DNA of 64,000 bases from Candidatus Binatia bacterium (GCA_035631035.1 DASQJL010000060.1:1-64000); one strand, 5' to 3'. Shown: positions 1-64,000, numbered from the stretch's first letter. The notes: generated by a model from the letters alone, not told the origin. A program made the numbers and translations.

Positions 1-472
1 GAACGCGCCGGAGGGAACGCACCGCGCGCATCGCCGCGAGATGGGTCCTCGCCTGCGTTCCCGACCCGATCAGCGCGAGATCCCCCGCGTCTCCGCGCGC
101 CAGCACATCGGTGGCGGCGGCCGACGCGGCGGCGGTCCGGACCGCCGTGATCGCGCTCGCGTCCAGGATCGCGAGCGGCTCGCCGCGCTCGATCCCGAAC
201 AGCATCACCACGCCCTGGTGGGAGTCGTACGCGGTTCCGTGATTCCCCGGCATCACCGTGACCACCTTGAGCCCGAAGCTGCGCGGCGCCCCCAGGTAGC
301 CGGGCATCAGTCCGAGCAGGCCGGAGCGGTCGGGAAGACGGACGAGGCTTCGAAGCGGCATCACGACGTCGCCTCGAGAAAGGGCCGTCAGGGCGTCCCG
401 CATCGCGGGGATGCACGCCTCCATCGTCAGCAGGCGCTCGACCCCCTCTTCGTTCACGAACAGCACCTTCAT
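1..472 (-). CDS. Ornithine cyclodeaminase / mu-crystallin family protein (3' end beyond the window)
   Basis: The first 157 codons are present; the C-terminus lies beyond the left edge. The family comprises NAD(P)-dependent ornithine cyclodeaminases, alanine dehydrogenases and ketimine reductases. Seen here: an N-terminal MKVLFVNEEGVERLL segment, a central block with GLKVVTVMPGNH and DSHQGVVMLF, then DASAITAVRTAAASA and the start of a Rossmann fold, GSGTQARTHL. The ATG overlaps the stop of the upstream threonine dehydratase (ATGA), so the two are translationally coupled. A dehydratase followed by a cyclodeaminase-like reductase suggests amino or imino acid catabolism. The exact substrate cannot be told because the substrate-contacting C-terminal part is missing. 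Confidence 0.88.
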   Translation of the reverse strand, partial: MKVLFVNEEGVERLLTMEACIPAMRDALTALSRGDVVMPLRSLVRLPDRSGLLGLMPGYLGAPRSFGLKVVTVMPGNHGTAYDSHQGVVMLFGIERGEPLAILDASAITAVRTAAASAAATDVLARGDAGDLALIGSGTQARTHLAAMRAVRSLRRV

Positions 473-1443
473 CGCGCGCCCTCCGCCATCGCGGCGAGCG
501 CGCGCTCGGGGTCCACGTTGCCGCCCGAGACGACGCTCACGACGACGCTCCCGGAAGGAACGCGCACGGCGCCGGAGAGGAGGGCGGCCGTGGCCGCAGC
601 CCCCCCTCCTTCCACGTAGAGCTTCGCCCGCGTCAAGAGCCAGCGCATACCCTCGACGATCTGGGATTCGGTGACCGGGACGATCTCGTCGAGCGCGTCC
701 CGCGCGATCGCGAGCGGAATCGCTCCGACGAAGGGGGGCGTGAGCCCGTCGGCGAGCGTCCTGGGCACGGGAATCGGGATCGGCTTGCCCGCCGAAAGCG
801 AAGCGGTCATCCCCCGGCTCGCCTCCAGCTCGACCCCGATCACGCGGCAGGACGGCTTCAGCGCCTTCACGGCGGAGGTCACGCCGGCCATCAATCCTCC
901 GCCGCCGATCGGGACCACGACACAGGTGACGTCCGGAACCTGCTCGACGATCTCGAGCCCCAGCGTGCCGGCGCCCGCGAGCCCCACGGGATCGTCGAAG
1001 GGATGCACGAAGGCCGCGCCGGTCCGCGCTTCCTCCTCGCGCATCCGGTCGAACAGCGTCGTCCGGTCGGGATGCGGCACGATCGTCGCGCCGTACCCGC
1101 GCGTGGCGTCCGTCTTGGACCGCGGCGCGTCGGCCGGCATGACGACGGTGCACGGAACGCCGGCCTCGCGCGCGGCCCAAGCGACGGCCTGAGCGTGGTT
1201 CCCCGCGGAGACCGTGATGAGCCCGCGCGCGCGGCGCTCCGGCTCCATCGAGAGGACGACGTTGAGCGCGCCTCGCGGCTTGAAGGAGCCGGTCTTCTGG
1301 AAACTTTCACACTTGAGATGGAGCCGCCGCGCGCCGGCGCGGTCGCCCAGGGTCGAAGACGAAACCAGCGGCGTGCGGTGGAGGCGGGTCCCCGTGCGGG
1401 CCGCGGCTTCGCGGATCGCCTGGATGGGGATCAGGCTGCTCAC
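469..1443 (-). CDS. Threonine/serine dehydratase, PLP fold type II
   Basis: 324 residues, the length of catabolic threonine ammonia-lyases without a C-terminal ACT regulatory domain. It would convert threonine (and probably serine) to 2-oxobutyrate (pyruvate) and ammonia in the cytoplasm. Visible motifs: the PLP lysine in KTGSFKPRGA (Lys55), the SAGNHAQAVAW loop and the glycine-rich phosphate cup IGGGGLMAG. It lies 2 bases downstream of the lipocalin-like gene and overlaps the next gene by 4 bases, so the three probably form one unit. The start is GTG. Serine racemase is a possible alternative within the same fold; the sequence alone does not separate them. Confidence 0.9.
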   Translation of the reverse strand: MSSLIPIQAIREAAARTGTRLHRTPLVSSSTLGDRAGARRLHLKCESFQKTGSFKPRGALNVVLSMEPERRARGLITVSAGNHAQAVAWAAREAGVPCTVVMPADAPRSKTDATRGYGATIVPHPDRTTLFDRMREEEARTGAAFVHPFDDPVGLAGAGTLGLEIVEQVPDVTCVVVPIGGGGLMAGVTSAVKALKPSCRVIGVELEASRGMTASLSAGKPIPIPVPRTLADGLTPPFVGAIPLAIARDALDEIVPVTESQIVEGMRWLLTRAKLYVEGGGAAATAALLSGAVRVPSGSVVVSVVSGGNVDPERALAAMAEGAR

Positions 1444-1445
1444 GG

Positions 1446-1934
1446 CTACCGGCAGCGCTCGAACGTGAGCGTCCGCGTGATCGGCGTGCCGTCCGCGGCA
1501 TTCGTCGCGAGCCGGATCCAGAGCCGCTCGCCGGCAACCCGGACGTCGCGCGTCGCCTTCATCCCGATGTTGCCGCGCGCGAGCGCGCCCTCCAGGGACA
1601 CCGTGATCGTGCCGGCCGCCGCGTCGAGATCGTAGGTGCCGAAGTAGGCGTCGTAGCCGTCCATGGCGCTGGTGTTGTTGACGCCCGACGCCGGCGGGAG
1701 GGCACCGGCGGATGGGGCCGCGGGAGCGGAGCCGCCCCCTCGCGACCGGTTCATGAACTGGGCGGCGAACTGCTTCGGCGCGAAGCTCAGGATGCCGATC
1801 GGGTCCGGCCCGAGGAAGGGATCGATGACCTTCCTGCCGCTCGCGTCGTAATCCTCCCGCGCGACGAGCCTCCAGACGCCCAGGAGGGTGCGGCTGAGAT
1901 CGAGGTCCGGCGGCGGCAGTGGATCGGGCTTCAC
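1446..1934 (-). CDS. Lipocalin-like domain protein
   Basis: About 162 residues from a GTG at 1934 that has GGAG 7 bases upstream; a longer open frame to 2138 has no plausible start or conserved sequence. After a Pro/Asp-rich lead the protein reads LSRTLLGVWRLVAREDYD, then FLGPDPIGILSFAPKQFAAQFMN, a Gly/Ala/Pro-rich insert, DGYDAYFGTYDLDAAAGTITVSLEG and LWIRLATN. This is the layout of lipocalin-like proteins of the Lipocalin_5 type (Trp in the first strand, M-N-R after the third). No signal peptide is evident. The ligand and role are unknown; it sits first in a unit with threonine dehydratase. Confidence 0.65.
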   Translation of the reverse strand: MKPDPLPPPDLDLSRTLLGVWRLVAREDYDASGRKVIDPFLGPDPIGILSFAPKQFAAQFMNRSRGGGSAPAAPSAGALPPASGVNNTSAMDGYDAYFGTYDLDAAAGTITVSLEGALARGNIGMKATRDVRVAGERLWIRLATNAADGTPITRTLTFERCR

Positions 1935-2221
1935 GAGAGCTCCGGGTTTGGCGTTCGGTGGAGCGGTACTGTGACGCACTTCGGCCGAATGGTCAAATGA
2001 ACGGGGGCATGGAAATCCTGCTCTCCACCGTACAAACCGGGGATTCCTCGTACATGCCACACACGCCCGCCGAGACGCAGCCCTCCCGATAACTGCAAGC
2101 GAGACCGCGTTCCCGTCCGAAAGGGGTATCTCTGGCACAGCCCTTGAATGTCCCGCGCAGTCTTACCGCAGCCGCCGTGTCGCGGCCCAAAGGAACGAAC
2201 GATCCGCCGAAGGAGGGCATC
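1935..2221. other. Divergent intergenic region, no gene seen
   Basis: This 287-base stretch lies between the divergent lipocalin-like gene and the alanine-rich membrane protein gene, so it should hold promoters for both. It is less GC-rich than its surroundings. I see no convincing -35/-10 pair, repeat or conserved RNA. Confidence 0.4.
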
Positions 2222-2836
2222 ATGAGGAGCCGCTGGGAAGAGAAGTACACGGAACCGACGGACGAGCCCGTCACCCTCACCGAGAGCCAGTTGAAGGCCC
2301 TGAAGCGCGGCGCCGCGATCGGCATGGCGGCCGCGATTCTCGCCATCGTCGCGGTCGGCATCGCGGGGTACAGCCTCGTCTCGGCGCGAAGCATCGGCTC
2401 CGATGCCGTCGCCTCGAAGTCGTCCGCGGACGAAACCGCCCAGCCCGCGCCGGAAGCGGCGGCGCCCGCGGCCGCCGCTCCGACGACCGCCCCCGCCGTG
2501 CAGCCCGCGGCAGCCACTGCGCCCGCGGCGCAGCCTGCCGCTCAGTCCGCGGCCGCGGCTCCGGCGCCGAAGCCGGTCCAGGAAACCGAAACGCCCAAGA
2601 TGGCCCGCGTCAGCGCCAAGAAGGCGAGCACGCGGACCCATCGGATCTCGCGCATCGAAGAGAAGCCGGTGACGATTCCCGCGGCTTCGCCCGAGCCGGC
2701 CCCCGCGGTCGAAACCGCCAGGGCCAAGGCGCCGTCGCTCACGCCGGTAGCGCCCCAGCCCGTCGCGGCCGAAGCGCCGAAGCCGGTGGCCGCGACGCCC
2801 AAGGCGGCCGCGCACGATTCGAGCGCGGCGCACTGA
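2222..2836 (+). CDS. Single-pass membrane protein with Ala/Pro-rich tail, unknown function
   Basis: 204 residues from the ATG at 2222, which has AAGGAGG 4 bases upstream; the frame opens earlier at 2144 but without a ribosome binding site. A charged N-terminus is followed by one hydrophobic span at about residues 38-58 (IGMAAAILAIVAVGIAGYSL). The remainder is low-complexity Ala/Pro/Lys with repeated APKPV-like units, of the kind that spans cell wall or periplasm in TonB-like proteins. No TonB C-terminal fold is visible, although a TonB-dependent receptor is encoded convergently next door. Function not assigned. Confidence 0.6.
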   Translation: MRSRWEEKYTEPTDEPVTLTESQLKALKRGAAIGMAAAILAIVAVGIAGYSLVSARSIGSDAVASKSSADETAQPAPEAAAPAAAAPTTAPAVQPAAATAPAAQPAAQSAAAAPAPKPVQETETPKMARVSAKKASTRTHRISRIEEKPVTIPAASPEPAPAVETARAKAPSLTPVAPQPVAAEAPKPVAATPKAAAHDSSAAH

Positions 2837-2861
2837 AATCGAAAACCTCTGACGGAGGGGC

Positions 2862-4934
2862 TCATCGCAACGTGATACCGGCGACCCAGCCTCGTCCCGG
2901 CGCCGGCTCGAAGTAGCGCCCGTTCGCCTCGTTCACGATGACCGAGCCGACCGTCGCGCGATCGAGCGCGTTGGTCACGCGCACGAATGCCGTGACGAGC
3001 GCGCCGCCGATGCGCTGCCGCGCCTCCCCGCTCAGATCCACGGTGGCGTACCCGGGGGCGGACGAGGTATTCGCGTCGTTCGTCGCGACCCGGTCCACCG
3101 CGGTCACGGAGGCCGCGAGATCCACCGCCGCGCAGGGAAGCCAGCGCAGCTCGATGAAGCCGTCGGCGCGCGGGATGCCCGGGATCCGGCTCCCCTCCGC
3201 CACGGCGCCGAAGGCACGGCGAAAGCGCGCATCGAGCCAGGTTGCGGCGACAGTCGCGCGCCAGCGGGACCCGAGCGCGCCAACCCATGACGCCTCCACG
3301 CCTTTCCGGAGGGTGCGCGCGGCATTCGAATAGACGGTGCGTCCGCCCAGGCTGGAGGCGACGACCAGCTCGTCGTCGGTCCTCGCGATGAAACCGCACA
3401 ACCCATAGCTTCCCCCGGCGCCGCGCCCCCGGATGCCGGCCTCCGCGTCGTCGCTCCGCGCGGGGCGGAGCGCGGTGTTGAGCCCGCTCGAGCTGTCGGG
3501 ACGATAGGCCAGCTCGTTCAGGGTGGGCGTCTCGAACCCCTTCCCCGCGTTCGCGAAGAGACTGATCGCTTCGGTCGCGCGCCACAGGACCCCCGCGACC
3601 GGAGTCGTTCTCCGGTACTCCAGAGCGCCGCTGTCGTCCGGGTTCTGCGCGTTCACGTAGCGGTCGCGCGAGCGGAAGCGGATCTCGCTGTGCCGAGCGC
3701 CGGCGTCCGCGCGCCATCGCGCCCCCGGCGCCCACTCGGCCTGCACGTATTCGTCGACCGACCCCACCCGGTCCTCCTGGTCGCGGCGGAGCGCACCGCG
3801 CACGCCGAGACGTGAGCCGACGAAATTCTCGTAGCCGCGGCGCCGCTCGTTCACGACCTGCCGCTCCATCCCCGCGGTCAGCGCGAGTCCCCCGACGCCG
3901 AGCAGGCCCTGACGGCGCGCGCGGGCGTCGAAACCGTAATAGCCCCGGTCCAGGTCCACGACGCCGCCTCCGTGGAGCGGGTTGGCCTGCGCCGCGACCG
4001 GCACGGCCAGGAACTGCACGACGGCGCGTGAGCCCGCGTAGCCTCCCGCGCTCCAGAGCGAGCCGAGCGCCTTTCCTTCGACCCGCCCGCCGGCCTGTCC
4101 CTGCCGGGTGGTCTTCCGGGTGTTGAAGGCGAGCGCGCCGGGACTGGCGGCGCGTCGGTCCCGGGCCAGCTCGTTCACCGTGAGTCCCTGGGGGTCGTCC
4201 GCCCGCGCGTCGAGCCCGTTCAGCGCGAGACGCCATGCGCCCCCGGAGCCGAACCCGCCGCGGAGGAGCGCCTGCGCCGACGTGCGGCGCGAGGCGCTGT
4301 GGTGGCGAAATCCCTCCTCGGAGACGCCCGCGCCGTCGATGACGTAGCCGCCGCGCGCTCCCTCCCACGGCCCTCGCAAGCCGAACGAGCCACGGGCGAG
4401 ACGGTCCGACCCGGCGTACGAGCCCGCGCGCCACTCCGCCCTTGGCGGCGGATCGGCGCTGAAGATCTGGATCACGCCGCCGGAGGCGTTGCCGTAGAGG
4501 GCCGAGAAGGGACCCCGCAGCACCTCGATGCGGTCGGCGGCGTCCAGCAGGAAGTGGGAGACCTGCCCCTGGCCGTCGGGCATCGTGGCGGGAATGCCGT
4601 CCGCGTAGAGGCGCACCCCGCGCACGCCGAACGTGGAGCGCGCGCCGAATCCCCGGATCGAGATCTGGAGATCCTGCGCCTCGTTCTGCCGGTCGCGCGC
4701 GAGGACGCCGGGGATGCGCGGCAGCGATTCCGCGAGGTTCAAGCGCGGCCGGGCTCGGGCCAGCGCGGTCGAGTCCACCCGGTCGACGGCGGCGGGAACG
4801 AGAAGCGGATCTTCGGCCGCGCGGGTCGGGGTGACGACGACGGGAGGAAGAACGACGACCGTATCGCCCGGCGCGCGCGCGGCGCCGCAGGTCGCGGGGA
4901 GAAGCAGGAGAAGAACCGCGAGCGCCTTCGCCAT
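2862..4934 (-). CDS. TonB-dependent outer membrane receptor
   Basis: 690 residues with a signal peptide (MAKALAVLLLLLPATCGA). The plug domain is clear: a TonB-box-like VVVTPTRA near residue 35, then the conserved GFGARSTFGVRGVRLYADG, DRIEVLRGPFSALYGNASGG and IQIFS. The rest is beta-barrel with many aromatic-ended strands, finishing GWVAGITLR. Such receptors import siderophores, cobalamin, metals or oligosaccharides across the outer membrane using TonB-ExbBD energy; no TonB or ExbBD gene is in the window. The gene follows the M23 peptidase by 35 bases on the same strand. The substrate cannot be told; no Fur-box-like repeat was recognised upstream. Confidence 0.93.
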   Translation of the reverse strand: MAKALAVLLLLLPATCGAARAPGDTVVVLPPVVVTPTRAAEDPLLVPAAVDRVDSTALARARPRLNLAESLPRIPGVLARDRQNEAQDLQISIRGFGARSTFGVRGVRLYADGIPATMPDGQGQVSHFLLDAADRIEVLRGPFSALYGNASGGVIQIFSADPPPRAEWRAGSYAGSDRLARGSFGLRGPWEGARGGYVIDGAGVSEEGFRHHSASRRTSAQALLRGGFGSGGAWRLALNGLDARADDPQGLTVNELARDRRAASPGALAFNTRKTTRQGQAGGRVEGKALGSLWSAGGYAGSRAVVQFLAVPVAAQANPLHGGGVVDLDRGYYGFDARARRQGLLGVGGLALTAGMERQVVNERRRGYENFVGSRLGVRGALRRDQEDRVGSVDEYVQAEWAPGARWRADAGARHSEIRFRSRDRYVNAQNPDDSGALEYRRTTPVAGVLWRATEAISLFANAGKGFETPTLNELAYRPDSSSGLNTALRPARSDDAEAGIRGRGAGGSYGLCGFIARTDDELVVASSLGGRTVYSNAARTLRKGVEASWVGALGSRWRATVAATWLDARFRRAFGAVAEGSRIPGIPRADGFIELRWLPCAAVDLAASVTAVDRVATNDANTSSAPGYATVDLSGEARQRIGGALVTAFVRVTNALDRATVGSVIVNEANGRYFEPAPGRGWVAGITLR

Positions 4935-4969
4935 CGCCGGTCCACTCTACCGGCGGGGCCCGGCGGCGT

Positions 4970-6259
4970 CTATTGGTGACGGCCCAGAGCCACCCTGAGG
5001 TCGAGGGGGATCGGCACGCCTTCCAGGAGCGACACCGCGCCGTCGCGCACCTTGCGGAACTCGGCCAGGCGCGCGCCCGACAGCGACGGCTGGCTGGGCA
5101 GCTCGACGGTGAGCGGGTCGACATGCCTGCCGTTCAGCACGAATTCGTAGTGCAGGTGGGGGCCGGTCGCGAGGCCCGAGGCTCCTACCCTACCAACGAT
5201 GGCCCCCTGCTCCACGCGGGCGCCGGGACGGATCCCGGCGCCGATGGCGCTCAGGTGCGCGTAGCGGGTGCGGATGCCGCCCGCGTGCCGGAGCTCCACC
5301 AGCCGGCCGTACCCTCCCGTGAACCCGGCGCGGGTCACCACGCCGGACGCGGTGGCTTCGACGGGCGTTCCGAACGGCGCGCCGTAGTCGATCCCCTCGT
5401 GCTTGCGCCAGAGCTTCAGAATGGGATGGAAGCGCCGGGTGGTGAACCGGCTCGTGATGCGGTATGGCACCGGATAGCGCAGGAAGGCCCCGTGCAGCGA
5501 GCGCCCCTCATCGTCGAAGTAGGCCCAGCCCGCTCCGCGGGGTACCGGGATCGCACGCAGCACGCGGTCCTGGTTGTGCAGCTCGATCGCGAGGAAGTGG
5601 CGGCTTCGCACCGAGCCGTCGGGACGCACCTTGCGCTCGAGCGCCACGCGGAAGACGTCGCCCCGCCGGAGGTCGCGCGTGAAGTCGATCTCCCACGCGA
5701 AGATGTCCGCCAGGTCGTAGACCAGCTCCTCGAACTCTCCCTCCCCGAGCCGGTCGAGGTCGCCTCCCAGCTTCGCCGACCAGAGACTCGAGGTGATCAC
5801 GCCGGAGATGCAGACCGTGTCCACCACGAAGGGAACGGCGTCGACGCGCACGGACCATCGCGCGTCGGTGCGCAGGAAATCGAGGACCGAGTCAGGGCTC
5901 AGGGCGATGCGGAGGCGCTCGGGATTCCGCTGGGGGCCGTACGGTCCCACCGGATCGAAGGAGAAATCGACCGACGTGCCGGGGCGAAGCGAGCGCGGGT
6001 TCTTGTAGCTCCGCATCAGCCGGATGACTTCGCCGATCTGATCGGAATCCAGCCCCCTGGCGGCGAGCAGCTCGGAGAGGGCGCGGCCCGGGGTGAGGGT
6101 GCCGCTCAGGGTGACCGGCGGCGGCTCGGCCCTGAGCTCGGCGTCGCGGCCGTCGCCCGGGAATCCGGGCGCGCGCGGGAACACCACCGCCAGCGAGAGG
6201 CCGAAGACGGCGACGGTGAGCAGCGCGACGATGTGGAACCAGCGATCCGATCGCCTCAC
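4970..6259 (-). CDS. M23 family metallopeptidase, membrane-anchored
   Basis: About 429 residues from the GTG at 6259; the open frame continues upstream into the divergent DoxX gene, but nothing there looks coding. A hydrophobic anchor (FHIVALLTVAVFGLSLAVVF) is followed by a region with RALSELLAARGLDSDQIGEVI, resembling the N-terminal module of MepM/YebA-type peptidases. The C-terminal LytM domain has the zinc ligands: HEGIDYGAPFGTPV (H, D) and the HLHYEF motif. It probably cleaves peptidoglycan cross-links in the periplasm, or is an envelope hydrolase activator; all metal ligands appear present, favouring an active enzyme. The start is uncertain because no strong ribosome binding site precedes the GTG. 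Confidence 0.85.
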   Translation of the reverse strand: MRRSDRWFHIVALLTVAVFGLSLAVVFPRAPGFPGDGRDAELRAEPPPVTLSGTLTPGRALSELLAARGLDSDQIGEVIRLMRSYKNPRSLRPGTSVDFSFDPVGPYGPQRNPERLRIALSPDSVLDFLRTDARWSVRVDAVPFVVDTVCISGVITSSLWSAKLGGDLDRLGEGEFEELVYDLADIFAWEIDFTRDLRRGDVFRVALERKVRPDGSVRSRHFLAIELHNQDRVLRAIPVPRGAGWAYFDDEGRSLHGAFLRYPVPYRITSRFTTRRFHPILKLWRKHEGIDYGAPFGTPVEATASGVVTRAGFTGGYGRLVELRHAGGIRTRYAHLSAIGAGIRPGARVEQGAIVGRVGASGLATGPHLHYEFVLNGRHVDPLTVELPSQPSLSGARLAEFRKVRDGAVSLLEGVPIPLDLRVALGRHQ

Positions 6260-6415
6260 CCGGGCCTGATCGGCCAAATCGGCACGATCCTGAACGAAAA
6301 GGCGCCGGCCGGGGAGACGGCTCGTCGAGGGGGGCGCGATCGCCAGGGCTTCGGCTATGCTGATGGGCCCGCCCGCGGTCGGGCGGGATCGGACCCTGTT
6401 CGGGAGGACGAACCC

Positions 6416-6829
6416 ATGATGGACCGTCTCGCGCGAGCCACCCATGCGCTGCTTCGGATCGTCGCCGGATTGCTCTTCATCCATCCCGGCGGCATGAAGA
6501 TCTTCGGCTGGTTCGGCGGCATGCCGGCCGGCGTCACGCTCACCCCGCTCCTCACCGCGGCCGGATGGATCGAGCTGGTGTGCGGCACCCTCATCCTGAT
6601 CGGATTCCTGACGCGTCCGGCCGCGTTCCTGGCGTCCGGCGAAATGGCGTTCGCCTACTTCATCGGCCACTTCCCGCACGGGTTCTGGCCGATCCAGAAC
6701 CACGGCGAGCCCGCCGTGCTCTTCTGCTTCCTCTTCCTCTTCTTCGCGGCCAACGGCGCCGGCCCGTTCAGCGTGGACGCGCTGATTCGAAGACGCGGGG
6801 AGCCGCGGGTCGCGGCCGCGGCGGCCTAG
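6416..6829 (+). CDS. DoxX family membrane protein
   Basis: 137 residues with four hydrophobic segments, the usual length for DoxX/YphA-type proteins. Typical family features are LLRIVAGLLFIHPGGMKIFGWFG at the first helix, the ELVCGTLILIGFLTRPAAF block and the FWPIQNHGEPAVLFCFLFLFFAANG segment. The first of two adjacent ATGs at 6416 was chosen; GGGAGG lies 8 bases upstream. Members include subunits of thiosulfate:quinone oxidoreductase and of redox-stress membrane complexes, but most are uncharacterised, and no partner is adjacent here. It is divergent from the M23 peptidase gene. Confidence 0.88.
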   Translation: MMDRLARATHALLRIVAGLLFIHPGGMKIFGWFGGMPAGVTLTPLLTAAGWIELVCGTLILIGFLTRPAAFLASGEMAFAYFIGHFPHGFWPIQNHGEPAVLFCFLFLFFAANGAGPFSVDALIRRRGEPRVAAAAA

Positions 6830-6875
6830 GCTTGTGGCGGGCTCCTGACCCGGCCGGAAGATTTTTTCGAAGCCG

Positions 6876-6902
6876 TGTCGATCGGAGGGTCGCCGGTTCG
6901 TC
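6876..6902 (+). promoter_or_regulatory. Candidate ECF42-type promoter of the YCII-family gene
   Basis: TGTCGA at 6876-6881 and CGTC at 6899-6902 are separated by 17 bases. From memory, ECF42 sigma factors recognise TGTCGA at -35 and CG(A/T)C at -10 upstream of YCII/DGPF genes. This pair lies about 85 bases upstream of exactly such a gene (start 6987), which is followed by an ECF42 sigma factor. The match is seen in the sequence; the assignment rests on family knowledge and was not tested. Confidence 0.65.
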
Positions 6903-6986
6903 GTTTGGTTGAAGCCCGGGCCGGCAGGGGCCGGGGCGGTGGCGACGATAGCCGACGCAACTAACTATTTAACAGGAGATTCCATC

Positions 6987-7403
6987 ATGCGCTTCATGGT
7001 GATTGTGAAGGCTGACAAGAACAGCGAAGCGGGCATCCTTCCCGACAAGGAACTCTTCGCGAAGATGGGCAAGTTCAACGAGGAGCTGGTCAACGCGGGC
7101 GTGATGCTCGCGGGCGAGGGGCTTCAGCCCAGCTCCAAGGGCGTGCGCGTCCGCTTCTCCGGCGGGAAGAAGACCGTGATCGACGGGCCCTTCGCCGAAG
7201 CGAAGGAGCTGATCGCCGGGTTCTGGCTCTGGCAGGTGAAGTCGAAGGAGGAAGCGATCGAGTGGATCAAGCGGGCCCCGTTCGAGGACACCGAGATCGA
7301 GATCCGCCAGGTGTACGAGACGGAGGATTTCGGCGACGCCCTGCCCCAGGACGTTCGCGAGCAGGAGGAGAATCTGAGGGGCCGGATCGCCTCGCGGAAG
7401 TAA
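6987..7403 (+). CDS. YCII-related (DGPF domain) protein
   Basis: 138 residues, start ATG at 6987 with AGGAGA 7 bases upstream. The fold is a YciI-like alpha/beta dimer: RFMVIVKADKNSE, the LMxxMGxFNEELVxAGVMLAGEGL-like segment, and the diagnostic VIDGPFAEAKELIAGFWLW. DGPF proteins are small cytoplasmic proteins of uncertain biochemical function, nearly always encoded beside ECF42 (or ECF41-like) sigma factors and often under their control. Here the sigma gene follows 93 bases downstream and an ECF42-type promoter precedes it. A catalytic role has not been shown for the family. Confidence 0.93.
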   Translation: MRFMVIVKADKNSEAGILPDKELFAKMGKFNEELVNAGVMLAGEGLQPSSKGVRVRFSGGKKTVIDGPFAEAKELIAGFWLWQVKSKEEAIEWIKRAPFEDTEIEIRQVYETEDFGDALPQDVREQEENLRGRIASRK

Positions 7404-7474
7404 TCCCCGCTCCCTTCACGACGGCCGCGGTCCCGTGGATGCACTCGCGGGACCGCAGCTTCGTCCGCCACGGC

Positions 7475-7496
7475 GGCCGGGGTATCATCCCCGGCC
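7475..7496 (+). promoter_or_regulatory. Perfect inverted repeat abutting the sigma factor start codon
   Basis: GGCCGGGG-TATCAT-CCCCGGCC: 8-base arms and a 6-base loop, ending on the base before the ATG at 7497. There is no T-tract, so it is not a classical terminator. Because it occupies the place of the ribosome binding site, it could reduce or couple translation of the sigma factor to the upstream gene. It could also bind a protein as DNA. Only the repeat itself is certain. Confidence 0.55.
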
Positions 7497-8813
7497 ATGC
7501 ACAATGCGGATCCACGTGGCAACGATGCCGGCCGTGCCGCCGGCCGCGACGTCCACCGAGCCATCGAGGCGGTCTGGCGGATCGAGTCGGCCCGCCTGAT
7601 CGCGGCGCTCGCGCGCATGGTACGCGACGTGGGTCTGGCCGAGGATCTCGCGCAGGAGGCGCTCGTGACGGCGCTCGAGCGGTGGCCCGCGGACGGCATT
7701 CCCGAGAAGCCGGGCGCCTGGCTGATGACCGCCGCGAAGCGCCGCGCCATCGATCTCCTCCGGCGGGAGAAGCGGATCGAGCCGAAGCACGAAGCGATCG
7801 CGCGCGAGCTGGAGGAGCGGCGCGACCGGGAGGGCGCCGTCCGGGACGAGGCGCTGGACGACCCGGTCGGTGACGATCTGCTCCGGCTTCTGTTCATCGC
7901 CTGCCACCCCGTGCTCTCCACCGAGGCGCGCTCCGCCCTGACCCTCCGTCTCCTCGGCGGTCTCACCACGGACGAGATCGCCCGCGCCTTCCTCGTTCCC
8001 GAGCCGACCGTGGCGCAGCGGATCGTCCGGGCCAAGCGAACCCTCGCGGACGCCGGCGTTCCTTTCGAGGTTCCGCGGGGCGCCGATCTCGCGGCGCGCC
8101 TGGCCTCGGTGCTCGAGGTGATCTATCTGATTTTCAACGAAGGCTACGCCGCCACGGCGGGCCGCGACTGGACCCGGCCGGAGCTGTGCGAGGAGGCGCT
8201 CCGGCTGGGCCGGATCCTCGCGACGCTCATGCCCGGAGCGGCCGAGGTGCTCGGGCTGGTCGCCCTGATGGAGATCCAGGCCTCGCGGCTCCGGGCGCGC
8301 GTCGGAGCTTCGGGCGAGCCGGTGCTGCTCCAGGACCAGGACCGGGGACGGTGGGACCGACTGCTGATCGGGCGCGGCCTCGATGCGCTCGCGCGCGCCG
8401 AGCGGCTCGGCGGCCCCCTCGGGCCCTACGCGCTCCAGGCCTCGATCGCGGCCTGCCATGCGCGGGCGCGCACGGCGGCCGAGACCGACTGGCCGCGGAT
8501 CGCGGCGCTCTACGGGGAGCTCCATCTCGTGTCGCCGTCACCCGTGGTGGAGCTGAACCGCGCGGTCGCGGTCTCCATGGCGGACGGTCCCGACGCGGCG
8601 CTGCCGATCGTGGACAAGCTCGCGACCGATCCCCTGCTCCGGAGCTATCACCTGCTCTTCGCCGTGCGCGGAGACCTGCTGGAAAAGCTCGGGCGCGCCC
8701 GAGACGCGGGCGCCGAGTTCGAGCGCGCCGCCGCGCTCACGCGGAACGAGGCCGAGCGCCGGATTCTTCTCGGCCGCGCGGCCGGGGCGCGCGCGGGCAC
8801 GGCGGGACGCTAG
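7497..8813 (+). CDS. ECF42-group RNA polymerase sigma factor with C-terminal TPR-like extension
   Basis: 438 residues, more than twice the length of a plain ECF sigma factor. Region 2 is at about residues 20-90 (IEAVWRIESARLIAALARMV, DVGLAEDLAQEALVTALERWP, AWLMTAAKRRAIDLLRRE); region 4 at about 125-185 (ARSALTLRLLGGLTTDEIARAF, TVAQRIVRAKR). The long C-terminal part (NEGYAATAG, LYGELHLVSPSPVVELNRAVAVSM) is the conserved extension of the ECF42 group. No anti-sigma gene is adjacent, as is usual for this group, whose extension is thought to take part in regulation. It probably transcribes the YCII gene upstream. The ATG at 7497 has no ribosome binding site because a hairpin lies there; a later start is possible. 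It ends overlapping the convergent DUF190 gene by 3 bases. Confidence 0.93.
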   Translation: MHNADPRGNDAGRAAGRDVHRAIEAVWRIESARLIAALARMVRDVGLAEDLAQEALVTALERWPADGIPEKPGAWLMTAAKRRAIDLLRREKRIEPKHEAIARELEERRDREGAVRDEALDDPVGDDLLRLLFIACHPVLSTEARSALTLRLLGGLTTDEIARAFLVPEPTVAQRIVRAKRTLADAGVPFEVPRGADLAARLASVLEVIYLIFNEGYAATAGRDWTRPELCEEALRLGRILATLMPGAAEVLGLVALMEIQASRLRARVGASGEPVLLQDQDRGRWDRLLIGRGLDALARAERLGGPLGPYALQASIAACHARARTAAETDWPRIAALYGELHLVSPSPVVELNRAVAVSMADGPDAALPIVDKLATDPLLRSYHLLFAVRGDLLEKLGRARDAGAEFERAAALTRNEAERRILLGRAAGARAGTAGR

Positions 8814-9139
8814 GAGCCGAAGGTGACGATCCTCACCTTCTCCAGCGTGACCAGGCCCTCCCCCACCATCCGGTCCACCTCCGCCAGGAACCGCTCGATC
8901 GCCTCTTCGGCGTCCACGATCTCGATCACGACCGGCAGATCGGAGGACAGCTCGAGCAGCTTCGCCGTGTGGAGGCGCGCATGGTGGCCGAAGCCCATGG
9001 GACCGTGGAGCACCGTCGCCCCCGCGAGGCCCTGCTCGCGCGCCCGCTCGACCAGGGCGTGGTGGAGCGGTTTCCCCTCGTAGCGGTCGGAGTCGCCGAT
9101 GAAGATCCGGAGCAGCACCCCTTCGCGGGTACGTCTCAT
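8810..9139 (-). CDS. DUF190 family protein (second copy)
   Basis: 109 residues starting MRRTREGVLLRIFIGDSDRYEGKPLHHALVE-type sequence. DUF190 features are seen throughout: an L-R-I-F strand, GLAGATVLHGPMGFG, and DLPVVIEIVDAEEAIERFLAEVD. These are small PII-like alpha/beta proteins whose ligand is not established. Such genes commonly lie next to crcB fluoride channels; this one overlaps the preceding DUF190 gene by 4 bases and is third in a fluoride-riboswitch operon. A role in fluoride resistance is therefore likely but only by association. Confidence 0.9.
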   Translation of the reverse strand: MRRTREGVLLRIFIGDSDRYEGKPLHHALVERAREQGLAGATVLHGPMGFGHHARLHTAKLLELSSDLPVVIEIVDAEEAIERFLAEVDRMVGEGLVTLEKVRIVTFGS

Positions 9140-9498
9140 CGGGCGCCCTCCTCGTTCGCGAGCCCCGTCCCGTAGCGCGCGACGCGCGCCCGCTCCATCG
9201 TGACGATCGCGGGCTGATCGCGAAGCAGCGCCTCCACGCCGTCCAGGAACCGCTCGAGCGCGACGAAATCGTCCACGATCTCCACGATGACGGGCCGCTC
9301 GACCGCGAGGGCTTGGGGATGGTCGCCGAGCATGGGGCCGCTCCCGAAATACCCCGACGTCCCCGCGAGCACCGTGGCGCCGGCGAGGCGCTCCCGGCGG
9401 GCCGTCTCGACGATCTCCTCGTAGAGCGGCCGTCCCCGCCGCTTCAGGAAATTGCTCAGGTGGATGCGCAACAACGCCCGCTCTCCTTCCAGCTTCAC
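9136..9498 (-). CDS. DUF190 family protein (first copy)
   Basis: 120 residues from a GTG at 9498 with GGGAGG 6 bases upstream. The sequence matches its downstream neighbour in plan: ALLRIHLSNFLKRRGRPLYEEIV, RLAGATVLAGTSGYFG, RPVIVEIVDDFVALERFLDGVE. The GTG overlaps the crcB stop (GTGA), so it is coupled to the fluoride channel gene. Two tandem, diverged DUF190 copies may form a heteromer. No enzymatic motif is seen; the PII-like fold suggests ligand sensing, perhaps modulating CrcB, but that is inference. Confidence 0.9.
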   Translation of the reverse strand: MKLEGERALLRIHLSNFLKRRGRPLYEEIVETARRERLAGATVLAGTSGYFGSGPMLGDHPQALAVERPVIVEIVDDFVALERFLDGVEALLRDQPAIVTMERARVARYGTGLANEEGAR

Positions 9499-9893
9499 GC
9501 CGCACCTCCCAACCGGGCCGCGAGCAGGACGCCGAGGCGGACCCCGGCCATGCCGGCGACCACGCTCAGCCCGATGTTCGCCAGGGCGCGCGCCCATTCG
9601 CCGTCGCTCACCAGGGTGTTCGTCTCGTACATGAACGAGGAGAAGGTGGTGAGCGACCCGAGGAACCCGACGATCACGATCTGGCGCACCAGCTCGGGGC
9701 GGCCGAGGAGCCGGGCCGTGACCATGGCGCCGATCAGGCCCGCGGCGAAGCTCCCCGCGACGTTGACCGCGAAGGTTCCGTACGGAAACCCCGTCCCCAG
9801 CCACTGCGCCGCCGCGCGGTTCACGACGTAGCGCAGGTTGGCGCCGAGGACGGCTCCCAGGGAGATCCAGAGGAATTCGGAGACGCGCTCGAT
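9495..9893 (-). CDS. crcB: Fluoride ion channel CrcB/FluC
   Basis: About 132 residues with four hydrophobic helices, the normal size of FluC. Motifs: LGAVLGANLRYVVNR in helix 1, GTFAVNVAGSFAAGLI (the conserved G-T-x-x-V-N-x-x-G) in helix 2, and GFLGSLTTFSSFMYET in helix 3, the Thr/Phe-box lining the fluoride path. It exports F- as a dual-topology dimer in the inner membrane. The frame has no ATG, GTG or TTG between the riboswitch terminator and helix 1; GGAGG at 9904-9900 points to an ATC codon at 9893, used here as the inferred start. An in-frame ATG at 9950 lies inside the aptamer and terminator and is unlikely. Followed by two coupled DUF190 genes. Confidence 0.92.
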   Translation of the reverse strand: MERVSEFLWISLGAVLGANLRYVVNRAAAQWLGTGFPYGTFAVNVAGSFAAGLIGAMVTARLLGRPELVRQIVIVGFLGSLTTFSSFMYETNTLVSDGEWARALANIGLSVVAGMAGVRLGVLLAARLGGAA

Positions 9894-9910
9894 GACGAAC
9901 CTCCTTCCAT

Positions 9911-9996
9911 AAAAAAGACTCCGGGCCCCGTCTCCGGGGTCAGGAGTCATCAGCCCGCGGTGCCTTCCGGGCGGTTGTGGCGAACTCCATCGCCTG
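9911..9996 (-). promoter_or_regulatory. Fluoride riboswitch (crcB motif) with transcription terminator
   Basis: On the minus strand GGCGATGGAGTTCGCC starts at 9994, followed by a GCCCG...CGGGC stem and CTGATGACTCCT. All parts of the fluoride aptamer are present: GGCG pairing with CGCC across the loop (pseudoknot), P1 formed by GGAGT with ACTCC, and the intervening P3 stem. The expression platform overlaps it: GACTCC (9948-9943) can instead pair with GGAGTC (9922-9917), directly followed by six T, a terminator. Fluoride binding would hold ACTCC in P1 and allow read-through into crcB. Placement immediately upstream of a fluoride channel gene confirms the reading. Confidence 0.95.
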
Positions 9997-10119
9997 TGTT
10001 TTGCGCGAACCTAGGGCAGCCCGCCGGCCGCCGTCAAGGAAATCGGGCGGCTCCGGCGGGGCGCGGTGCTATGGTTCGCTGCCGCGGATCGCGGTCCCGA
10101 GAGCACAGGAGGAAGGGCC

Positions 10120-10812
10120 ATGCGCGCGCACGTGGAGGGGCATCGCACCGGGCGGATCGGATGGCTCCGTGCCGCCGTGCTGGGAGCCAACGACGGAATC
10201 GTCTCGACGGCCAGCCTCGTGGCCGGAGTGGCGGCGGCGCACGCGACGCGCGACGCCGTGATGGTCGCCGGCGTCGCCGGCCTGGTCGCGGGAGCGCTGT
10301 CGATGGCCGCGGGGGAATACGTCTCGGTCAGCTCGCAGGCGGACACCGAGCGCGCCGACATCGCCCGGGAGCGGGAGGAGCTGGCCACGGCGCCGGAAGC
10401 CGAGCACGCCGAGCTCGCGGGGATCTACGAGAAGCGCGGGTTGGATGCGGATCTGGCCGGACAGGTCGCGCGGCAGCTGATGGAGCGGGACGCCCTGACC
10501 GCGCACGCCCACGATGAGCTGGGCATCACCGAGACCCTCCGCGCCCGGCCGCTTCAGGCCGCGATCGCGTCCGCCGCGAGCTTCGCGGTGGGAGCGTTCG
10601 TGCCCCTCGCTACGGTTCTCCTGATCCCCATCTCGGCGCTGGTCTGGGGCGTCATGGCGACGGCGCTCGCGTGCCTGGCCGCGCTTGGCTGGCTGGCGGC
10701 GCGCACGGGCGGCTCTCCCGTGGTTCGCGGGACGGCGCGCGTCGTGATCTGGGGCGCCCTCGCGATGGGAGTGACCGCGGCGGTGGGAGCCCTGTTCGGG
10801 GCGGCGGCGTAG
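10120..10812 (+). CDS. VIT1/CCC1 family transporter
   Basis: 230 residues; ATG at 10120 with AGGAGG 7 bases upstream. The first helix region WLRAAVLGANDGIVSTASLVAGVA is the family signature, followed by GLVAGALSMAAGEYVSVSSQADTERADI. The hydrophilic middle (about residues 75-140: EREELATAPEAEHAELAGIYEKRGLD, DALTAHAHDELG) corresponds to the cytoplasmic metal-binding helices, shorter than in eukaryotic VIT1. Three more hydrophobic spans complete the protein. Characterised relatives exchange Fe2+ or Mn2+ for protons; here the ion is not known. It is divergent from the fluoride operon and not obviously under the riboswitch. Confidence 0.92.
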   Translation: MRAHVEGHRTGRIGWLRAAVLGANDGIVSTASLVAGVAAAHATRDAVMVAGVAGLVAGALSMAAGEYVSVSSQADTERADIAREREELATAPEAEHAELAGIYEKRGLDADLAGQVARQLMERDALTAHAHDELGITETLRARPLQAAIASAASFAVGAFVPLATVLLIPISALVWGVMATALACLAALGWLAARTGGSPVVRGTARVVIWGALAMGVTAAVGALFGAAA

Positions 10813-10815
10813 CGC

Positions 10816-11034
10816 CTATTCCTCGCCCGTCTCCCCGCCCGTCGTCTCCGCCTCCTCGGCGCCGTCTTCAGCGATGCCGCCGTCCTCGATCGGCTCGCCC
10901 GCGGCCGGGTTCAGATCGTCGGTCCGCTGCGCCTCGCGGCGGGCCTGGCGCGCGGCGCGCTTCTCGGCCGCCTTCGCCACGCGCTTCTGCTCCTTCTGCT
11001 TCTTCAAGAACGAAGGTCGTTTGAATCCTGCCAT
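10816..11034 (-). CDS. Small basic protein with acidic tail, unknown
   Basis: 72 residues; ATG at 11034 preceded by AAGGAGAC. The first half is very basic and probably helical (FKRPSFLKKQKEQKRVAKAAEKRAARQ), the second half acidic and Glu/Gly-rich (EDGAEEAETTGGETGEE). Short proteins beginning M-x-x-F-K-R-P-S-F-L-K occur in several high-GC lineages; I know of no function. The bipolar charge would suit a nucleic-acid or ribosome-associated protein, which is inference only. Its start lies inside the 3' end of the fatty acid hydroxylase gene (31-base overlap, different frame), so it is probably translated from the same transcript. Confidence 0.6.
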   Translation of the reverse strand: MAGFKRPSFLKKQKEQKRVAKAAEKRAARQARREAQRTDDLNPAAGEPIEDGGIAEDGAEEAETTGGETGEE

Positions 11035-11735
11035 ACCGGATTGTCTCCTTCGGGTTTCGCCCTCCTGGGGCGGGAATGGGCTCCGCGCTCCGGCATGCGG
11101 CGGCCGAAGCGGCTGTGACGGCGCGCCGTCGTTCGCGCGCTGTCCGGAGTGACCGGATGCGGCTCCAGCTCCGTCACCAGGGTCCCCAGGACCCAATCGG
11201 CGATCGGAAGCAGGACGTTGAGATTGCGATTCATGCGCACGTGGTGGATGCGATGGTGGCGCTCGATGAAGCGGAACGCGCGCGTGCGTTCGATCCAGGG
11301 AAACATCGGCTTGTGCATGATGTAGTGCAGGCTCTCGTAGCCCGCGTAGTAGATCCCCGTTCCCACGGTGAAGGTGATCAGGAACGGGACGTACGGCAGG
11401 TTCACGCCCGCCGCGTGAAGCGCCAGCGACAGCAGGGCCCAGGGCACCGAGGCGATCACGATGAGCAGGGGGCCGCCCCACCACTGGAAGTGAAGCGCTT
11501 CGTGCTGCTCTTCCTCGACGACGTGGAACGTATCGTCGAACTTGCAGAGCTGGTGATGGATCAGGGTGTGCTGGGTGAAGCACTCTTTGGGGAGCCAGGG
11601 GCGGTGCAGCCAGTAGCGATGGAACGCCCACTCGTAGAAACTGCCGTGAATGATCGATGCGATGAGCGCAACGAGAATGGTGGCGATGAGCAATCGGATC
11701 TCCAGGAGAGAGAAGGGCGGAGCGCGAATCCCCAT
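11004..11735 (-). CDS. Fatty acid hydroxylase / sterol desaturase superfamily protein
   Basis: 243 residues; ATG at 11735 with GGAG 6 bases upstream. It has the eight-histidine di-iron signature of the superfamily: HRYWLH, HTLIHH, HEALH and, near the C-terminus, HYIMH with ERHHRIHH. Four hydrophobic helices fit an integral membrane monooxygenase. Likely substrates are acyl chains, carotenoids or sterol-like lipids; the short length is closest to bacterial FA-hydroxylase and carotenoid hydroxylase-type proteins. The last 40 residues after GTLVTELEPHP are arginine-rich and poorly structured and overlap the small downstream gene. Confidence 0.82.
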   Translation of the reverse strand: MGIRAPPFSLLEIRLLIATILVALIASIIHGSFYEWAFHRYWLHRPWLPKECFTQHTLIHHQLCKFDDTFHVVEEEQHEALHFQWWGGPLLIVIASVPWALLSLALHAAGVNLPYVPFLITFTVGTGIYYAGYESLHYIMHKPMFPWIERTRAFRFIERHHRIHHVRMNRNLNVLLPIADWVLGTLVTELEPHPVTPDSARTTARRHSRFGRRMPERGAHSRPRRAKPEGDNPVWQDSNDLRS

Positions 11736-11817
11736 TCTACTCCAGAACGGCGGTTCACCCTACTCAAGAACGGAATCGGGACACCGGGATGGCGCGCCGT
11801 AGGTCGGCGGGAGTAGC

Positions 11818-13194
11818 ATGGCCTCCATGCACGCAACAGTCTCGCAGGAGGGTGTTCCCCGCCGTTCCAGGGTGATCGCGTCGCTGGCGGCCGCTTTCAT
11901 CGTTGCCGCGGCGTCCGGCGCGCTCGCCGCCGATGTACCGGCGCCCACGGCAGCTGCGACGCACCGTACCGCCGGCCAGGTCGCCGATTCCCTCTTCGCC
12001 GCGCTCCGGGCCCGCGACTATGGCGCCGCGTTCCGGCTCTTCAATGCCACGATGCAGGCCTCCGTTTCGGAAGCGAAACTACGTACCCTTTGGGAGGAGC
12101 AGATCGCGCAGCTCGGCGCGTTCCAGTCGTGGCAGCAGCAGGCCGGCGACCCCGGGCGCGGTTACGAGGTGCGCCTCGCCTCCCTCCACTTCGAGCGCGG
12201 CGAGCTGAAGGCGATGGTCGCCGTGGATCCGCTCCCGGGGCAGGTGGCCGGCTTCTTCATCCGCCCGTCGAGCCGTCCCGCGACCGGGCACCCGGCCTAC
12301 GCCGACACCACGCGGTTCCGAGAGCTCCCGGTGACCGTCGGCTCGGACCCGCTCGGGCTGCCGGGCACGCTGACGATGCCGGTCGGGAGCGGCCCCTTCC
12401 CGGCCGCCGTTCTGGTCCATGGATCGGGGCCGCAGGACAAGGATGAGACGATCGGCGCGAACAAGGTGTTCCGCGACATCGCCGAGGGGCTCGCCTCCCG
12501 GGGCGTCGCGGTGCTCCGCTACGACAAGCGCAGCCTGCGCTACCCCGAAGCGCTGAAGGACAACCCCACGATCGACGCCGAAGTGATCCTGGACGCGGTG
12601 TCCGCGGTGAAGCTGCTGCAGGCGCGCCCGGAGATCGACCCGAAGCGGGTCTTCGTGATGGGGCACAGCCTGGGAGCGGGCCTTGCCCCCGAGATCGCAG
12701 CCCGCGCGGGCTCGGTCGCGGGAGTGGCGCTGCTCGCGCCTCCCGGGCGGAAGCCGTGGGACATCGTCGTCGCGCAGATGCGCTACCTCGGCGCGCCCGA
12801 TTCGAGCGTCGCCGACGCGGAGCGGGCGGCGGCACTCCTACGCTCCGGAACCGCGACGGGAGGCTCGATGAAACTCGTCGGAGTGCCCCTGTCCTACTGG
12901 CAGGAATGGGGACGCCGCGATGGGCCGGCCCAGGCCCGGAAGCTCGCCCGCCCCGTCCTCGTCGTGCACGGGGAGCGCGACTTCCAGGTGGTGGACGAGG
13001 ACATCGCGATCTGGAAGAAGGGCCTCGCGGGAATGCCGAACGTCCGCTTCCTCTCGCTCCCCGGCCTCAACCACCTCTTCATCGATGGGACGGGCAAGCC
13101 CGGACCCGCGGAGTACGAAACGCCGGGACACGTGGACGCGCGCGTGATCGACGCCCTCGCCACGTTCGCGGCGCCGGCGGCTCCGACCCGCTGA
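11818..13194 (+). CDS. Secreted alpha/beta hydrolase with DUF3887-like N-terminal domain
   Basis: 458 residues. A signal peptide (IASLAAAFIVAAASGALA) precedes a DUF3887-type domain at about residues 50-140 (QVADSLFAALRARDYGAAFRLFN, LRTLWEEQIAQLGAFQSW) and then an alpha/beta hydrolase domain. Catalytic residues are visible: nucleophile Ser in VMGHSLGAGL, Asp in VVHGERDFQV, His in GLNHLF; the oxyanion strand is VLVHGSGPQDKDE. Similar two-domain proteins are annotated as serine aminopeptidases or dienelactone hydrolase-like esterases exported to the periplasm; substrate unknown. Start uncertain: ATGs at 11818 and 11827 are both possible. Confidence 0.87.
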   Translation: MASMHATVSQEGVPRRSRVIASLAAAFIVAAASGALAADVPAPTAAATHRTAGQVADSLFAALRARDYGAAFRLFNATMQASVSEAKLRTLWEEQIAQLGAFQSWQQQAGDPGRGYEVRLASLHFERGELKAMVAVDPLPGQVAGFFIRPSSRPATGHPAYADTTRFRELPVTVGSDPLGLPGTLTMPVGSGPFPAAVLVHGSGPQDKDETIGANKVFRDIAEGLASRGVAVLRYDKRSLRYPEALKDNPTIDAEVILDAVSAVKLLQARPEIDPKRVFVMGHSLGAGLAPEIAARAGSVAGVALLAPPGRKPWDIVVAQMRYLGAPDSSVADAERAAALLRSGTATGGSMKLVGVPLSYWQEWGRRDGPAQARKLARPVLVVHGERDFQVVDEDIAIWKKGLAGMPNVRFLSLPGLNHLFIDGTGKPGPAEYETPGHVDARVIDALATFAAPAAPTR

Positions 13195-13218
13195 CCCCCG
13201 GCGCGCCTCCCGCGCCGA

Positions 13219-14205
13219 TCACCCGTTGATGGTGAGCATTCCTCCCTCGGGATAGCGCGGCCCCGCGGTGACGCCCTGCGGCGCGGCTTCCTCGATGCGC
13301 CGGAGATCGCCCTCGCTCAGCGTGATCTCGATCGCGCCCACGTTCTCCTCGAGATAGCGGCGGTGCTTGGTGCCGGGGATCGGTACGATCTCCTCCCCCT
13401 GTGCGAGCAGCCACGCGAGCGCGAGCTGCGAGGGGGTGCAGCGCTTCTCCCGCGCGATCTCCTCGACGCGGTGGACCAGGTCGAGGTTCTTCTGGAAGTT
13501 CTCCCCCTGGAACCGGGGATGGTTGCGGCGGAAGTCGTCCGCCGGAAGATCCTCCGGCTTCTGGAAGCGGCCCGAGAGGAACCCTCGCCCGAGCGGGCTG
13601 TACGCGACGAATCCGATCCCCAGCTCGCGGCAGGTCGGCAGCACCTCGTCTTCCGGATCGCGGGTCCAGAGGGAGTACTCGGTCTGGAGCGCCGTGATCG
13701 GATGCACCTGGTACGCGCGCCGGATCGTGGCGGGCGAGGCCTCGGAGAGGCCGATGTGGCGCACCTTGCCGGCGCGCACCAGTTCGGCCATGGCTCCGAC
13801 CGTCTCTTCGATCGGCACGTTGCGGTCGACGCGGTGCTGGTAGTAGAGGTCGATCGTCTCCACGCCCAGCCGCCGCAGCGAGGCCTCGCACGCGGAGCGC
13901 ACGTAATCGGGGCGTCCGTTGATGCCGGCCCACTGCCCCTCTGGTCCCCGCACGTTCCCGAACTTGGTGGCGATCACCACGCGATCGCGCCGACCCTCAA
14001 GCGCGCGGCCCACCAGGGCCTCGTTCGTGAAGGGACCGTAGGCGTCGGCGGTGTCCAGGAAGGTGATGCCGAGGTCGATCGCGCGATGGATCGTGGCGAT
14101 CGACTCGGTGTCGTTGGTGGCTCCGTAGAACTCGGACATCCCCATGCAGCCCAACCCGAGGGCGGATACCTCGAGCTTCTGCCGGCCCAGCGTTCGCTTC
14201 TTCAT
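13219..14205 (-). CDS. Aldo/keto reductase
   Basis: 328 residues; ATG with GAGGAAA upstream. An NADPH-dependent TIM-barrel oxidoreductase. Visible: [13 protein letters not shown] at the N-terminus (typical of the YajO/AKR13-like branch), catalytic Asp and Tyr in FLDTADAYG, Lys in VIATKFG, His in YYQHRVD, and the cofactor-binding [18 protein letters not shown] near the C-terminus. It probably reduces small aldehydes or ketones in detoxification. It is a single-gene unit convergent with the hydrolase gene and 51 bases downstream of the RND pump gene. Confidence 0.93.
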
Positions 14206-14256
14206 GGTGGTTTCCTCGTGTGACCGGCTTCGAAGCGCCGGGTGGTCGTTCGGGGC

Positions 14257-17200
14257 TCAGGAGGCCGGAAGCGCGGGCTCGATCCCAGGCACCCTCGCCG
14301 TCTCGGGGGCCTCCGCCTGCTTCCGGCGCTTGAGGCGCGCCTGGAACGCGTCGAGATAGGTATAGATCACGGGGGTGACGTACAGGGTGACGAGCTGCGA
14401 GAAGGCGAGACCGCCGACCACCGCCAACCCCAGGGGCCGGCGCGACTCCGCGCCGGCGCCGAAGCCGATGGCGATCGGCAGCGTGCCCATCAGCGCGGCC
14501 AGCGTCGTCATCATGATCGGCCGGAAGCGGATGAGGCAGGCCTCGACGATCGCCTCCTTCGGGGGCTTGCCTTCGTTGCGCTCGGCGTCCAGCGCGAAGT
14601 CGATCATCATGATCGCGTTCTTCTTCACGAGGCCGACGAGCATGATGATCCCCACGAACGCGTAGATGCTGAGGTCGGTCCGGAAGATCATCAGCGTGAG
14701 GAGCGCGCCGAAGCCGGCGAACGGCAATCCCGAGAGGATCGTGAGCGGGTGGATGAAGCTTTCATAGAGCATCCCGAGCACGAGGTAGATGACGAGGATC
14801 GCCACCGCCAGGAGCAGGAGCAACCCCTTCTGGCTCGCCTGGAAGACCTGCGCCGTTCCCGCGAAGCTGCCGGTGACCGTGTTCGGGAGGGTTTCGCGCG
14901 CCGCCCGCTCCACGTCGGACACCGCGCTTCCGAGCGAAGCGCCGGGCCGCAGGTTGAAGGAGAGGGTCACGGCGGGCACCTGGCCGGTGTGATTGACCGA
15001 GAGCGGGCCCGCTCCCGCCGTCAGCGTGGCGATGGTGCCCAGCGGCACCAGCGAGCCGTCCTTCGACTTGAGATAGAGCCCGCGCAGGGCGTTCACGTCC
15101 TGCTGGAACTGCGGGAGGAGCTCCAGGATGACCCAGTACTGGTCGCTCGGCGTGAAGATGGTCGAGACCTGCCGCGAGCCGAACGAGTCGTAGAGCGTCT
15201 CCTCGATCTGCCGCGCCGAGATGCCGAGCGCGGAGGCGCGGTCCCGGTCGATCTGCACCGAGACCTGGGGATTGGCGATCTGCAGGTCGCTGGTCACGTC
15301 CTGGAGGTCGGGAAGGTCCTTCATGCGGTCGAGGAGCCGGTCGGCCGAGGCATAGAGCCCCTCGATGTCGCCGCTCTGCAGCGTGTACTGGTACTGGCTC
15401 TTCGAGAGGCGCCCGCCCACGTTGATCGTGGGAGGATTCTGCAGGTAGACGCGGATGCCCGGCACCTGCCCCACCTTCGGCTGCAGCCGCCGGATCACCT
15501 CGTCGGCGGAGGCGTCCCGCTCGTTCCGCGGCTTCAACCGGATGATCATGCGCCCCTGGTTCGTGGAGCCCGCCCCGCCGCCCGATCCGACCGACGACAT
15601 GAACGATTCGATGGCCGGATCCCGGCTCAGGATGCCGCCGATCGCCTGCTGATGCGCCACCATGGCCGGGAACGAGGTCCCCTCGGCCGACTCGGTGCTC
15701 GCGATGATGCGGCCGGTATCCTCGCTCGGGATGAAGCCCTTGGGCACGAACTGGAAGAGGAGCGCGGTGCCCACCAGGATGCCGAGCGAGAAGAGGAGCG
15801 CCGTGCCCCGGTGATCCATCACCCAGTGCAGCGTGCGCTCGTAGAAGGCGAGCGACCGCTGGTAGGTCCGCTCGATGGTCTCGTACGCGCGACCATGGCG
15901 CTGCGCGTGCTCTGCCTTGAGAAAGCGGCTGCAGAGCATCGGCGTCAGGGTCAGCGAGACCACGCCCGAGACCAGGATCGCGGCGCTGATCGTGACCGCG
16001 AACTCGTGGAACAGGCGTCCCATGAGACCGCCCATGAGGAGGATCGGGATGAAGACCGCGACCAGGGAGAGCGTCATCGAGAGGATCGTGAAGCCGATCT
16101 CGCGCGAGCCGTCCAGCGCCGCACGGAGGGGCGGCTTTCCCATCTCCATGTGGCGGTGGATGTTCTCGAGCATGACGATGGCGTCGTCCACCACGAAGCC
16201 GACCGACAGGGTCAGCGCCATCAGCGAGAGGTTGTCCAGGCTGTAGTGCAGGCCGAGCATCACCGCGAAGGTCGCCACGATCGAGAGCGGGAGCGAGAGG
16301 CTGGGGATGATCGTCGCCGGCAGATTGCGCAGGAAGAGGAAGATCACCAGGATGACCAGCGCCAGCGTGATCAGCAGCGTGAACTGCACGTCGATCACCG
16401 AGTGGCGGATCGATTCGGAGCGGTCATAGAGCAGGTGGATCTTGACCGACGAGGGGAGCTGCGGCTGCAGCCGGTCGATGAGATCCCGCACGCCGCGCGC
16501 CACCTCCACCGTGTTCGTCCCCGGCTGCCGCTGCACCGCCAGCGTGATGCTCCGCTCGGAGCCGTACCAGCTCGCCACCTTGTTGCTCTGCACGTCGTCC
16601 CGGACCACGCCCAGGTCGCGCAGGCGCACCGGCGCTCCGTCGCGCGTCGCGACGACCACGTTCCCGAACTGTTCGGCGTTCTGAAGCTGCCCCTCCGACA
16701 TGATCGTCGTCGACCGGTTGGGCCCCCAGAGGATCCCGGTCGGCAGGTTCACGTTCGCCGCGTCGATGGCGTCGGTCACCTCGCTGATCGCGATCCCCCG
16801 GGACGAGAGGGCCCGCGGGTCGAGCTGGATGCGGACGGCGTACTTCTGCGCCCCGAACACCGAGACCGCCGCGACCCCGTTGATCGTGGACATCCTCTGC
16901 GCCAGCACGTTCTCGGCGTAGTCGTCCAGCTGGGATAGGGAGAGCATCTTGGACGTGAGCGACAGGAAGAGGATCGGCGAGTCGGCCGGGTTCACCTTCT
17001 GGTAGGACGGGGGCGTGATCCCGGTGGGCAGGGAGCGGAGCGTCTTGGTGATCGCGGCCTGGACGTCCTGGGCGGCCGCGTCGATGTCCCGGCTCAGGGT
17101 GAACTGCAGCGTGATCGACGTGCTCCCCAGCGTGCTGCTCGACGTCATCGCGTCTACGCCCGCGATGGTCGAGAACTGCTTCTCGAGCGGCGTCGCGACG

Positions 17201-17385
17201 GCCGAGGCCATCGTCTCGGGGCTCGCGCCCGGCAGGGACGCGTTCACCGAGATCACCGGGTAGTCCACGTTCGGAAGGTCGCTGACCGGAAGCTTGGTGT
17301 AGCCGATGATCCCAAAGAGCAGGATCCCCACCATGACGAGCGTGGTCATGATGGGGCGGCGGATGAAGAGCTCGGAGAAATTCAC
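14257..17385 (-). CDS. RND efflux transporter, hydrophobe/amphiphile family inner membrane subunit
   Basis: 1042 residues, full length for AcrB/MdtB/MexF-type pumps, with two repeats of transmembrane and periplasmic porter domains. Recognisable: FIRRPIMTTLVMVGILLFG at the first helix, GASPETMASAVATPLEKQ, the proton-relay helix 4 sequence TLSVGFVVDDAIVMLENI (two adjacent Asp), and VGLVKKNAIMMIDFALDAE in helix 10. Start GTG overlaps the adaptor stop (GTGA). Together they make a proton-driven tripartite exporter; an outer membrane channel is not encoded nearby and must be shared. The MdtB/MdtC branch looks closest; substrate unknown. Confidence 0.95.
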   Translation of the reverse strand: MNFSELFIRRPIMTTLVMVGILLFGIIGYTKLPVSDLPNVDYPVISVNASLPGASPETMASAVATPLEKQFSTIAGVDAMTSSSTLGSTSITLQFTLSRDIDAAAQDVQAAITKTLRSLPTGITPPSYQKVNPADSPILFLSLTSKMLSLSQLDDYAENVLAQRMSTINGVAAVSVFGAQKYAVRIQLDPRALSSRGIAISEVTDAIDAANVNLPTGILWGPNRSTTIMSEGQLQNAEQFGNVVVATRDGAPVRLRDLGVVRDDVQSNKVASWYGSERSITLAVQRQPGTNTVEVARGVRDLIDRLQPQLPSSVKIHLLYDRSESIRHSVIDVQFTLLITLALVILVIFLFLRNLPATIIPSLSLPLSIVATFAVMLGLHYSLDNLSLMALTLSVGFVVDDAIVMLENIHRHMEMGKPPLRAALDGSREIGFTILSMTLSLVAVFIPILLMGGLMGRLFHEFAVTISAAILVSGVVSLTLTPMLCSRFLKAEHAQRHGRAYETIERTYQRSLAFYERTLHWVMDHRGTALLFSLGILVGTALLFQFVPKGFIPSEDTGRIIASTESAEGTSFPAMVAHQQAIGGILSRDPAIESFMSSVGSGGGAGSTNQGRMIIRLKPRNERDASADEVIRRLQPKVGQVPGIRVYLQNPPTINVGGRLSKSQYQYTLQSGDIEGLYASADRLLDRMKDLPDLQDVTSDLQIANPQVSVQIDRDRASALGISARQIEETLYDSFGSRQVSTIFTPSDQYWVILELLPQFQQDVNALRGLYLKSKDGSLVPLGTIATLTAGAGPLSVNHTGQVPAVTLSFNLRPGASLGSAVSDVERAARETLPNTVTGSFAGTAQVFQASQKGLLLLLAVAILVIYLVLGMLYESFIHPLTILSGLPFAGFGALLTLMIFRTDLSIYAFVGIIMLVGLVKKNAIMMIDFALDAERNEGKPPKEAIVEACLIRFRPIMMTTLAALMGTLPIAIGFGAGAESRRPLGLAVVGGLAFSQLVTLYVTPVIYTYLDAFQARLKRRKQAEAPETARVPGIEPALPAS

Positions 17386-18533
17386 TCCCGCACTCCGGCG
17401 GGGCCCCCCGGCGTGTCGCGGCGGATCACCACTTTCGCTCCCGGCGAGAGTCGCAGCTGGCCGTCGGTGACGACGCGATCGCCGGGCTTCAGCCCTCCCG
17501 CCAGCACCGCCACGTCGTCCTGCGTCCGCTCGACCGAGACCGGGCGCGGCGCCACGGTCGAATCCGGCCGGACGAGGTAGACGTACGCCCCCTCCTGCCC
17601 GTTCGATACCGCGACGGCGGGAACGACCAGCGCCCGCGGCTCCACGAAGAGAACGAGGCGCACGTCCATGAACTGGCCGGGGACGAGGCGGTCGTCCCGA
17701 TTCGCAAACTCTCCTTTCAGGAGGAGCGTCCCGGTCGAGGGATCCACCGCCGAGTCCACGAACACCAGCTTCCCTTCCAGGGGTGCTGTGCCGCCGCCCG
17801 GCGGCTGCACGATCACGCGCGGCTTCTGGTCCTTGTAGCGGAGGACCGTGGGCACGTCCCGGTCGGGCACCGTGAAGCGCACCCAGATCGGCTGCGGCTG
17901 GATGATCGTGACCAGCGCGTCGTTGGAGCCGCCGCGCACGAGGTCCCCCTCGTGCACGAGGAGCCGTCCGGTCTTGCCCGCGATCGGCGCGCGGATCGAA
18001 GCGAACTCGAGGTTCAGGCGCGCGGTGCGCACCGCCGCCTCATCGGCCTTCACCGTGGCCGTGAGCGCCTCGGCATCGCTCCGCTTCTGGTCCCATTCCG
18101 CCTGGGAGAGGACGTTCTGGTCGTACAGGGTCCGCGATCGCGCGGCATCGCTGCGGGCGGTCTCGGCGTGGGCGCGGTCCCGCTCCAGCACGGCCATCGC
18201 CTGGTCGAGGGTGGCGCGGAACGGGCGAGGATCGAGGTGGAAGAGCACCTGGCCCGCGCGAACGTTGTCCCCTTCCCGGAAGGCGACCTTGGTGATGACG
18301 CCGCCGACCTGCGCCGCGACGCTGGCGGACCGGATCGCCTCGACGGTTCCGGTCGACGTGAGCTGGAAGGGCATGGGCGCCTCGGTGGCGACGGCAACGC
18401 GCACGGGCACGCGGCTGGACCGGACCCGTTTCTTGGAGGCACAGCCCGCGCCCGCGAGCAGGAAGCACGATGCGAGGAGAACGACCCCGAGGTGGCGCAC
18501 GCGACGAGCGTTCAGATGCGGATCCTCGGGCAC
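17382..18533 (-). CDS. RND pump periplasmic adaptor lipoprotein
   Basis: 383 residues with a lipoprotein signal (LLASCFLLAGAGC, lipobox LAGAGC). Domains in order: lipoyl half-motif GTVEAIRSASVAAQVGGVITKVAFREGDNVRAGQ, a coiled-coil hairpin (ATLDQAMAVLERDRAHAETARSDAARS), the second lipoyl half ASIRAPIAGKTGRLLVHEGDLV, then beta-barrel and membrane-proximal domains. This is the MdtA/AcrA family that bridges the RND pump and an outer membrane channel. Translationally coupled to the pump gene. GTG start at 18533 with a weak ribosome binding site. Confidence 0.94.
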   Translation of the reverse strand: MPEDPHLNARRVRHLGVVLLASCFLLAGAGCASKKRVRSSRVPVRVAVATEAPMPFQLTSTGTVEAIRSASVAAQVGGVITKVAFREGDNVRAGQVLFHLDPRPFRATLDQAMAVLERDRAHAETARSDAARSRTLYDQNVLSQAEWDQKRSDAEALTATVKADEAAVRTARLNLEFASIRAPIAGKTGRLLVHEGDLVRGGSNDALVTIIQPQPIWVRFTVPDRDVPTVLRYKDQKPRVIVQPPGGGTAPLEGKLVFVDSAVDPSTGTLLLKGEFANRDDRLVPGQFMDVRLVLFVEPRALVVPAVAVSNGQEGAYVYLVRPDSTVAPRPVSVERTQDDVAVLAGGLKPGDRVVTDGQLRLSPGAKVVIRRDTPGGPAGVRE

Positions 18534-18632
18534 ATCAGGGAATACTACCGGACCCCCTACCCTGTTCCAAGCGAAGGCGAAACCGCGGCGCGCCCGCCCG
18601 CCGGGGCGCGCGCGACGACGGAGGCAAGCGAA

Positions 18633-18658
18633 GGGGGCTCCCGGAACCGGGAGCCCCC
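18633..18658 (-). terminator. Strong hairpin after the 271-residue exported protein gene
   Basis: GGGGGCTCCCGG-AA-CCGGGAGCCCCC, a perfect 12-base inverted repeat, lies 20 bases downstream of the stop at 18679 and upstream of the RND operon. It lacks a T-run, so its strength as an intrinsic terminator is uncertain. Confidence 0.6.
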
Positions 18659-18678
18659 GAGTTCGAACCAGGGACGTC

Positions 18679-19494
18679 CTAGTCCTCGATCCCTTCGTCG
18701 TCCTTGTCGTCGCGGTCCTCGCGGGCCTTGGCGACCTCGCGCACCTCGCGGGGAACCATACCCTTCTTCACCTGCACGTAGGGACCGCGCCACGACTCGG
18801 CGCGGCACCACACCTCGCCGTCCTGCATGTACCAGGAGTTGCCGAGCTGGTAGAGCTCGTGGTCGATCACGCCCTCGTCGACGGCGTACGACGCCGTGGC
18901 CGCGTACTCGTAGCCGGCGGGCGCGCTCGCCTGATAGGTCGTGGTCCGAGCGGGCCGGTAGGAAGCGAAGGAGAGCTTCTTGTGGTTTCTGCGGTACGGA
19001 CGGCGATGGGTCGCCGAATAGCGCACGGGGTGAGCCGCGCGGTACTCAGCAGCCTCCGACTCCTCGCCCGCCGGCCCCATGCTCATCATGGAGGGCTCGA
19101 CGGCCGCGCCGCGCACCGGCGTGAGGCACCGGACGGGCCGGTCGCCCGCGGCGACCGCCATCCAGTCCTGCCGGTACGACGCCGGAATCGAGACCACCTC
19201 GGTCGGCATCGCGCCCGCGCGCGCGAAGGCGACGCTGCGGCCCGCCGGAGTCCGGCACATGGTGCCGTCGTCCACCAGGAACAGCGTGTGGCTCGTGCCG
19301 GAGAGGTCGTAGCTGGGATCATCGGTGACGTGATAGACGCGCGAGCCCGCGGCCACCGTCGCGGCGGGCTCGACGATGGTGATGGCGCGGGCCGGGTGAT
19401 AGTGCCGGCTCGCGTAAGCGCGCGACGCGGGCGCCGCGGACAGGCACAGGGCGAGCGCCGCCGCGCCCGCGGTCCAGACAATCGATCGTTTCAT
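18679..19494 (-). CDS. Exported protein of unknown function
   Basis: 271 residues with a clear signal peptide (WTAGAAALALCLSAAPASRAYA). No family is recognised. The mature part begins with a beta-rich stretch (ITIVEPAATVAAGSRVYHV, HTLFLVDDGTMCRTPAGRSVAF), has a Tyr/Arg-rich middle (YSATHRRPYRRNHKKLSFASYRPARTTT kept short here), then a segment with WYMQDGEVWCRAESWRGPYV, reminiscent of surface proteins that present Trp/Tyr-rich repeats, and ends in an acidic tail. Three cysteines are present. It stands alone, with 611 bases of upstream non-coding DNA and a strong hairpin downstream. Confidence 0.7.
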   Translation of the reverse strand: MKRSIVWTAGAAALALCLSAAPASRAYASRHYHPARAITIVEPAATVAAGSRVYHVTDDPSYDLSGTSHTLFLVDDGTMCRTPAGRSVAFARAGAMPTEVVSIPASYRQDWMAVAAGDRPVRCLTPVRGAAVEPSMMSMGPAGEESEAAEYRAAHPVRYSATHRRPYRRNHKKLSFASYRPARTTTYQASAPAGYEYAATASYAVDEGVIDHELYQLGNSWYMQDGEVWCRAESWRGPYVQVKKGMVPREVREVAKAREDRDDKDDEGIED

Positions 19495-20105
19495 AGGGCC
19501 TCCGTGACAGCGGCCCAGGTCAGGGTGGGGCCGCGAGGTCCGCTCTCTATCGCATGTCGTGTGCCGGGAACGGCCCGGAGGGGTCGCCGGGGCGATCGCG
19601 CGACGGCACCCGGGCCTCGGCGCCGACGGCGTGGCGGGGGACGCTCCCCCGGCCCGGGCTTAAAGGGGACGATCGGCGGGCACATAACCATTTGCCGTCA
19701 AGCCACTTACATTTCGGCGTTCGCGTGATTCGCGAATCGCTCCCGCCCGGGGTCCTTCGCGAGCGGGGCTCCGCGCCGGGGGATGGGAAGGGCCGGCGAG
19801 GTGGTCCTGATCCGGTCGGGGCGCGTTCGACCCGGTTCGGCGGAGCGCCGGCGGCGAAGAGATTTCAAGACGAGGAGGAGGTTTCGACCACGGGCGGGGG
19901 GGTGGCCGACCCCGAAAAAATACGTAGTTCCGTGACCCCGGTCACGGAGCCTACGTCCGGCGGACGCCATCCTGTCTCCGTCAGCCGGCGGTGCTCGGCA
20001 TCACCCTCCGGCCTGGGCCCTCACCACTAGCCAGCCAGCTACCTCGAAGAGGGACAGGCCACTCCCCACGGGTCGCCGTTGCGCCGCCGGTCCTTTGTTT
20101 CCGCC
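19495..20105. other. Long intergenic region with several inverted repeats, no gene seen
   Basis: This 611-base stretch between the Crp/Fnr regulator and the exported protein gene (both leftward) has open frames only of GC-driven type. It holds the terminator at 19915-19956, a perfect palindrome GATTCGCGAATC at 19727-19738, and a small GGGGGA-CGC-TCCCCC hairpin at 19636-19650. A locally AT-richer patch at about 19680-19715 may contain the promoter of the exported protein gene. No known RNA family was recognised. Confidence 0.45.
19915..19956 (-). terminator. Intrinsic terminator downstream of the Crp/Fnr regulator gene
   Basis: On the minus strand ACGTAG-GC-TCCGTGACC then GG then GGTCACGGA-A-CTACGT forms a hairpin with 15 paired bases and small internal bulges, followed directly by A and six T. 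This is a textbook intrinsic terminator, about 150 bases past the crp-like stop. Its core also reads GTGA-N6-TCAC, the Crp half-site spacing, but terminator function explains the symmetry. Confidence 0.85.
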
Positions 20106-20822
20106 CTACGCTTCGCCCCGCTCGGCCAGCGTGCGAAGAAGCCCGATGTTCCGCACGAAGATCTTTCCCCGCTGGAGCCGGATCGCGTCCAGCCGCTCGA
20201 ATTCCTTGAGCAGCCGGCTCACCACTTCGCGCGCGGTGCCGAGATTGGCGGCGAGCTCGGCGTGCGTGATCTCGACCGAACCCCCCGGCCCACCGCTCTC
20301 GAACAGCTCGGCCAGGCGACCCGCGAGCCGCTGATCCATGCGGCGAAACGCGACCTCTTCGACCAGGGACATGACTTCGGTGAGGCGTCCGGCGAACATA
20401 CGGAAGACGAAGGAGCGAAGCGATTCGTGCTCGGCGATCCAGCGCCGGAACGTGGCGGCCGGAACGACGATCGCCTCGACGTCCTCCTCGACGCAGGCCA
20501 TGGCGGGCACCGGCGTATCGGACAGGATGCAGGAGACGTTGAGCGGACAGGCCTCTCCCGCGCCGACGTGATAGAGCGTGATCTCGTGGCCGTTCTCCCC
20601 CAGCTTGAAGACCCGCATCTTGCCGCTCGCGACCACGGCGAAGTGGGCGCACGAGTCGCCCTCGCGCAGGAAGTACTCGCCCGCGCGCAGCCGCACCACG
20701 ACGGCGTTCTCCGCGAGCGCGTTCCGCAGCTCGGTCGAGGCCTCGTCGATGAAGGGAACCTTGGCCAGCACTTCCTGCTTCAGCGCGGCCGACGAGCGGC
20801 CGCCGGCGACCGGATTCGGCAT
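20106..20822 (-). CDS. Crp/Fnr family transcriptional regulator
   Basis: 238 residues; ATG at 20822 with GGGAGGA upstream. The N-terminal cyclic-nucleotide-binding-type beta roll covers about residues 15-125 (LRAGEYFLREGDSCAHFAVVASGKMRVFKLGENGHEITLYHVGAGEACPL in pieces), followed by the dimer helix and a C-terminal winged helix (HAELAANLGTAREVVSRLLKEFERLDAI). The CPLNVSC pair plus a further Cys (PAMACVEED) occurs in a branch of sensors without the FNR N-terminal Fe-S cluster; the effector is unknown. No cAMP-phosphate-binding R-S pair is evident. It starts 15 bases after the prolyl oligopeptidase stop and is probably co-transcribed with it. Confidence 0.92.
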   Translation of the reverse strand: MPNPVAGGRSSAALKQEVLAKVPFIDEASTELRNALAENAVVVRLRAGEYFLREGDSCAHFAVVASGKMRVFKLGENGHEITLYHVGAGEACPLNVSCILSDTPVPAMACVEEDVEAIVVPAATFRRWIAEHESLRSFVFRMFAGRLTEVMSLVEEVAFRRMDQRLAGRLAELFESGGPGGSVEITHAELAANLGTAREVVSRLLKEFERLDAIRLQRGKIFVRNIGLLRTLAERGEA

Positions 20823-20836
20823 GACGGTTCCTCCCG

Positions 20837-23065
20837 CTAGAGACTGGGTTTGGCGCTCTTCGGCCGCTCGGCTTCCTTCACGGGGCGATAGGTCACGCCC
20901 AGCTGGTCGAAGAGGAACTGGAAGACGTCGGCGTTCTGCCGGTCCTCCTCGGACAACGAGCTCCCGATGTGCCCGGAATCGTAGCTCACGCGCATCAGCA
21001 CCGGACGGCGCGTCCCCGAGGCCTGGAGCCGCGCGACCATCTTGTAGGTCTCCCACGATTCGACGCGCGGGTCGTTCACCCCAGTGAGCGCGAGCACCGA
21101 GGGATAGGCGGTACCCGATTTCACGTGGTGGTACGGCGAGTAGGCGAACATCTGACGGAAGAGGGTCGAGTCCTTGACCGTCCCGAACTCGGTCGTGTTG
21201 AACTCGCCGTTGGGCGAGGACTCCGTGCGCAGGACGTCGCCGTAGCCGACCTCGGCCACGGCCGCTCCCATCACGTCGGGATGGTGGACGACCGTGCCGT
21301 AGACGAGGAGCCCCCCCGCGCTGCCCCCCTCGATCGCGAGACGGTCGCGCGTGGTGTACCCCTCCCGCACCAGGTAGCGCGCGCACGCGGCGAAATCGTC
21401 CATCGAGCGCTTCTTCGTCCCGAGGCGCGCGGCGTCGTGCCAGGCGTCCCCGAACTCGCCGCCCCCGCGGACGCTCGCGTCGACGTAGATCCCGCCCTGC
21501 TCGATCCAGGCTCGGATCGACGCGCGGAAGTAGGGGGTCTCGCTCAAGCCGTAGCTCCCGTATCCGTAGAGCAGGAGCGGAGCGCTTCCGTCCCGGGGCG
21601 TTCCCTTCCGGAGGAGGATGTTGACGGGGATCTTCGCGCCGTCGTCGGCCGTCGCGAACTCGCGCCGGACTTCGCAGTCGCTGAAGTCGGCCGGGGAGGT
21701 CTGCGCCAGCGCCGTCGGCGTGAGCCGGGTCGAGCCGCCGGCCATGGCGTAGGTCGCCGGAGGCCGCGTGTAGCTCTGCACACGCACCATCGCGTCGTCG
21801 CCCTCCGTCACGACCGCCCCGCCGATCGACGCGGGCTCGGGCATCGCGACCACGCCGAGGGCCTTGCCGCTCAGGTCGTACACGCGCAGCTGGGTCGGGC
21901 CGCCGACCATCTCACGCACGTAGAGGCGCGACGCCGCGGGCGTGAACGATTCGATCGCGTTCTCCGTCTCGGGCACGACCACGCGCGCGGCGTCGAGGTG
22001 CGGCCGGTCGAGAGGGATGCGGAGGATCTTCTTGTTCGGGGCCCCCGCCCGCGAGAGCGCGTAGAGCGCCCCGTCCTGGCCGAGGTGGGCGGCGATGAGT
22101 CCGTCCCGGAACTTCGAGACCTGGCTCCACGCGCCGCCGGGCGCCATCAGCCAGTACTCGTGCTCGCCGCCGTCGCCGTTGCTCACGTCGGCCAGGATCC
22201 ACCGCCCGTCCCGGCTGGTCGCCAGAGCCACCTCGGCGATCTTCGGGAACTCCCGCCCCAGCACGTAGGTGTCGGACGAAAGCGGCGTCCCGAGCTTGTG
22301 GAACCAGATCTGCTGGTAGAACGGCAGATCGGCTTGGGGTCGCTCGCCCGGTGCGGGATAGCGCGTGTAGTAGAGGCCCGTGCCATCCCCGTTCCAGGTG
22401 GCGCTCCCCCCGGCCGTGCCGCCGTTCACGCGCGGGATCACGTCATCCCGCGCGCGTCCGGTTTCGGTTTCGTAGACGTGGAGCGTGCCGTCTTCGGTGC
22501 CGTTCTTGGAAAGAGAGACCGCGGCGAGCCGGCCATCCAGCGACGGAACGTAGAAGTCGATCGTCGTCCCCCCCGAAGCATCCAGCGCGTTCGGATCGAC
22601 CACCGTCGTTTCCCCGGCGCGGTCGGAGAGGGATCGCATCGCGACCAGGAACGGCTGCTGCTTCGGGGGCTTCTCCTCGAGGAAGAAGTAGCGGCCTCCG
22701 GCCCAGCTCCCGCTGTAGAAGTCCGGGGAGTCGGAGCGGCTGAGGGCCGCCACCCGCTTCTGGATCTCCGCGCGCTCCCGGTGCCCGTCCAGCCACGAGC
22801 GGGTATACGCGTTCTGGCCCTTGACCCACTTCATCACCCCGGGATCGGAAGCGCGCTCCATGTAGCGGTAGTCGTCCGGGACCTTGACGCCCCAGTAGGT
22901 ATCGAAAACGGTGCGCTTCGGAGCGTGAGGCAGGCGCGGCAGCGCCGCGCGGCGCGCGCTGGCGGCGTGCCGTGGGGTCTTCGATGCCGGGGCGGCCGAA
23001 GCGGCAGCGTGCGGAAGCGCCGGGATCGAGAGAACGAGAGCCATAGCGAGAGCTCGGGAGAGCAT
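20837..23065 (-). CDS. Prolyl oligopeptidase family serine peptidase (S9A), exported
   Basis: 742 residues; ATG at 23065 with AGGAGA upstream. Signal peptide (ALAMALVLSIPALPHAAASA), a propeller domain to about residue 460 (DTYWGVKVPDDYRYMER, the SADG-like repeats), then the alpha/beta hydrolase domain. Catalytic residues: Ser in IEGGSAGGLL, Asp in LTGVNDPRVESWE, His in YDSGHIGSS. Family members cleave short proline-containing peptides after Pro; an exported form acts in the periplasm in peptide scavenging. The following gene is a Crp/Fnr regulator. Confidence 0.94.
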   Translation of the reverse strand: MLSRALAMALVLSIPALPHAAASAAPASKTPRHAASARRAALPRLPHAPKRTVFDTYWGVKVPDDYRYMERASDPGVMKWVKGQNAYTRSWLDGHRERAEIQKRVAALSRSDSPDFYSGSWAGGRYFFLEEKPPKQQPFLVAMRSLSDRAGETTVVDPNALDASGGTTIDFYVPSLDGRLAAVSLSKNGTEDGTLHVYETETGRARDDVIPRVNGGTAGGSATWNGDGTGLYYTRYPAPGERPQADLPFYQQIWFHKLGTPLSSDTYVLGREFPKIAEVALATSRDGRWILADVSNGDGGEHEYWLMAPGGAWSQVSKFRDGLIAAHLGQDGALYALSRAGAPNKKILRIPLDRPHLDAARVVVPETENAIESFTPAASRLYVREMVGGPTQLRVYDLSGKALGVVAMPEPASIGGAVVTEGDDAMVRVQSYTRPPATYAMAGGSTRLTPTALAQTSPADFSDCEVRREFATADDGAKIPVNILLRKGTPRDGSAPLLLYGYGSYGLSETPYFRASIRAWIEQGGIYVDASVRGGGEFGDAWHDAARLGTKKRSMDDFAACARYLVREGYTTRDRLAIEGGSAGGLLVYGTVVHHPDVMGAAVAEVGYGDVLRTESSPNGEFNTTEFGTVKDSTLFRQMFAYSPYHHVKSGTAYPSVLALTGVNDPRVESWETYKMVARLQASGTRRPVLMRVSYDSGHIGSSLSEEDRQNADVFQFLFDQLGVTYRPVKEAERPKSAKPSL

Positions 23066-23233
23066 GGGCCGGTCTCCTGGACGATGGGCGGGGCGGGGCC
23101 CCGTGGGGGCCGGATCGATGATAGCACCCGCCGCCGCGTCCACGGGCCCGCTTCCTGCTGGTGGTTTGCCGAGAGATCGCGGCTTCAGCCGGGCCGAACC
23201 GCGCCGGCGGCCGCGCGAAATGGGAGGAACACC

Positions 23234-23383
23234 ATGCTTCGAATTCTTGCCGTTCTGCTCCTGGTCCTCTGGCTGGTCGGGATGCTCGCGTTCAAGACCC
23301 TGGGCGCCATCGTGCACCTGTTCCTGGTCCTGGCGATCGTCCTGTTCCTTGTCGGCTTGTTACGGGGCCGCCGGGCTGTCTGA
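23234..23383 (+). CDS. Small hydrophobic Lmo0937-family membrane protein
   Basis: 49 residues, ATG at 23234 with GGGAGG 6 bases upstream. Two hydrophobic stretches: LRILAVLLLVLWLVGMLAF and LVLAIVLFLVGLLRG, joined by KTLGAIVHLF. This matches the very short lmo0937/DUF5670-type membrane proteins, which are widespread and functionally unknown, often stress-induced. It stands alone, divergent from the peptidase gene. Confidence 0.8.
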   Translation: MLRILAVLLLVLWLVGMLAFKTLGAIVHLFLVLAIVLFLVGLLRGRRAV

Positions 23384-23428
23384 CGGGACGGGGGCCGGGC
23401 GCCCCCGCCGCTTCGTCACGCGGCCCCT

Positions 23429-24244
23429 TCACCCTCCGGCAGGCAGCCGGAGCGACAGGCACGAGAGCCCGCCGTCCATCTTTTCAAATTCGGACATGTC
23501 GAGGGTCACGACGGCGCATCCGCGCTCGCGCAGGCGCCGCTCCAGCCTCGGCGCTCCCGACGGAATCAGCACGCGGCCGTTGACCCGGATGGCGTTCGCG
23601 GCGTAAGCCTCCTCCGGCTCGACCGGGATCACGTCGAGGCCGAGCGCGCGCGCCGCCGCCGCGAGCGGCCCGACCGCCGCGACCGTGCCGCCGTCGATCC
23701 AGGAGATCCCGGTCTTCAGATGGAGGATGCCGGGCAGCCCTCCGACGGCCACGAGATGCGCGGCGCGGCCTCGGGCCGCGAGCCAGGCCGCGAGGCGGCG
23801 CGCGCCCGCTTCGTTCGTCCGCTCCGAGAGCCCGATCAGGAAGCCGCGGTCGGTCTCGAGCACGTCCCCTCCATCCAGCGTGCCGGGGGGCTCGATCGCC
23901 TCGAGCGACGCGACGAGCGGGAGGAGCGCCGCGCGCATCGGGTCGACTTCCCCGCGGCGGCTCTCCGCGCCGGGAAGGGTCAGGATCGCCTCACGCCCCA
24001 GGATCACCGCGGTGTCCTCGACGAACGTGGAATCGGGGTGCGCCGGATCGGGGGGCAGGCGGACCAGGCGCACGCCCGCCGCTTCCAGCGCGGCGGCGTA
24101 GGCGGCGTGCTGCGCGAGCGCCCGTTCCAGGTCGGGCGGTCCGAGCCCGGCCCGGGTGATACCCTGGGCGAAGGTCGGTCCGGGCGGCCGGACGACGGCC
24201 GCGGCGATGACGGGTTCCGGGGGTTCCATGGACTCGGCCCGCAT
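23429..24244 (-). CDS. Dimethylarginine dimethylaminohydrolase-like amidinohydrolase
   Basis: 271 residues of the guanidino-modifying (pentein) superfamily. Landmarks: DSTFVEDTAVIL (substrate-binding Glu-Asp), GTLDGGDVL, LHLKTGISWID (catalytic His), and FEKMDGGLSCLSLR at the C-terminus with the nucleophilic Cys, the DDAH pattern. It would hydrolyse methylated arginine or a related guanidino compound to citrulline; arginine deiminase-like activity cannot be excluded. Start is ATG at 24244; another ATG 15 bases in is possible. Divergent from the NagB fusion gene. Confidence 0.87.
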   Translation of the reverse strand: MRAESMEPPEPVIAAAVVRPPGPTFAQGITRAGLGPPDLERALAQHAAYAAALEAAGVRLVRLPPDPAHPDSTFVEDTAVILGREAILTLPGAESRRGEVDPMRAALLPLVASLEAIEPPGTLDGGDVLETDRGFLIGLSERTNEAGARRLAAWLAARGRAAHLVAVGGLPGILHLKTGISWIDGGTVAAVGPLAAAARALGLDVIPVEPEEAYAANAIRVNGRVLIPSGAPRLERRLRERGCAVVTLDMSEFEKMDGGLSCLSLRLPAGG

Positions 24245-24325
24245 CTTAGGCTGGAGATCGGCTGCGCGGTGTCGAAACATTCTACGGCCCGCTGCTCCAC
24301 CGAACCCTGGAGACCGCGCACGAGC

Positions 24326-26200
24326 ATGCTCGAAGATCCCGAACGGATTCCCGTCGTCGTCTCCGCCTCCTACGACGAGGTCGCGGTCCGCATCGCCCGC
24401 CGGATCGGCGAGATCCTGCGCGCGCGCCGGGCCGCCGGCCGGAGCGCCGTCCTCGGCCTGGCCACCGGCTCGACGCCGATCGGCGTCTACCGCGAGCTGA
24501 TCCGGATGCATCGCGAAGAGGGGCTCGACTGGTCCCACGTGAAGACCTTCAACCTCGACGAGTACTACCCGATGGCGCCGGACAGCTATCACAGCTACCA
24601 CCGGTTCATGTGGGAGAACCTCTTCGCGCACGTGAACATCCCCCGTGAGAACGTGCACATTCCGCGCGGCGACGTGCCCCGCGACCAGGTCGAGGCGCAC
24701 TGCCGCGAGTACGAGCGCGCCATCGCCGAGGCGGGCGGCATCGACTTCCAGATCCTCGGCATCGGCCAGACCGGGCACATCGGCTTCAACGAGCCCGGAT
24801 CGAGCGTGGCCTCCCGCACCCGCCTGGTCGTGCTCGACACGATCACGCGACGGGTGGCCGCGGCCGACTTCTTCGGCGCCGAGAACGTGCCCACGGAGGC
24901 GATCACGATGGGGGTGGCGACCATCCTCGACGCGCGCGAGATCGCCCTGATCGCCACCGGCGAGCACAAGGCGGCCGTCGTGAAGCGCGCCGTCGAGGGC
25001 GAGGTGGACCGGTCGGTCGCGGCCACCTACCTGCAGCGGCACCCCAACGCCACCTTCCACCTGGATCCGGCCGCCGCGGCCGAGCTCACGCGCGTGAAGA
25101 CCCCCTGGCTCCTCCACGAGGTGGAATGGACGCCGGCGCTCGCGATCGTTGCGGTGGTGTGGCTGGCCCGGGAGACGGGCAAGTCGGTGCTCAAGCTGGA
25201 CGACGTGGACTATCGCGAGCACCGGCTCGGCACCCTCCTCACCCGTTACGGCTCCTCCGGCGCCTTGAACGGCGTGGTGTTCAATGCGCTCGGCGCCAAG
25301 GTGCGCGGGCGGAGCCGGCTCCCGCGCGGGCAGCGGATCGTGGTCTTCTCGCCCCATCCGGACGACGACGTGATCTCGGCGGGGGGAATCCTCTGGAAGC
25401 TCCGGCAGAATGAGAACGACATCACGATCGCCTATCAAACGTCGGGGAACATCGCCGTCTTCGACCACGAGGTGCGGCGCTACCTGGATTTCGCGCGGCG
25501 GCTGACGGCCGACTTCCATCCGGGCGCGGACGGTTTTCTCGGCTTCCTGGACGACGTCGAGACCTCGCTCGCGCGCAAGCGCCCCGGGGACGTGGATCCC
25601 GAGCCGGTGCTTCAGATCAAGCGGCGGATCCGCGAGGTGGAGGCGGTCTCCGCGGTCGAGACGCTGCGCTTCCGCCGCGAGGAGACGCGCTTCCTGAACC
25701 TTCCCTTCTACGAGACCGGCAAGGTCCGGAAGGATCCGATCGGGGAGCGCGACGTCGAGATCGTGCTCGAGGTGCTGGAGGAGCGGCGGCCGGAGATCCT
25801 CCTCGTGGCCGGAGACCTCTCCGACCCGCACGGGACGCACCGCATGTGCCTCGACGCCGTGGACCAGGCGCTTCTCCGGTACTCCGGCCCGGCCCCCGAG
25901 GTGTGGCTCTACCGCGGCGCGTGGCAGGAGTGGTCGGTGACCGAGGCGGATCTCCTCGTGCCGATGTCGGAGGAGGAGCTGCGGCTCAAGATCAGCGCGA
26001 TCTTCAAGCACCAGAGCCAGAAGGATCGCGCCCCCTTCCCCGGCGTGGACGAGCGGGAGTTCTGGGAGCGCGTCGAGGAGCGCAACAAGGCGACCGCCGC
26101 CGTCGTGGACCAGCTGGGGCTGCCCGAGTACTTCGCGATGGAGGCGCTGGTCGTGCGCCCCCCCGCCGCGGCCCTCGTTCCCGCCCCTACCGCGCCGTAG
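24326..26200 (+). CDS. nagB: Glucosamine-6-phosphate deaminase fused to a PIG-L/LmbE-type deacetylase domain
   Basis: 624 residues, more than twice a plain NagB. Residues 1-280 form the deaminase: LGLATGSTPIGVYRELI (phosphate loop), FNLDEYYP (catalytic Asp), QTGHIGFNEPGS (catalytic His and Glu). After a linker, about residue 330 on is a LmbE/PIG-L domain: VVFSPHPDDDVISAGG with the zinc motif, DLSDPHGTHRMCLDAV (H-x-x-H), then LYRGAWQEW and a C-terminal helix region. The first half converts GlcN6P to Fru6P and ammonia. The second half is a candidate N-acetyl-amino-sugar deacetylase, which would supply its own substrate from GlcNAc6P; no separate nagA is nearby. This two-domain form is known in several phyla, but the deacetylase substrate is inference. 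Confidence 0.92.
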   Translation: MLEDPERIPVVVSASYDEVAVRIARRIGEILRARRAAGRSAVLGLATGSTPIGVYRELIRMHREEGLDWSHVKTFNLDEYYPMAPDSYHSYHRFMWENLFAHVNIPRENVHIPRGDVPRDQVEAHCREYERAIAEAGGIDFQILGIGQTGHIGFNEPGSSVASRTRLVVLDTITRRVAAADFFGAENVPTEAITMGVATILDAREIALIATGEHKAAVVKRAVEGEVDRSVAATYLQRHPNATFHLDPAAAAELTRVKTPWLLHEVEWTPALAIVAVVWLARETGKSVLKLDDVDYREHRLGTLLTRYGSSGALNGVVFNALGAKVRGRSRLPRGQRIVVFSPHPDDDVISAGGILWKLRQNENDITIAYQTSGNIAVFDHEVRRYLDFARRLTADFHPGADGFLGFLDDVETSLARKRPGDVDPEPVLQIKRRIREVEAVSAVETLRFRREETRFLNLPFYETGKVRKDPIGERDVEIVLEVLEERRPEILLVAGDLSDPHGTHRMCLDAVDQALLRYSGPAPEVWLYRGAWQEWSVTEADLLVPMSEEELRLKISAIFKHQSQKDRAPFPGVDEREFWERVEERNKATAAVVDQLGLPEYFAMEALVVRPPAAALVPAPTAP

Positions 26201-29200
26201 CGGCTCCCGGCGCGCCGGCCCCGGTGGCGCCCGCCGGGGCGGCGGGCTTGAAGATCAGCCCCAGGTTTCTCCGGCCGTTCATCTTCACGATCGCGGGCGC
26301 GTCGAAACGCAGGTGCCGCACGAACTCCAGCTTCGACTCCGCCGGCTGCGCCCCGATCCAGTCCCAGTCGAGGAATCCCTCCCCCAGGTCCGCGTTCACC
26401 GTGAAGTACCCCACCTGGAACGACGTGAGGTTCTGGAAGAAGTGGCTCCCCTGGGAGGGGGTCACGCGGAAGTCGCGGAACCCCGACTCGACGATCACGC
26501 GCGCGCCCGCGATCTGGTCCCACGTGACCGGAATGCCCAGCCAGGGGTCGGTGGAGCCCCAGCGCCCCACGCCGATCAGCAGATAGGGGCGCCCCTCGTC
26601 GGAGAGCTCGGCGTTGAAGCGCGCGACCTCGGCGGCGGCGGCGCGGCTCGCCGAGCGGTCGAAGCGGTGGAAGTCCACGACGACCGCGTCCCGGATCGAA
26701 TCGACGACGCCGTTTCCGAGCACCTGGGTGCTGCGGCAGATCAGCACCTCGGGGGGCGCGTCGGAGAGGTCGAGGTCCTCGGTCTCCCGCGCCACCACGA
26801 GCGGCCGCATCTGGAGGAAGCCGAATTCGTGCGGCCGGTCCTCGCGCGTGGAGAGGCAGCCCGCGAACTCGATCTCCGCGGGCCGGTTCATCCCGTGGCT
26901 TCCGACGTTCAGGAGCACGGTGATCACGTCGGCGAGCGGGAAGACCCCATGCTTCAGGATGGGGGCGAAGGTCACCAGCCGGACGCCGGGGCGGGCCAGC
27001 CCATCGTAGATCGCGTGATTCTCCGCCGAGTAGGTGGAGCCCATGGCGTAGAGCGTGCCGTCCCGCTCCGCGGCCTCGAGCCCGAAGCGCTTCTCGCGCA
27101 TGCCGCGGTCGGGATCGGCGTCGGCCCCTCCCGCGTCATCCAGCTCCACCGCCCAGAATTCGCGCTGCGAGTTCTTGAGGATCTCCTCGACGTCCGAGAA
27201 CTGGACGATGGCCTGCGGATGCCGCGGGCAGAAGGTGAGGCAGCGCTCGCCGCCCACGACGCCGCGCCCCATCCCGAGCGCGACCGCCGCGACGCCGTCC
27301 TCCGGCTTCAGCGGCTCGCTCGCGTAGTAGTTGAAGGAGCGCGCCACCCCCGAGAAGTCGGGGTAGAAGCGGGTGCCGTGCCGCGCCCCGACCACCTTCT
27401 GGATGGCGACCGCCATCTTCTCCTCCTCCAGGCGGTAGGGCGTCGCGTGGAGATAGTCCTTCGCCTGGCGGAGGAAGGTGGAGGCGTAGACGCGCCGGAT
27501 CGCGCCGACCAGCTCGCGAAGCCGCACCTTAGGATCGGGGTGGTTGTTCGGGAGCATGAAGGTCTCGTAGACGCCCGTGAACGGCTGGTACTGGGAGTCC
27601 TCGAGCAGGCTGGAGCTCCGGACCGCGAGCGGCCAGCGCACCGCCTCCACGAAATGGCGGAGCTTCCGCACGACGTCGCGCGGCAACGGCGTCGCCAGGA
27701 ACTCGGCGATGATCCGGTCGTCGTCCCGGCTGTTCAGGGCCAGGTCCCGCAGCTCGCGCCGGGCCAGGAAGCGGTCGAAGCAGTCGGTGGCCAGGACGAC
27801 CGCGGGCGGGACGGCGATCCGCACGCCCGGGAGCCTCCGGCCGATTCCCTGGTAGTTGAGCAGGTAGCGCACGAACGCCAGCCCGCGCGCCTTGCCGCCC
27901 AGGGAGCCGTTCCCGATCCGCGCGAAGAAGTTGCTCTCGGGATCGAACGTGTCGGGATCGAAGTCGGCGACCAGGGTCTCGCTCTGCTCGCGGCGGTACT
28001 CCGCGATCGAGGCGATCAGGTCGCGGCGCAGCTCCTCGAGCGTGTCGAAGTCGTCCACGCGGCGGGGACGGAGCTTCCGGGCCAGCGCGAACTCGGTCCG
28101 CGCCGAGAGCCAGTTCGAGAAGTGGTTCCGCTGGGCGTGGAACGCGATGCTCTCGGCGGGCGCGGTGCCGAGCTTGGCCTCGAGGCTCTTCATGTCGCGT
28201 GCCCGGTCCACCTCCGCGCCGTTCTCCATCCGGAAGATGAAGTCGCCGAACGCGAAGTTCTCCACCATGAAGGCGCGCAGGTCGGAGAGCAGGGTCTCCG
28301 AGTACTTGCGCAGGAACGCCGCCCCGACCCGGGCGGCGCCCGCCGCGAACTCGGGGCGGCTCGACTGCAGGACGATCGGCAGGTCGGGGATCCGCTCGCG
28401 CGCCATGCGCGCGAGATCGAATCCCGCCTCGCGGCTGGGCGTCCCCCCGCGCGGAAACTCCACGTCCGAGATCAACCCGAGGAGATAGGGCTGGTAGCGC
28501 AGGAAGAGCGCCCAGGCCTCCTCGAACGTTTTCGCCAGGAGGAGCTTCGGGCGGGCGCGCGAGCGCACCAGCCGGTGCGAGGGGTTGATCGACTCCCCGA
28601 TCAGCCGCTCCGACTGGTGGATCAGCTCGGTGTAGATCTCGGGCAGGAAGGAGGAGTAGTAGCGGACGTTGTCCTCCACGATGAGGAGCACCCGCACCCC
28701 CATCGCGCCGGTGTCGTGCGCCGCGTTCCGGCGGTCCTCGACGTACTTCACGATCGCGACCAGCACACGCGCGTTCCCCTGCCAGAGGAAGAGCCCGTCC
28801 AGGTCGGAGAGGTCGTGGCGGGCCTCGAACTCCTTCCGCTCGTCGTTGTCGTACGCCATGGCCACGACCGGGATGTCGAGGCCGGACCGCTTCACCTCGC
28901 GGGCGATCTCCGTGGCGTCGGCGTCGGAGGCGCGCAGGGTCGTGAGGATCAGGTTGAAGCGGCGCTCGGCCTTTGCCAGGGCGAGCGCCTCGTGCCCGCT
29001 GAAGACGTGTGTGAGCCCCGGCGTGTGGTGAAGCGAGAGCTCCAGGAACTCCCCCGCGATCAGCTCGTTCAGCCGCCCGTCCTCCTGCAGCGTGAAGGAG
29101 TCATAGAGGCTGGAGACCAGGAGGATGTCCTGGACCCGGAACGGCATCAGGTTCTGGAACGCCTGGAAGGGATTGGAAACGTCGGGGATCGCGTCGGTCG

Positions 29201-29213
29201 GCGTCGTGCTCAC
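26187..29213 (-). CDS. Two-receiver PEP/pyruvate-binding domain protein (PEP synthase-like)
   Basis: 1008 residues from a GTG at 29213. Residues 25-160 resemble a response-regulator receiver but lack the phospho-acceptor Asp (FNLILTTLR). About 172-330 is a complete receiver: LLIVEDN, acceptor Asp in LISDVEFP, Ser in VLQSSRP, Lys in FLRKYSE. From about 440 follows a PPDK_N/PEP synthase nucleotide-binding domain (GNGSLGGKARGLAFV, LAVRSSSLLEDSQ, VYETFMLPN, ALGMGRGVVGGERCL). No PEP-utilising phosphohistidine domain (TSHAA-like) or PEP-binding barrel is present; the C-terminus (LLIGVGRWGSTDPWLG) is its own domain. It is therefore unlikely to be a complete PEP synthase. Ribosome binding site weak. 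Its 3' end overlaps the nagB stop by 14 bases, convergently. Confidence 0.82.
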   Translation of the reverse strand: MSTTPTDAIPDVSNPFQAFQNLMPFRVQDILLVSSLYDSFTLQEDGRLNELIAGEFLELSLHHTPGLTHVFSGHEALALAKAERRFNLILTTLRASDADATEIAREVKRSGLDIPVVAMAYDNDERKEFEARHDLSDLDGLFLWQGNARVLVAIVKYVEDRRNAAHDTGAMGVRVLLIVEDNVRYYSSFLPEIYTELIHQSERLIGESINPSHRLVRSRARPKLLLAKTFEEAWALFLRYQPYLLGLISDVEFPRGGTPSREAGFDLARMARERIPDLPIVLQSSRPEFAAGAARVGAAFLRKYSETLLSDLRAFMVENFAFGDFIFRMENGAEVDRARDMKSLEAKLGTAPAESIAFHAQRNHFSNWLSARTEFALARKLRPRRVDDFDTLEELRRDLIASIAEYRREQSETLVADFDPDTFDPESNFFARIGNGSLGGKARGLAFVRYLLNYQGIGRRLPGVRIAVPPAVVLATDCFDRFLARRELRDLALNSRDDDRIIAEFLATPLPRDVVRKLRHFVEAVRWPLAVRSSSLLEDSQYQPFTGVYETFMLPNNHPDPKVRLRELVGAIRRVYASTFLRQAKDYLHATPYRLEEEKMAVAIQKVVGARHGTRFYPDFSGVARSFNYYASEPLKPEDGVAAVALGMGRGVVGGERCLTFCPRHPQAIVQFSDVEEILKNSQREFWAVELDDAGGADADPDRGMREKRFGLEAAERDGTLYAMGSTYSAENHAIYDGLARPGVRLVTFAPILKHGVFPLADVITVLLNVGSHGMNRPAEIEFAGCLSTREDRPHEFGFLQMRPLVVARETEDLDLSDAPPEVLICRSTQVLGNGVVDSIRDAVVVDFHRFDRSASRAAAAEVARFNAELSDEGRPYLLIGVGRWGSTDPWLGIPVTWDQIAGARVIVESGFRDFRVTPSQGSHFFQNLTSFQVGYFTVNADLGEGFLDWDWIGAQPAESKLEFVRHLRFDAPAIVKMNGRRNLGLIFKPAAPAGATGAGAPGAATAR

Positions 29214-29241
29214 GGCGGGATGATGCCACGGACGACGCGGG

Positions 29242-29279
29242 AAAAACAGCGCGGGCGGCGGGAGAACCCCGCCGCCCGC
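29242..29279 (-). terminator. Intrinsic terminator after gdhA
   Basis: GCGGGCGGCGGG at 29251-29262 pairs perfectly with CCCGCCGCCCGC at 29268-29279 (12 bases). On the minus strand the hairpin is followed after four bases by TTTTT (29246-29242). It separates the nitrogen operon from the PEP/pyruvate-binding gene. Confidence 0.82.
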
Positions 29280-29305
29280 CAGGAGAGCGATGCGTCCGGA
29301 CCGGT

Positions 29306-30760
<1,455 letters not shown>

Positions 30761-30777
30761 TTACAACCAGAAGCCGC

Positions 30778-31908
30778 TCATTGCAGCACGTGAATATTCT
30801 TTCGCTCGCAGATCCGGTTCAGCTCGTCCGGCCACACGGTCACGCTGACCTCTCCGAGATGCGCCTTCCGCAGTAGGAGCATCACGGTGCGCGACTGGCC
30901 AATGCCGCCTCCGATGGACAGCGGGATCTCGTCGTTCAGGATCGCCTGGTGATACGGGAGCTTGAGGAAATCGAGCTGTCCCGTGATCTCGAGCTGCTGC
31001 CGCAGGGTCTCCTTGGTCACCCGGATCCCCATCGACGTGAGCTCGTGCCGCCGCTGGGTGACGGGATTCCAGACCAGGATGTCCCCGTTCAGCCCGTGCA
31101 TCGGCCTTCCATCCTCGGTCACCGTCGGCGTGACCCAGTCGTCGTAGTCCGCCGCCCGCATCTCGTGCGGGTAGCCGTCCCCGAGGATCCAGCCGATCCC
31201 GATGATGAATACGGCCGGGTGCTTCTGGAGGATCGCGGTCTCGCGCTGCTTCCGCGGGAGATCGGGATACATCGCGAGCAGATCCTCGGCGTGGATGAAG
31301 GTGAGCTCCTCGGGCAGCGCCGGGAAGGACGAGGCCTGGAGCTTCGGGAACTCCTTCCGGATGAAGGCCTCGGAGCCATGGATCACGCCCCAGATCGCCC
31401 GGACGGTCTCCTTCAGGTAGGCCAGGTTGCGCTGCTCGGGACGGATCGCCTTCTCCCAGTCCCACTGGTCCACGTAGGCGCTGTGGTCGTGGTCCAGGAA
31501 GTAGTCCTTCCGCACCGCGCGCATATCCGTGCAGATGCCTTCGCCGGGCACGCACTCGAACTGCCGGAGCGCGAGCCGTTTCCACTTCGTGGCCGCCTGC
31601 ACCACCTGCGTGTGCATCCGCTCGTCGAGGCCCAGGCCGCACCGGAATTCCACCGGGGTGCGCGAGCCGTCGCGATCCAGATAATCGTTCAGTCCGCTCT
31701 CGCGCGTGACGACGAGCGGCACCTCCACGTGGAACAGACCCAGCGCCTTGCAGAGGTTCTCCTCCAGATGGAGCTTCAGCGCGTGAATCGCGAGCTGGGT
31801 CTCCTTCGGATCGAGGAGCGACCGGTACCCGTTGGGCAGGATGCGCTCCACCTCCTCGTACGTGCTGATGCCGGGACCCGCCAGGTCCGCGGTCTTGGTC
31901 GATGCCAT
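30778..31908 (-). CDS. asnA: Aspartate-ammonia ligase (asparagine synthetase A)
   Basis: 376 residues, somewhat longer than E. coli AsnA (330). It makes asparagine from aspartate, ATP and ammonia, using a class II tRNA-synthetase-like fold. Motifs: QLAIHALKLHLEENLCKALGLFHVEVPL in parts, DHDHSAYVDQWDWEKAI, KDYFLDHD, and the motif-3-like IGGGIGQSRTVMLLL. ATG at 31908 with GGAGG 7 bases upstream, 37 bases after the CoA-transferase stop. The ammonia-dependent (not glutamine-dependent) enzyme next to gdhA suggests growth under ammonium-rich conditions or re-capture of ammonia released by alanine oxidation. Confidence 0.96.
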   Translation of the reverse strand: MASTKTADLAGPGISTYEEVERILPNGYRSLLDPKETQLAIHALKLHLEENLCKALGLFHVEVPLVVTRESGLNDYLDRDGSRTPVEFRCGLGLDERMHTQVVQAATKWKRLALRQFECVPGEGICTDMRAVRKDYFLDHDHSAYVDQWDWEKAIRPEQRNLAYLKETVRAIWGVIHGSEAFIRKEFPKLQASSFPALPEELTFIHAEDLLAMYPDLPRKQRETAILQKHPAVFIIGIGWILGDGYPHEMRAADYDDWVTPTVTEDGRPMHGLNGDILVWNPVTQRRHELTSMGIRVTKETLRQQLEITGQLDFLKLPYHQAILNDEIPLSIGGGIGQSRTVMLLLRKAHLGEVSVTVWPDELNRICERKNIHVLQ

Positions 31909-31945
31909 GGGTCAGCCTCCGTGCGCGGCCGCGCCGCGCCAAGGG

Positions 31946-33289
31946 TCAGAGGAGCTTCCGTTTCATCGCGCCGCGCTCCAGCTCCTCGCGGAACCGGGGA
32001 TGGGCGATGTCGATCAGGGCGCGGGCCCGCTCGCGGAGAGACTTCCCGTGCAGGTCCGCGACCCCGAACTCGGTGGCCACGAAATGGACGTCGGCGCGCG
32101 ACGTCACCACGCCGGCGCCGGGATCGAGATACGGCGTGATGCGGGAGACCTCGCCGCCCTTGGCGGTCGAGGGGAGGGCGATGATCGCCCTGCCGCCCCG
32201 GGCGCGCGAGGCGCCCCGGACGAAGTCGACCTGCCCTCCGAATCCCGAGTAGGCCATGTCCCCGATGGAATCGGAGCAGACCTGCCCGGTGAGGTCGATC
32301 TGGATCGCGGAGTTGATCGCGACCATGCGGTCGTTCTGCGCGATCACGAAGGGATCGTTCACGTAGTCGCTCGGATGGAACTCCACGATGGGGTTGTCGT
32401 GGATGAAGTCGAAGAGCGGCCGCGTGCCCAGGACGAACGAGGCGACGATCTTCCCGGGGTGGAGCGTTTTCCGCTCATTCGTCACGACGCCGGCCTGGAC
32501 CAGCTCGATGATGCCGTCCGAGAACATCTCGGTGTGTACGCCCAGGTGCTTCCGGTCCCTGAGATGGTGGAGCACCGCGTCCGGGATGCCGCCGATGCCC
32601 AGCTGCAGCGTGGATCCGTCCTCGACCAGCGCGGCCACGTTCCGGCCGATGTCGTCGAACGCGTCGGCCATCCGCACGTGCGGGAGCTCGACCAGGGGCT
32701 CGTCCACCTCGACGAACCGGGTCACGTTGCGCGCGTGGATGAAGTTGTCCCCCAGCACACGCGGCATCCGGGGATTCACCTGTGCGATCACGATGCGGGC
32801 CGTCGCCGCCGCCGCCTTGGTGCACTCCACCCCGACGCCGAAGCTGCAGAAGCCGTGCTCGTCGGGCGGCGACACCTGGATCAGGGCGACGTCCAGCGGG
32901 ATCGTGCGCGTGGTGAAGAGGCGCGGGATCTCGGAGAGGAAGACCGGGAGGTAGTCCGCGCGGCCTTCGTTCACGGCATCGCGGGTGTTCTTCCCGATGA
33001 AGAGGGCGACGTGGCGGAAATGACGCTCCATGCCGGGAAGGGCGTAGTCGGCCCGCCCCTGGGACATGAGATGCATCACGCGCACGTCGTGAAGCCCGTC
33101 CCGGCGCGCGACCAGGGCGGCGAGCAGGGTCTGCGGCGCCGCGCAGCCCGGATGCACGTACACCGTGTCGCCCGGCCGGACCAGGCGCAGCGCCTCCTCG
33201 GGCGAGACCAGCTTGTCGTGATACTCGAGGGTGGAACGAGGGAGCGTGGTCGTCGCGACGGCCGGCGCGTCCAGGCTATCGGGCGACAT
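31946..33289 (-). CDS. Acetyl-CoA hydrolase/CoA-transferase family protein
   Basis: 447 residues of the family including 4-hydroxybutyrate CoA-transferase, acetate:succinate CoA-transferase and acetyl-CoA hydrolase. Seen: VRPGDTVYVHPGCAAPQ, LIQVSPPDEHGFCSFGVGVE, LQLGIGGIPDAVL, the catalytic Glu in GVHTEMFSDGIIEL, and VSGFGGQVDFVRGA-like SGFGGQVDFVRGASRA near the C-terminus. Length and plan fit the 4-hydroxybutyrate/butyryl transferases. It starts inside the last 14 bases of the alanine dehydrogenase-like gene with GAGGAG upstream. In context it may exchange acetyl-CoA with acetate or another acid; the acceptor is unknown. Confidence 0.9.
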   Translation of the reverse strand: MSPDSLDAPAVATTTLPRSTLEYHDKLVSPEEALRLVRPGDTVYVHPGCAAPQTLLAALVARRDGLHDVRVMHLMSQGRADYALPGMERHFRHVALFIGKNTRDAVNEGRADYLPVFLSEIPRLFTTRTIPLDVALIQVSPPDEHGFCSFGVGVECTKAAAATARIVIAQVNPRMPRVLGDNFIHARNVTRFVEVDEPLVELPHVRMADAFDDIGRNVAALVEDGSTLQLGIGGIPDAVLHHLRDRKHLGVHTEMFSDGIIELVQAGVVTNERKTLHPGKIVASFVLGTRPLFDFIHDNPIVEFHPSDYVNDPFVIAQNDRMVAINSAIQIDLTGQVCSDSIGDMAYSGFGGQVDFVRGASRARGGRAIIALPSTAKGGEVSRITPYLDPGAGVVTSRADVHFVATEFGVADLHGKSLRERARALIDIAHPRFREELERGAMKRKLL

Positions 33290-34409
33290 CGTAGCTCCTC
33301 TCCCGCTCCGGATTCCGGTACGGCAGGTCCAGAACCGAGGCGATCTTGGGCTCGAGGCAGTAGCCGTCGTGCGTGTAGACGCCGCGCGCGAGCACCGGGT
33401 CGTCGTGGAGCACCCGGTCGGGACCGAGCCGGGCGATCTCGGCGAGATACGGCAGGATGATGTTCGAGAGCGCCGCCGTCGCGGTGCGCGGGACGAGCGC
33501 CGGAATGTTCGGGACGCAGAAATGGACGACGCCCTCGCGCACGTACGTCGGATCGAGGATGTTGGTGGGACGCGAGGTGGTGGAGCATCCGCCCTGGTCG
33601 ATCGAGACGTCGAGGAAGACCGAGCGCGGCCGCATCGAGCGGACGAGCCGCTCGTCCAGGAGGTGCGGCGTCGTCTCCATCGGGATCAGCACCGCGCCGA
33701 TCAGGGCGTCGGCGATCGGCACGAACCGCTCGATGTTGTACGGGGTCGCCACCGCGGTCGTCACGGGCGCCGGCACGCGGGCGAGGAGCCTCCGGAGGCG
33801 CTCCACGTCCCGGTCGAGCACGATCACCTGGGCGCCGGTGACGGCGGCGCGCATGGCCGCCGTCGATCCCACCACGCCCGCGCCCAGGATCACGACGATC
33901 CCCGGAGGGACGCCGGGGATGCCGTCGAGCATGATCCCGCGCCCTCCCTGCCGCGTCTGGAGGTACTGCGCCGCGATCGGGACCGCCAGCTTCCCCGCGA
34001 TCTCGCTCATGGCCGTCAGCACGGGACGGTCGCCGTTCTCGCCTCCGATCGCTTCGAACCCGATGGCGGTGACGCGGCGGCGCACCAGGTGCTCCACCAG
34101 GCTCTTCGGCGCGGACGAGAGGTGCAGGAAGGAGAAGAGGATCTTTCCCTCCTCCAGCAGGCGGCTCTCCTCGAGCGAGGGCGGGATGACCTTGAGGATC
34201 ACCCGCGACCGCCCGATCACCTCCTCGGCCGAGTAGACGATGGTGGCGCCCGCGTCGCGGTAGGCCTGGTCGTCGAATCCCGAGCTCGCGCCCGCGTCCG
34301 ACTGGATCACCACGCGGTTCCCCTGCCGCACCAGCTCCCCGACGGCGAAGGGGATCAGCGCGACGCGGGTCTCGCCCGAATAGGTCTCTTTCAGGATTCC
34401 GATGTCCAT
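33276..34409 (-). CDS. Alanine dehydrogenase/PNT family protein
   Basis: 377 residues. Alanine dehydrogenase features: GILKETYSGETRVALIP (substrate Arg), catalytic His in FSFLHLSSA, GGRGIMLDGIPGV, the NAD motif ILGAGVVGSTAAMRA, catalytic Asp in LDVSIDQGGCS, and VHFCVPNIPALVPRTAT. It would oxidise alanine to pyruvate and ammonia with NAD. Odd: the usual KVKEP segment, whose second Lys contacts the substrate carboxylate, reads KVIPP. Variant alanine dehydrogenases with a PP in this place exist, so the function is probable rather than certain. The ATG overlaps the malic enzyme stop by 4 bases. Confidence 0.87.
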   Translation of the reverse strand: MDIGILKETYSGETRVALIPFAVGELVRQGNRVVIQSDAGASSGFDDQAYRDAGATIVYSAEEVIGRSRVILKVIPPSLEESRLLEEGKILFSFLHLSSAPKSLVEHLVRRRVTAIGFEAIGGENGDRPVLTAMSEIAGKLAVPIAAQYLQTRQGGRGIMLDGIPGVPPGIVVILGAGVVGSTAAMRAAVTGAQVIVLDRDVERLRRLLARVPAPVTTAVATPYNIERFVPIADALIGAVLIPMETTPHLLDERLVRSMRPRSVFLDVSIDQGGCSTTSRPTNILDPTYVREGVVHFCVPNIPALVPRTATAALSNIILPYLAEIARLGPDRVLHDDPVLARGVYTHDGYCLEPKIASVLDLPYRNPERERSYDVAR

Positions 34410-36718
34410 CACACGAGCTCCTCGACCGGAATCGCGGGACGCCGCGCGACGCGCTCCCGCTCCTCGTCCCGGAGCTGCGCCTCGAGAACGGCGATCGAGG
34501 CGATGTGGATGATCTCGTTGTCGTCGGAGGTCGGCGACACGATGTGGACCGGCTTCGCCAGGCCGGTGAGGATCGGGCCGATCGTCTCGGCCCCGCCCAG
34601 GCGCTGCATCAGCTTGTAGGCGAGGTTGCCCGAATGGAGATCGGGGAAGACGAGGACGTTGGCGTCCCCCTGGATGCGGCTGAAGGGGAAATGCTCCTGG
34701 GCGACGGCGGGGTCCACCGCGGCCTCGAGCTGCATCTCGCCGTCCACGACCAGGTCCGGCGCCCGCTTCGCCACCAGCCGGGCCGCCTCGCGCACCGTGT
34801 CCACCAGCGGATGCTGGGCCGATCCGAAGCTGGAGAAGGAGAGCATCGCGACGCGCGGGTCGAAACCGAATTCGCGCGCCACACCGGCCGCCAGGATCGC
34901 GATCTCCGCGAGCTCCTCGGCCGTGGGCTGGATGTTCACGGTGGTGTCCGCGAAGAACCAGCACTTCCGGCGCGCGATGATGCAGTAGACGCCGCACACG
35001 CGCGTGATGCCGGGGCGGAGCCCGATGATCTGGAGCGCGGGGCGGATCGTGTCGGGATAGTGCTGCGTCACCCCGGACACCAGCCCGTCCGCGTCCCCCA
35101 TCTGCACCATCATCGTGCCAAAGTAGTTCGGATTCAGCAGCAGCGTATCGGCTTCCTTCGCGGTCAGCCCCTTTCGCTGCCGCATGCGGTAGAGCGCGTC
35201 CACGTACGCCTCCCGCTTGGGATGGCGCCGCGGATGCACGAGCTCGATCCCGGCGAGCGACAGGTCCAGGTGCCGGGCTTCGCGCTCGATCTCCTCCGGC
35301 TTGCCGAGGAGCACGGGGCGCGCGATGCCCTCGGTCACCAGGTGCGCGGCTACGCGCAGGATGCGCGGATGCGTCCCCTCCGGGAACACGATCCGCCGCG
35401 GCGACCGGCGCGCGCGATGCATCACGGCGCGCGCGATCTCGCGCGACTTGCCGAGCCGCGCCTCCAGCCGATCCCGGTACTCACCGAGATCGATCGTCAG
35501 GCGGGCGACGCCGGTCTCCATGGCGGCCTTCGCCACGGCGGGCGCGACCCAGAGCAGCACGCGCGGGTCGAACGGCTTGGGAATCAGGTAGTCGGGACCG
35601 AAATGCAGCGTCTCGACGCCGTAGGCGCGCGCCACCGCGTCGGGCACGTCCTGCTTCGCCAGGTCGGCCAGCGCGGCGGTCGCGGCGAGCTTCATCTCGT
35701 CGTTGAAACGGCGGGCGCGGACGTCCAGCGCTCCCCGGAAGAGGAAGGGGAACCCGAGGACGTTGTTGACCTGGTTCGGGTAGTCGGAGCGGCCGGTCGC
35801 CATGAGCACGTCGGGTCGGGCCGCCTTGGCGTCGGGGTAGCTGATCTCGGGATCGGGGTTGGCGCAGGCGAAGAGGATCGGCTTCGGCCCCATCGATCGC
35901 ACCATGTCCTGGGTCACGAGCCCCGCGCTCGAGAGCCCGAGCAGCACGTCGGCGCCGCGGAGCGCGTCGGCGACCGTGCGCGCCGTCGTCTGGACGGCGA
36001 ACTCGGCCTTGTACGGATTCAGCTCGCCGAGGCGGCCGGTGTGCACGACCCCCTTGCGGTCGCACAACGTGATCTGATCCTTGCGCAATCCGAGCTTGGT
36101 GAAGTGGCGCGCGGAGGCGATGCCGGACGCGCCCGCTCCGAGGATCACGACGCGGATGTCCCGCAGCTTCTTCCCCGTGACCTCGAGCGCGTTCAGGAGG
36201 GCCGCGCCGGTGATGATCGCCGTACCGTGCTGGTCGTCGTGAAAGACCGGAATGGAAACGAGCGCCTGGAGCTTCTGCTCGATGGCGAAGCACTCGGGAG
36301 CCTTGATGTCTTCGAGATTGATGCCCCCGAACGTCGGCTCGAGGAGCGCGCAGAGCCGGACGATCTCCTCCGGGTCCTTCGACGCGATCTCGATGTCGAA
36401 CACGTCCACGTCCGCGAAGCGTTTGAAGAGGACGCCCTTCCCCTCCATGACCGGCTTGCCCGCCAGCGGGCCGATGTCGCCCAGGCCGAGCACGGCGGTG
36501 CCGTTCGTGATGACGGCCACGAGGTTTCCGCGCGCCGTGTATTCGTAGGCGAGATCGGGGTTCTTCTCGATCTCCAGGCAGGGCACCGCGACGCCGGGGG
36601 TATAGGCGAGGGAGAGATCTTTCTGCGTGGCGCAGGGCTTCGTGGATACGACTTCGATCTTGCCGGGGCGGCCGCCCCGATGATAGTCGAGGGCTTCTTT
36701 GAAGAGTGCGTCGGCCAT
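34409..36718 (-). CDS. maeB: NADP-dependent malic enzyme with C-terminal phosphotransacetylase-like domain
   Basis: 769 residues, the size of MaeB. Residues 1-430 are the malic enzyme: [39 protein letters not shown] in parts, [23 protein letters not shown] (metal ligands), and the Rossmann [14 protein letters not shown]. Residues about 440-769 are a PTA-like domain ([42 protein letters not shown]), which in MaeB is regulatory, sensing acetyl-CoA. It decarboxylates malate to pyruvate, reducing NADP. It heads the operon; ATG at 36718 has AAGGGG upstream. Pyruvate made here is the product of the next enzyme, linking the two. Confidence 0.95.
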
Positions 36719-37005
36719 GGCTTTCGTCCCCTTTCGACTCGAGCGCCCGGCGGCCCGCCGTAACGCCCCGTCTGAGCCCATCTTCGGTCCGGATTCAGGC
36801 GCCGGTAAGGTGGCCGCAAGTAGCATGGACACTGGGCCCTGCGTGATTCGAACTGCGCCGCGAATGGGGCGGGATCGGGGCCCCGAAACGGGCGGGTGGG
36901 CGAGGGTGTTCGGCGGTCCGCCGGCAGTTCCGCCGTAATCTCCCTTGATCCCAACGGGTTACGGACGGCATTCAGGCGCGGACGCGGGATGCCGAAGAGT
37001 ACGGG
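36719..37005. other. Divergent intergenic region, no gene seen
   Basis: A 287-base region between maeB and rlpA, which must contain the promoters of both the five-gene operon and rlpA. A hairpin-prone run GGGGCCCCG-like sequence near 36877 and a T-loop-like GTTCGAATC on the minus strand near 36850 were seen, but neither belongs to a recognisable element. Confidence 0.35.
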
Positions 37006-37410
37006 ATGCGCCAGATCCTCGCGTTCGCCCTGCTCCTCGGCATCACCCCCGGATGCGCCGGCTCGCTTCCCGCGCCGGGCGTCGGGCCCGCGCCCTCCTC
37101 GGAAGAGCGGCTCGCGTTCGAGGAGGAGGGATACGCCTCGTACTACGGCCGGGAGCACCACGGCCAGAGAACGGCGAGCGGCGAGCGGTTCGACGCCGGC
37201 CGCCTCACCGCGGCGCATCGCACGCTCCCCTTCGGCACGCGCGTGCGGGTCACGAATCTCGACAACGGGCGCCGGGTCGTGGTGACCGTCACCGACCGCG
37301 GTCCCTTCCGCCGCCATCGCGTCATCGACGTCTCGCGCCGGGCGGCGAAGGATCTCGGCTTCCTGCGCGAGGGCACGGCGCGCGTGCGGCTGGAGGTTCT
37401 CTCGGGGTGA
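37006..37410 (+). CDS. rlpA: RlpA-like septal ring/peptidoglycan lipoprotein
   Basis: 134 residues with a lipoprotein-type signal (AFALLLGITPGC). The double-psi beta-barrel domain is clear: EEGYASYYGREHHGQRTASGERFD, LTAAHRTLPFGTRVRVTNL, VVVTVTDRGPFRRHRVIDVSRRAA. RlpA proteins cleave naked glycan strands at the septum. This copy has only the barrel and no SPOR domain, so it may not be targeted to the septum in the usual way. The catalytic Asp (TDRGPF) and His (AAHRTLPFGT) positions are present. Confidence 0.9.
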   Translation: MRQILAFALLLGITPGCAGSLPAPGVGPAPSSEERLAFEEEGYASYYGREHHGQRTASGERFDAGRLTAAHRTLPFGTRVRVTNLDNGRRVVVTVTDRGPFRRHRVIDVSRRAAKDLGFLREGTARVRLEVLSG

Positions 37411-37438
37411 TGCCGCGGCCGCGCGCAGCCGAGACGCC

Positions 37439-37470
37439 AAGGGCCCCCGGGCGGAAGCCCAGGGGCCCTT
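37439..37470. terminator. Bidirectional terminator hairpin between rlpA and a convergent lipoprotein gene
   Basis: AAGGGCCCC pairs with GGGGCCCTT, extended inward by GGGC-GGAA-GCCC after a C/A mismatch: 13 base pairs. It lies between converging genes (stops at 37410 and 37507), where a shared terminator is expected. T-tracts are short (TTCGTT on the right). Confidence 0.72.
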
Positions 37471-37506
37471 CGTTCAGACCGCCGACGGCGGTCGCGCCGC
37501 GGCGCT

Positions 37507-38109
37507 TCACTGCGCCGAATCGGGAGCCGCCTCCGCCGGCTTCGCACCTTCGTCGCGCAGGCGCAGGAAGACCCAGACCCGCTTGTAGCGGTTCGCGCCC
37601 GTCGTCGCGGTGACCCCGAGCGCGAGCTTCTCGGTGTTCGCGCGCAGCGGCACGCGATAGGACGCCTGCCAGAGATTCGACTCGGAGTCGTACGTGAACG
37701 GCGTCTTCTCGCCGGCTCGGTCGGTCAGCGTCACCGAGGTCACGTCCGTGGATCCGGTCGCCGCGATCGTCACCACGCTGCCGGGGATCACGACCGATTC
37801 CGGTCCGGTGGCGACGATGTCCGGAGGCAGCGTCTCCTCCGCGCTCGGCGTGGTCTCGGCCACGCCGGTCACGACCCCGTCCGACGCGAGCGTGGTCGGG
37901 GTGGCGGCGGCGCCCTGGCCGACGGCGCCCTGCTGAACGGGAACGACGGCCGTCTCGTGGTTGGCCAGCTCGGCGGTCGCCTTCTCCTTGTGCTCGCCGC
38001 ATCCGAGGGCGGCGAGCGCGATCAGGAGCGGCGTCGCGACCAGGGCGGCTTTCAGGAAGAAGAGGCGGTCGTCGCGTTGCGATTCCTGGGTGTTCGGGTT
38101 CTGGTTCAT
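37507..38109 (-). CDS. Lipoprotein of unknown function
   Basis: 200 residues from the ATG at 38109, chosen because GGGAGAC lies 5 bases upstream; the frame opens earlier. Residues 20-37 form a hydrophobic signal ending LIALAALGC (lipobox). A low-complexity linker (about 40-95, Ala/Thr/Val) leads to a small beta domain: VVIPGSVVTIAATGSTDVTSVTLTDRAG and SNLWQASYRVPLRANTEKLALGV, an immunoglobulin-like or Y_Y_Y/PKD-like pattern. Probably an outer-membrane-anchored surface or periplasmic protein. No close family recognised. Confidence 0.7.
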   Translation of the reverse strand: MNQNPNTQESQRDDRLFFLKAALVATPLLIALAALGCGEHKEKATAELANHETAVVPVQQGAVGQGAAATPTTLASDGVVTGVAETTPSAEETLPPDIVATGPESVVIPGSVVTIAATGSTDVTSVTLTDRAGEKTPFTYDSESNLWQASYRVPLRANTEKLALGVTATTGANRYKRVWVFLRLRDEGAKPAEAAPDSAQ

Positions 38110-38411
38110 GACTGTCTCCCACATCCGGCTTCTGGCGGCGTCGAGGAGCGGCGCCGGGGCCGCGGGCTCGATCGCCTGGCGTGGGCTGCGTCCCCGGGCC
38201 AGGGCCGTGAGCGGCGTTCGAGTGCTGCCGCTCGCACCGTCCCTAATCAATCGCCATGCCGCGCCACTAAGTGTCTATAACTAAATAACTTAACCAAAGC
38301 GCCCGGATCCGAGGGCTCGGATGACGTGTCAATGTTGACACGCGACCTCATCGAGAGCACGCTGGCGCCAATCCCAAGCTCAATCGGACCCAGGTGATGG
38401 AGGCGCGTGTC
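38110..38411. other. Divergent regulatory region with AT-rich patch
   Basis: A 302-base region between two divergent lipoprotein genes. An unusually AT-rich stretch (38268-38298, with TATAACTAAATAACTTAACC) and a palindrome (see 38325-38342) make it the most promoter-like intergenic region in the window. No gene seen. Confidence 0.5.
38325..38342. promoter_or_regulatory. Perfect inverted repeat containing outward TTGACA boxes
   Basis: CGTGTCAA-TG-TTGACACG. Each arm contains TTGACA, the sigma-70 -35 consensus, on opposite strands. On the plus strand the matching position for -10 (about 38358) is a poor CACGCT; so it is more likely an operator, perhaps overlapping a -35 box of the lipoprotein-kinase-regulator operon. 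Binding protein unknown. Confidence 0.55.
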
Positions 38412-39521
38412 ATGACGGACACGGAAGTGCGCGGGATGCGCCGACGCGGGAAGCTGCTCTTCGCCGCCATCGCGCTGGCGACGGCCTCCTGCGCCGCGGT
38501 CACCCCGAGAAGCTCGCCGACGCGCGTGCTCTGGGTCCGGGGCGACCACGTCTACGTCGCGCTGGGGGATGGCGCGCCGGCCGCTCCCGGCGATTCGGTG
38601 CGCTTCGGCGATCGAGGAACCCCGGTGGGAAGCGGCACCGTCATCGAAGTCGTTCGGGACGAGATGGCGATCGTCGCGCTCACCTCGGGATCGCTCGCGC
38701 GCGTGAAGAAGCTCGAGCGCGTGCGCGCCGTGATCGCGCACGCGCCCGGTGCTGTGCCCGCGTCCCTTCGCGTAGCGCTCCCCTCGGGAGATCGCGGCAA
38801 CCTTCTCTTCCGCTGCCCGGATCGGCCGCCCGGGGTGCCTCGTCTCCCCGAGGGGCTTCGCGGATACGTGCTCAACGAGGCGCAGCGATCCGAACGGCCA
38901 ATCCGATTGCGGCCCGATCCGCACGTGCGTCCCCCCTCGCCCTGGCCCGATACGCTGATCGTTCACTACTTCGAGAACGCGACCGACGAGGAGATCGCCC
39001 TGGAGCGCGGCGACGTGGACGTGGCCGTGTTCTGGCCGGGAGAGCTGTCGCGGAGGATGCGGGAGGACGCGCGCTGGAAGGATTCGCCTCGCGGCGTGCG
39101 AAGCCGCGGGATCGTGGCGATCACGGGAGCCGACCTCGTCCCCGCGGGCCTCGACTCGTCCACCGCGCTGGCCCTGGACGACGAGCTGTTCCGCGGCGAC
39201 CTGGAATGGACCGGCTTCTTCCTGCCGCCCTCGGAGCGGGGGCCGGGCCAGCTGGGAATCGACGAGAGCCTTCCCGGCGCCGCGACCCTCCGCGCGTGGC
39301 TCACGCGCCGCCTCGGGACGCCCCGCGGAGGCGTCGTCGGGCGGATGGCGTACGTCGACGCGCCGTTCGATTCGGCCGCGGCCCCGGGATTCCAGCCGCT
39401 CTACCGGATCACCTGCCCCGTGGTGAGCGGGCCCGCGTGGCGCCGGACGGTCGAGGCCATCGGCGCCGGAGTCTTCGTGAACATGGCGGTCTGCGCGCCG
39501 GCCGCGGCCGGAGGGCGATGA
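38412..39521 (+). CDS. Lipoprotein of unknown function, encoded with a two-component system
   Basis: 369 residues; ATG at 38412 with GGAGG 8 bases upstream. Lipoprotein signal LLFAAIALATASC. The next 90 residues look like a small beta domain (RVLWVRGDHVYVALGD, SVRFGDRGTPVGSGTVIEVV), after which the sequence resembles a truncated substrate-binding protein (PDTLIVHYFENATDEEIALERGDVDVAVFWPGELS in parts; LEWTGFFLPPSER). A periplasmic-binding-protein-like lipoprotein preceding a histidine kinase, with a 4-base overlap, suggests it supplies or senses the signal. The domain call is weak; the operon position is firm. Confidence 0.7.
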   Translation: MTDTEVRGMRRRGKLLFAAIALATASCAAVTPRSSPTRVLWVRGDHVYVALGDGAPAAPGDSVRFGDRGTPVGSGTVIEVVRDEMAIVALTSGSLARVKKLERVRAVIAHAPGAVPASLRVALPSGDRGNLLFRCPDRPPGVPRLPEGLRGYVLNEAQRSERPIRLRPDPHVRPPSPWPDTLIVHYFENATDEEIALERGDVDVAVFWPGELSRRMREDARWKDSPRGVRSRGIVAITGADLVPAGLDSSTALALDDELFRGDLEWTGFFLPPSERGPGQLGIDESLPGAATLRAWLTRRLGTPRGGVVGRMAYVDAPFDSAAAPGFQPLYRITCPVVSGPAWRRTVEAIGAGVFVNMAVCAPAAAGGR

Positions 39522-41233
39522 ACTCCCTCCGCGTCCGGCTCATCCTGGGCTTTGCGCTCGTCGCCCTCGTGCCCCTCGCGATCGCGATCGTCCTCCTCAC
39601 GGATCGGATCGAGACCATGGTCCGGACCCAGGCCGCGGACCGGGTCACTTCGGCCCTTCAAGCGATCACGACCCAGCTCGCCGATGACGAGCGGCGGACC
39701 CTGGAGAAGACGCAGATCCTCGCGCGTGATCCCGAGCTCAAGCGGCTCTACCTCGTCCGCGGCGCCGGAGGCCGCGAACTCGCCGATTACCTCGAAGAGC
39801 GCCGGTTCCTGCTCGGATTCGACTTCCTGCGCGTCCTCGACTCGAGCGGTGCCCTACGCGCCGACGCCGCCGAGGCCGTCACGACGTCCGATGCGGTGCG
39901 GCGCGCGGTCCGTCCGGCGCCGCCGCGCCCCGGCGGGAGATTCGTCGTCTCCATCCGGAGGCTCGAAGGGGACTCCGGCCTGGCGCTCGTCGCGCGGGCC
40001 CCGATCCCCTATCAGGGGGAGAGCGTGGGAAGCGTCGAGGGAGGACTCGCCCTCGACGCCGAGTACCTCGACCGCTGGCGCGCGCGGAGCGGGATTGGCC
40101 TGGCGCTTCGGGATGCCGAGGCCAAACCGGTCGTCGGGGACGCCGCCGCGGGGTTTCCCATGTCCCCCGGCGTGTGGGGGCGGCTCCGGAGGGTCTATGC
40201 CCAAGGGGCCATCATCAGCGAGACGGTTCCGATCGCCATCGGCGATCCGCCGTACGCGTCGCTCGTCGGCGGCGCGGGTACGGAATCCTCCGAGGCGACG
40301 ATCACGTCGCTCCAGTGGGCGTCCGCGGTCCTGGGGCTCGTTGCGCTGGCGATCGCGATCGTGCTCGGCTTGGCCTGGTCGCGCCAGATCTCGCGCCCGG
40401 TCGAGCAGCTGGCCGCCTATTCGGAGAAGCTGGCGCGCGGCGAGTGGGACGAGCCGCTCGCGTTGCACAGCGTGCGCGAGCTGGAGACGCTGGTCGAAGC
40501 GCTCGACCGGATGCGGCGCGATCTCCTGTCCTATCGCGAGCGCCTCGTGGTGACCGAGCGGCAGGCGGCGTGGAGCCAGATGGCGCGCAAGGTGGCGCAC
40601 GAAGTGAAGAATCCGCTCACGCCGATCGCGATCTCGATCGCCGATCTCCGGCGAAGCTACGAGTCCAAGCGCCCCGATTTCCCCGCGATCCTGGATCAAG
40701 CCGTGCGCACCATCGGCGAAGAGGTCGAGACCCTGAAGCGGCTCCTCCAGGAGTTCTCCGACTTCGGCCGCTTCCCGCCGCCGCGCATCGAGCCCTGCCG
40801 CTGGTCGGGCCTGGCGGCCGACCTCGAGACGCTCTACGGCGAGGAGATCCGATCCGGAAGACTGGCGGTGTCCCCCGAAGGCCGCGCACTCGTCTTCCCC
40901 GCCGACGCGGGACAGATCCGCCAGGCCCTCGTGAACCTGGTCCGGAACGGTCTCGACGCCACGGCCGCCGGCGGCGGGCGCGTCGCCGTCGGCGCGTGCG
41001 CGGAGCATTCCACCGCCGTGATCACCGTCGCCGACGGCGGTCCCGGCCTGACCGCCGAGCAGCGCGCGCGCCTCTTCACGCCGGGCTTCACGACCAAGCC
41101 GGAGGGAAGCGGCCTGGGACTCACGATTGTGGAGCGGATCGTGAACGACCACGGCGGGACGATCGACGTGCGCTCCGGGCCGGGCCAGGGCACCACCTTC
41201 ACCCTCCGGCTCCCCCTGCGGCGCGAGGCCTGA
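39518..41233 (+). CDS. Sensor histidine kinase, NtrY/AtoS-like
   Basis: 571 residues. Two hydrophobic spans (about 8-27 and 265-290) bracket a periplasmic sensor domain of about 240 residues; a HAMP domain (RQISRPVEQLAAYSEKLARGEWDEPL in parts), HisKA with phospho-acceptor His in KVAHEVKNPLTPI, and HATPase (VNLVRNGLDA, VADGGPGL, GFTTKPEGSGLGLTIVERIV) follow. The HEVKNPL form is typical of NtrB/NtrY-class kinases that drive sigma-54 activators, matching the next gene. Coupled to the upstream lipoprotein gene by a 4-base overlap. Signal unknown. Confidence 0.95.
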   Translation: MNSLRVRLILGFALVALVPLAIAIVLLTDRIETMVRTQAADRVTSALQAITTQLADDERRTLEKTQILARDPELKRLYLVRGAGGRELADYLEERRFLLGFDFLRVLDSSGALRADAAEAVTTSDAVRRAVRPAPPRPGGRFVVSIRRLEGDSGLALVARAPIPYQGESVGSVEGGLALDAEYLDRWRARSGIGLALRDAEAKPVVGDAAAGFPMSPGVWGRLRRVYAQGAIISETVPIAIGDPPYASLVGGAGTESSEATITSLQWASAVLGLVALAIAIVLGLAWSRQISRPVEQLAAYSEKLARGEWDEPLALHSVRELETLVEALDRMRRDLLSYRERLVVTERQAAWSQMARKVAHEVKNPLTPIAISIADLRRSYESKRPDFPAILDQAVRTIGEEVETLKRLLQEFSDFGRFPPPRIEPCRWSGLAADLETLYGEEIRSGRLAVSPEGRALVFPADAGQIRQALVNLVRNGLDATAAGGGRVAVGACAEHSTAVITVADGGPGLTAEQRARLFTPGFTTKPEGSGLGLTIVERIVNDHGGTIDVRSGPGQGTTFTLRLPLRREA

Positions 41234-41235
41234 CG

Positions 41236-42594
<1,359 letters not shown>

Positions 42595-42833
42595 CGCGAC
42601 GTCCGGCCTCGATCGGCGGGCTCGGTCATGGATCCTTCCCTGCGTGACCGGCATCACAGATGCGAGCGGGGCGGGGCGCCCAGGGTAAAGCCGTTGCCGG
42701 TGAGGACCCGGACGGGCGGGAACCGCCGCCGGTCCGGAGGGGTACCGAGGGCATGACCGCCGGACACCCGGGCCATCCGGGAAGAGCGAAGGTCCCCCCT
42801 TTCGCACGGCTCGAACAACGGAGGGATGCGGCT
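42595..42833 (+). other. Untranslated leader of the TlpA-DUF4266-DUF3570-ApbE operon, possibly structured
   Basis: This 239-base region upstream of tlpA has no convincing gene. It contains several hairpins: GGCGG-GAA-CCGCC at 42716-42728 within a longer GGACC...GGTCC stem (42703-42736), CCCGG-GCCAT-CCGGG at 42767-42781, and GCGAA...TTTCGC at 42786-42805. GGGTAAAGCC (42683-42692) and GGGGTACCGA (42739-42748) faintly recall parts of the c-di-GMP-I aptamer, but the rest does not fit. A structured leader is possible; no family is assigned. Confidence 0.35.
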
Positions 42834-43346
42834 TTGAAACGTGGCTCACCCGTTCCGGCGGCCGCGTTCCTGGCCGCGGCCCTGCTGTTCATGCTCGCAC
42901 CCGGCGCCCACGCAGCGGCGCCGCCGCGCGGTGCCGTCGCGCCGTCGTTCAACCTCCCGACCGCCACCGGTTCGGTCTCGCTCGACTCGCTCCGGGGGAA
43001 AGTCGTGCTGGTCGATTTCTGGGCATCCTGGTGCGTTCCCTGCAAAAGCTCCTTTCCCTGGATGACCGCCATGCACCAGCGCTACGCCCCGAAGGGCCTC
43101 GCCATCGTCGCGATCAACGTGGACAAATCGCGGAAGTCGGCGCAGGAGTTCCTCGAGAAGCATCCCGCTCCGTTCATCGTCGCCTATGACCCCGACGGCA
43201 AGACCGCGAAGGCGTTCCACGTCTGGGGCATGCCCACGAGCTACCTCATCGCGCCGGACCGGTCGATCCTCTTCGCGCGATCGGGCTTCGATCCCAAGCA
43301 CGCCAAGGACGTCGAGGCGATGATCGCCCAGGCGTGCGCGCGATGA
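42834..43346 (+). CDS. TlpA-family thiol:disulfide oxidoreductase, exported
   Basis: 170 residues from a TTG at 42834 chosen because GGAGGG lies 8 bases upstream and a signal peptide (PAAAFLAAALLFMLAPGAHA) follows at once; the frame is open to 42660. Thioredoxin fold: PSFNLPTATGSVSLDSLRGKVVLVDFWASWCVPCK in parts, with the active-site CVPC, then VAINVDKS and the cis-Pro GMPTSYLI. It would act in the periplasm, usually as a reductant in TlpA/ResA-type proteins. First gene of the cassette; its stop overlaps the DUF4266 start (ATGA). Its partner is likely a cysteine-bearing protein, and the downstream DUF4266 lipoprotein has a conserved Cys-x-Cys end. Confidence 0.92.
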   Translation: MKRGSPVPAAAFLAAALLFMLAPGAHAAAPPRGAVAPSFNLPTATGSVSLDSLRGKVVLVDFWASWCVPCKSSFPWMTAMHQRYAPKGLAIVAINVDKSRKSAQEFLEKHPAPFIVAYDPDGKTAKAFHVWGMPTSYLIAPDRSILFARSGFDPKHAKDVEAMIAQACAR

Positions 43347-43579
43347 GCGCGCGCGTTCGGCTCCTCATCGCGCGGACGCTCCTGGCCACCGCCGCCGCGG
43401 CGTCCGCCGGCTGCGCGGCGATGAAGGTGGAGCCCTGGGACCGCGATCTCCTCGCCGAGAAGAAGATGAGCTTCACCCCCGCACCCCTCGAGTCCGCCAT
43501 CGACGACCATGTCTACTTCAGCAAGGAGGGCTCGACCGGCGGCCAGGGCGTCGGCGGGGGCGGATGCGGATGCAACTGA
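43343..43579 (+). CDS. DUF4266 lipoprotein with C-terminal GGGGCGCN
   Basis: 78 residues. The signal ends ASAGC (lipobox Cys24). The rest follows the DUF4266 pattern: KVEPWDRDLLAEKKMSF, DDHVYFSKEGSTGGQGVG, ending GGGGCGCN at the last residues, a Cys-Gly-Cys. The mature lipoprotein would be only about 55 residues, mostly the Gly/Cys tail. The family has no known activity; it recurs next to DUF3570 proteins. The conserved Cys pair could be a disulfide exchanged with the upstream TlpA protein or a metal or flavin site; this is inference. The ATG is coupled to the TlpA stop; an in-frame GTG 9 bases earlier is possible. Confidence 0.88.
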   Translation: MSARVRLLIARTLLATAAAASAGCAAMKVEPWDRDLLAEKKMSFTPAPLESAIDDHVYFSKEGSTGGQGVGGGGCGCN

Positions 43580-43601
43580 GCCGATCGCGGAGGCGCGCGC
43601 G

Positions 43602-44978
43602 ATGACGCCTCCTCCGGGAGCGACGCCCCGGCGCGTCTCTCCGCTCCGCGCCCGCCTCGGCGCCGCGGCCTGTCTTCTCGTGGCCGCGGGCGCGCGGAGC
43701 GCGGCGGCGCAGCTTCCCGATTCGACCGTCGCGCCCGACACCAGCTGGAATCCCGATTCGACGCGGGCCCCGCTGGCGGCGCCCGCCGCCGCCTACCGGT
43801 GGCAATTCGACGGCGCGGGCCTTCTCTACAGCGAGAAGGGGCGCGCCAAGGTGATCGAGCCGCAGGCCCGCATCACGCGGCTCTTCCCCGACGGGCAGAC
43901 CCTTTCCGCCACCCTCGGCCTCGACGTCATCACCGGCGCCTCGCCCACGGGCGCGATCCCCACGACCACCGTCCAGACGACGACCACCCCCTCCGGCAAC
44001 GTCCAGACGCAGACCGCGAACGAGGTGCCGACGCACCCCTTCAACGACCTCCGCACGGGGCTGGACCTCGAGTGGACGAAGCCGGTCGGCGGCTGGCTCA
44101 CCCCGTCCTTGGGAACGCATGTCTCGATGGAGAAGGACTACCGCTCGCTGGGGGGCACGGCCAAGCTGTCGGTGGCGATGATGCGGCGGCTCACGACCCT
44201 CACGGTGGGAGCCGGCTACAACGAAGACCGCGTGGACCCGCGCGGCGGAACGCGCGCGCCCCTCACCGACGGCACCGTCCTCCTCGGCACGGGAGCGAAC
44301 CCGAAGCGGGTCCGGAGCGCGCTCGCGGGGGTCTCGCGGGTGCTCACGCGCCGCTGGCTGTTCGGGGTGACCGGCTCGCGCACGACCGAGCACGGCTATC
44401 TCACCGATCCCTATAAGGTGATCAGCGTGCTCGACGCGACGGGCGCGCCCACGAGCGACGTGGTGACGGAATCGCGCCCCTCCTCGCGGACGCGCGACGA
44501 CGTGCTCGCGAGCTCGGTCTACCACCTGGCGCAGAACATCCTGTACGCCTCCTATCGCTACTACTGGGACGATTGGGGCGTCCGGTCGCACACGGCCGAC
44601 GCGCGCTATCGCGTGGAGCTGCCGAACCAGAGCTATCTCCAGCCGCACATCCGCTACTACTTCCAGACGCGCGCGAATTTCTTCCAATTCGGGCTGCCCC
44701 AGGGCGCTCCGCTCCCCGAATTCGCGACGAGCGACGCGCGCCTGGGAGACCTCCGGACCATCACGCTCGGCGCCACGTATGGATTCCATCCGCACGCCGG
44801 TCCGGGCGAGGTGACCCTGCGGGCCGAGTATCTCCGGCAGTGGGGCAAGGGATCGGGAGGTCAGGACGGCGGCGAGCTCGAGGGCGAAGCGGCCCCGGCC
44901 GCTTCGTCCGGGCCGATCGACTTCATCCCGCCGGAGAGCATCGGATCGATCGTGGTCGGGTACTCGGTTCCCTTCTAG
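43602..44978 (+). CDS. DUF3570 family outer membrane beta-barrel protein
   Basis: 458 residues from the ATG at 43602 with GGAGG upstream. Signal peptide (LGAAACLLVAAGARSAAAQ). The body consists of alternating amphipathic strands rich in Tyr/Trp/Phe (YRWQFDGAGLLYSEK, LDLEWTKPVGGWL, YASYRYYWDDWGV, YLQPHIRYYFQTRANFF) and ends in an aromatic Phe (VVGYSVPF), which is the outer-membrane insertion signature. A short motif DVITGAS at residues 108-114 (43923-43943) matches the D-x-x-(S/T)-G-A-(S/T) consensus of ApbE flavinylation sites, and the ApbE gene lies 8 bases downstream. Function unknown; redox coupling is inference. Confidence 0.88.
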   Translation: MTPPPGATPRRVSPLRARLGAAACLLVAAGARSAAAQLPDSTVAPDTSWNPDSTRAPLAAPAAAYRWQFDGAGLLYSEKGRAKVIEPQARITRLFPDGQTLSATLGLDVITGASPTGAIPTTTVQTTTTPSGNVQTQTANEVPTHPFNDLRTGLDLEWTKPVGGWLTPSLGTHVSMEKDYRSLGGTAKLSVAMMRRLTTLTVGAGYNEDRVDPRGGTRAPLTDGTVLLGTGANPKRVRSALAGVSRVLTRRWLFGVTGSRTTEHGYLTDPYKVISVLDATGAPTSDVVTESRPSSRTRDDVLASSVYHLAQNILYASYRYYWDDWGVRSHTADARYRVELPNQSYLQPHIRYYFQTRANFFQFGLPQGAPLPEFATSDARLGDLRTITLGATYGFHPHAGPGEVTLRAEYLRQWGKGSGGQDGGELEGEAAPAASSGPIDFIPPESIGSIVVGYSVPF

Positions 44979-44985
44979 GCGCCGC

Positions 44986-45909
44986 ATGCGTCCGGCCCAC
45001 GCCAGTACCGCCGGCGCGCCTCCCATCGTGGAGCGCGCCGGAGACGTTTTCATCGGACGATTCACCGCCATGGCGAGCCCGTGCGAGGTCCTGGTCGACA
45101 CCGACGACCCGGCCGAGGCGGGCTCGCTCGCTTCGCGGGCCGCCGCCGAAGCACGCCGCGTCGAGGCGAAGTTCAGCCGCTATCGCGAGGACAGCGTCGT
45201 CGGACGCCTGAACCGCGCGCGGGGAGCGCCGACGGCGGTCGACGAGGAGACGGCGCGCCTCCTGGACTACGCCGCCGCCTGCTGGGAGGAATCGAACGGC
45301 CTCTTCGACGTGACGACCGGGGCCCTTCGCCGGGCCTGGACGTTCGACGGGAGCGGCCGGCTCCCGAGCCAGGACGCCGTGCGCGCGGCGCTGCGCGACG
45401 TGGGGTGGGCGCGCGTCCGGTGGGACGGCGCGTCGCTCACGATGCCGGCGGGGATGGAGGTCGACCTCGGGGGAATCGGCAAGGAATACGCGGTCGACGG
45501 CGCCGCCGCCCTCCTCATGGAGCGAACCGAAGCGCCGCTCCTCGTGAACTTCGGCGGCGATCTCTTCGCGAGCGGTCCGCGCCGGGGCGGCGCGGCATGG
45601 ATCGTCGGCGTGGACGATCCCGCGCGCACCGGCGCTTCCGCGCTCTATCGCGTCGACCTCCTCGGCGGCGGTCTCGCCACGACGGGCGACGCCCGGCGCT
45701 TCGTGCTGCGGGACGGAAAGCGCCTGGGACACATCCTCGATCCGCGGACCGGATGGCCGGTCGAGGACCCGCCGGCCTCGGTCACCGTGCTGGCGCGCAG
45801 CTGCCTCGAGGCGGGCACGCTCTCGACCCTCGCCTATCTGCACGGCTCCGGCGCCGAGGCGTTCCTGCGCGACCAGGGGGTGGAGTTCCGCATCATTCCC
45901 GGCGCTTGA
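44986..45909 (+). CDS. apbE: FAD:protein FMN transferase ApbE
   Basis: 307 residues. Transfers FMN from FAD onto Ser/Thr of target proteins in the periplasm. Landmarks: FTAMASPCEVLV, KFSRYREDSVVGRLNRA, NGLFDVTTGALRRAWTF, the DLGGIGKEYAVDGAA substrate-binding core, LVNFGGDLFASG, LATTGDARRF, and the HILDPRTGWPV Mg-site motif. An N-terminal lipoprotein or signal sequence is not obvious, so its location is unclear unless the start lies elsewhere. Last gene of the TlpA-DUF4266-DUF3570 cassette, 7 bases after DUF3570, which offers a DVITGAS target. Confidence 0.95.
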   Translation: MRPAHASTAGAPPIVERAGDVFIGRFTAMASPCEVLVDTDDPAEAGSLASRAAAEARRVEAKFSRYREDSVVGRLNRARGAPTAVDEETARLLDYAAACWEESNGLFDVTTGALRRAWTFDGSGRLPSQDAVRAALRDVGWARVRWDGASLTMPAGMEVDLGGIGKEYAVDGAAALLMERTEAPLLVNFGGDLFASGPRRGGAAWIVGVDDPARTGASALYRVDLLGGGLATTGDARRFVLRDGKRLGHILDPRTGWPVEDPPASVTVLARSCLEAGTLSTLAYLHGSGAEAFLRDQGVEFRIIPGA

Positions 45910-45988
45910 ACGCGGCGGCGCGCCCCGCTAGGCTCCGCCCCTCGAAGCCGCTCGCCCGCCCTCACGCACCTGGTCCCGGAGGCACGCC

Positions 45989-47227
45989 GTGCGCATTGGA
46001 ACTCCCCTTTCGCCCGGAGCCGTCAAGGTGATGCTGCTCGGCTCCGGCGAGCTGGGCAAGGAAGTCGTCATCGCCCTGCAGCGCTACGGCGCCGAAGTGA
46101 TCGCGGTCGATCGCTACCCGCATGCCCCCGCCCATCACCTGGCGCACCGATGGCACGCCGTCGACATGGCCGATCCGCGCGCGCTCCGCGAGGTGATCGA
46201 GCGGGAGCGCCCCCACCTGGTCGTCCCCGAGATCGAGGCGCTGGCCACGGACGAGCTCGCGCGCGTCGAGGCGGACGGGCTCGCGGAGGTGATCCCCACC
46301 GCGCGCGCCGTCCAGCTCACGATGAACCGCGAAGGGATCCGGCGGCTCGCCGCCGAGGAGCTTTCGCTCCCCACGTCGCGCTACCGCTTCGCGCAGAGCG
46401 CGGCGGAGGTCCGGGAGGCCGGCGCGGCGCTCGGCTACCCCGTCGTCGTGAAGCCGGTCATGTCCTCGTCCGGCAAGGGGCAGTCGGTGGTGCAAGGCCC
46501 CGACGCCGCCGACGCCGCGTGGGACTACGCCGAGAGCGCGGGAAGGGTGAAGCACGGCCGCGTGATCGTGGAAGAGAAGATCGAGTTCGAGTACGAGATC
46601 ACCCTGCTCACCGTGCGCGCGCTCGGCCCGGACGGCAAGGTCGCCACCAGCTTCTGCGAGCCGGTCGGGCACGTGCAGGCGAAGGGCGACTACGTGGAGA
46701 GCTGGCAGCCGCAGCCGATGCGCCCGGCCGCGCTCGAGCGGGCGCGCGAGGTGGCCCGCGCCGTCACGGGGGCCCTGGGAGGACGCGGCGTCTTCGGGGT
46801 CGAGCTGTTCGTACGCGACGACCAGGTCTGGTTCAGCGAAGTGAGTCCGAGGCCCCACGACACGGGGCTCGTCACCATGGCGACGCAGGCGCAGAGCGAG
46901 TTCGAGCTCCACGCGCGCGCCATCCTCGGCCTGCCCGTGAGCACGGAGCTCCGCGCTCCGGGGGCGAGCGCCGTGATCTACGGCGGCATGGACGCGGAGG
47001 GGATCGCCTTCGAGGGGCTGGACGAAGCGCTCCGGGTGCCCCGAACCTCGGTGCGGCTCTTCGGAAAGCCGGCGTCGTTTCCCCGCCGCCGCATGGGGGT
47101 GGCGACGGCCTGGGGCGGCGACGTCGCCGACGCGCGCGAGCGCGCGAAGCGCTGCGCCGGCCTCGTCCGGCCCGTGCCCGCTCCGCGCGAATCGCCCGTC
47201 GAGAACTCCTCCGCGGCGTCGTCCTGA
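45989..47227 (+). CDS. purT: Phosphoribosylglycinamide formyltransferase 2, formate-dependent
   Basis: 412 residues from a GTG. An ATP-grasp enzyme that formylates GAR using formate and ATP in purine synthesis. Features: [30 protein letters not shown] in parts, [13 protein letters not shown], the ATP-grasp [16 protein letters not shown] and [16 protein letters not shown], and [25 protein letters not shown] for metal binding. C-terminal [10 protein letters not shown]. No other purine gene is adjacent. The last 20 residues are low-complexity. Confidence 0.96.
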
Positions 47228-47255
47228 CGGACGCCGCCGGCTCTCCGCGCCGCCG

Positions 47256-47939
47256 CTACTCGGCGCGGGCCTCGCGCCGCGCCCGGTCCACCATCTCCGG
47301 GCTCGCGTAGATCGCCACCTCGACGCGGCGATTGCGGCTCCGCCCCGATTCGGTGTCGTTCGACTCTACCGGCTCCCGCTCGCCGCGGCCCGCCGTCTCG
47401 ATGTCCCGATCGACGCCCTGCGAGCGCAGGTAGCGCGCCGCCGCGGCGGCCCGACGCTCCGAGAGATCCATGTTGTAGCTGTCGGTGCCGACGGCGTCGG
47501 TGTGCCCGACGATCAGGAGATTGGTTTCGTCGTACTTCTCCAGGCTGCGCGCCAGCTCGTCCAGGTTGCGGCGCGCCGTGCCGCGAATGGCGTCGGAATC
47601 GAAGTCGAAGAGAAGGCCCGACTCGAAGGTGATCTGGATCCCCTCCCCGACGCGCTCCACGATCGCCCCCGGGATGTTCTGCTCCAGCTCCCGCGCCTGC
47701 TGGTCCATCTTGTGGCCGATGATCGCGCCGGCCGCTCCACCGACGACCGCGCCGATGATGGCGCCGCGCGCCGTCGAGCCGGTCGCGTTCCCGATCACCG
47801 AGCCGCCCGCGGCGCCCGCCGCGGCGCCGATGATTGCGCCCTTCTGCTCCTTGCTGAGCGACGAGCATCCGGGAACGCCGCCTAAGACGAGCGCTCCGGC
47901 CAGCGCCAGCGTCGCCGCCTTGTGCATGGAAATCCGCAT
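47256..47939 (-). CDS. OmpA-family lipoprotein with glycine-zipper domain
   Basis: 227 residues; ATG at 47939 with GGAGG 5 bases upstream. Lipoprotein signal ending LGGVPGC. Residues 35-80 are glycine zippers (GAIIGAAAGAAGGSVIGNA, GAIIGAVVGGAAGAIIGHKM), then an OmpA C-terminal peptidoglycan-binding domain (LFDFDSDAIRGTARRNLDELARSL in parts, VGHTDAVGTDSYNMDLSERRA, NRRVEVAI). The conserved Asp and Arg that bind diaminopimelate are present. Likely anchors the outer membrane to peptidoglycan; resembles YiaD. It is 63 bases downstream of the Dps-like gene on the same strand. Confidence 0.92.
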   Translation of the reverse strand: MRISMHKAATLALAGALVLGGVPGCSSLSKEQKGAIIGAAAGAAGGSVIGNATGSTARGAIIGAVVGGAAGAIIGHKMDQQARELEQNIPGAIVERVGEGIQITFESGLLFDFDSDAIRGTARRNLDELARSLEKYDETNLLIVGHTDAVGTDSYNMDLSERRAAAAARYLRSQGVDRDIETAGRGEREPVESNDTESGRSRNRRVEVAIYASPEMVDRARREARAE

Positions 47940-48001
47940 GGAAGCCTCCATTCCGGCCCGCGACCCTCGCCGCGTGCCGGACTCAGGTTGGGTTCGTGAC
48001 G

Positions 48002-48649
48002 TTATCGCCGGCCGGACCGCCCGCCCGGCGGACGGTTCCGCGCCGTCGCGCGCGAGCCCGAATCTGGCGATTCCGAGGCGCCGCTCGCGGGCCGGCGGGA
48101 TTCCTCCGACGGCTGCTCGGCCGCGGGCTCGCCGGTCTGGCTCACTTCGAACAGGAACCACACGCGGCGCTCGGTCTGATCCAGGATGTCCTGGAGCAGG
48201 TTGCCGGTCGGCGTATCGTGATGCTCGTCGCAGGTCTCGATGGCCGCGCGCTGGCGCTCGGCCATCGCCCGGTTGTCGTCGAGCAGCCTCCGCACCATTT
48301 CGAGCGGCGTGACGTACTCCTCCTCGTCGTCGGCCACGTTCTGGAGGGACCCGATGTGACCGATGCTCCGGATCGTCGTCCCGCCGATCTTCCGCAGGCG
48401 CTCCGCCAGGATGTCCACCGACTCCAGCACGGTCTCGGCCTGCTCGTCGAACAGGAGATGGTAGTCTCGGAAATGCGGCCCGCTCACGTGCCAGTGGAAG
48501 TTCTTGGTCTTCACGTACAGCGCGAGCGCGTCGGCGATGAGCGGATTGACGGCCTCCACCACGGCGCGGACGTCATCCGGTCCGAGGTCGGTGGGCGTCG
48601 CCAGAGGCCGGGGAGCCGTCGGGCGGGCGTTCAAGGCGCGTTTGGCCAT
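48002..48649 (-). CDS. Dps-like ferritin family protein with extended C-terminus
   Basis: 215 residues, about 45 longer than a typical Dps. The helical core carries the Dps ferroxidase motif KNFHWHVSGPHFRDYHLLFDEQAE in parts (His51-like, His-x-x-Asp, Glu), followed by the DILAERLRKIGGTTIRSIG segment and a last helix QDILDQTERRVWFLFE. The tail (residues 170-215) is disordered, Ser/Arg/Gly-rich and basic at the end, and could bind DNA as basic tails do in other Dps proteins. It would store iron and protect DNA from peroxide. Terminates 62 bases before the OmpA lipoprotein gene. Confidence 0.9.
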   Translation of the reverse strand: MAKRALNARPTAPRPLATPTDLGPDDVRAVVEAVNPLIADALALYVKTKNFHWHVSGPHFRDYHLLFDEQAETVLESVDILAERLRKIGGTTIRSIGHIGSLQNVADDEEEYVTPLEMVRRLLDDNRAMAERQRAAIETCDEHHDTPTGNLLQDILDQTERRVWFLFEVSQTGEPAAEQPSEESRRPASGASESPDSGSRATARNRPPGGRSGRR

Positions 48650-48749
48650 GGATTCTCCTTCCGGTATCGACCGGGGATTCGTTGGGTTCGGGGTCCCCTG
48701 CTCCGGGACCGCGGGACGCGGCCCTCATGGCCGCGTCGCGCGCCCCTGA

Positions 48750-50054
48750 TTATCGGCGCGGGCGTCCCATGAAGGGAAGCAGGACGAGCGAGACCAGTCC
48801 GAACGCGCCATCCAGGGCCAGGGTGGCGGGATAGCCCCACCGCACGAGCGCGTGCCCCTGCCATCCCGACGTATAGGAGTAGACGAGGTTGCAGAGGGCC
48901 ATGTACGCGGTGAACTGCGTCGCGGCCACCGCCGGTGTCGTCACGTCCATGTAGATGGCGGTGCCGACCCCGTACATGAGCCCCTGGAAGACGGAATAGC
49001 CCAGCGTCAGCACCCAGAAGAGCCGGACCAGCTCGTGCGGGACCACGGGGCGCCCGGGCATCGAGGGATCCACCGGCAGGATCCAGCCGAAGTGGCGCAT
49101 GGCCAGGGCCATGGCGAACGTCGGAAGCGTGGTGCCGACCACGAAGAGGGCCAGGGTGCGGCGCCGGCCGAAGCGGTCGGAGAGCCATCCTCCGAGCACG
49201 CAGAACCCCGCCGAAAGGACGGTGCTCCAGAGTCCGAGGATTCCGATCTGCGTGTCGGTCAGTCCCAGCTCCACCGCGAGATTGGACTGCAGCGAGAGGG
49301 AGAGCGCATACGCGCCCATCGGCAGGAGCGCCAGGAAAATGGCGAGGAGCGCGGGGCGGCTTCCGGTGAAGGCCCGCGCCGCGTCCCGCGCGAACCGCCC
49401 GATCTCGCGGGCGACGGCGATCGCCGGCGAACCGGCGCGCGCCGCGCGCGGCGGCCCCGCCGCCTCCCGCATCGGCACCGGCACGAGCAGCGTGACGAGC
49501 GCGATCGCCCCGGCCACCACGAGGAAGGTCGCGCGGAAGCCGACGAGCGGGGTGAGCAGGAGAACGCCGGCGCCCCCGGCCGCGTTCCCGAGGTACTGCC
49601 CCGCGAACATGAGCCCGTTCGCCAGCCCGCGCTCGCCGCCCTGGAGCGTGTTCACCGCGAGGGAATCGATCGCGACGTCCTGCGTCGCCGCGAACACGTT
49701 GTGGACCAGGATGATCGCGGTGAAGAGCCCGAGATGGCTCCGGAACTCCACGGGGGCGGCGGCCAGGAGGCTCACCGCCATCATCCCCTGCGTGAGGAGG
49801 ATCCAGAAGCGGCGGCGCCCCCACCGCTCCACCGAGAGCACGTCCACGAAGGGGCCGAACGCCCACTTGACCGCCCAGGGAAGGTAGAGGGCCGCGATGA
49901 ATCCGCCGATGGCCGCCGGATCCAGCCCCTGCCGCCGCATCTGCGTCGCAACGGCGGTTCCGGTGAACCCCGCGGGAATCCCCTCGGTGACGTAGAGGAG
50001 GAAGAAGGCGGCCAGACGCCCGCGCCGCGTGGCCAGGAGATCGGGGAGTCTCAC
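48750..50054 (-). CDS. AmpG-like MFS permease
   Basis: 434 residues with twelve hydrophobic spans. The N-terminus (FFLLYVTEGIPAGFTGTAVATQMRRQGLDPAAIG in parts; LPWAVKWAFGPFVDVL) and ATQDVAIDSLAVN in helix 4 match the AmpG/acetyl-CoA transporter-like branch of the major facilitator superfamily. AmpG imports anhydromuropeptides for cell wall recycling; sugar or peptide transport cannot be ruled out. No beta-lactamase regulator is adjacent. Divergent from the TerB-like gene. Confidence 0.8.
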   Translation of the reverse strand: MRLPDLLATRRGRLAAFFLLYVTEGIPAGFTGTAVATQMRRQGLDPAAIGGFIAALYLPWAVKWAFGPFVDVLSVERWGRRRFWILLTQGMMAVSLLAAAPVEFRSHLGLFTAIILVHNVFAATQDVAIDSLAVNTLQGGERGLANGLMFAGQYLGNAAGGAGVLLLTPLVGFRATFLVVAGAIALVTLLVPVPMREAAGPPRAARAGSPAIAVAREIGRFARDAARAFTGSRPALLAIFLALLPMGAYALSLSLQSNLAVELGLTDTQIGILGLWSTVLSAGFCVLGGWLSDRFGRRRTLALFVVGTTLPTFAMALAMRHFGWILPVDPSMPGRPVVPHELVRLFWVLTLGYSVFQGLMYGVGTAIYMDVTTPAVAATQFTAYMALCNLVYSYTSGWQGHALVRWGYPATLALDGAFGLVSLVLLPFMGRPRR

Positions 50055-50146
50055 GCCGGGGAACGCTCCGTCACGCGGGAACCCTGCGCGATGCGGGGGC
50101 TCGGAGGCAACGCCAAAGGGTGCTACCCTCCCCGCCGGGAGGAACG

Positions 50147-50686
50147 ATGTCGATCTGGAGATTCTTCGGTGTGGAGCGGGAGCCCGAGGACCGGGACCCC
50201 GGCACCTTCGCCTCGTCGGCCGAGGCGATGCGCGACGTGGTCGAGCGCCTCGAGCGCCTCGACCCGGACCGGGCGCGCTACGTCGCGCGGTTCGCCTACG
50301 TGCTGGGCCGCGTCGCCAACGCCGATCTCGAGGTGACCGAGATGGAGACCCGCGCCATGGAACGCCAGGTCCAGGCCCTGGGCGGCCTGGACGAGGCCGA
50401 GGCGGTGCTCGTCGTCGAGATCGCCAAGGTGCAGCACCGACTGTTCGGCGCCACCGACAGCTTCTCGATCACCCGCGACTTCGCGAAGACCGCCACCCCC
50501 GAGCAGAAGCGCGAGCTGCTCGGGTGCCTCTTTGCGGTGTCGGCGGCCGACGAGAACATCTCCGGAGTCGAGGAGAACGAGATCCGCCGCATCGTGAAGG
50601 AGCTGGACCTGGCCCACGAGGACTTCATCGCCGCGCGCGCGAGCTACCGGGAGCACGTGGCGCGCCTGCGGGAGGAGACGCCATGA
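50147..50686 (+). CDS. TerB-like family protein
   Basis: 179 residues; ATG with GGGAGG 5 bases upstream. The helical TerB fold has two acidic motifs characteristic of metal or acidic binding: ADLEVTEMETRAMERQV and the repeat AADENISGVEENEIRRIVK. The rest (DRARYVARFAYVLGRVANAD, KRELLGCLFAVSA) is typical of TerB-domain proteins, first seen in tellurite resistance and later in envelope stress and phage defence. Here no ter gene is adjacent; it overlaps the TPR gene start by 4 bases. Confidence 0.85.
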   Translation: MSIWRFFGVEREPEDRDPGTFASSAEAMRDVVERLERLDPDRARYVARFAYVLGRVANADLEVTEMETRAMERQVQALGGLDEAEAVLVVEIAKVQHRLFGATDSFSITRDFAKTATPEQKRELLGCLFAVSAADENISGVEENEIRRIVKELDLAHEDFIAARASYREHVARLREETP

Positions 50687-51606
50687 CCCGTTTCGCGCCG
50701 TTGCCCGACCTCGATTCGGTCTGGGACTTCGACCATCCCGAGGCGTCCGAAGCCGCGTTCGCGGCACTCCTGCCGCTGGCGCGCGCCTCCGGCGATCCCG
50801 ATTACCTGGCCCAGCTCCTCACCCAGGTGGCGCGGGCCGAGGGGCTGCAGATGAAGTTCGATCACGCCTCGAAAACGCTGGACGAGGCCGAGGCGCTGAT
50901 CACCCCCGAGACGCCGACGGCGCGCGTGCGCCTCCTCTTGGAACGCGGCCGGGTGCTCAACTCCTCGAAGCGGCGCGAGGAATCGAAGCCCTTCTTCCTC
51001 GAAGCCTGGGATCTCGCGCGCGAGACGGGCGCCGGAGGGCTGGCCGTGGACGCGGCGCACATGCTCGGCATCGTCGAGCGCGGCGACGCGTCGGTTGCGT
51101 GGAACGAGAAAGCGATCGCCTACGCCGAGGCCTCCAGCGACCCCAAGGCGCGCCGCTGGCTCGGCTCCCTCTACAACAACCTCGGCTGGACCTGGCACGA
51201 CGCGGGGGACGCGGCGAGGGCTCTCGACCTCTTCCAGAAGGCCCTGGCCGCGCGCGAGGCCGAGGGGAAGGCGGGGCTCGTCCGGATCGCGCGGTGGTGC
51301 GTGGCGCGGGCGCTCCGCTCGCTGGGAAGGCTGGACGAGGCGCTCGCGACCCAGCGTCGTCTCCTCGCCGAGAACGAGGCGGTCGGCGCGCCCGACGGCT
51401 ACGTCCACGAGGAGATCGGCGAGATCCTCCTCGCGCGCGGCGACGACGCCGGAGCGAAGCCGCACTTCGCCGCGGCCTGGAAGGTCCTCTCCGAGGATCC
51501 CTGGCTCCGCCGCGACGAGCCGGCGCGGCTCGAGCGGATGCGGCGTCTCGGCGGCCTTCCGGCGGCGGACGCCCCCTCCGGCGCGGCCGGTCCCCACTCC
51601 CGATGA
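50683..51606 (+). CDS. Tetratricopeptide-repeat protein
   Basis: 307 residues, no signal peptide. TPR-type helices recur: EAAFAALLPLARASGDPDYLA, VRLLLERGRVLNSSKRREESKPFFLEAW in parts, YNNLGWTWHDAGDAARALDLFQKALAAREAEG in parts, ALRSLGRLDEALATQRRLLAEN, and YVHEEIGEILLARGDDAGA. About five repeats. A protein-protein scaffold, location cytoplasmic by lack of signal. Starts within the TerB stop and its own stop overlaps the DUF423 start, so the three are translated together; a TerB-TPR interaction is plausible. Confidence 0.88.
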   Translation: MTRFAPLPDLDSVWDFDHPEASEAAFAALLPLARASGDPDYLAQLLTQVARAEGLQMKFDHASKTLDEAEALITPETPTARVRLLLERGRVLNSSKRREESKPFFLEAWDLARETGAGGLAVDAAHMLGIVERGDASVAWNEKAIAYAEASSDPKARRWLGSLYNNLGWTWHDAGDAARALDLFQKALAAREAEGKAGLVRIARWCVARALRSLGRLDEALATQRRLLAENEAVGAPDGYVHEEIGEILLARGDDAGAKPHFAAAWKVLSEDPWLRRDEPARLERMRRLGGLPAADAPSGAAGPHSR

Positions 51607-51977
51607 AGCCCGCCGCGCTCTTCGGCATGCTGGGCGCGGTCTTCGGCTTCCTGGGGGTCGCGGCGGGCGCATTCGGCGCGCACGCCCTTCGCGACACCCT
51701 TCCGCCGGAGCGGCTCCAGGTCTTCGAGACGGGGGCGCGCTACCAGCTGATCCACGCGCTGGCCCTGGTCGCGGTCGCCCTGGCTCTGGACCGCGCCGCC
51801 ACGGGCCCGGCGACCGCGGCCGGATGGCTCTTCGTGCTGGGTCAGGTGATCTTCGCGGGAAGCCTCTACGCGCTCGCGCTGAGCGGCGTCCGCCTCTGGG
51901 GCGCCGTCACCCCCCTGGGCGGCCTCTGCTACCTCGGGGGCTGGGCGTTTCTCGCGTGGTCCTTCGCGAGGCGCTGA
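51603..51977 (+). CDS. DUF423 family membrane protein
   Basis: 124 residues, four hydrophobic helices. The N-terminus FGMLGAVFGFLGVAAGAFGAHALRDTL in parts, ETGARYQLIHALALVAVAL and LGQVIFAGSLYALALSGV, VTPLGGLCYLGGWAFLAWSF are the DUF423 (YgdD/YwdK) signatures. The family is widespread and uncharacterised. Third of the coupled TerB-TPR-DUF423 unit. Confidence 0.92.
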   Translation: MKPAALFGMLGAVFGFLGVAAGAFGAHALRDTLPPERLQVFETGARYQLIHALALVAVALALDRAATGPATAAGWLFVLGQVIFAGSLYALALSGVRLWGAVTPLGGLCYLGGWAFLAWSFARR

Positions 51978-51978
51978 G

Positions 51979-52704
51979 CTACTCCGCCCGTTCCCGGTCC
52001 CACCACTTCGAGAGGTTCCTCCCCGGCACGCGCGGCCGGCTCGCGTAATGCGAGGTGTCGTTGAACAGCATGAGGCGGGCGCGCACGGGACCCTTGAAGT
52101 CGAGCACGTTGAGCGCGGCCGGCGCCTGGTCCAGGCGGTCGCGGTACCCGCGCTCGTCGATCCCGAGCAGGCTGGAGAGCACGAGGCGGATGGTCGCCTT
52201 GTGCGACACGACGAGGACGCGCGCCCCTTCGTGACGCGTCACGATCTCCCGGATCACCGGCAGCGCCCGCGCGAGCACCTGGACGCCCGACTCCCCTCCC
52301 TCCGGCGCGAACGTGAAGGGGTCGGCCTCCCAGGCGGCGTACTCGCTCCCGAAGCGAGCCTCGACCTCGGTGCGGCTCTTCCCTTCCCAGTGCCCGTGCC
52401 GGATCTCCCGCAGGCCGTCGCGCGCCATCGGCTCGAGGCTCGCCTCGCCGCACGCGGCGCAGGCGAGGCGCGCCGTGTCCATGGCGCGCGAGAGCGGGCT
52501 CGCGTAGACGGCGGCGATCCCCTCGCCGCGAAGGCGCTCGCCCAGGAGCGCGGCCTGGCGGCGCCCCTCTTCGGAGAGCTCGACCCCCTCGTCTCCGGAG
52601 AAGCGGTCCTCGGCGGTCAGCGGCGTGGCGCCGTGCCGGGCGATGTAGAGGCGCGTCGCCTCGCGCCCCGTCACCGGCGTTCTTCTCGGGATCGTCGCAT
52701 GCAC
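51979..52704 (-). CDS. Histidine phosphatase family protein
   Basis: 241 residues. The RHG motif YIARHGATPLTAEDRF carries the phospho-acceptor His; the second catalytic His is in VVSHKATIRLVLSSLLGI, with YASPLSRAMDTARLAC and GLREIRHGHWEGKSRTEVEA between. This is the phosphoglycerate mutase/CobC/GpmB-like branch, acting on small phosphorylated metabolites. Its exact substrate is unknown. Convergent with the DUF423 gene (1-base gap). Confidence 0.9.
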   Translation of the reverse strand: MHATIPRRTPVTGREATRLYIARHGATPLTAEDRFSGDEGVELSEEGRRQAALLGERLRGEGIAAVYASPLSRAMDTARLACAACGEASLEPMARDGLREIRHGHWEGKSRTEVEARFGSEYAAWEADPFTFAPEGGESGVQVLARALPVIREIVTRHEGARVLVVSHKATIRLVLSSLLGIDERGYRDRLDQAPAALNVLDFKGPVRARLMLFNDTSHYASRPRVPGRNLSKWWDRERAE

Positions 52705-52793
52705 GTAGGGTAGCGCGATCGGGACCGGCGTGGACTACAGTTAATGGGCAGCAGGAAGGGCCGAACGATCGTCCCCGAGCCACGGAGGCCACG

Positions 52794-53483
52794 ATGCACC
52801 CCAAGCTGATCCGATTCGCGACCGCGGTCCTGTTCGGCGTCGCCGCTCTGGCGCCCGCGGCGCGCGCCGCCGATTCCGTACCGAGCGACGAGGCGGAGCG
52901 CCTCGACAAGGCCCGCGTCGCCTTCCAGGAGATCCGCGACATGAAGGACGAGAACATCCCGCGCCCGCTGATGGAGCGCGCCCGCTGCGTCGCCGTCTTC
53001 CCCGGCATGGTGAAGGGCGCGCTGGGCTGGGGCGCGCGCGTCGGGAAGGGCGTGATGAGCTGCCGGGACGCCTCGGGCCACTGGGGCCCGCCGATCTTCC
53101 TCACGGTCAAAGGAGGGAGCTTCGGGTTCCAGATCGGGGTGGAGAAGGCCGACGTCGTGCTCTTCTTCATGACCGACAAGAGCGCCCGATCGCTGATGGA
53201 GAGCAAGTTCACGCTCGGCGGCAAGGCGGGCCTCGCCGCGGGGCCGGTGGGCCGGACCGCCGAGGCCTCCACCGATCTCAAGCTCGACGCCGAGATCTAT
53301 TCCTATGCGCGATCGAAAGGGCTCTTCGCGGGGATCTCGCTGGAAGGGGCGCGCGTCGCCCCCGACGACAAGGCCACCCGCCGCTTCTACGGCCCCTCGG
53401 CGGACGGGAAGAAGATCCTGACGGACCATGCGGCTCCGGCGAACCCGCCCGCGGCGCGGGCGTTCGTGGAGGCGCTTCCGTAG
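52794..53483 (+). CDS. Lipid-binding SYLF (Ysc84) domain protein, exported
   Basis: 229 residues with a signal peptide (VLFGVAALAPAARA). The SYLF domain spans nearly all of the mature protein: ERLDKARVAFQEIRDMKDENIP, RCVAVFPGMVKGALGWGARVGKGVM in parts, WGPPIFLTVKGGSFGFQIGVEKADVVLF in parts, SKFTLGGKAGLAAGPVGR, and GLFAGISLEGARVAPDD. SYLF domains bind phosphoinositides in eukaryotes and have been linked to lipid binding in bacterial envelope proteins. It probably works at the periplasmic face of a membrane. Single gene. Confidence 0.93.
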   Translation: MHPKLIRFATAVLFGVAALAPAARAADSVPSDEAERLDKARVAFQEIRDMKDENIPRPLMERARCVAVFPGMVKGALGWGARVGKGVMSCRDASGHWGPPIFLTVKGGSFGFQIGVEKADVVLFFMTDKSARSLMESKFTLGGKAGLAAGPVGRTAEASTDLKLDAEIYSYARSKGLFAGISLEGARVAPDDKATRRFYGPSADGKKILTDHAAPANPPAARAFVEALP

Positions 53484-53593
53484 GGAGCCGCGCCGGGCTG
53501 CCGTTGCGGCGACGGAGGGTTCGCCTATCTTCTGAGACGGCGAGCCTAGAATGTTGCTTTACCGGTGATTAGCCAGGCCCTGGCGGAACCACT

Positions 53594-53607
53594 CGGGACC
53601 GGTCCCG
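53594..53607. promoter_or_regulatory. Perfect palindrome upstream of the HlyD/DHA2 pump operon
   Basis: CGGGACCGGTCCCG, 14 bases, is 48 bases upstream of the start codon at 53655. Nearby lies GCCAG-GCC-CTGGC (53571-53583). A palindrome here could be an operator for a repressor of the pump, as in TetR- or MarR-controlled efflux genes; no regulator gene is adjacent. In GC-rich DNA such palindromes also arise by chance. Confidence 0.35.
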
Positions 53608-53654
53608 GAGGCCCCTGAACCGCAACCGGGTGCTCCGGCTTCCAAGTCTTTTGT

Positions 53655-54731
53655 ATGGATGCCGATTCCGCCGTTCGCCGCGGCCCGCTGAAGGAGGCGC
53701 CGCCCCTGAAGGAAGCGCCGGCCGAGCCGGTCCGAACGAGGCCGCGCCGGACGAAGATGCTCGTCATCGCCGGCGTCGCCCTGCTCCTCGTCGCGGCCGT
53801 CGCCGGATACTTCTGGCTCTCCTCGCGGGGGCGCGAGGGCACCGACGACGCGCAGGTCGAGGGGCACGTGATCCCGGTCCTCTCGCGCGTGAGCGGGTAC
53901 GTCCGCGAGGTCCGCGTCGAAGAGAACCAGCGCGTCCGCGCCGGAGATCTCCTGGTCGTGCTCGACGACAAGGACCTGACGGCGCGGCTTCGCAAGGCGG
54001 AGGCCGATCTCGCCGTGGCCCGGTCCTCGACCGGCCCCGGCGGCGAGAGCGCGGCCGAAGTGGGCGCGGCGCGGGCGGCCGTCGCGCAGGCGCGCGCCGA
54101 GACCGATCGCACCGCGGCGGAGCTGCGCCGCGACCGCGAGCTCGCGGCCCAGGGGGCGATCGCGCGCCAGGAGCTGGACAACGCGGTCGCGGCGGCGCAG
54201 GCCGCCCAGGCCGCGCTCCGCGCCGCGCAGAACCGGGCGGAGGCCGCCGTCGCCGGCTCGAGAGGATCGACCGCGAAAGTCGCCTCGGCGGTGGCGGAGC
54301 GCGACGAAGCGGCCCTCGAGGAATCCTACGCGCGCATCACGGCGCCGCACGACGGCGTCGTGACGAAGAAGAGCGTCGAGGTGGGCCAGCTGGTGCAGCC
54401 CGGCCAGGCGCTCCTCGCCGTCGTGCCGCTCCGGGACGTCTGGGTCGTGGCCAACTTCAAGGAAACCCAGCTCGAGGAGCTGAAGCCCGGCGATCCCGCC
54501 ACGATTCGCGCGGACGCCTATCACGGGCACTCGTTCCGCGGCCACGTCGAGAGCCTGAGCCCCGCGACGGGCGCGCGCTTTTCCCTGCTCCCACCCGACA
54601 ACGCGACCGGGAACTTCGTCAAGGTCGTGCAGCGCGTCCCCGTGAAGATCGCCCTGGACGAGCCCCCCGATCCCGCGCGCCCCCTGCGTCCCGGGATGAG
54701 CGTCCGGGTTTCGGTCCGCACGACGCGGTGA
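53655..54731 (+). CDS. EmrA-like HlyD family membrane fusion protein
   Basis: 358 residues. One transmembrane helix (LVIAGVALLLVAAVAGYFWL), then the HlyD fold: TDDAQVEGHVIPVLSRVSGYVREVRVEENQRVRAGDLLV in parts, a long coiled-coil (AELRRDRELAAQGAIARQELDNAVAAAQAAQAAL in parts), ARITAPHDGVVTKKSVEVGQLV in parts and a barrel. This is the EmrA/FarA type. It bridges the inner membrane MFS pump to an outer membrane channel. Overlaps the pump gene start (GTGA). Ribosome binding site is weak. Confidence 0.94.
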   Translation: MDADSAVRRGPLKEAPPLKEAPAEPVRTRPRRTKMLVIAGVALLLVAAVAGYFWLSSRGREGTDDAQVEGHVIPVLSRVSGYVREVRVEENQRVRAGDLLVVLDDKDLTARLRKAEADLAVARSSTGPGGESAAEVGAARAAVAQARAETDRTAAELRRDRELAAQGAIARQELDNAVAAAQAAQAALRAAQNRAEAAVAGSRGSTAKVASAVAERDEAALEESYARITAPHDGVVTKKSVEVGQLVQPGQALLAVVPLRDVWVVANFKETQLEELKPGDPATIRADAYHGHSFRGHVESLSPATGARFSLLPPDNATGNFVKVVQRVPVKIALDEPPDPARPLRPGMSVRVSVRTTR

Positions 54732-56281
54732 ACCGCTCCGCGCCGCGATGGCTGATCACGGTCAGCGTGCTGACCGGAACGATCATGGCCGTCCTCGACG
54801 CGAGCATCGTGAATGTGGCCCTGCCCGACATGAGCGGGAGCCTGGGCGCCTCCACGACCGAGATCACCTGGGTCATCGCGGGCTACATGCTCGCGAACGT
54901 GGTGATCATGCCGATCATCGCCCTCCTCTCGGCGCGGTTCGGGCGGAAGCGCTTCTACGTCGCCAACATCGTCCTCTTCACCTCCGCCTCCATGCTCTGC
55001 GGGATGGCGCGCTCCCTTCCCCTCATGGTGGTGTTCCGCATCCTCCAGGGGATCGGCGGGGGCGTGCTCATGACGGTTTCCCAGGCGATCCTCCGCGAGA
55101 CCTTCCCGCCCGAGGAGCAGGGGCTGGCGATGGGCCTCTACGGCATGGGCGTCGTGGTCGCGCCCGCCGTGGGCCCCACGCTGGGGGGCTGGCTGACCGA
55201 CACCTATTCGTGGCCCTGGATCTTCTTCATCAACGTCCCGCTCGGGATGCTCTGCCTCTTCCTGGTCCTGCGCTACGTGCACGACCCGCCCTACCTGGCG
55301 CGGGATACCGGCTCGATCGACTTCCCCGGTCTCGCGCTCATGACGGTGGGACTGGGCTGCCTGCAGCTGGTGCTGGAGCAGGGGGCCGAGAAGGACTGGT
55401 TCGAATCGACCTGGATCCTCGCGCTGGCCGTGACGGCCGCGGCGGGGCTGACGCTCTTCCTCTGGCGCGAGCTCACGACGGAGCGGCCGGCGGTGAACCT
55501 GCGCCTGGCGAAGAACGCCTCCTTCAGCTCGGCCACGTTCCTCGGCGGGATCCTCGGGATGGGACTCTACGGAAGCCTCTTCATCCTGCCGCTCTTCCTC
55601 CAGCGCCTGCTCGGCTACACCGCCATGCAGTCGGGGCTGGCGCTCGCTCCGCGCAGCATCACGATGGCCGTGGTCATGCCGCTGAGCGGCTATCTCTACA
55701 ACCGGATCGGCCCGCGCGCGCTGGTGGCCGCCGGGCTCGCGGTGAGCGCGTGGTCGTTCTACGACCTGTCGCGCCTCTCGCTCCAGACGAGCGCCGCATC
55801 GATCCTGGTGCCTCAGATCTGGCAGGGCGTGGGATTCGGGCTGATCTTCGTGGCGTTGAGCACGGCCGCGCTCGCGACCATTCCGCGCCGCGATGTGACG
55901 GCCGCGGCCGGCCTCTACAACGTGGTGCGGCAGGTCTTCGGCAGCGTCGGCGTCGCGCTGGCGGCGACCCAGCTCCAGACCGGGACGCGCCGCTACCACG
56001 CGATCCTATCCTGGCAGGTCACCGGCTACAGCGAAGCGACGTCGCGATGGCTCGCCGCCGCGCGGAGCGGCTTCGCGCGCGCCTCCGCCGATTCGGTGGA
56101 GGCGGCGCGGCGCGCGCTCGCCGCGCTCGACCGGATCGTGCTCGGCCAGGCGACGGTCATGGCGTACAACCATGCCTTCTTCCTCGTGGCCATCCTCTTC
56201 GTCGCCGCGGTGCCGCTCGCGTTCCTCCTGCGCGGGCACGAGGGCGGCGATCACGCCGAGTCGGTCGCCGCCGAGGCCTGA
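54728..56281 (+). CDS. EmrB/QacA-type MFS drug exporter (DHA2 family)
   Basis: 517 residues with fourteen hydrophobic spans, the DHA2 family. GTG start overlapping the adaptor stop. Motifs: GTIMAVLDASIVNVALP (D1), LSARFGRKRFYVANIVLFTSAS in parts (motif A), RILQGIGGGVLMTVSQAIL in parts (motif B), GMGVVVAPAVGPTLGGWLTD in parts (motif C), and PWIFFINVPLGML. With the upstream EmrA-like protein it forms a proton-driven drug or metabolite exporter. It ends in a 31-base convergent overlap with the next gene. Confidence 0.95.
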   Translation: MNRSAPRWLITVSVLTGTIMAVLDASIVNVALPDMSGSLGASTTEITWVIAGYMLANVVIMPIIALLSARFGRKRFYVANIVLFTSASMLCGMARSLPLMVVFRILQGIGGGVLMTVSQAILRETFPPEEQGLAMGLYGMGVVVAPAVGPTLGGWLTDTYSWPWIFFINVPLGMLCLFLVLRYVHDPPYLARDTGSIDFPGLALMTVGLGCLQLVLEQGAEKDWFESTWILALAVTAAAGLTLFLWRELTTERPAVNLRLAKNASFSSATFLGGILGMGLYGSLFILPLFLQRLLGYTAMQSGLALAPRSITMAVVMPLSGYLYNRIGPRALVAAGLAVSAWSFYDLSRLSLQTSAASILVPQIWQGVGFGLIFVALSTAALATIPRRDVTAAAGLYNVVRQVFGSVGVALAATQLQTGTRRYHAILSWQVTGYSEATSRWLAAARSGFARASADSVEAARRALAALDRIVLGQATVMAYNHAFFLVAILFVAAVPLAFLLRGHEGGDHAESVAAEA

Positions 56282-57363
56282 ACCGGCCGCCGCTCTTCCG
56301 CGGCGACGGCGGGCGCCTTCTCTTCGCGCGCGATCAGGTAGTCCAGGACTCCGAGCGCGATGACATTGAGCCCCAGCCAGATCACGCCGGCCATCTGCGC
56401 GTGGTAGAACACGAAGAACTGCGTCACGAAGACGGTCACGCGAACCGAGCGCCGAAAGAGGCGGTACGCGGCGTTCCGGTTTCCGAAGAGCCGCACGACT
56501 CCCGCCATCATCAGCACGCAGGCGATGCCGTTCGAGGCGATCTCCCCCCAGCTCGCATAGCCGATGTCGAGATGCGTCTGCCCCTCCGGGTGCCCGGTCA
56601 TCGGCAGGCCGCGCGCCGTGGAGACGGCCCACGCCAGTCCCGATACCGCGAGGGCGAACAGGATTCCGGCGAGCACCCGCGGGAAGCGGGGCCGCGTGAG
56701 GATCCGCTCCACGCGAGGCTGGAGCCGGTGCCGCGCCCGCTCGAGGAGGCCGGGCGGCGGCGCGGAGACCGTGTTCAGCCGGTCGAGGAAGCCCCGCACC
56801 GCGATCACGCGCGCGTCCTTGGGATCGCACCGGTCGAGCAGTGCCGCGGCCTGCGCTTTCTCGTCGGGATCGAGGTCTTCCAGCGCCATGTCCTTGATCA
56901 GCGTGATGGCGTTGGCGAGGCATTCGTCCTCGGTCAGCTGGCGCCGCGCGAGCAGCGCGCGCATCCCTAGAAACAACGTTAGAAATACGAAGTAAATGAT
57001 TGATATTGCAGGACGATAGAAGTAATCACTATCGCGCGTCAGGAACTTCCCCAGTTCATCGATGAAGAGCCCGAATCCCACGCCGCCCAGGAACGCGGCG
57101 GCCGGCCGCGTGCGGCGGCCGATGGAGACCAGGACGAGGAGGAGGGCCGCCGTCAGCACCAGGCCGCCCCACAGCATGTGGGCGATGTGGATGTGTCGGC
57201 CGCCGATCTGCGGGTAGCCGGTGGCGGCGAGAAGCGCCCGCAATCCGAGGAGCGTCGCGATCGCCGCGACGAAGAACCGCTCCGCGTTCCGGCCCGCCTC
57301 GGCATCCCGGACGACGAGCGGGAGGCGGCGGATGGCGCGCGGCGCGGCGCTGTCCGGGGTCAT
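56251..57363 (-). CDS. Multi-pass membrane protein of unknown function
   Basis: 370 residues with about seven hydrophobic helices. The N-terminal half has GGRHIHIAHMLWGGLVLTAALLLVLVS in parts and FGLFIDELGKFLTRDSDYFYRP, a conserved-looking His- and Asp/Glu-rich pair of helices; then a hydrophilic loop (residues 145-215), and the C-terminal helices with NAAYRLFRRSVRVTVFVTQFFVFY in parts. No family name is known to me. Residues about 111-133 are encoded by markedly AT-rich codons (56965-57033), unlike the rest of the gene. Convergent with the exporter gene. Confidence 0.78.
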   Translation of the reverse strand: MTPDSAAPRAIRRLPLVVRDAEAGRNAERFFVAAIATLLGLRALLAATGYPQIGGRHIHIAHMLWGGLVLTAALLLVLVSIGRRTRPAAAFLGGVGFGLFIDELGKFLTRDSDYFYRPAISIIYFVFLTLFLGMRALLARRQLTEDECLANAITLIKDMALEDLDPDEKAQAAALLDRCDPKDARVIAVRGFLDRLNTVSAPPPGLLERARHRLQPRVERILTRPRFPRVLAGILFALAVSGLAWAVSTARGLPMTGHPEGQTHLDIGYASWGEIASNGIACVLMMAGVVRLFGNRNAAYRLFRRSVRVTVFVTQFFVFYHAQMAGVIWLGLNVIALGVLDYLIAREEKAPAVAAEERRPVQASAATDSA

Positions 57364-57390
57364 GGGCGGATGGTAGCGGAGGGAGCCCGG

Positions 57391-58362
57391 TCAGGCCACG
57401 CCGCGCGCGCCGTCGACGATCCCGGCCCGCGCGAGCCCGGCGACGGTCGCGCGCAGCGCCCCGTCCATCGCGAGGAAGAGCTCGGGAGACGCTTCGGCCG
57501 TCGCCGCGATCACGAGCCGGGCAGTTCCCCCCGCCGTCTCCGACTCCAGACCGACCTGAAACGTCGGAGCCCGGCCCGCGAGCGCCGCGATCGCGGCGCG
57601 GAAGCCGGGATCGGACGCGAACGCGCGTCCCGCATCCCGGTCGCTCGCCTTGACGAGATAGGCGTTGTCGAACGACGTGTCGCCGGTCGTGACGGGATCG
57701 TCCGCCAGGTAGCGCATCCGATCGATGAGCTGCGCCGGGTCGGTCATGGATCCCGCCGCGCTCCCGTCGGCGCCCACCGTCCACCGTCGCACGCTCGCGC
57801 GCCCGCTTCCCGAAGTCTTCACCGCCACCGAGAGGACCGGAAGGAGGAAGGACTTGGAGAGCACGAAGCGCATCGCCCGGCCGCCCGGGAGGATCTGAAA
57901 CTGGAAGTCGCGGCCAAGCGCGACGTCGCAGGCGAGACGGAACGCGAACGAGGCTTCCTTGGAATTCACCGCGCTGAGCACCGCCGGGCGGCCCTGGACG
58001 TCGTACTCCACGTGTCCGGCGGCTTCCCATGCCGACGGACCGGGCCCCGGCCGTCGCTCCGTCACGCGCCCTCCGACGCTCGCGGCGAAGGAGGCGAACG
58101 CGGAGCGGCGGGACGCGAGCCTCCGGCGGCCCTCGCGTATTCCGGTGATGGCGACGAAGAGGAACAGCCCCACGATCGCGGTCATGCGCGCCGCGATCGG
58201 GTCCACCCCGGGCAGGACGCGGCGCAGGAGCTCCGGCGCCAGGAAGCCGACGGCCACGACGGCCACGAGCGCGAGCGGCAGGACATGGCGGAGCAGCGCC
58301 GAGGCGCCGCTCGGCTCCTCGCCGATCGGACGATAGGACGGACTCGAAAGGGGATCGCTCAT
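57391..58362 (-). CDS. Membrane-anchored protein of unknown function
   Basis: 323 residues; ATG at 58362 with AGGAGG 6 bases upstream (the frame is open further). Two hydrophobic spans (about 24-45 and 60-78) precede a soluble domain: SAWEAAGHVEYDVQGRPAVLSAV, LGRDFQFQILPGGRAMRFVLSK, LIDRMRYLADDPVTTGDTSFDNAYLVKASDRDAGRAF in parts. The TGDTSFDNAYLVKASDRDAGR part is also found in DUF3137-like proteins, which bear a similar membrane anchor. Function unknown. Located 27 bases upstream of the multi-pass protein gene on the same strand. Confidence 0.7.
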   Translation of the reverse strand: MSDPLSSPSYRPIGEEPSGASALLRHVLPLALVAVVAVGFLAPELLRRVLPGVDPIAARMTAIVGLFLFVAITGIREGRRRLASRRSAFASFAASVGGRVTERRPGPGPSAWEAAGHVEYDVQGRPAVLSAVNSKEASFAFRLACDVALGRDFQFQILPGGRAMRFVLSKSFLLPVLSVAVKTSGSGRASVRRWTVGADGSAAGSMTDPAQLIDRMRYLADDPVTTGDTSFDNAYLVKASDRDAGRAFASDPGFRAAIAALAGRAPTFQVGLESETAGGTARLVIAATAEASPELFLAMDGALRATVAGLARAGIVDGARGVA

Positions 58363-58482
58363 GGGTTCCTCCTGCCGCGGCCCGCGGAAGGAGTCCGCGG
58401 CCCTTCGACGACGGCATCGGCACCGGAGCGGTCCTTCTCGACCGGAACCGATGCTCCCCCACGGGGTAGGAGAGGGCACCCC

Positions 58483-59238
58483 ATGCGTCTCGTCCGCACG
58501 CGGCACCCGTCCCGAGCCTTGCGCGCCATCCCCATCGCCCTTCTCGTTTCCCTGGGGGTCGGCCCCCTGGCCGCCGCTCCGGCCGGCGCCTCGTTCCTCA
58601 CGCGGGACATGAAGAGCCTGGCGAGCCGCCGGACCGCCGACGTTCTGGCCGGCGCCGCGGTGCTCGGGGCGGCCTCGTTCCTGGTCGAGAATGCCGACAC
58701 CGAAGAGCACGCCCTCGGCCGGGGCGCCGTGGACGTGCCCGCCGATTTCGGCAACATCTACGGAAGCGGCCTCGTGCTCGCCGGCGTCACCGCCGGCCTC
58801 ACGGGGGCGGGTCTGGTGGAAAAGCACCCCGACTGGGTCCGCGCCGGATCGGAGATGGCGCGCTCGCTCGCCTACACCGGCATCGCGGTGACCGCGCTCA
58901 AGGTCGCCGTGCGCCGCACGCGCCCGAACGGCGGAGCCTACTCCTTCCCTTCCGGCCACACGGCCGCCGCCTTCGCGGTGGCGCCCGTGCTGGCGCGCCG
59001 GTTCGGATGGCTGGCGGCGCTCCCCGCGTATGCCTTCGCCACGAGCACGGCGCTCGGACGGATGGAGGATCGGAAGCATTACCTGTCGGACGTGGTCGTG
59101 GGCGCGGGAATCGGCACGGCGATCGGACTGGCGGTGGCCTCGGCGCGGCACTCCGCGGCCCCGGAGCCCGAGCGCGTGAAGCCGGCACTCGGGCTGGGCG
59201 TCGCTCCCGGCGGCCTCTCGCTCGTCGCGACCTTCTGA
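58483..59238 (+). CDS. Exported PAP2-family phosphatase
   Basis: 251 residues. After a signal (IALLVSLGVGPLAAAPAGA) several hydrophobic helices carry the acid phosphatase motifs: KVAVRRTRPNGG (K-x6-RP), YSFPSGHTAAAFAVA (PSGH) and STALGRMEDRKHYLSDVVVG (S/R-x5-H-x3-D). Typical activity is dephosphorylation of undecaprenyl pyrophosphate, phosphatidic acid or sugar phosphates on the outer side of the membrane. RBS AGGAG about 10 bases upstream. Single gene divergent from the membrane protein gene. Confidence 0.93.
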   Translation: MRLVRTRHPSRALRAIPIALLVSLGVGPLAAAPAGASFLTRDMKSLASRRTADVLAGAAVLGAASFLVENADTEEHALGRGAVDVPADFGNIYGSGLVLAGVTAGLTGAGLVEKHPDWVRAGSEMARSLAYTGIAVTALKVAVRRTRPNGGAYSFPSGHTAAAFAVAPVLARRFGWLAALPAYAFATSTALGRMEDRKHYLSDVVVGAGIGTAIGLAVASARHSAAPEPERVKPALGLGVAPGGLSLVATF

Positions 59239-59281
59239 GCGCGGCGGCCTCACGCCGCGTCGCGCCGGCGCGCCCCCTCCC

Positions 59282-60505
59282 CTACCCCCGCGAGCGCTCC
59301 GTCGCTTCCGCCACCCATTCCGCGATGGTGTCGAACCCCGCAAGGTCCGGAGCGGGATCCCGGGCCTCCGATCCCGGAAGACCCAGGCGCTCCTGCAGCA
59401 CGCGCTGCCGCGCCAGCTCCTCGGCCAGCGGAACGTAGAGCGGGCGGTCGCCCAGATCGTCCGCGTAATCCCAGAGGCCGTTCCGGCAGTGGCGATCGTC
59501 GTCCCAGCCGGGATGGTTCACGATCGGATAGAGGCAGAGGCCGAAGCACTCCACGCCGCGGCGGATCGCCGCGCGCGCCTCGTGCGCCATGTAGGCGAGC
59601 CACGCGGGACGCGGCGCCTCCTCGATCCCGGTCTCGGCGATGAAGAGGGGTCGCCCGTAGCGCGCGTAGACCATCCTCAGCATCTCGTGCACGGGGCGGT
59701 ATCGCGGACTCGAAGGGCGCACCATCGAGCGGTGCCCCCCGGGGTAGGCCCACTGGTTGTGGACGTAGTAGTTCACGCCGAGGATGTCCAGCATGTCCGG
59801 CGATCCCCCCAGCTCGGGATGCGCCCGCCCGGCGATCGCGTCCCAGCTCGCGTACTGCGCCTCTTCGTGGGCGCGCGCGGCGGGCTCGTCTTCCGGACGG
59901 TCGGGCCGCGCGATCACGTGGATGATCGGATCGGTGTGGACGAGGCGCGTGGCCGGATTCACGTCCCGCGCCGCGCGTCCCGCCGCCAGCGCCCCCCGCA
60001 CCAGCTGGTGCTTCAGCGCGTCCCCTTTCCCGTGGGCGAACGGATTGAAGAAGCCCGCCTCGCCGCCGGCGAAGGCGAGGAAGGAGATCTCGTTCACGGG
60101 CGCCACGAGCGGCGCGAAGTCCCCTTCCTCGCGGAGCACCTCCGCGAACGCGTGCGCGAAGGCGCCGAGCCGCTTCGGGAAGTCCTCCGAGAAGGGATCC
60201 ACGTGATCGGGCCATCCGAAGTGGAGGATGTCCCACATCACCTGGACGCCTTCCTCAAGCGCGGCGCGCACCATCCTGCGGGCGCCCTCGAAGTCGTAGC
60301 GTCCGGGGGCGGCTTCGATGAGGTGCCAGCGGATCCCGTCGCGCGCGGTGCGCATCCCAAGTCGCGCGAGCCGCGCGTAGTCCTCGGAAGCGAACTCCTC
60401 GTGGCGCGTGGAGGCGGCCAGGTCGAGACGGCGGCCGGTCCGGAGCCGGTGCGTCGAGCACTCGAATCCGCCCATGAAGTAGCTGGCCGCGATCCGACCG
60501 TCCAC
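59282..60505 (-). CDS. Family 1-like glycoside hydrolase
   Basis: 407 residues from a GTG at 60505 with GGGAG 10 bases upstream; the start includes SYFMGGFECSTHR, the N-terminal hallmark of a GH1-related clade. Clan GH-A features: ARLARLGMRTARDGIRWH, the acid/base in APVNEISFLA, VNYYVHNQWAYPGG, and the nucleophile Glu in FIAETGIEEAPRP. No signal peptide, so cytoplasmic. It lies 7 bases after galK in the galactose operon, so a beta-galactosidase-type or related activity producing galactose is likely. It is shorter than typical GH1 (450). Confidence 0.88.
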   Translation of the reverse strand: MDGRIAASYFMGGFECSTHRLRTGRRLDLAASTRHEEFASEDYARLARLGMRTARDGIRWHLIEAAPGRYDFEGARRMVRAALEEGVQVMWDILHFGWPDHVDPFSEDFPKRLGAFAHAFAEVLREEGDFAPLVAPVNEISFLAFAGGEAGFFNPFAHGKGDALKHQLVRGALAAGRAARDVNPATRLVHTDPIIHVIARPDRPEDEPAARAHEEAQYASWDAIAGRAHPELGGSPDMLDILGVNYYVHNQWAYPGGHRSMVRPSSPRYRPVHEMLRMVYARYGRPLFIAETGIEEAPRPAWLAYMAHEARAAIRRGVECFGLCLYPIVNHPGWDDDRHCRNGLWDYADDLGDRPLYVPLAEELARQRVLQERLGLPGSEARDPAPDLAGFDTIAEWVAEATERSRG

Positions 60506-60512
60506 CGGCGCG

Positions 60513-61628
60513 CTACTCCCGGGCCGCCGCCGCGAGACGGCCCTGCGGCATGACGACCGCCGGACGCAGCCCGGTGGCCCGGCCGTACTCGGACGCGGCC
60601 TCGCGCGCGGCCGCTTCTCCAAAGCCCGCGCGGGCCAGGGCGATCACGGCGCCGCCGAAGCCGCCGCCCGTGAGCCGGGCCCCGAGGACCCCGTCGCGGA
60701 AGCGGAGCGCCTCGACGAGCGCGTCCACCTCGGGGGTGGAGACCTCGTAGTCGTCGCGGAGCGAGCGGTGGGACGCGTCCAGAAGGGCGCCCAGCTCCTC
60801 CAAACGCGCGCCCTCCAGCGCCGCGACGGCGGCGTGCACCCGCTCGTTCTCCGTCACCACGTGCCGCGCGCGGCGGTCGAGCGGCGGGGGGAGCGTCGCA
60901 ATCCGTCTCCACGCCGAGACCGGCAGGTCGCACAGAAGCGATTCCCCGAGACGTCGGGCCGCCTCCTCGCACTCGGCGCGGCGGCGGTTGTAGGCGCCGC
61001 TCGCGTTCCGGTGCTCCTGCCCCGAGTCCACGACGACGATCTCCACCGACTCGGGGATCGGCACGTAGCGGTAGGTGAGGTCCTTCGTGCGGAGGAGGAG
61101 CGCCTGTCCCTCCTTGCCGAGGCTCGAGGCCATCGGGTCCATGATCCCCACCCGCGCGCCGACGAACTCGTTCTCCACCCGCTGGGCGAGCCGCGCGAGC
61201 GCCACGTCGTCCAGGGAGAGCTGGAACCGATCGCGGAGCGCGCGGAGCAGCGCCACCGTGAGCGCGGCGCTCGAGGAGAGGCCCTTTCCGATCGGCACGT
61301 CGGATCGGATGCAGGCGTCGAAGCCGCCGAACGCGAATCCTTCGACCGCCAGGAGGCGCGTCGCGCCCTGCGCGTAATCGATCCACGATCCCCGCGGAGT
61401 CTCGTCCCCAAGCTCGTACCTCAGGTCGGAGCCGCCCGCCTCCGCGCTCGACAGCCGAACGACCCGGCCCTCCCCGGCGGCGAGCTCGACCGAAGCGCAC
61501 TGGGGGATCACCGTCGGGAGCACCGAGCCGCCGTTGTAGTCGACGTGCTCCCCGATCAGGTTCACGCGCCCCGGCGCGCGCGCCTGGGTCTCGGGCGGGC
61601 GCCCGAAGCGCCGCGCGAATCCGCTCAC
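60513..61628 (-). CDS. galK: Galactokinase
   Basis: 371 residues of the GHMP kinase family, close to GalK length. Motifs: APGRVNLIGEHVDYNGGSVLP in parts (galactose site), VPIGKGLSSSAALTVALL in parts (ATP loop), and GARLTGGGFGGAVIAL (C-terminal). It phosphorylates galactose at C1 for the Leloir pathway. It follows galT by 13 bases and precedes the GH1-like gene by 7. Confidence 0.96.
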   Translation of the reverse strand: MSGFARRFGRPPETQARAPGRVNLIGEHVDYNGGSVLPTVIPQCASVELAAGEGRVVRLSSAEAGGSDLRYELGDETPRGSWIDYAQGATRLLAVEGFAFGGFDACIRSDVPIGKGLSSSAALTVALLRALRDRFQLSLDDVALARLAQRVENEFVGARVGIMDPMASSLGKEGQALLLRTKDLTYRYVPIPESVEIVVVDSGQEHRNASGAYNRRRAECEEAARRLGESLLCDLPVSAWRRIATLPPPLDRRARHVVTENERVHAAVAALEGARLEELGALLDASHRSLRDDYEVSTPEVDALVEALRFRDGVLGARLTGGGFGGAVIALARAGFGEAAAREAASEYGRATGLRPAVVMPQGRLAAAARE

Positions 61629-61641
61629 GAGGATCTCCTCC

Positions 61642-62757
61642 TCACCGAAGCTCCCCGGCCGCGGACAGCGCCGCCTGGAGCTCGGCGGCCTTGGCCTCGG
61701 GGAGCGCGTCGTTCGTGAACATGCCGGCCCCGATCTCCGTCCCCGCGAGATACTTCAGCCGCTCGGTCGTCCGATAGGGGGGATAGAACTCCACGTGGAG
61801 GTGCGCTTCGGGATGCGCCGCGCCGTCGGTGGGCGCCTGGTGGAACACCATCACGTAGGGGAACGGGCGTCCGCGGAGCGCGTCGTAGCCGCGCACCACG
61901 GCGCGAAGCGCGCGCGCGAACGCGGCGCGGAGCGGCGCGTCGACGTCGGGAAGCCCCGGCACCGGAGCGCGTGGCGCGACCCAGACCTCGTAGGGATAGC
62001 GGGCGAACACCGGCACGAACGCCACGACGCCCTCCTCGTCGAACAGGATGCGCCGGCCGTCGGCCAGCTCCGCCTCGAGATGGGTCTCGAGGAGCCCCCG
62101 GCCGGAGCGCGCCCGATGCCGCCGCTCCTCTTCCAGCTCGCGCGCGGGAATCGGTGGCACGAAGGGGTAGGCGTAGATCTGTCCGTGCGGGTGCTGCAGC
62201 GTGGCCCCGACTTCGACGCCGCGGTTCTCGAACGGCATCACGTACTCGATCTCCGGCCGCGCTCCCAGCTCGCGCGTGCGATCGGCCCAGACGTCGATCA
62301 GCATCTCGACGCGCGAAAGCTCGAGGTCCCCCAGCCCCCCTTTCGCCGCCTGCGTGTAGACCACCACCTCGCACGCGCCGCGCCCCGGGCGCGTCGGCAC
62401 GAGCGTGCCCGGAGGCTCGGGCGCTCCGGGAGCGAGCGACGGGAAACGGTTCTCGAAGACCGCCACCTCCCACGGCCCGGCCGGCAGCTCGGTCGGCTCG
62501 CCGCCGGGCTCCGTCGGGGCCAGCGGATCGTAGCCCGCCGGAGGCAGGAAGGTGCGCTCCTGGCGGTTCGCGGCATAGTCCACCCACTCCGCCCGGAGCG
62601 GATGCCACCGCAGCTCCGGCGTCGCGACGACGGGTCCGCCGCGCGGCGCGGGCGCCTCGATTCCCTCCGGGATCGGCTCGGCGGCGTAGAGCCACACCGA
62701 CCGTCCGTCCGGCTTGGTCAGTCGGCGCCGGATCGTGGCGGCGGGCGAGGCCGGCAT
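61642..62757 (-). CDS. galT: Galactose-1-phosphate uridylyltransferase
   Basis: 371 residues; ATG at 62757 two bases after the GH2 stop. Motifs: RQERTFLPPAGYDPLAPT in parts, ENRFPSL, the active-site HPHGQIYAYPFVP (nucleophilic His) and HLHVEFYPPYRTTERLKYLAG in parts. It exchanges UMP between UDP-glucose and galactose-1-phosphate. galE is not in the window. Part of the GH2-galT-galK-GH1 operon. Confidence 0.96.
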   Translation of the reverse strand: MPASPAATIRRRLTKPDGRSVWLYAAEPIPEGIEAPAPRGGPVVATPELRWHPLRAEWVDYAANRQERTFLPPAGYDPLAPTEPGGEPTELPAGPWEVAVFENRFPSLAPGAPEPPGTLVPTRPGRGACEVVVYTQAAKGGLGDLELSRVEMLIDVWADRTRELGARPEIEYVMPFENRGVEVGATLQHPHGQIYAYPFVPPIPARELEEERRHRARSGRGLLETHLEAELADGRRILFDEEGVVAFVPVFARYPYEVWVAPRAPVPGLPDVDAPLRAAFARALRAVVRGYDALRGRPFPYVMVFHQAPTDGAAHPEAHLHVEFYPPYRTTERLKYLAGTEIGAGMFTNDALPEAKAAELQAALSAAGELR

Positions 62758-62759
62758 GC

Positions 62760-64000
62760 TCACGGCGCCGCCGCGTCGTGCTGGCTGCCCGGCGCGCCCC
62801 GCTCCACCCGCTTCTGCTGCTCCGCTTGGTGGCGCGGCACGCGCGGGCCGCGCGTCGCGTCGGCGATCTGCTCGATCGGAATCTTGGGCATGCGGTCGGC
62901 GTCCAGGAGGCCGTTCGCTTCCTGATAGGTGTCCGAGAACTGCGTGTAGCAGAAGCCCGCGAGCGCGGGCGAGGCGCGCACGACGTCGAGGAGCGCCTTG
63001 TAGCGCGCCGACAGGTCTTCGGGAGCGGCGGCGCACGAGTAGCCCCAGTAGGGCGCCCGCTTCGCGCTGAAGGCGATGCCTCCGAACTCGCTCAGCATGA
63101 TCGGCATTCCCTCGTGGGGATGCCCGGCCAGCGCCAGCGCGCGCCCTCCCGGGCGATGGCGCTGGAAGAGGCTCGGCAGGTCCTCGTCGCTCCGGTAGCG
63201 CGCCGCGATCCGCTCCGGCTGATCGTCGTAGTCGTGGATGCCGATGATGTCCGTGGCGCTGCTCTCCCAGCCGTCGTTGCCCACCACCGGGCGCGTCGGG
63301 TCCACCGTCTTCGTCAGGCTGTAGAGCGACTGGACGAAGTGGCGCTGCGCCGGCACCTCCGGAAGGTTGGGCACCCCCCAGGACTCGTTGAAGGGCACCC
63401 AGGCCATGACGCAGGGATGGCTGTAGTCGCGCCGGAGCACCTCCAGCCACTCGCGCGTCACCCGTTCGATCGAGCGGGTCGTGAAGCGATAGGCGCTCGG
63501 CATCTCCACCCAGACCAGGAGTCCCAGGCAGTCGGCCCAGAAGTAGTAGCGCTCGTCTTCGATCTTCTGGTGCTTGCGGACGCCGTTGAAGCCCATCGCC
63601 TTCGCCAGCTCGACGTCCTTTCGGAGCGCCTCCACGCTGGGCGCGGTGAGGCCGGATCCGGGCCAGTAGCCCTGGTCGAGGACCATCTGGAGCGGATAGG
63701 GACGCCCGTTCAGGAGCACCGTCCGCCCCTCGGTCGTGATCGATCGAAGCGCCGTGTAGCTGTCCACGCGGTCGATCACCCGTCCCGTCGCGTCGATCAG
63801 CTGGAGCCGCGCGTCGATCAGGGTCGGCGAGTGGGGACTCCAGAGAAGCGCGTTCCGGTAGTCGTCGATCCCCGGGTCGGAGAAGGCGATCTTGCGGTTC
63901 ACCTCTCCCGAGACGACCGCGTACATGTCGTCGGCGATCAGCAGGTCGTTCGCGCGCATCTCGACGCGCAGGCGCAGGTCGTCGCGGGACCGCCCGTCGA
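62760..64000 (-). CDS. Glycoside hydrolase family 2 protein (5' end beyond the window)
   Basis: The 413 C-terminal codons are present; the frame stays open to the right edge. The visible part begins in the sugar-binding/immunoglobulin domains (DLRLRVEMRANDLLIADD; ALLWSPHSPTLIDARLQL), followed by the TIM barrel: GFNGVRKHQKIEDERYYFWADCLGLLVWVEMP in parts, acid/base Glu in WVPFNESWGVPN, and nucleophile Glu in MLSEFGGIAF; it ends in a Pro/Gln-rich tail. GH2 contains beta-galactosidases, glucuronidases and mannosidases. Its place before galT and galK favours beta-galactosidase or a related release of galactose. Start not seen. Confidence 0.93.
   Translation of the reverse strand, partial: DGRSRDDLRLRVEMRANDLLIADDMYAVVSGEVNRKIAFSDPGIDDYRNALLWSPHSPTLIDARLQLIDATGRVIDRVDSYTALRSITTEGRTVLLNGRPYPLQMVLDQGYWPGSGLTAPSVEALRKDVELAKAMGFNGVRKHQKIEDERYYFWADCLGLLVWVEMPSAYRFTTRSIERVTREWLEVLRRDYSHPCVMAWVPFNESWGVPNLPEVPAQRHFVQSLYSLTKTVDPTRPVVGNDGWESSATDIIGIHDYDDQPERIAARYRSDEDLPSLFQRHRPGGRALALAGHPHEGMPIMLSEFGGIAFSAKRAPYWGYSCAAAPEDLSARYKALLDVVRASPALAGFCYTQFSDTYQEANGLLDADRMPKIPIEQIADATRGPRVPRHQAEQQKRVERGAPGSQHDAAAP

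Follow-up and report, generated by a model that had tools for sequence, protein, structure and literature searches.

The window analysed here, a stretch of 64,000 nucleotides from a 3.35 Mb draft genome of Candidatus Binatia bacterium, contains a cassette of four intact genes encoding a TlpA-like protein, a DUF4266 lipoprotein, a DUF3570 protein and ApbE (Table 1). The coordinates of the four ORFs agree with the original prediction, including the 4-base overlap (ATGA) shared by tlpA and DUF4266 and the 7 bases between DUF3570 and apbE; 22 bases separate DUF4266 and DUF3570. Because of this close spacing, the four genes would constitute a single transcription unit; a scan of the cassette region showed no clear sigma-70-like promoter or intrinsic terminator. 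Pfam matches were obtained for DUF4266 (E 1e-21), DUF3570 (9e-84) and ApbE (5e-66), and the tlpA product matched AhpC-TSA/Redoxin (3e-23), with PF13899 reaching merely 1e-3. The lipoprotein had been described from the sequence as tiny and ending in Cys-Gly-Cys; the motif is there, but the last residues are Cys-Gly-Cys-Asn. The two-component genes end 240 bases upstream of tlpA and are possible regulators of the cassette. None of the four cassette genes encodes a cytochrome, and no transporter or TonB-type gene lies within or beside the cassette in the window.

Table 1. Features of the cassette and its surroundings in the window
Feature	Position	Strand	Description
ORF 5' of the two-component genes	38394-39521		375 aa, no Pfam match
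Two-component pair	39515-42594	+	HAMP/HisKA/HATPase sensor kinase and NtrC-type sigma-54 activator (Pfam); kinase start approximate
GGAGG	42820-42824	+	5' of the tlpA TTG start
tlpA	42834 (TTG)-43346	+	periplasmic thiol:disulfide carrier (TlpA-like); signal peptide; active site WASWCVPCKSSFPWM
DUF4266 lipoprotein	43343-43579	+	lipobox ends at Cys24; Gly-rich tail, end GGGGCGCN
DUF3570	43602-44978	+	exported; predicted 16-strand outer-membrane beta-barrel; C-terminal Phe
Flavin acceptor motif of DUF3570	43923-43943	+	D108-V-I-T-G-A-S114; predicted acceptor Ser114
apbE	44986-45909	+	FAD:protein FMN transferase; no signal peptide or lipobox; core begins FTAMASPCE

Relation to described clusters and gene linkage

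Gene clusters combining ApbE and DUF3570 with DUF4266 and a thioredoxin-like protein were described by Méheust et al. in 2021, with DUF3570 in 227 DsbD clusters and 316 further clusters without DsbD; the CXC tail of DUF4266 was already pointed out, and the authors proposed a thioredoxin/flavin hybrid whose function was uncertain (PMC8238504). The view in the original prediction that neither DUF4266 nor DUF3570 has a described function is thus outdated. In the same study, the DUF3570 of Chlorobium luteolum was flavinylated by its cognate ApbE at [S/T]GA[S/T] sites in E. coli, with both proteins lacking signal peptides and the barrel mostly insoluble (PMC8238504).

The window cassette is almost certainly a member of this system, having the four families in one cluster, one canonical [S/T]GA[S/T] motif as ApbE substrate site in DUF3570 and the CXC end of DUF4266 (GGGGCGCN). 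It differs in having a single acceptor motif, whereas two were reported, and a thioredoxin of the AhpC-TSA/TlpA type instead of PF13899. Also, the cluster has no DsbD, like the 316 DsbD-less clusters and unlike the DsbD-linked subtype, and its ApbE has no signal peptide, a point not stated in the main text of the 2021 paper. The barrel and the position of the flavin site are added here to the described system: the terms lipoprotein and beta-barrel are absent from that main text, where "outer membrane" is used solely for siderophore transporters (PMC8238504), and neither the name DUF3570 nor a barrel is mentioned in later papers of the same group, among them the 2024 follow-up, or in the 2025 ApbE review (PMC12052999). 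Neither the barrel and site position, nor the signal-less cassette ApbE, nor the pairing of motif and ApbE was found in the open-access papers searched, among which the 2021 study alone names DUF3570; a later description may exist among subscription papers and preprints.

A DUF4266-first scan of genome contigs returned 551 relatives, of which the best 80, mostly Gammaproteobacteria plus one locus each from Eisenbacteria and Thermoanaerobaculia, were looked at. In these best 80 of 551 loci, the adjoining genes include DUF3570 (80/80), TlpA (76/80) and ApbE (73/80), four of the seven loci missing ApbE being at or near contig ends. DUF3570-first searches provided the unbiased converse. Within the window's phylum, which in the survey includes a locus named Candidatus Eisenbacteria, DUF4266 adjoins DUF3570 in all 22 places looked at; in two further groups, the phylum of the Acidobacteriota member L063 (16/199 genomes) and the Shewanella-containing order (32/119), DUF4266 adjoins in 44 of 46 places and ApbE lies within 1.5 kb in 34 of 46. 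The linkage of DUF3570 and DUF4266 is near-obligate for this cassette type. The co-occurrence of the two families stated in the original prediction was confirmed by both surveys (80/80 among the best 80 of 551, and 44/46), and apbE and tlpA are likewise consistently linked in this cassette type.

The conserved neighbours are two-component genes (27-29 loci), cytochrome b561 (nine loci, in Shewanella) and a COX1-like protein (seven); around the 87 surveyed loci there was no consistent partner naming a substrate and no conserved uptake gene. The cytochrome b561 gene precedes the cassette in these nine Shewanella loci (e.g., L091:6650-7222) and is a possible quinol-side electron source there. In most type A relatives (e.g., L074 and L028), DUF3570 starts with MQL within the last DUF4266 codons (ATGCAACTGA), overlapping the Cys-Asn-stop; this overlap is lost in the window, where the DUF3570 start comes 22 bases later.

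The arrangement recurs in Gammaproteobacteria, Eisenbacteria and Acidobacteriota and is therefore not due to chance; the cassette is also frequent among relatives that can be cultured, in Shewanella, Rheinheimera and Kangiella. The source genome has a single DUF3570 copy; DUF3570 is present in 19 of 47 genomes of the window's phylum, and it was found in none of the eight other genomes of the window's own family. The window ApbE clusters with copies from the Acidobacteriota phylum (L063, from Thermoanaerobaculia, and L162) within an Eisenbacteria clade. This placement, together with the missing DUF3570 in the rest of the family, points to a history of gene exchange or loss. No relative was encoded on viral contigs, and plasmids gave just four remote partial matches.

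Predicted DUF3570 barrel and flavin site

An AlphaFold2 model of DUF3570, built from 57 family members and for the protein alone without flavin, has 16 strands (pLDDT 85, pTM 0.81), with low confidence in the signal peptide, the N-terminal linker and residues 420-430. The even number of antiparallel strands, the signal peptide and the C-terminal aromatic residue (F458) are those of an outer-membrane beta-barrel. The predicted barrel has short turns on one face and five long loops on the opposite face; since barrels usually have both termini in the periplasm, the long loops would be extracellular. A sequence search of solved structures with DUF3570 gave no match, and Foldseek matched OmpG, TodX/FadL, OpdK and AlgE at TM 0.3-0.6, values generic for barrels.

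The motif DVITGAS fits exactly the ApbE acceptor consensus D-x-x-[S/T]-G-A-[S/T] (PMC12052999), and D108, [ST]111, G112 and [ST]114 are each invariant in 57 of 57 sequences. In the model, strand 3 carries the motif at its outer end, where D108 and S114 belong to the polar face that lines the lumen. When the 57-sequence alignment is placed on the model, all 30 invariant positions fall in the outer half of the barrel. Among residues that face the lumen, mean conservation is 3.4 bits in the outer half and 2.7 bits in the inner half (Mann-Whitney p 6e-5), and it is 2.1-2.3 bits for residues that face the lipid. For whole strands, the outer and inner halves differ weakly (p 0.09; strand-flip rank 4189 of 65536): it is the residues facing the lumen, and the invariant positions, that carry the conservation signal. 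Based on these two, the working chamber is predicted to be the extracellular half of the lumen, with conserved charged residues around the flavin site.

This position bears on two other readings of the cassette. In one, the flavinylated barrel is the endpoint of periplasmic thiol chemistry with no outward electron transfer, for instance in repair or in metal reduction at the inner face; it would suit the periplasmic TlpA and DUF4266 lipoprotein (the latter predicted on the inner leaflet) and the VIT1 iron transporters that neighbour 25 published clusters (PMC8238504), but is unlikely, as the acceptor motif and all invariant residues are in the extracellular half and not at the periplasmic face. 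Similarly improbable is a role of DUF3570 in uptake, with a reducible substrate (a ferric chelate, for example) being reduced by the luminal FMN as it comes in through the channel. The resemblance to the uptake and diffusion channels FadL, OpdK, OmpG and AlgE, the charged and conserved outer chamber and the iron-transporter neighbours of some published clusters (PMC8238504) are in line with uptake; the fold matches are, however, generic, and uptake genes are missing both at the cassette and as conserved neighbours in the 87 loci.

Cassette ApbE and the compartment of flavinylation

The window ApbE begins right at the catalytic core, its alignment with solved ApbEs starting at residues 32-44, and has no signal peptide, lipobox or hydrophobic N-terminal segment. 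It matches the solved enzymes 1vrm (E 1e-37), 5mgy, 3pnd and 6nxi, with VDLGGIGKEYAVD and GHILDPRTG aligned. In the type A loci, 79 of 80 ApbEs have no hydrophobic N-terminal stretch, with up to 60 upstream codons read through, and the sole exception has no clear start codon. Across 12 genomes in which every ApbE was searched, the 13 copies beside DUF3570 all lack a signal and 16 of the 17 found elsewhere have one; the exception, L153, is the sister of L148, which adjoins a DUF3570 match. The cassette ApbEs form one fully supported clade, with the window copy inside, and two further ApbE clades beside SGAS-type DUF3570s look signal-less too. The cassette copies have MASPCE in place of the usual MGT, the Cys being present in about 92 of 101 strict-motif copies (including the window) by a rough pattern count.

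The relaxed-motif ([ST][STA]A[ST]) DUF3570s of a second cassette (type B) were used as a contrast class. A signal-less ApbE accompanies 99 of 101 strict-motif loci versus 2 of 10 readable relaxed-motif loci (Fisher p 4e-9, phylogeny ignored), counts that include some ORFs whose start or reading frame is uncertain (L034, L042, L083 and others); L042 is for this reason misplaced in the ApbE tree. L172 is a strict-motif locus whose ApbE seems to be secreted.

Type B occurs at 14 loci of the window's phylum (L035-L048), having a divergent DUF3570 with DAITTAS (DGITSAT in L040), DUF4266 and, except in L040, tlpA. A type B cassette without a flavin site was considered and ruled out, as the alignment shows the relaxed motif DAITTAS at the same place. 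A model of the type B DUF3570, of lower confidence, is 16-stranded as well and places the motif in outer loop 2. The cytoplasmic flavin step would accordingly not be universal, since the relaxed-motif DUF3570 types keep the fold and mostly use a secreted ApbE; the acceptor site seems to be conserved, and the motif and the location of the enzyme seem to shift in concert. The type B DUF4266 tail is CAC, L040 excepted. The two clusters described in detail (L037:6849-13470 and L042:562-9711) also encode a secreted ApbE, a secreted NHL/FlgD-Ig protein, a small outer-membrane barrel and a lipoprotein with HZS_alpha (the Pfam hydrazine synthase alpha middle domain) and PD40. The HZS_alpha-like gene is preceded by one for a small lipoprotein (L037:11592-12266, minus strand; L042:2598-3347, plus strand) with C-x5-CHGG (GCDATGDCHGG), a spacing unusual for a heme site.

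The missing export signal, overlooked in the original prediction, changes the place of flavinylation: in the simplest reading the flavin goes on before export, and it is probably attached to DUF3570 in the cytoplasm. Flavinylation of an unfolded precursor in the cytoplasm is feasible, given that the C. luteolum test worked without signal peptides and with a mostly insoluble barrel (PMC8238504). The bacterial cytoplasmic ApbE described in the 2025 review, that of Klebsiella pneumoniae, flavinylates a soluble fumarate reductase (PMC12052999); it likewise has no signal peptide, but its target stays cytoplasmic, whereas that of the window ApbE is an exported outer-membrane barrel. With this case as its parallel, a cassette ApbE serving another cytoplasmic protein, DUF3570 being a barrel aided by TlpA and DUF4266 for a different purpose, is very improbable in view of the invariant acceptor motif, the near-obligate adjacency and the direct C. 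luteolum demonstration (PMC8238504). Additionally, the genome has just one other ApbE, which is secreted and encoded about 3 kb away from the sole FMN_bind match; the natural target left for the cassette enzyme is DUF3570.

Proposed electron path

TlpA contains WASWCVPC, and its best solved relative is 3gl3 (putative DsbE, E 2.7e-36), followed by ResA. DUF4266 has the conserved segments PWDRDLLA and DDHVYFSKE, a signal region that is hydrophobic in 86 of 88 copies, a lipobox Cys invariant in nine aligned sequences and the tail GGCGCN in 88 of 88 type A copies. Judging by its length, mature DUF4266 (about 55 residues, with the Gly-rich tail) could reach into the barrel. The window cluster contains no DsbD gene; the sole DsbD_TM match of the genome is a CcdA-like protein encoded beside a different TlpA on another contig (C11), and it is a plausible electron source for the cassette.

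Here it is proposed that the signal-less ApbE would use FAD to attach FMN to Ser114 of the DUF3570 precursor while this is still in the cytoplasm, flavinylation as such being shown for C. luteolum only and carried over by homology, and that the flavinylated precursor would then pass through export and enter the outer membrane as a 16-strand barrel. The cytoplasmic location, the barrel and the site position are supported by computation, and would place FMN within the lumen, close to its extracellular mouth, in the chamber of conserved charged residues. For the thiol arm, we infer that a CcdA/DsbD-type protein would keep TlpA reduced, TlpA would reduce the DUF4266 outer-membrane lipoprotein at its Cys-Gly-Cys tail, and this long tail would enter the barrel from below and hand electrons to FMN, which in turn would reduce an acceptor at or outside the cell surface. 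The mechanism as a whole, from cytoplasmic flavinylation to the surface acceptor, is given about an even chance. The flavin- and thiol-based envelope redox system of the original prediction is supported by the near-obligate linkage, the exact motif and the flavinylation of the C. luteolum DUF3570; its putative barrel and electron path across the outer membrane fit the model.

More tentatively, the cassette may be a heme-free outer-membrane conduit, in which a barrel loaded with flavin in the cytoplasm would receive electrons from a dithiol tail in its lumen and pass them to outside acceptors. As in the porin-cytochrome conduits of the MtrCAB type, an outer-membrane barrel is proposed to carry electrons across the membrane; in contrast, the window cassette has no hemes, with a covalent flavin and a dithiol lipoprotein proposed in place of the cytochromes, and the barrel has 16 predicted strands. 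To our knowledge, the cassette has no sequence relation to such conduits, and we know of no precedent for the export of a flavinylated precursor.

New here are the predicted flavin at the exterior end of a barrel lumen and the cytoplasmic enzyme for an exported target, which raise two questions: can a precursor be exported once flavinylated, and can electrons pass the outer membrane without hemes? If true, the heme-free conduit would be a thiol/flavin counterpart of the porin-cytochrome conduits, with the compartment of ApbE tracking the acceptor motif of DUF3570.
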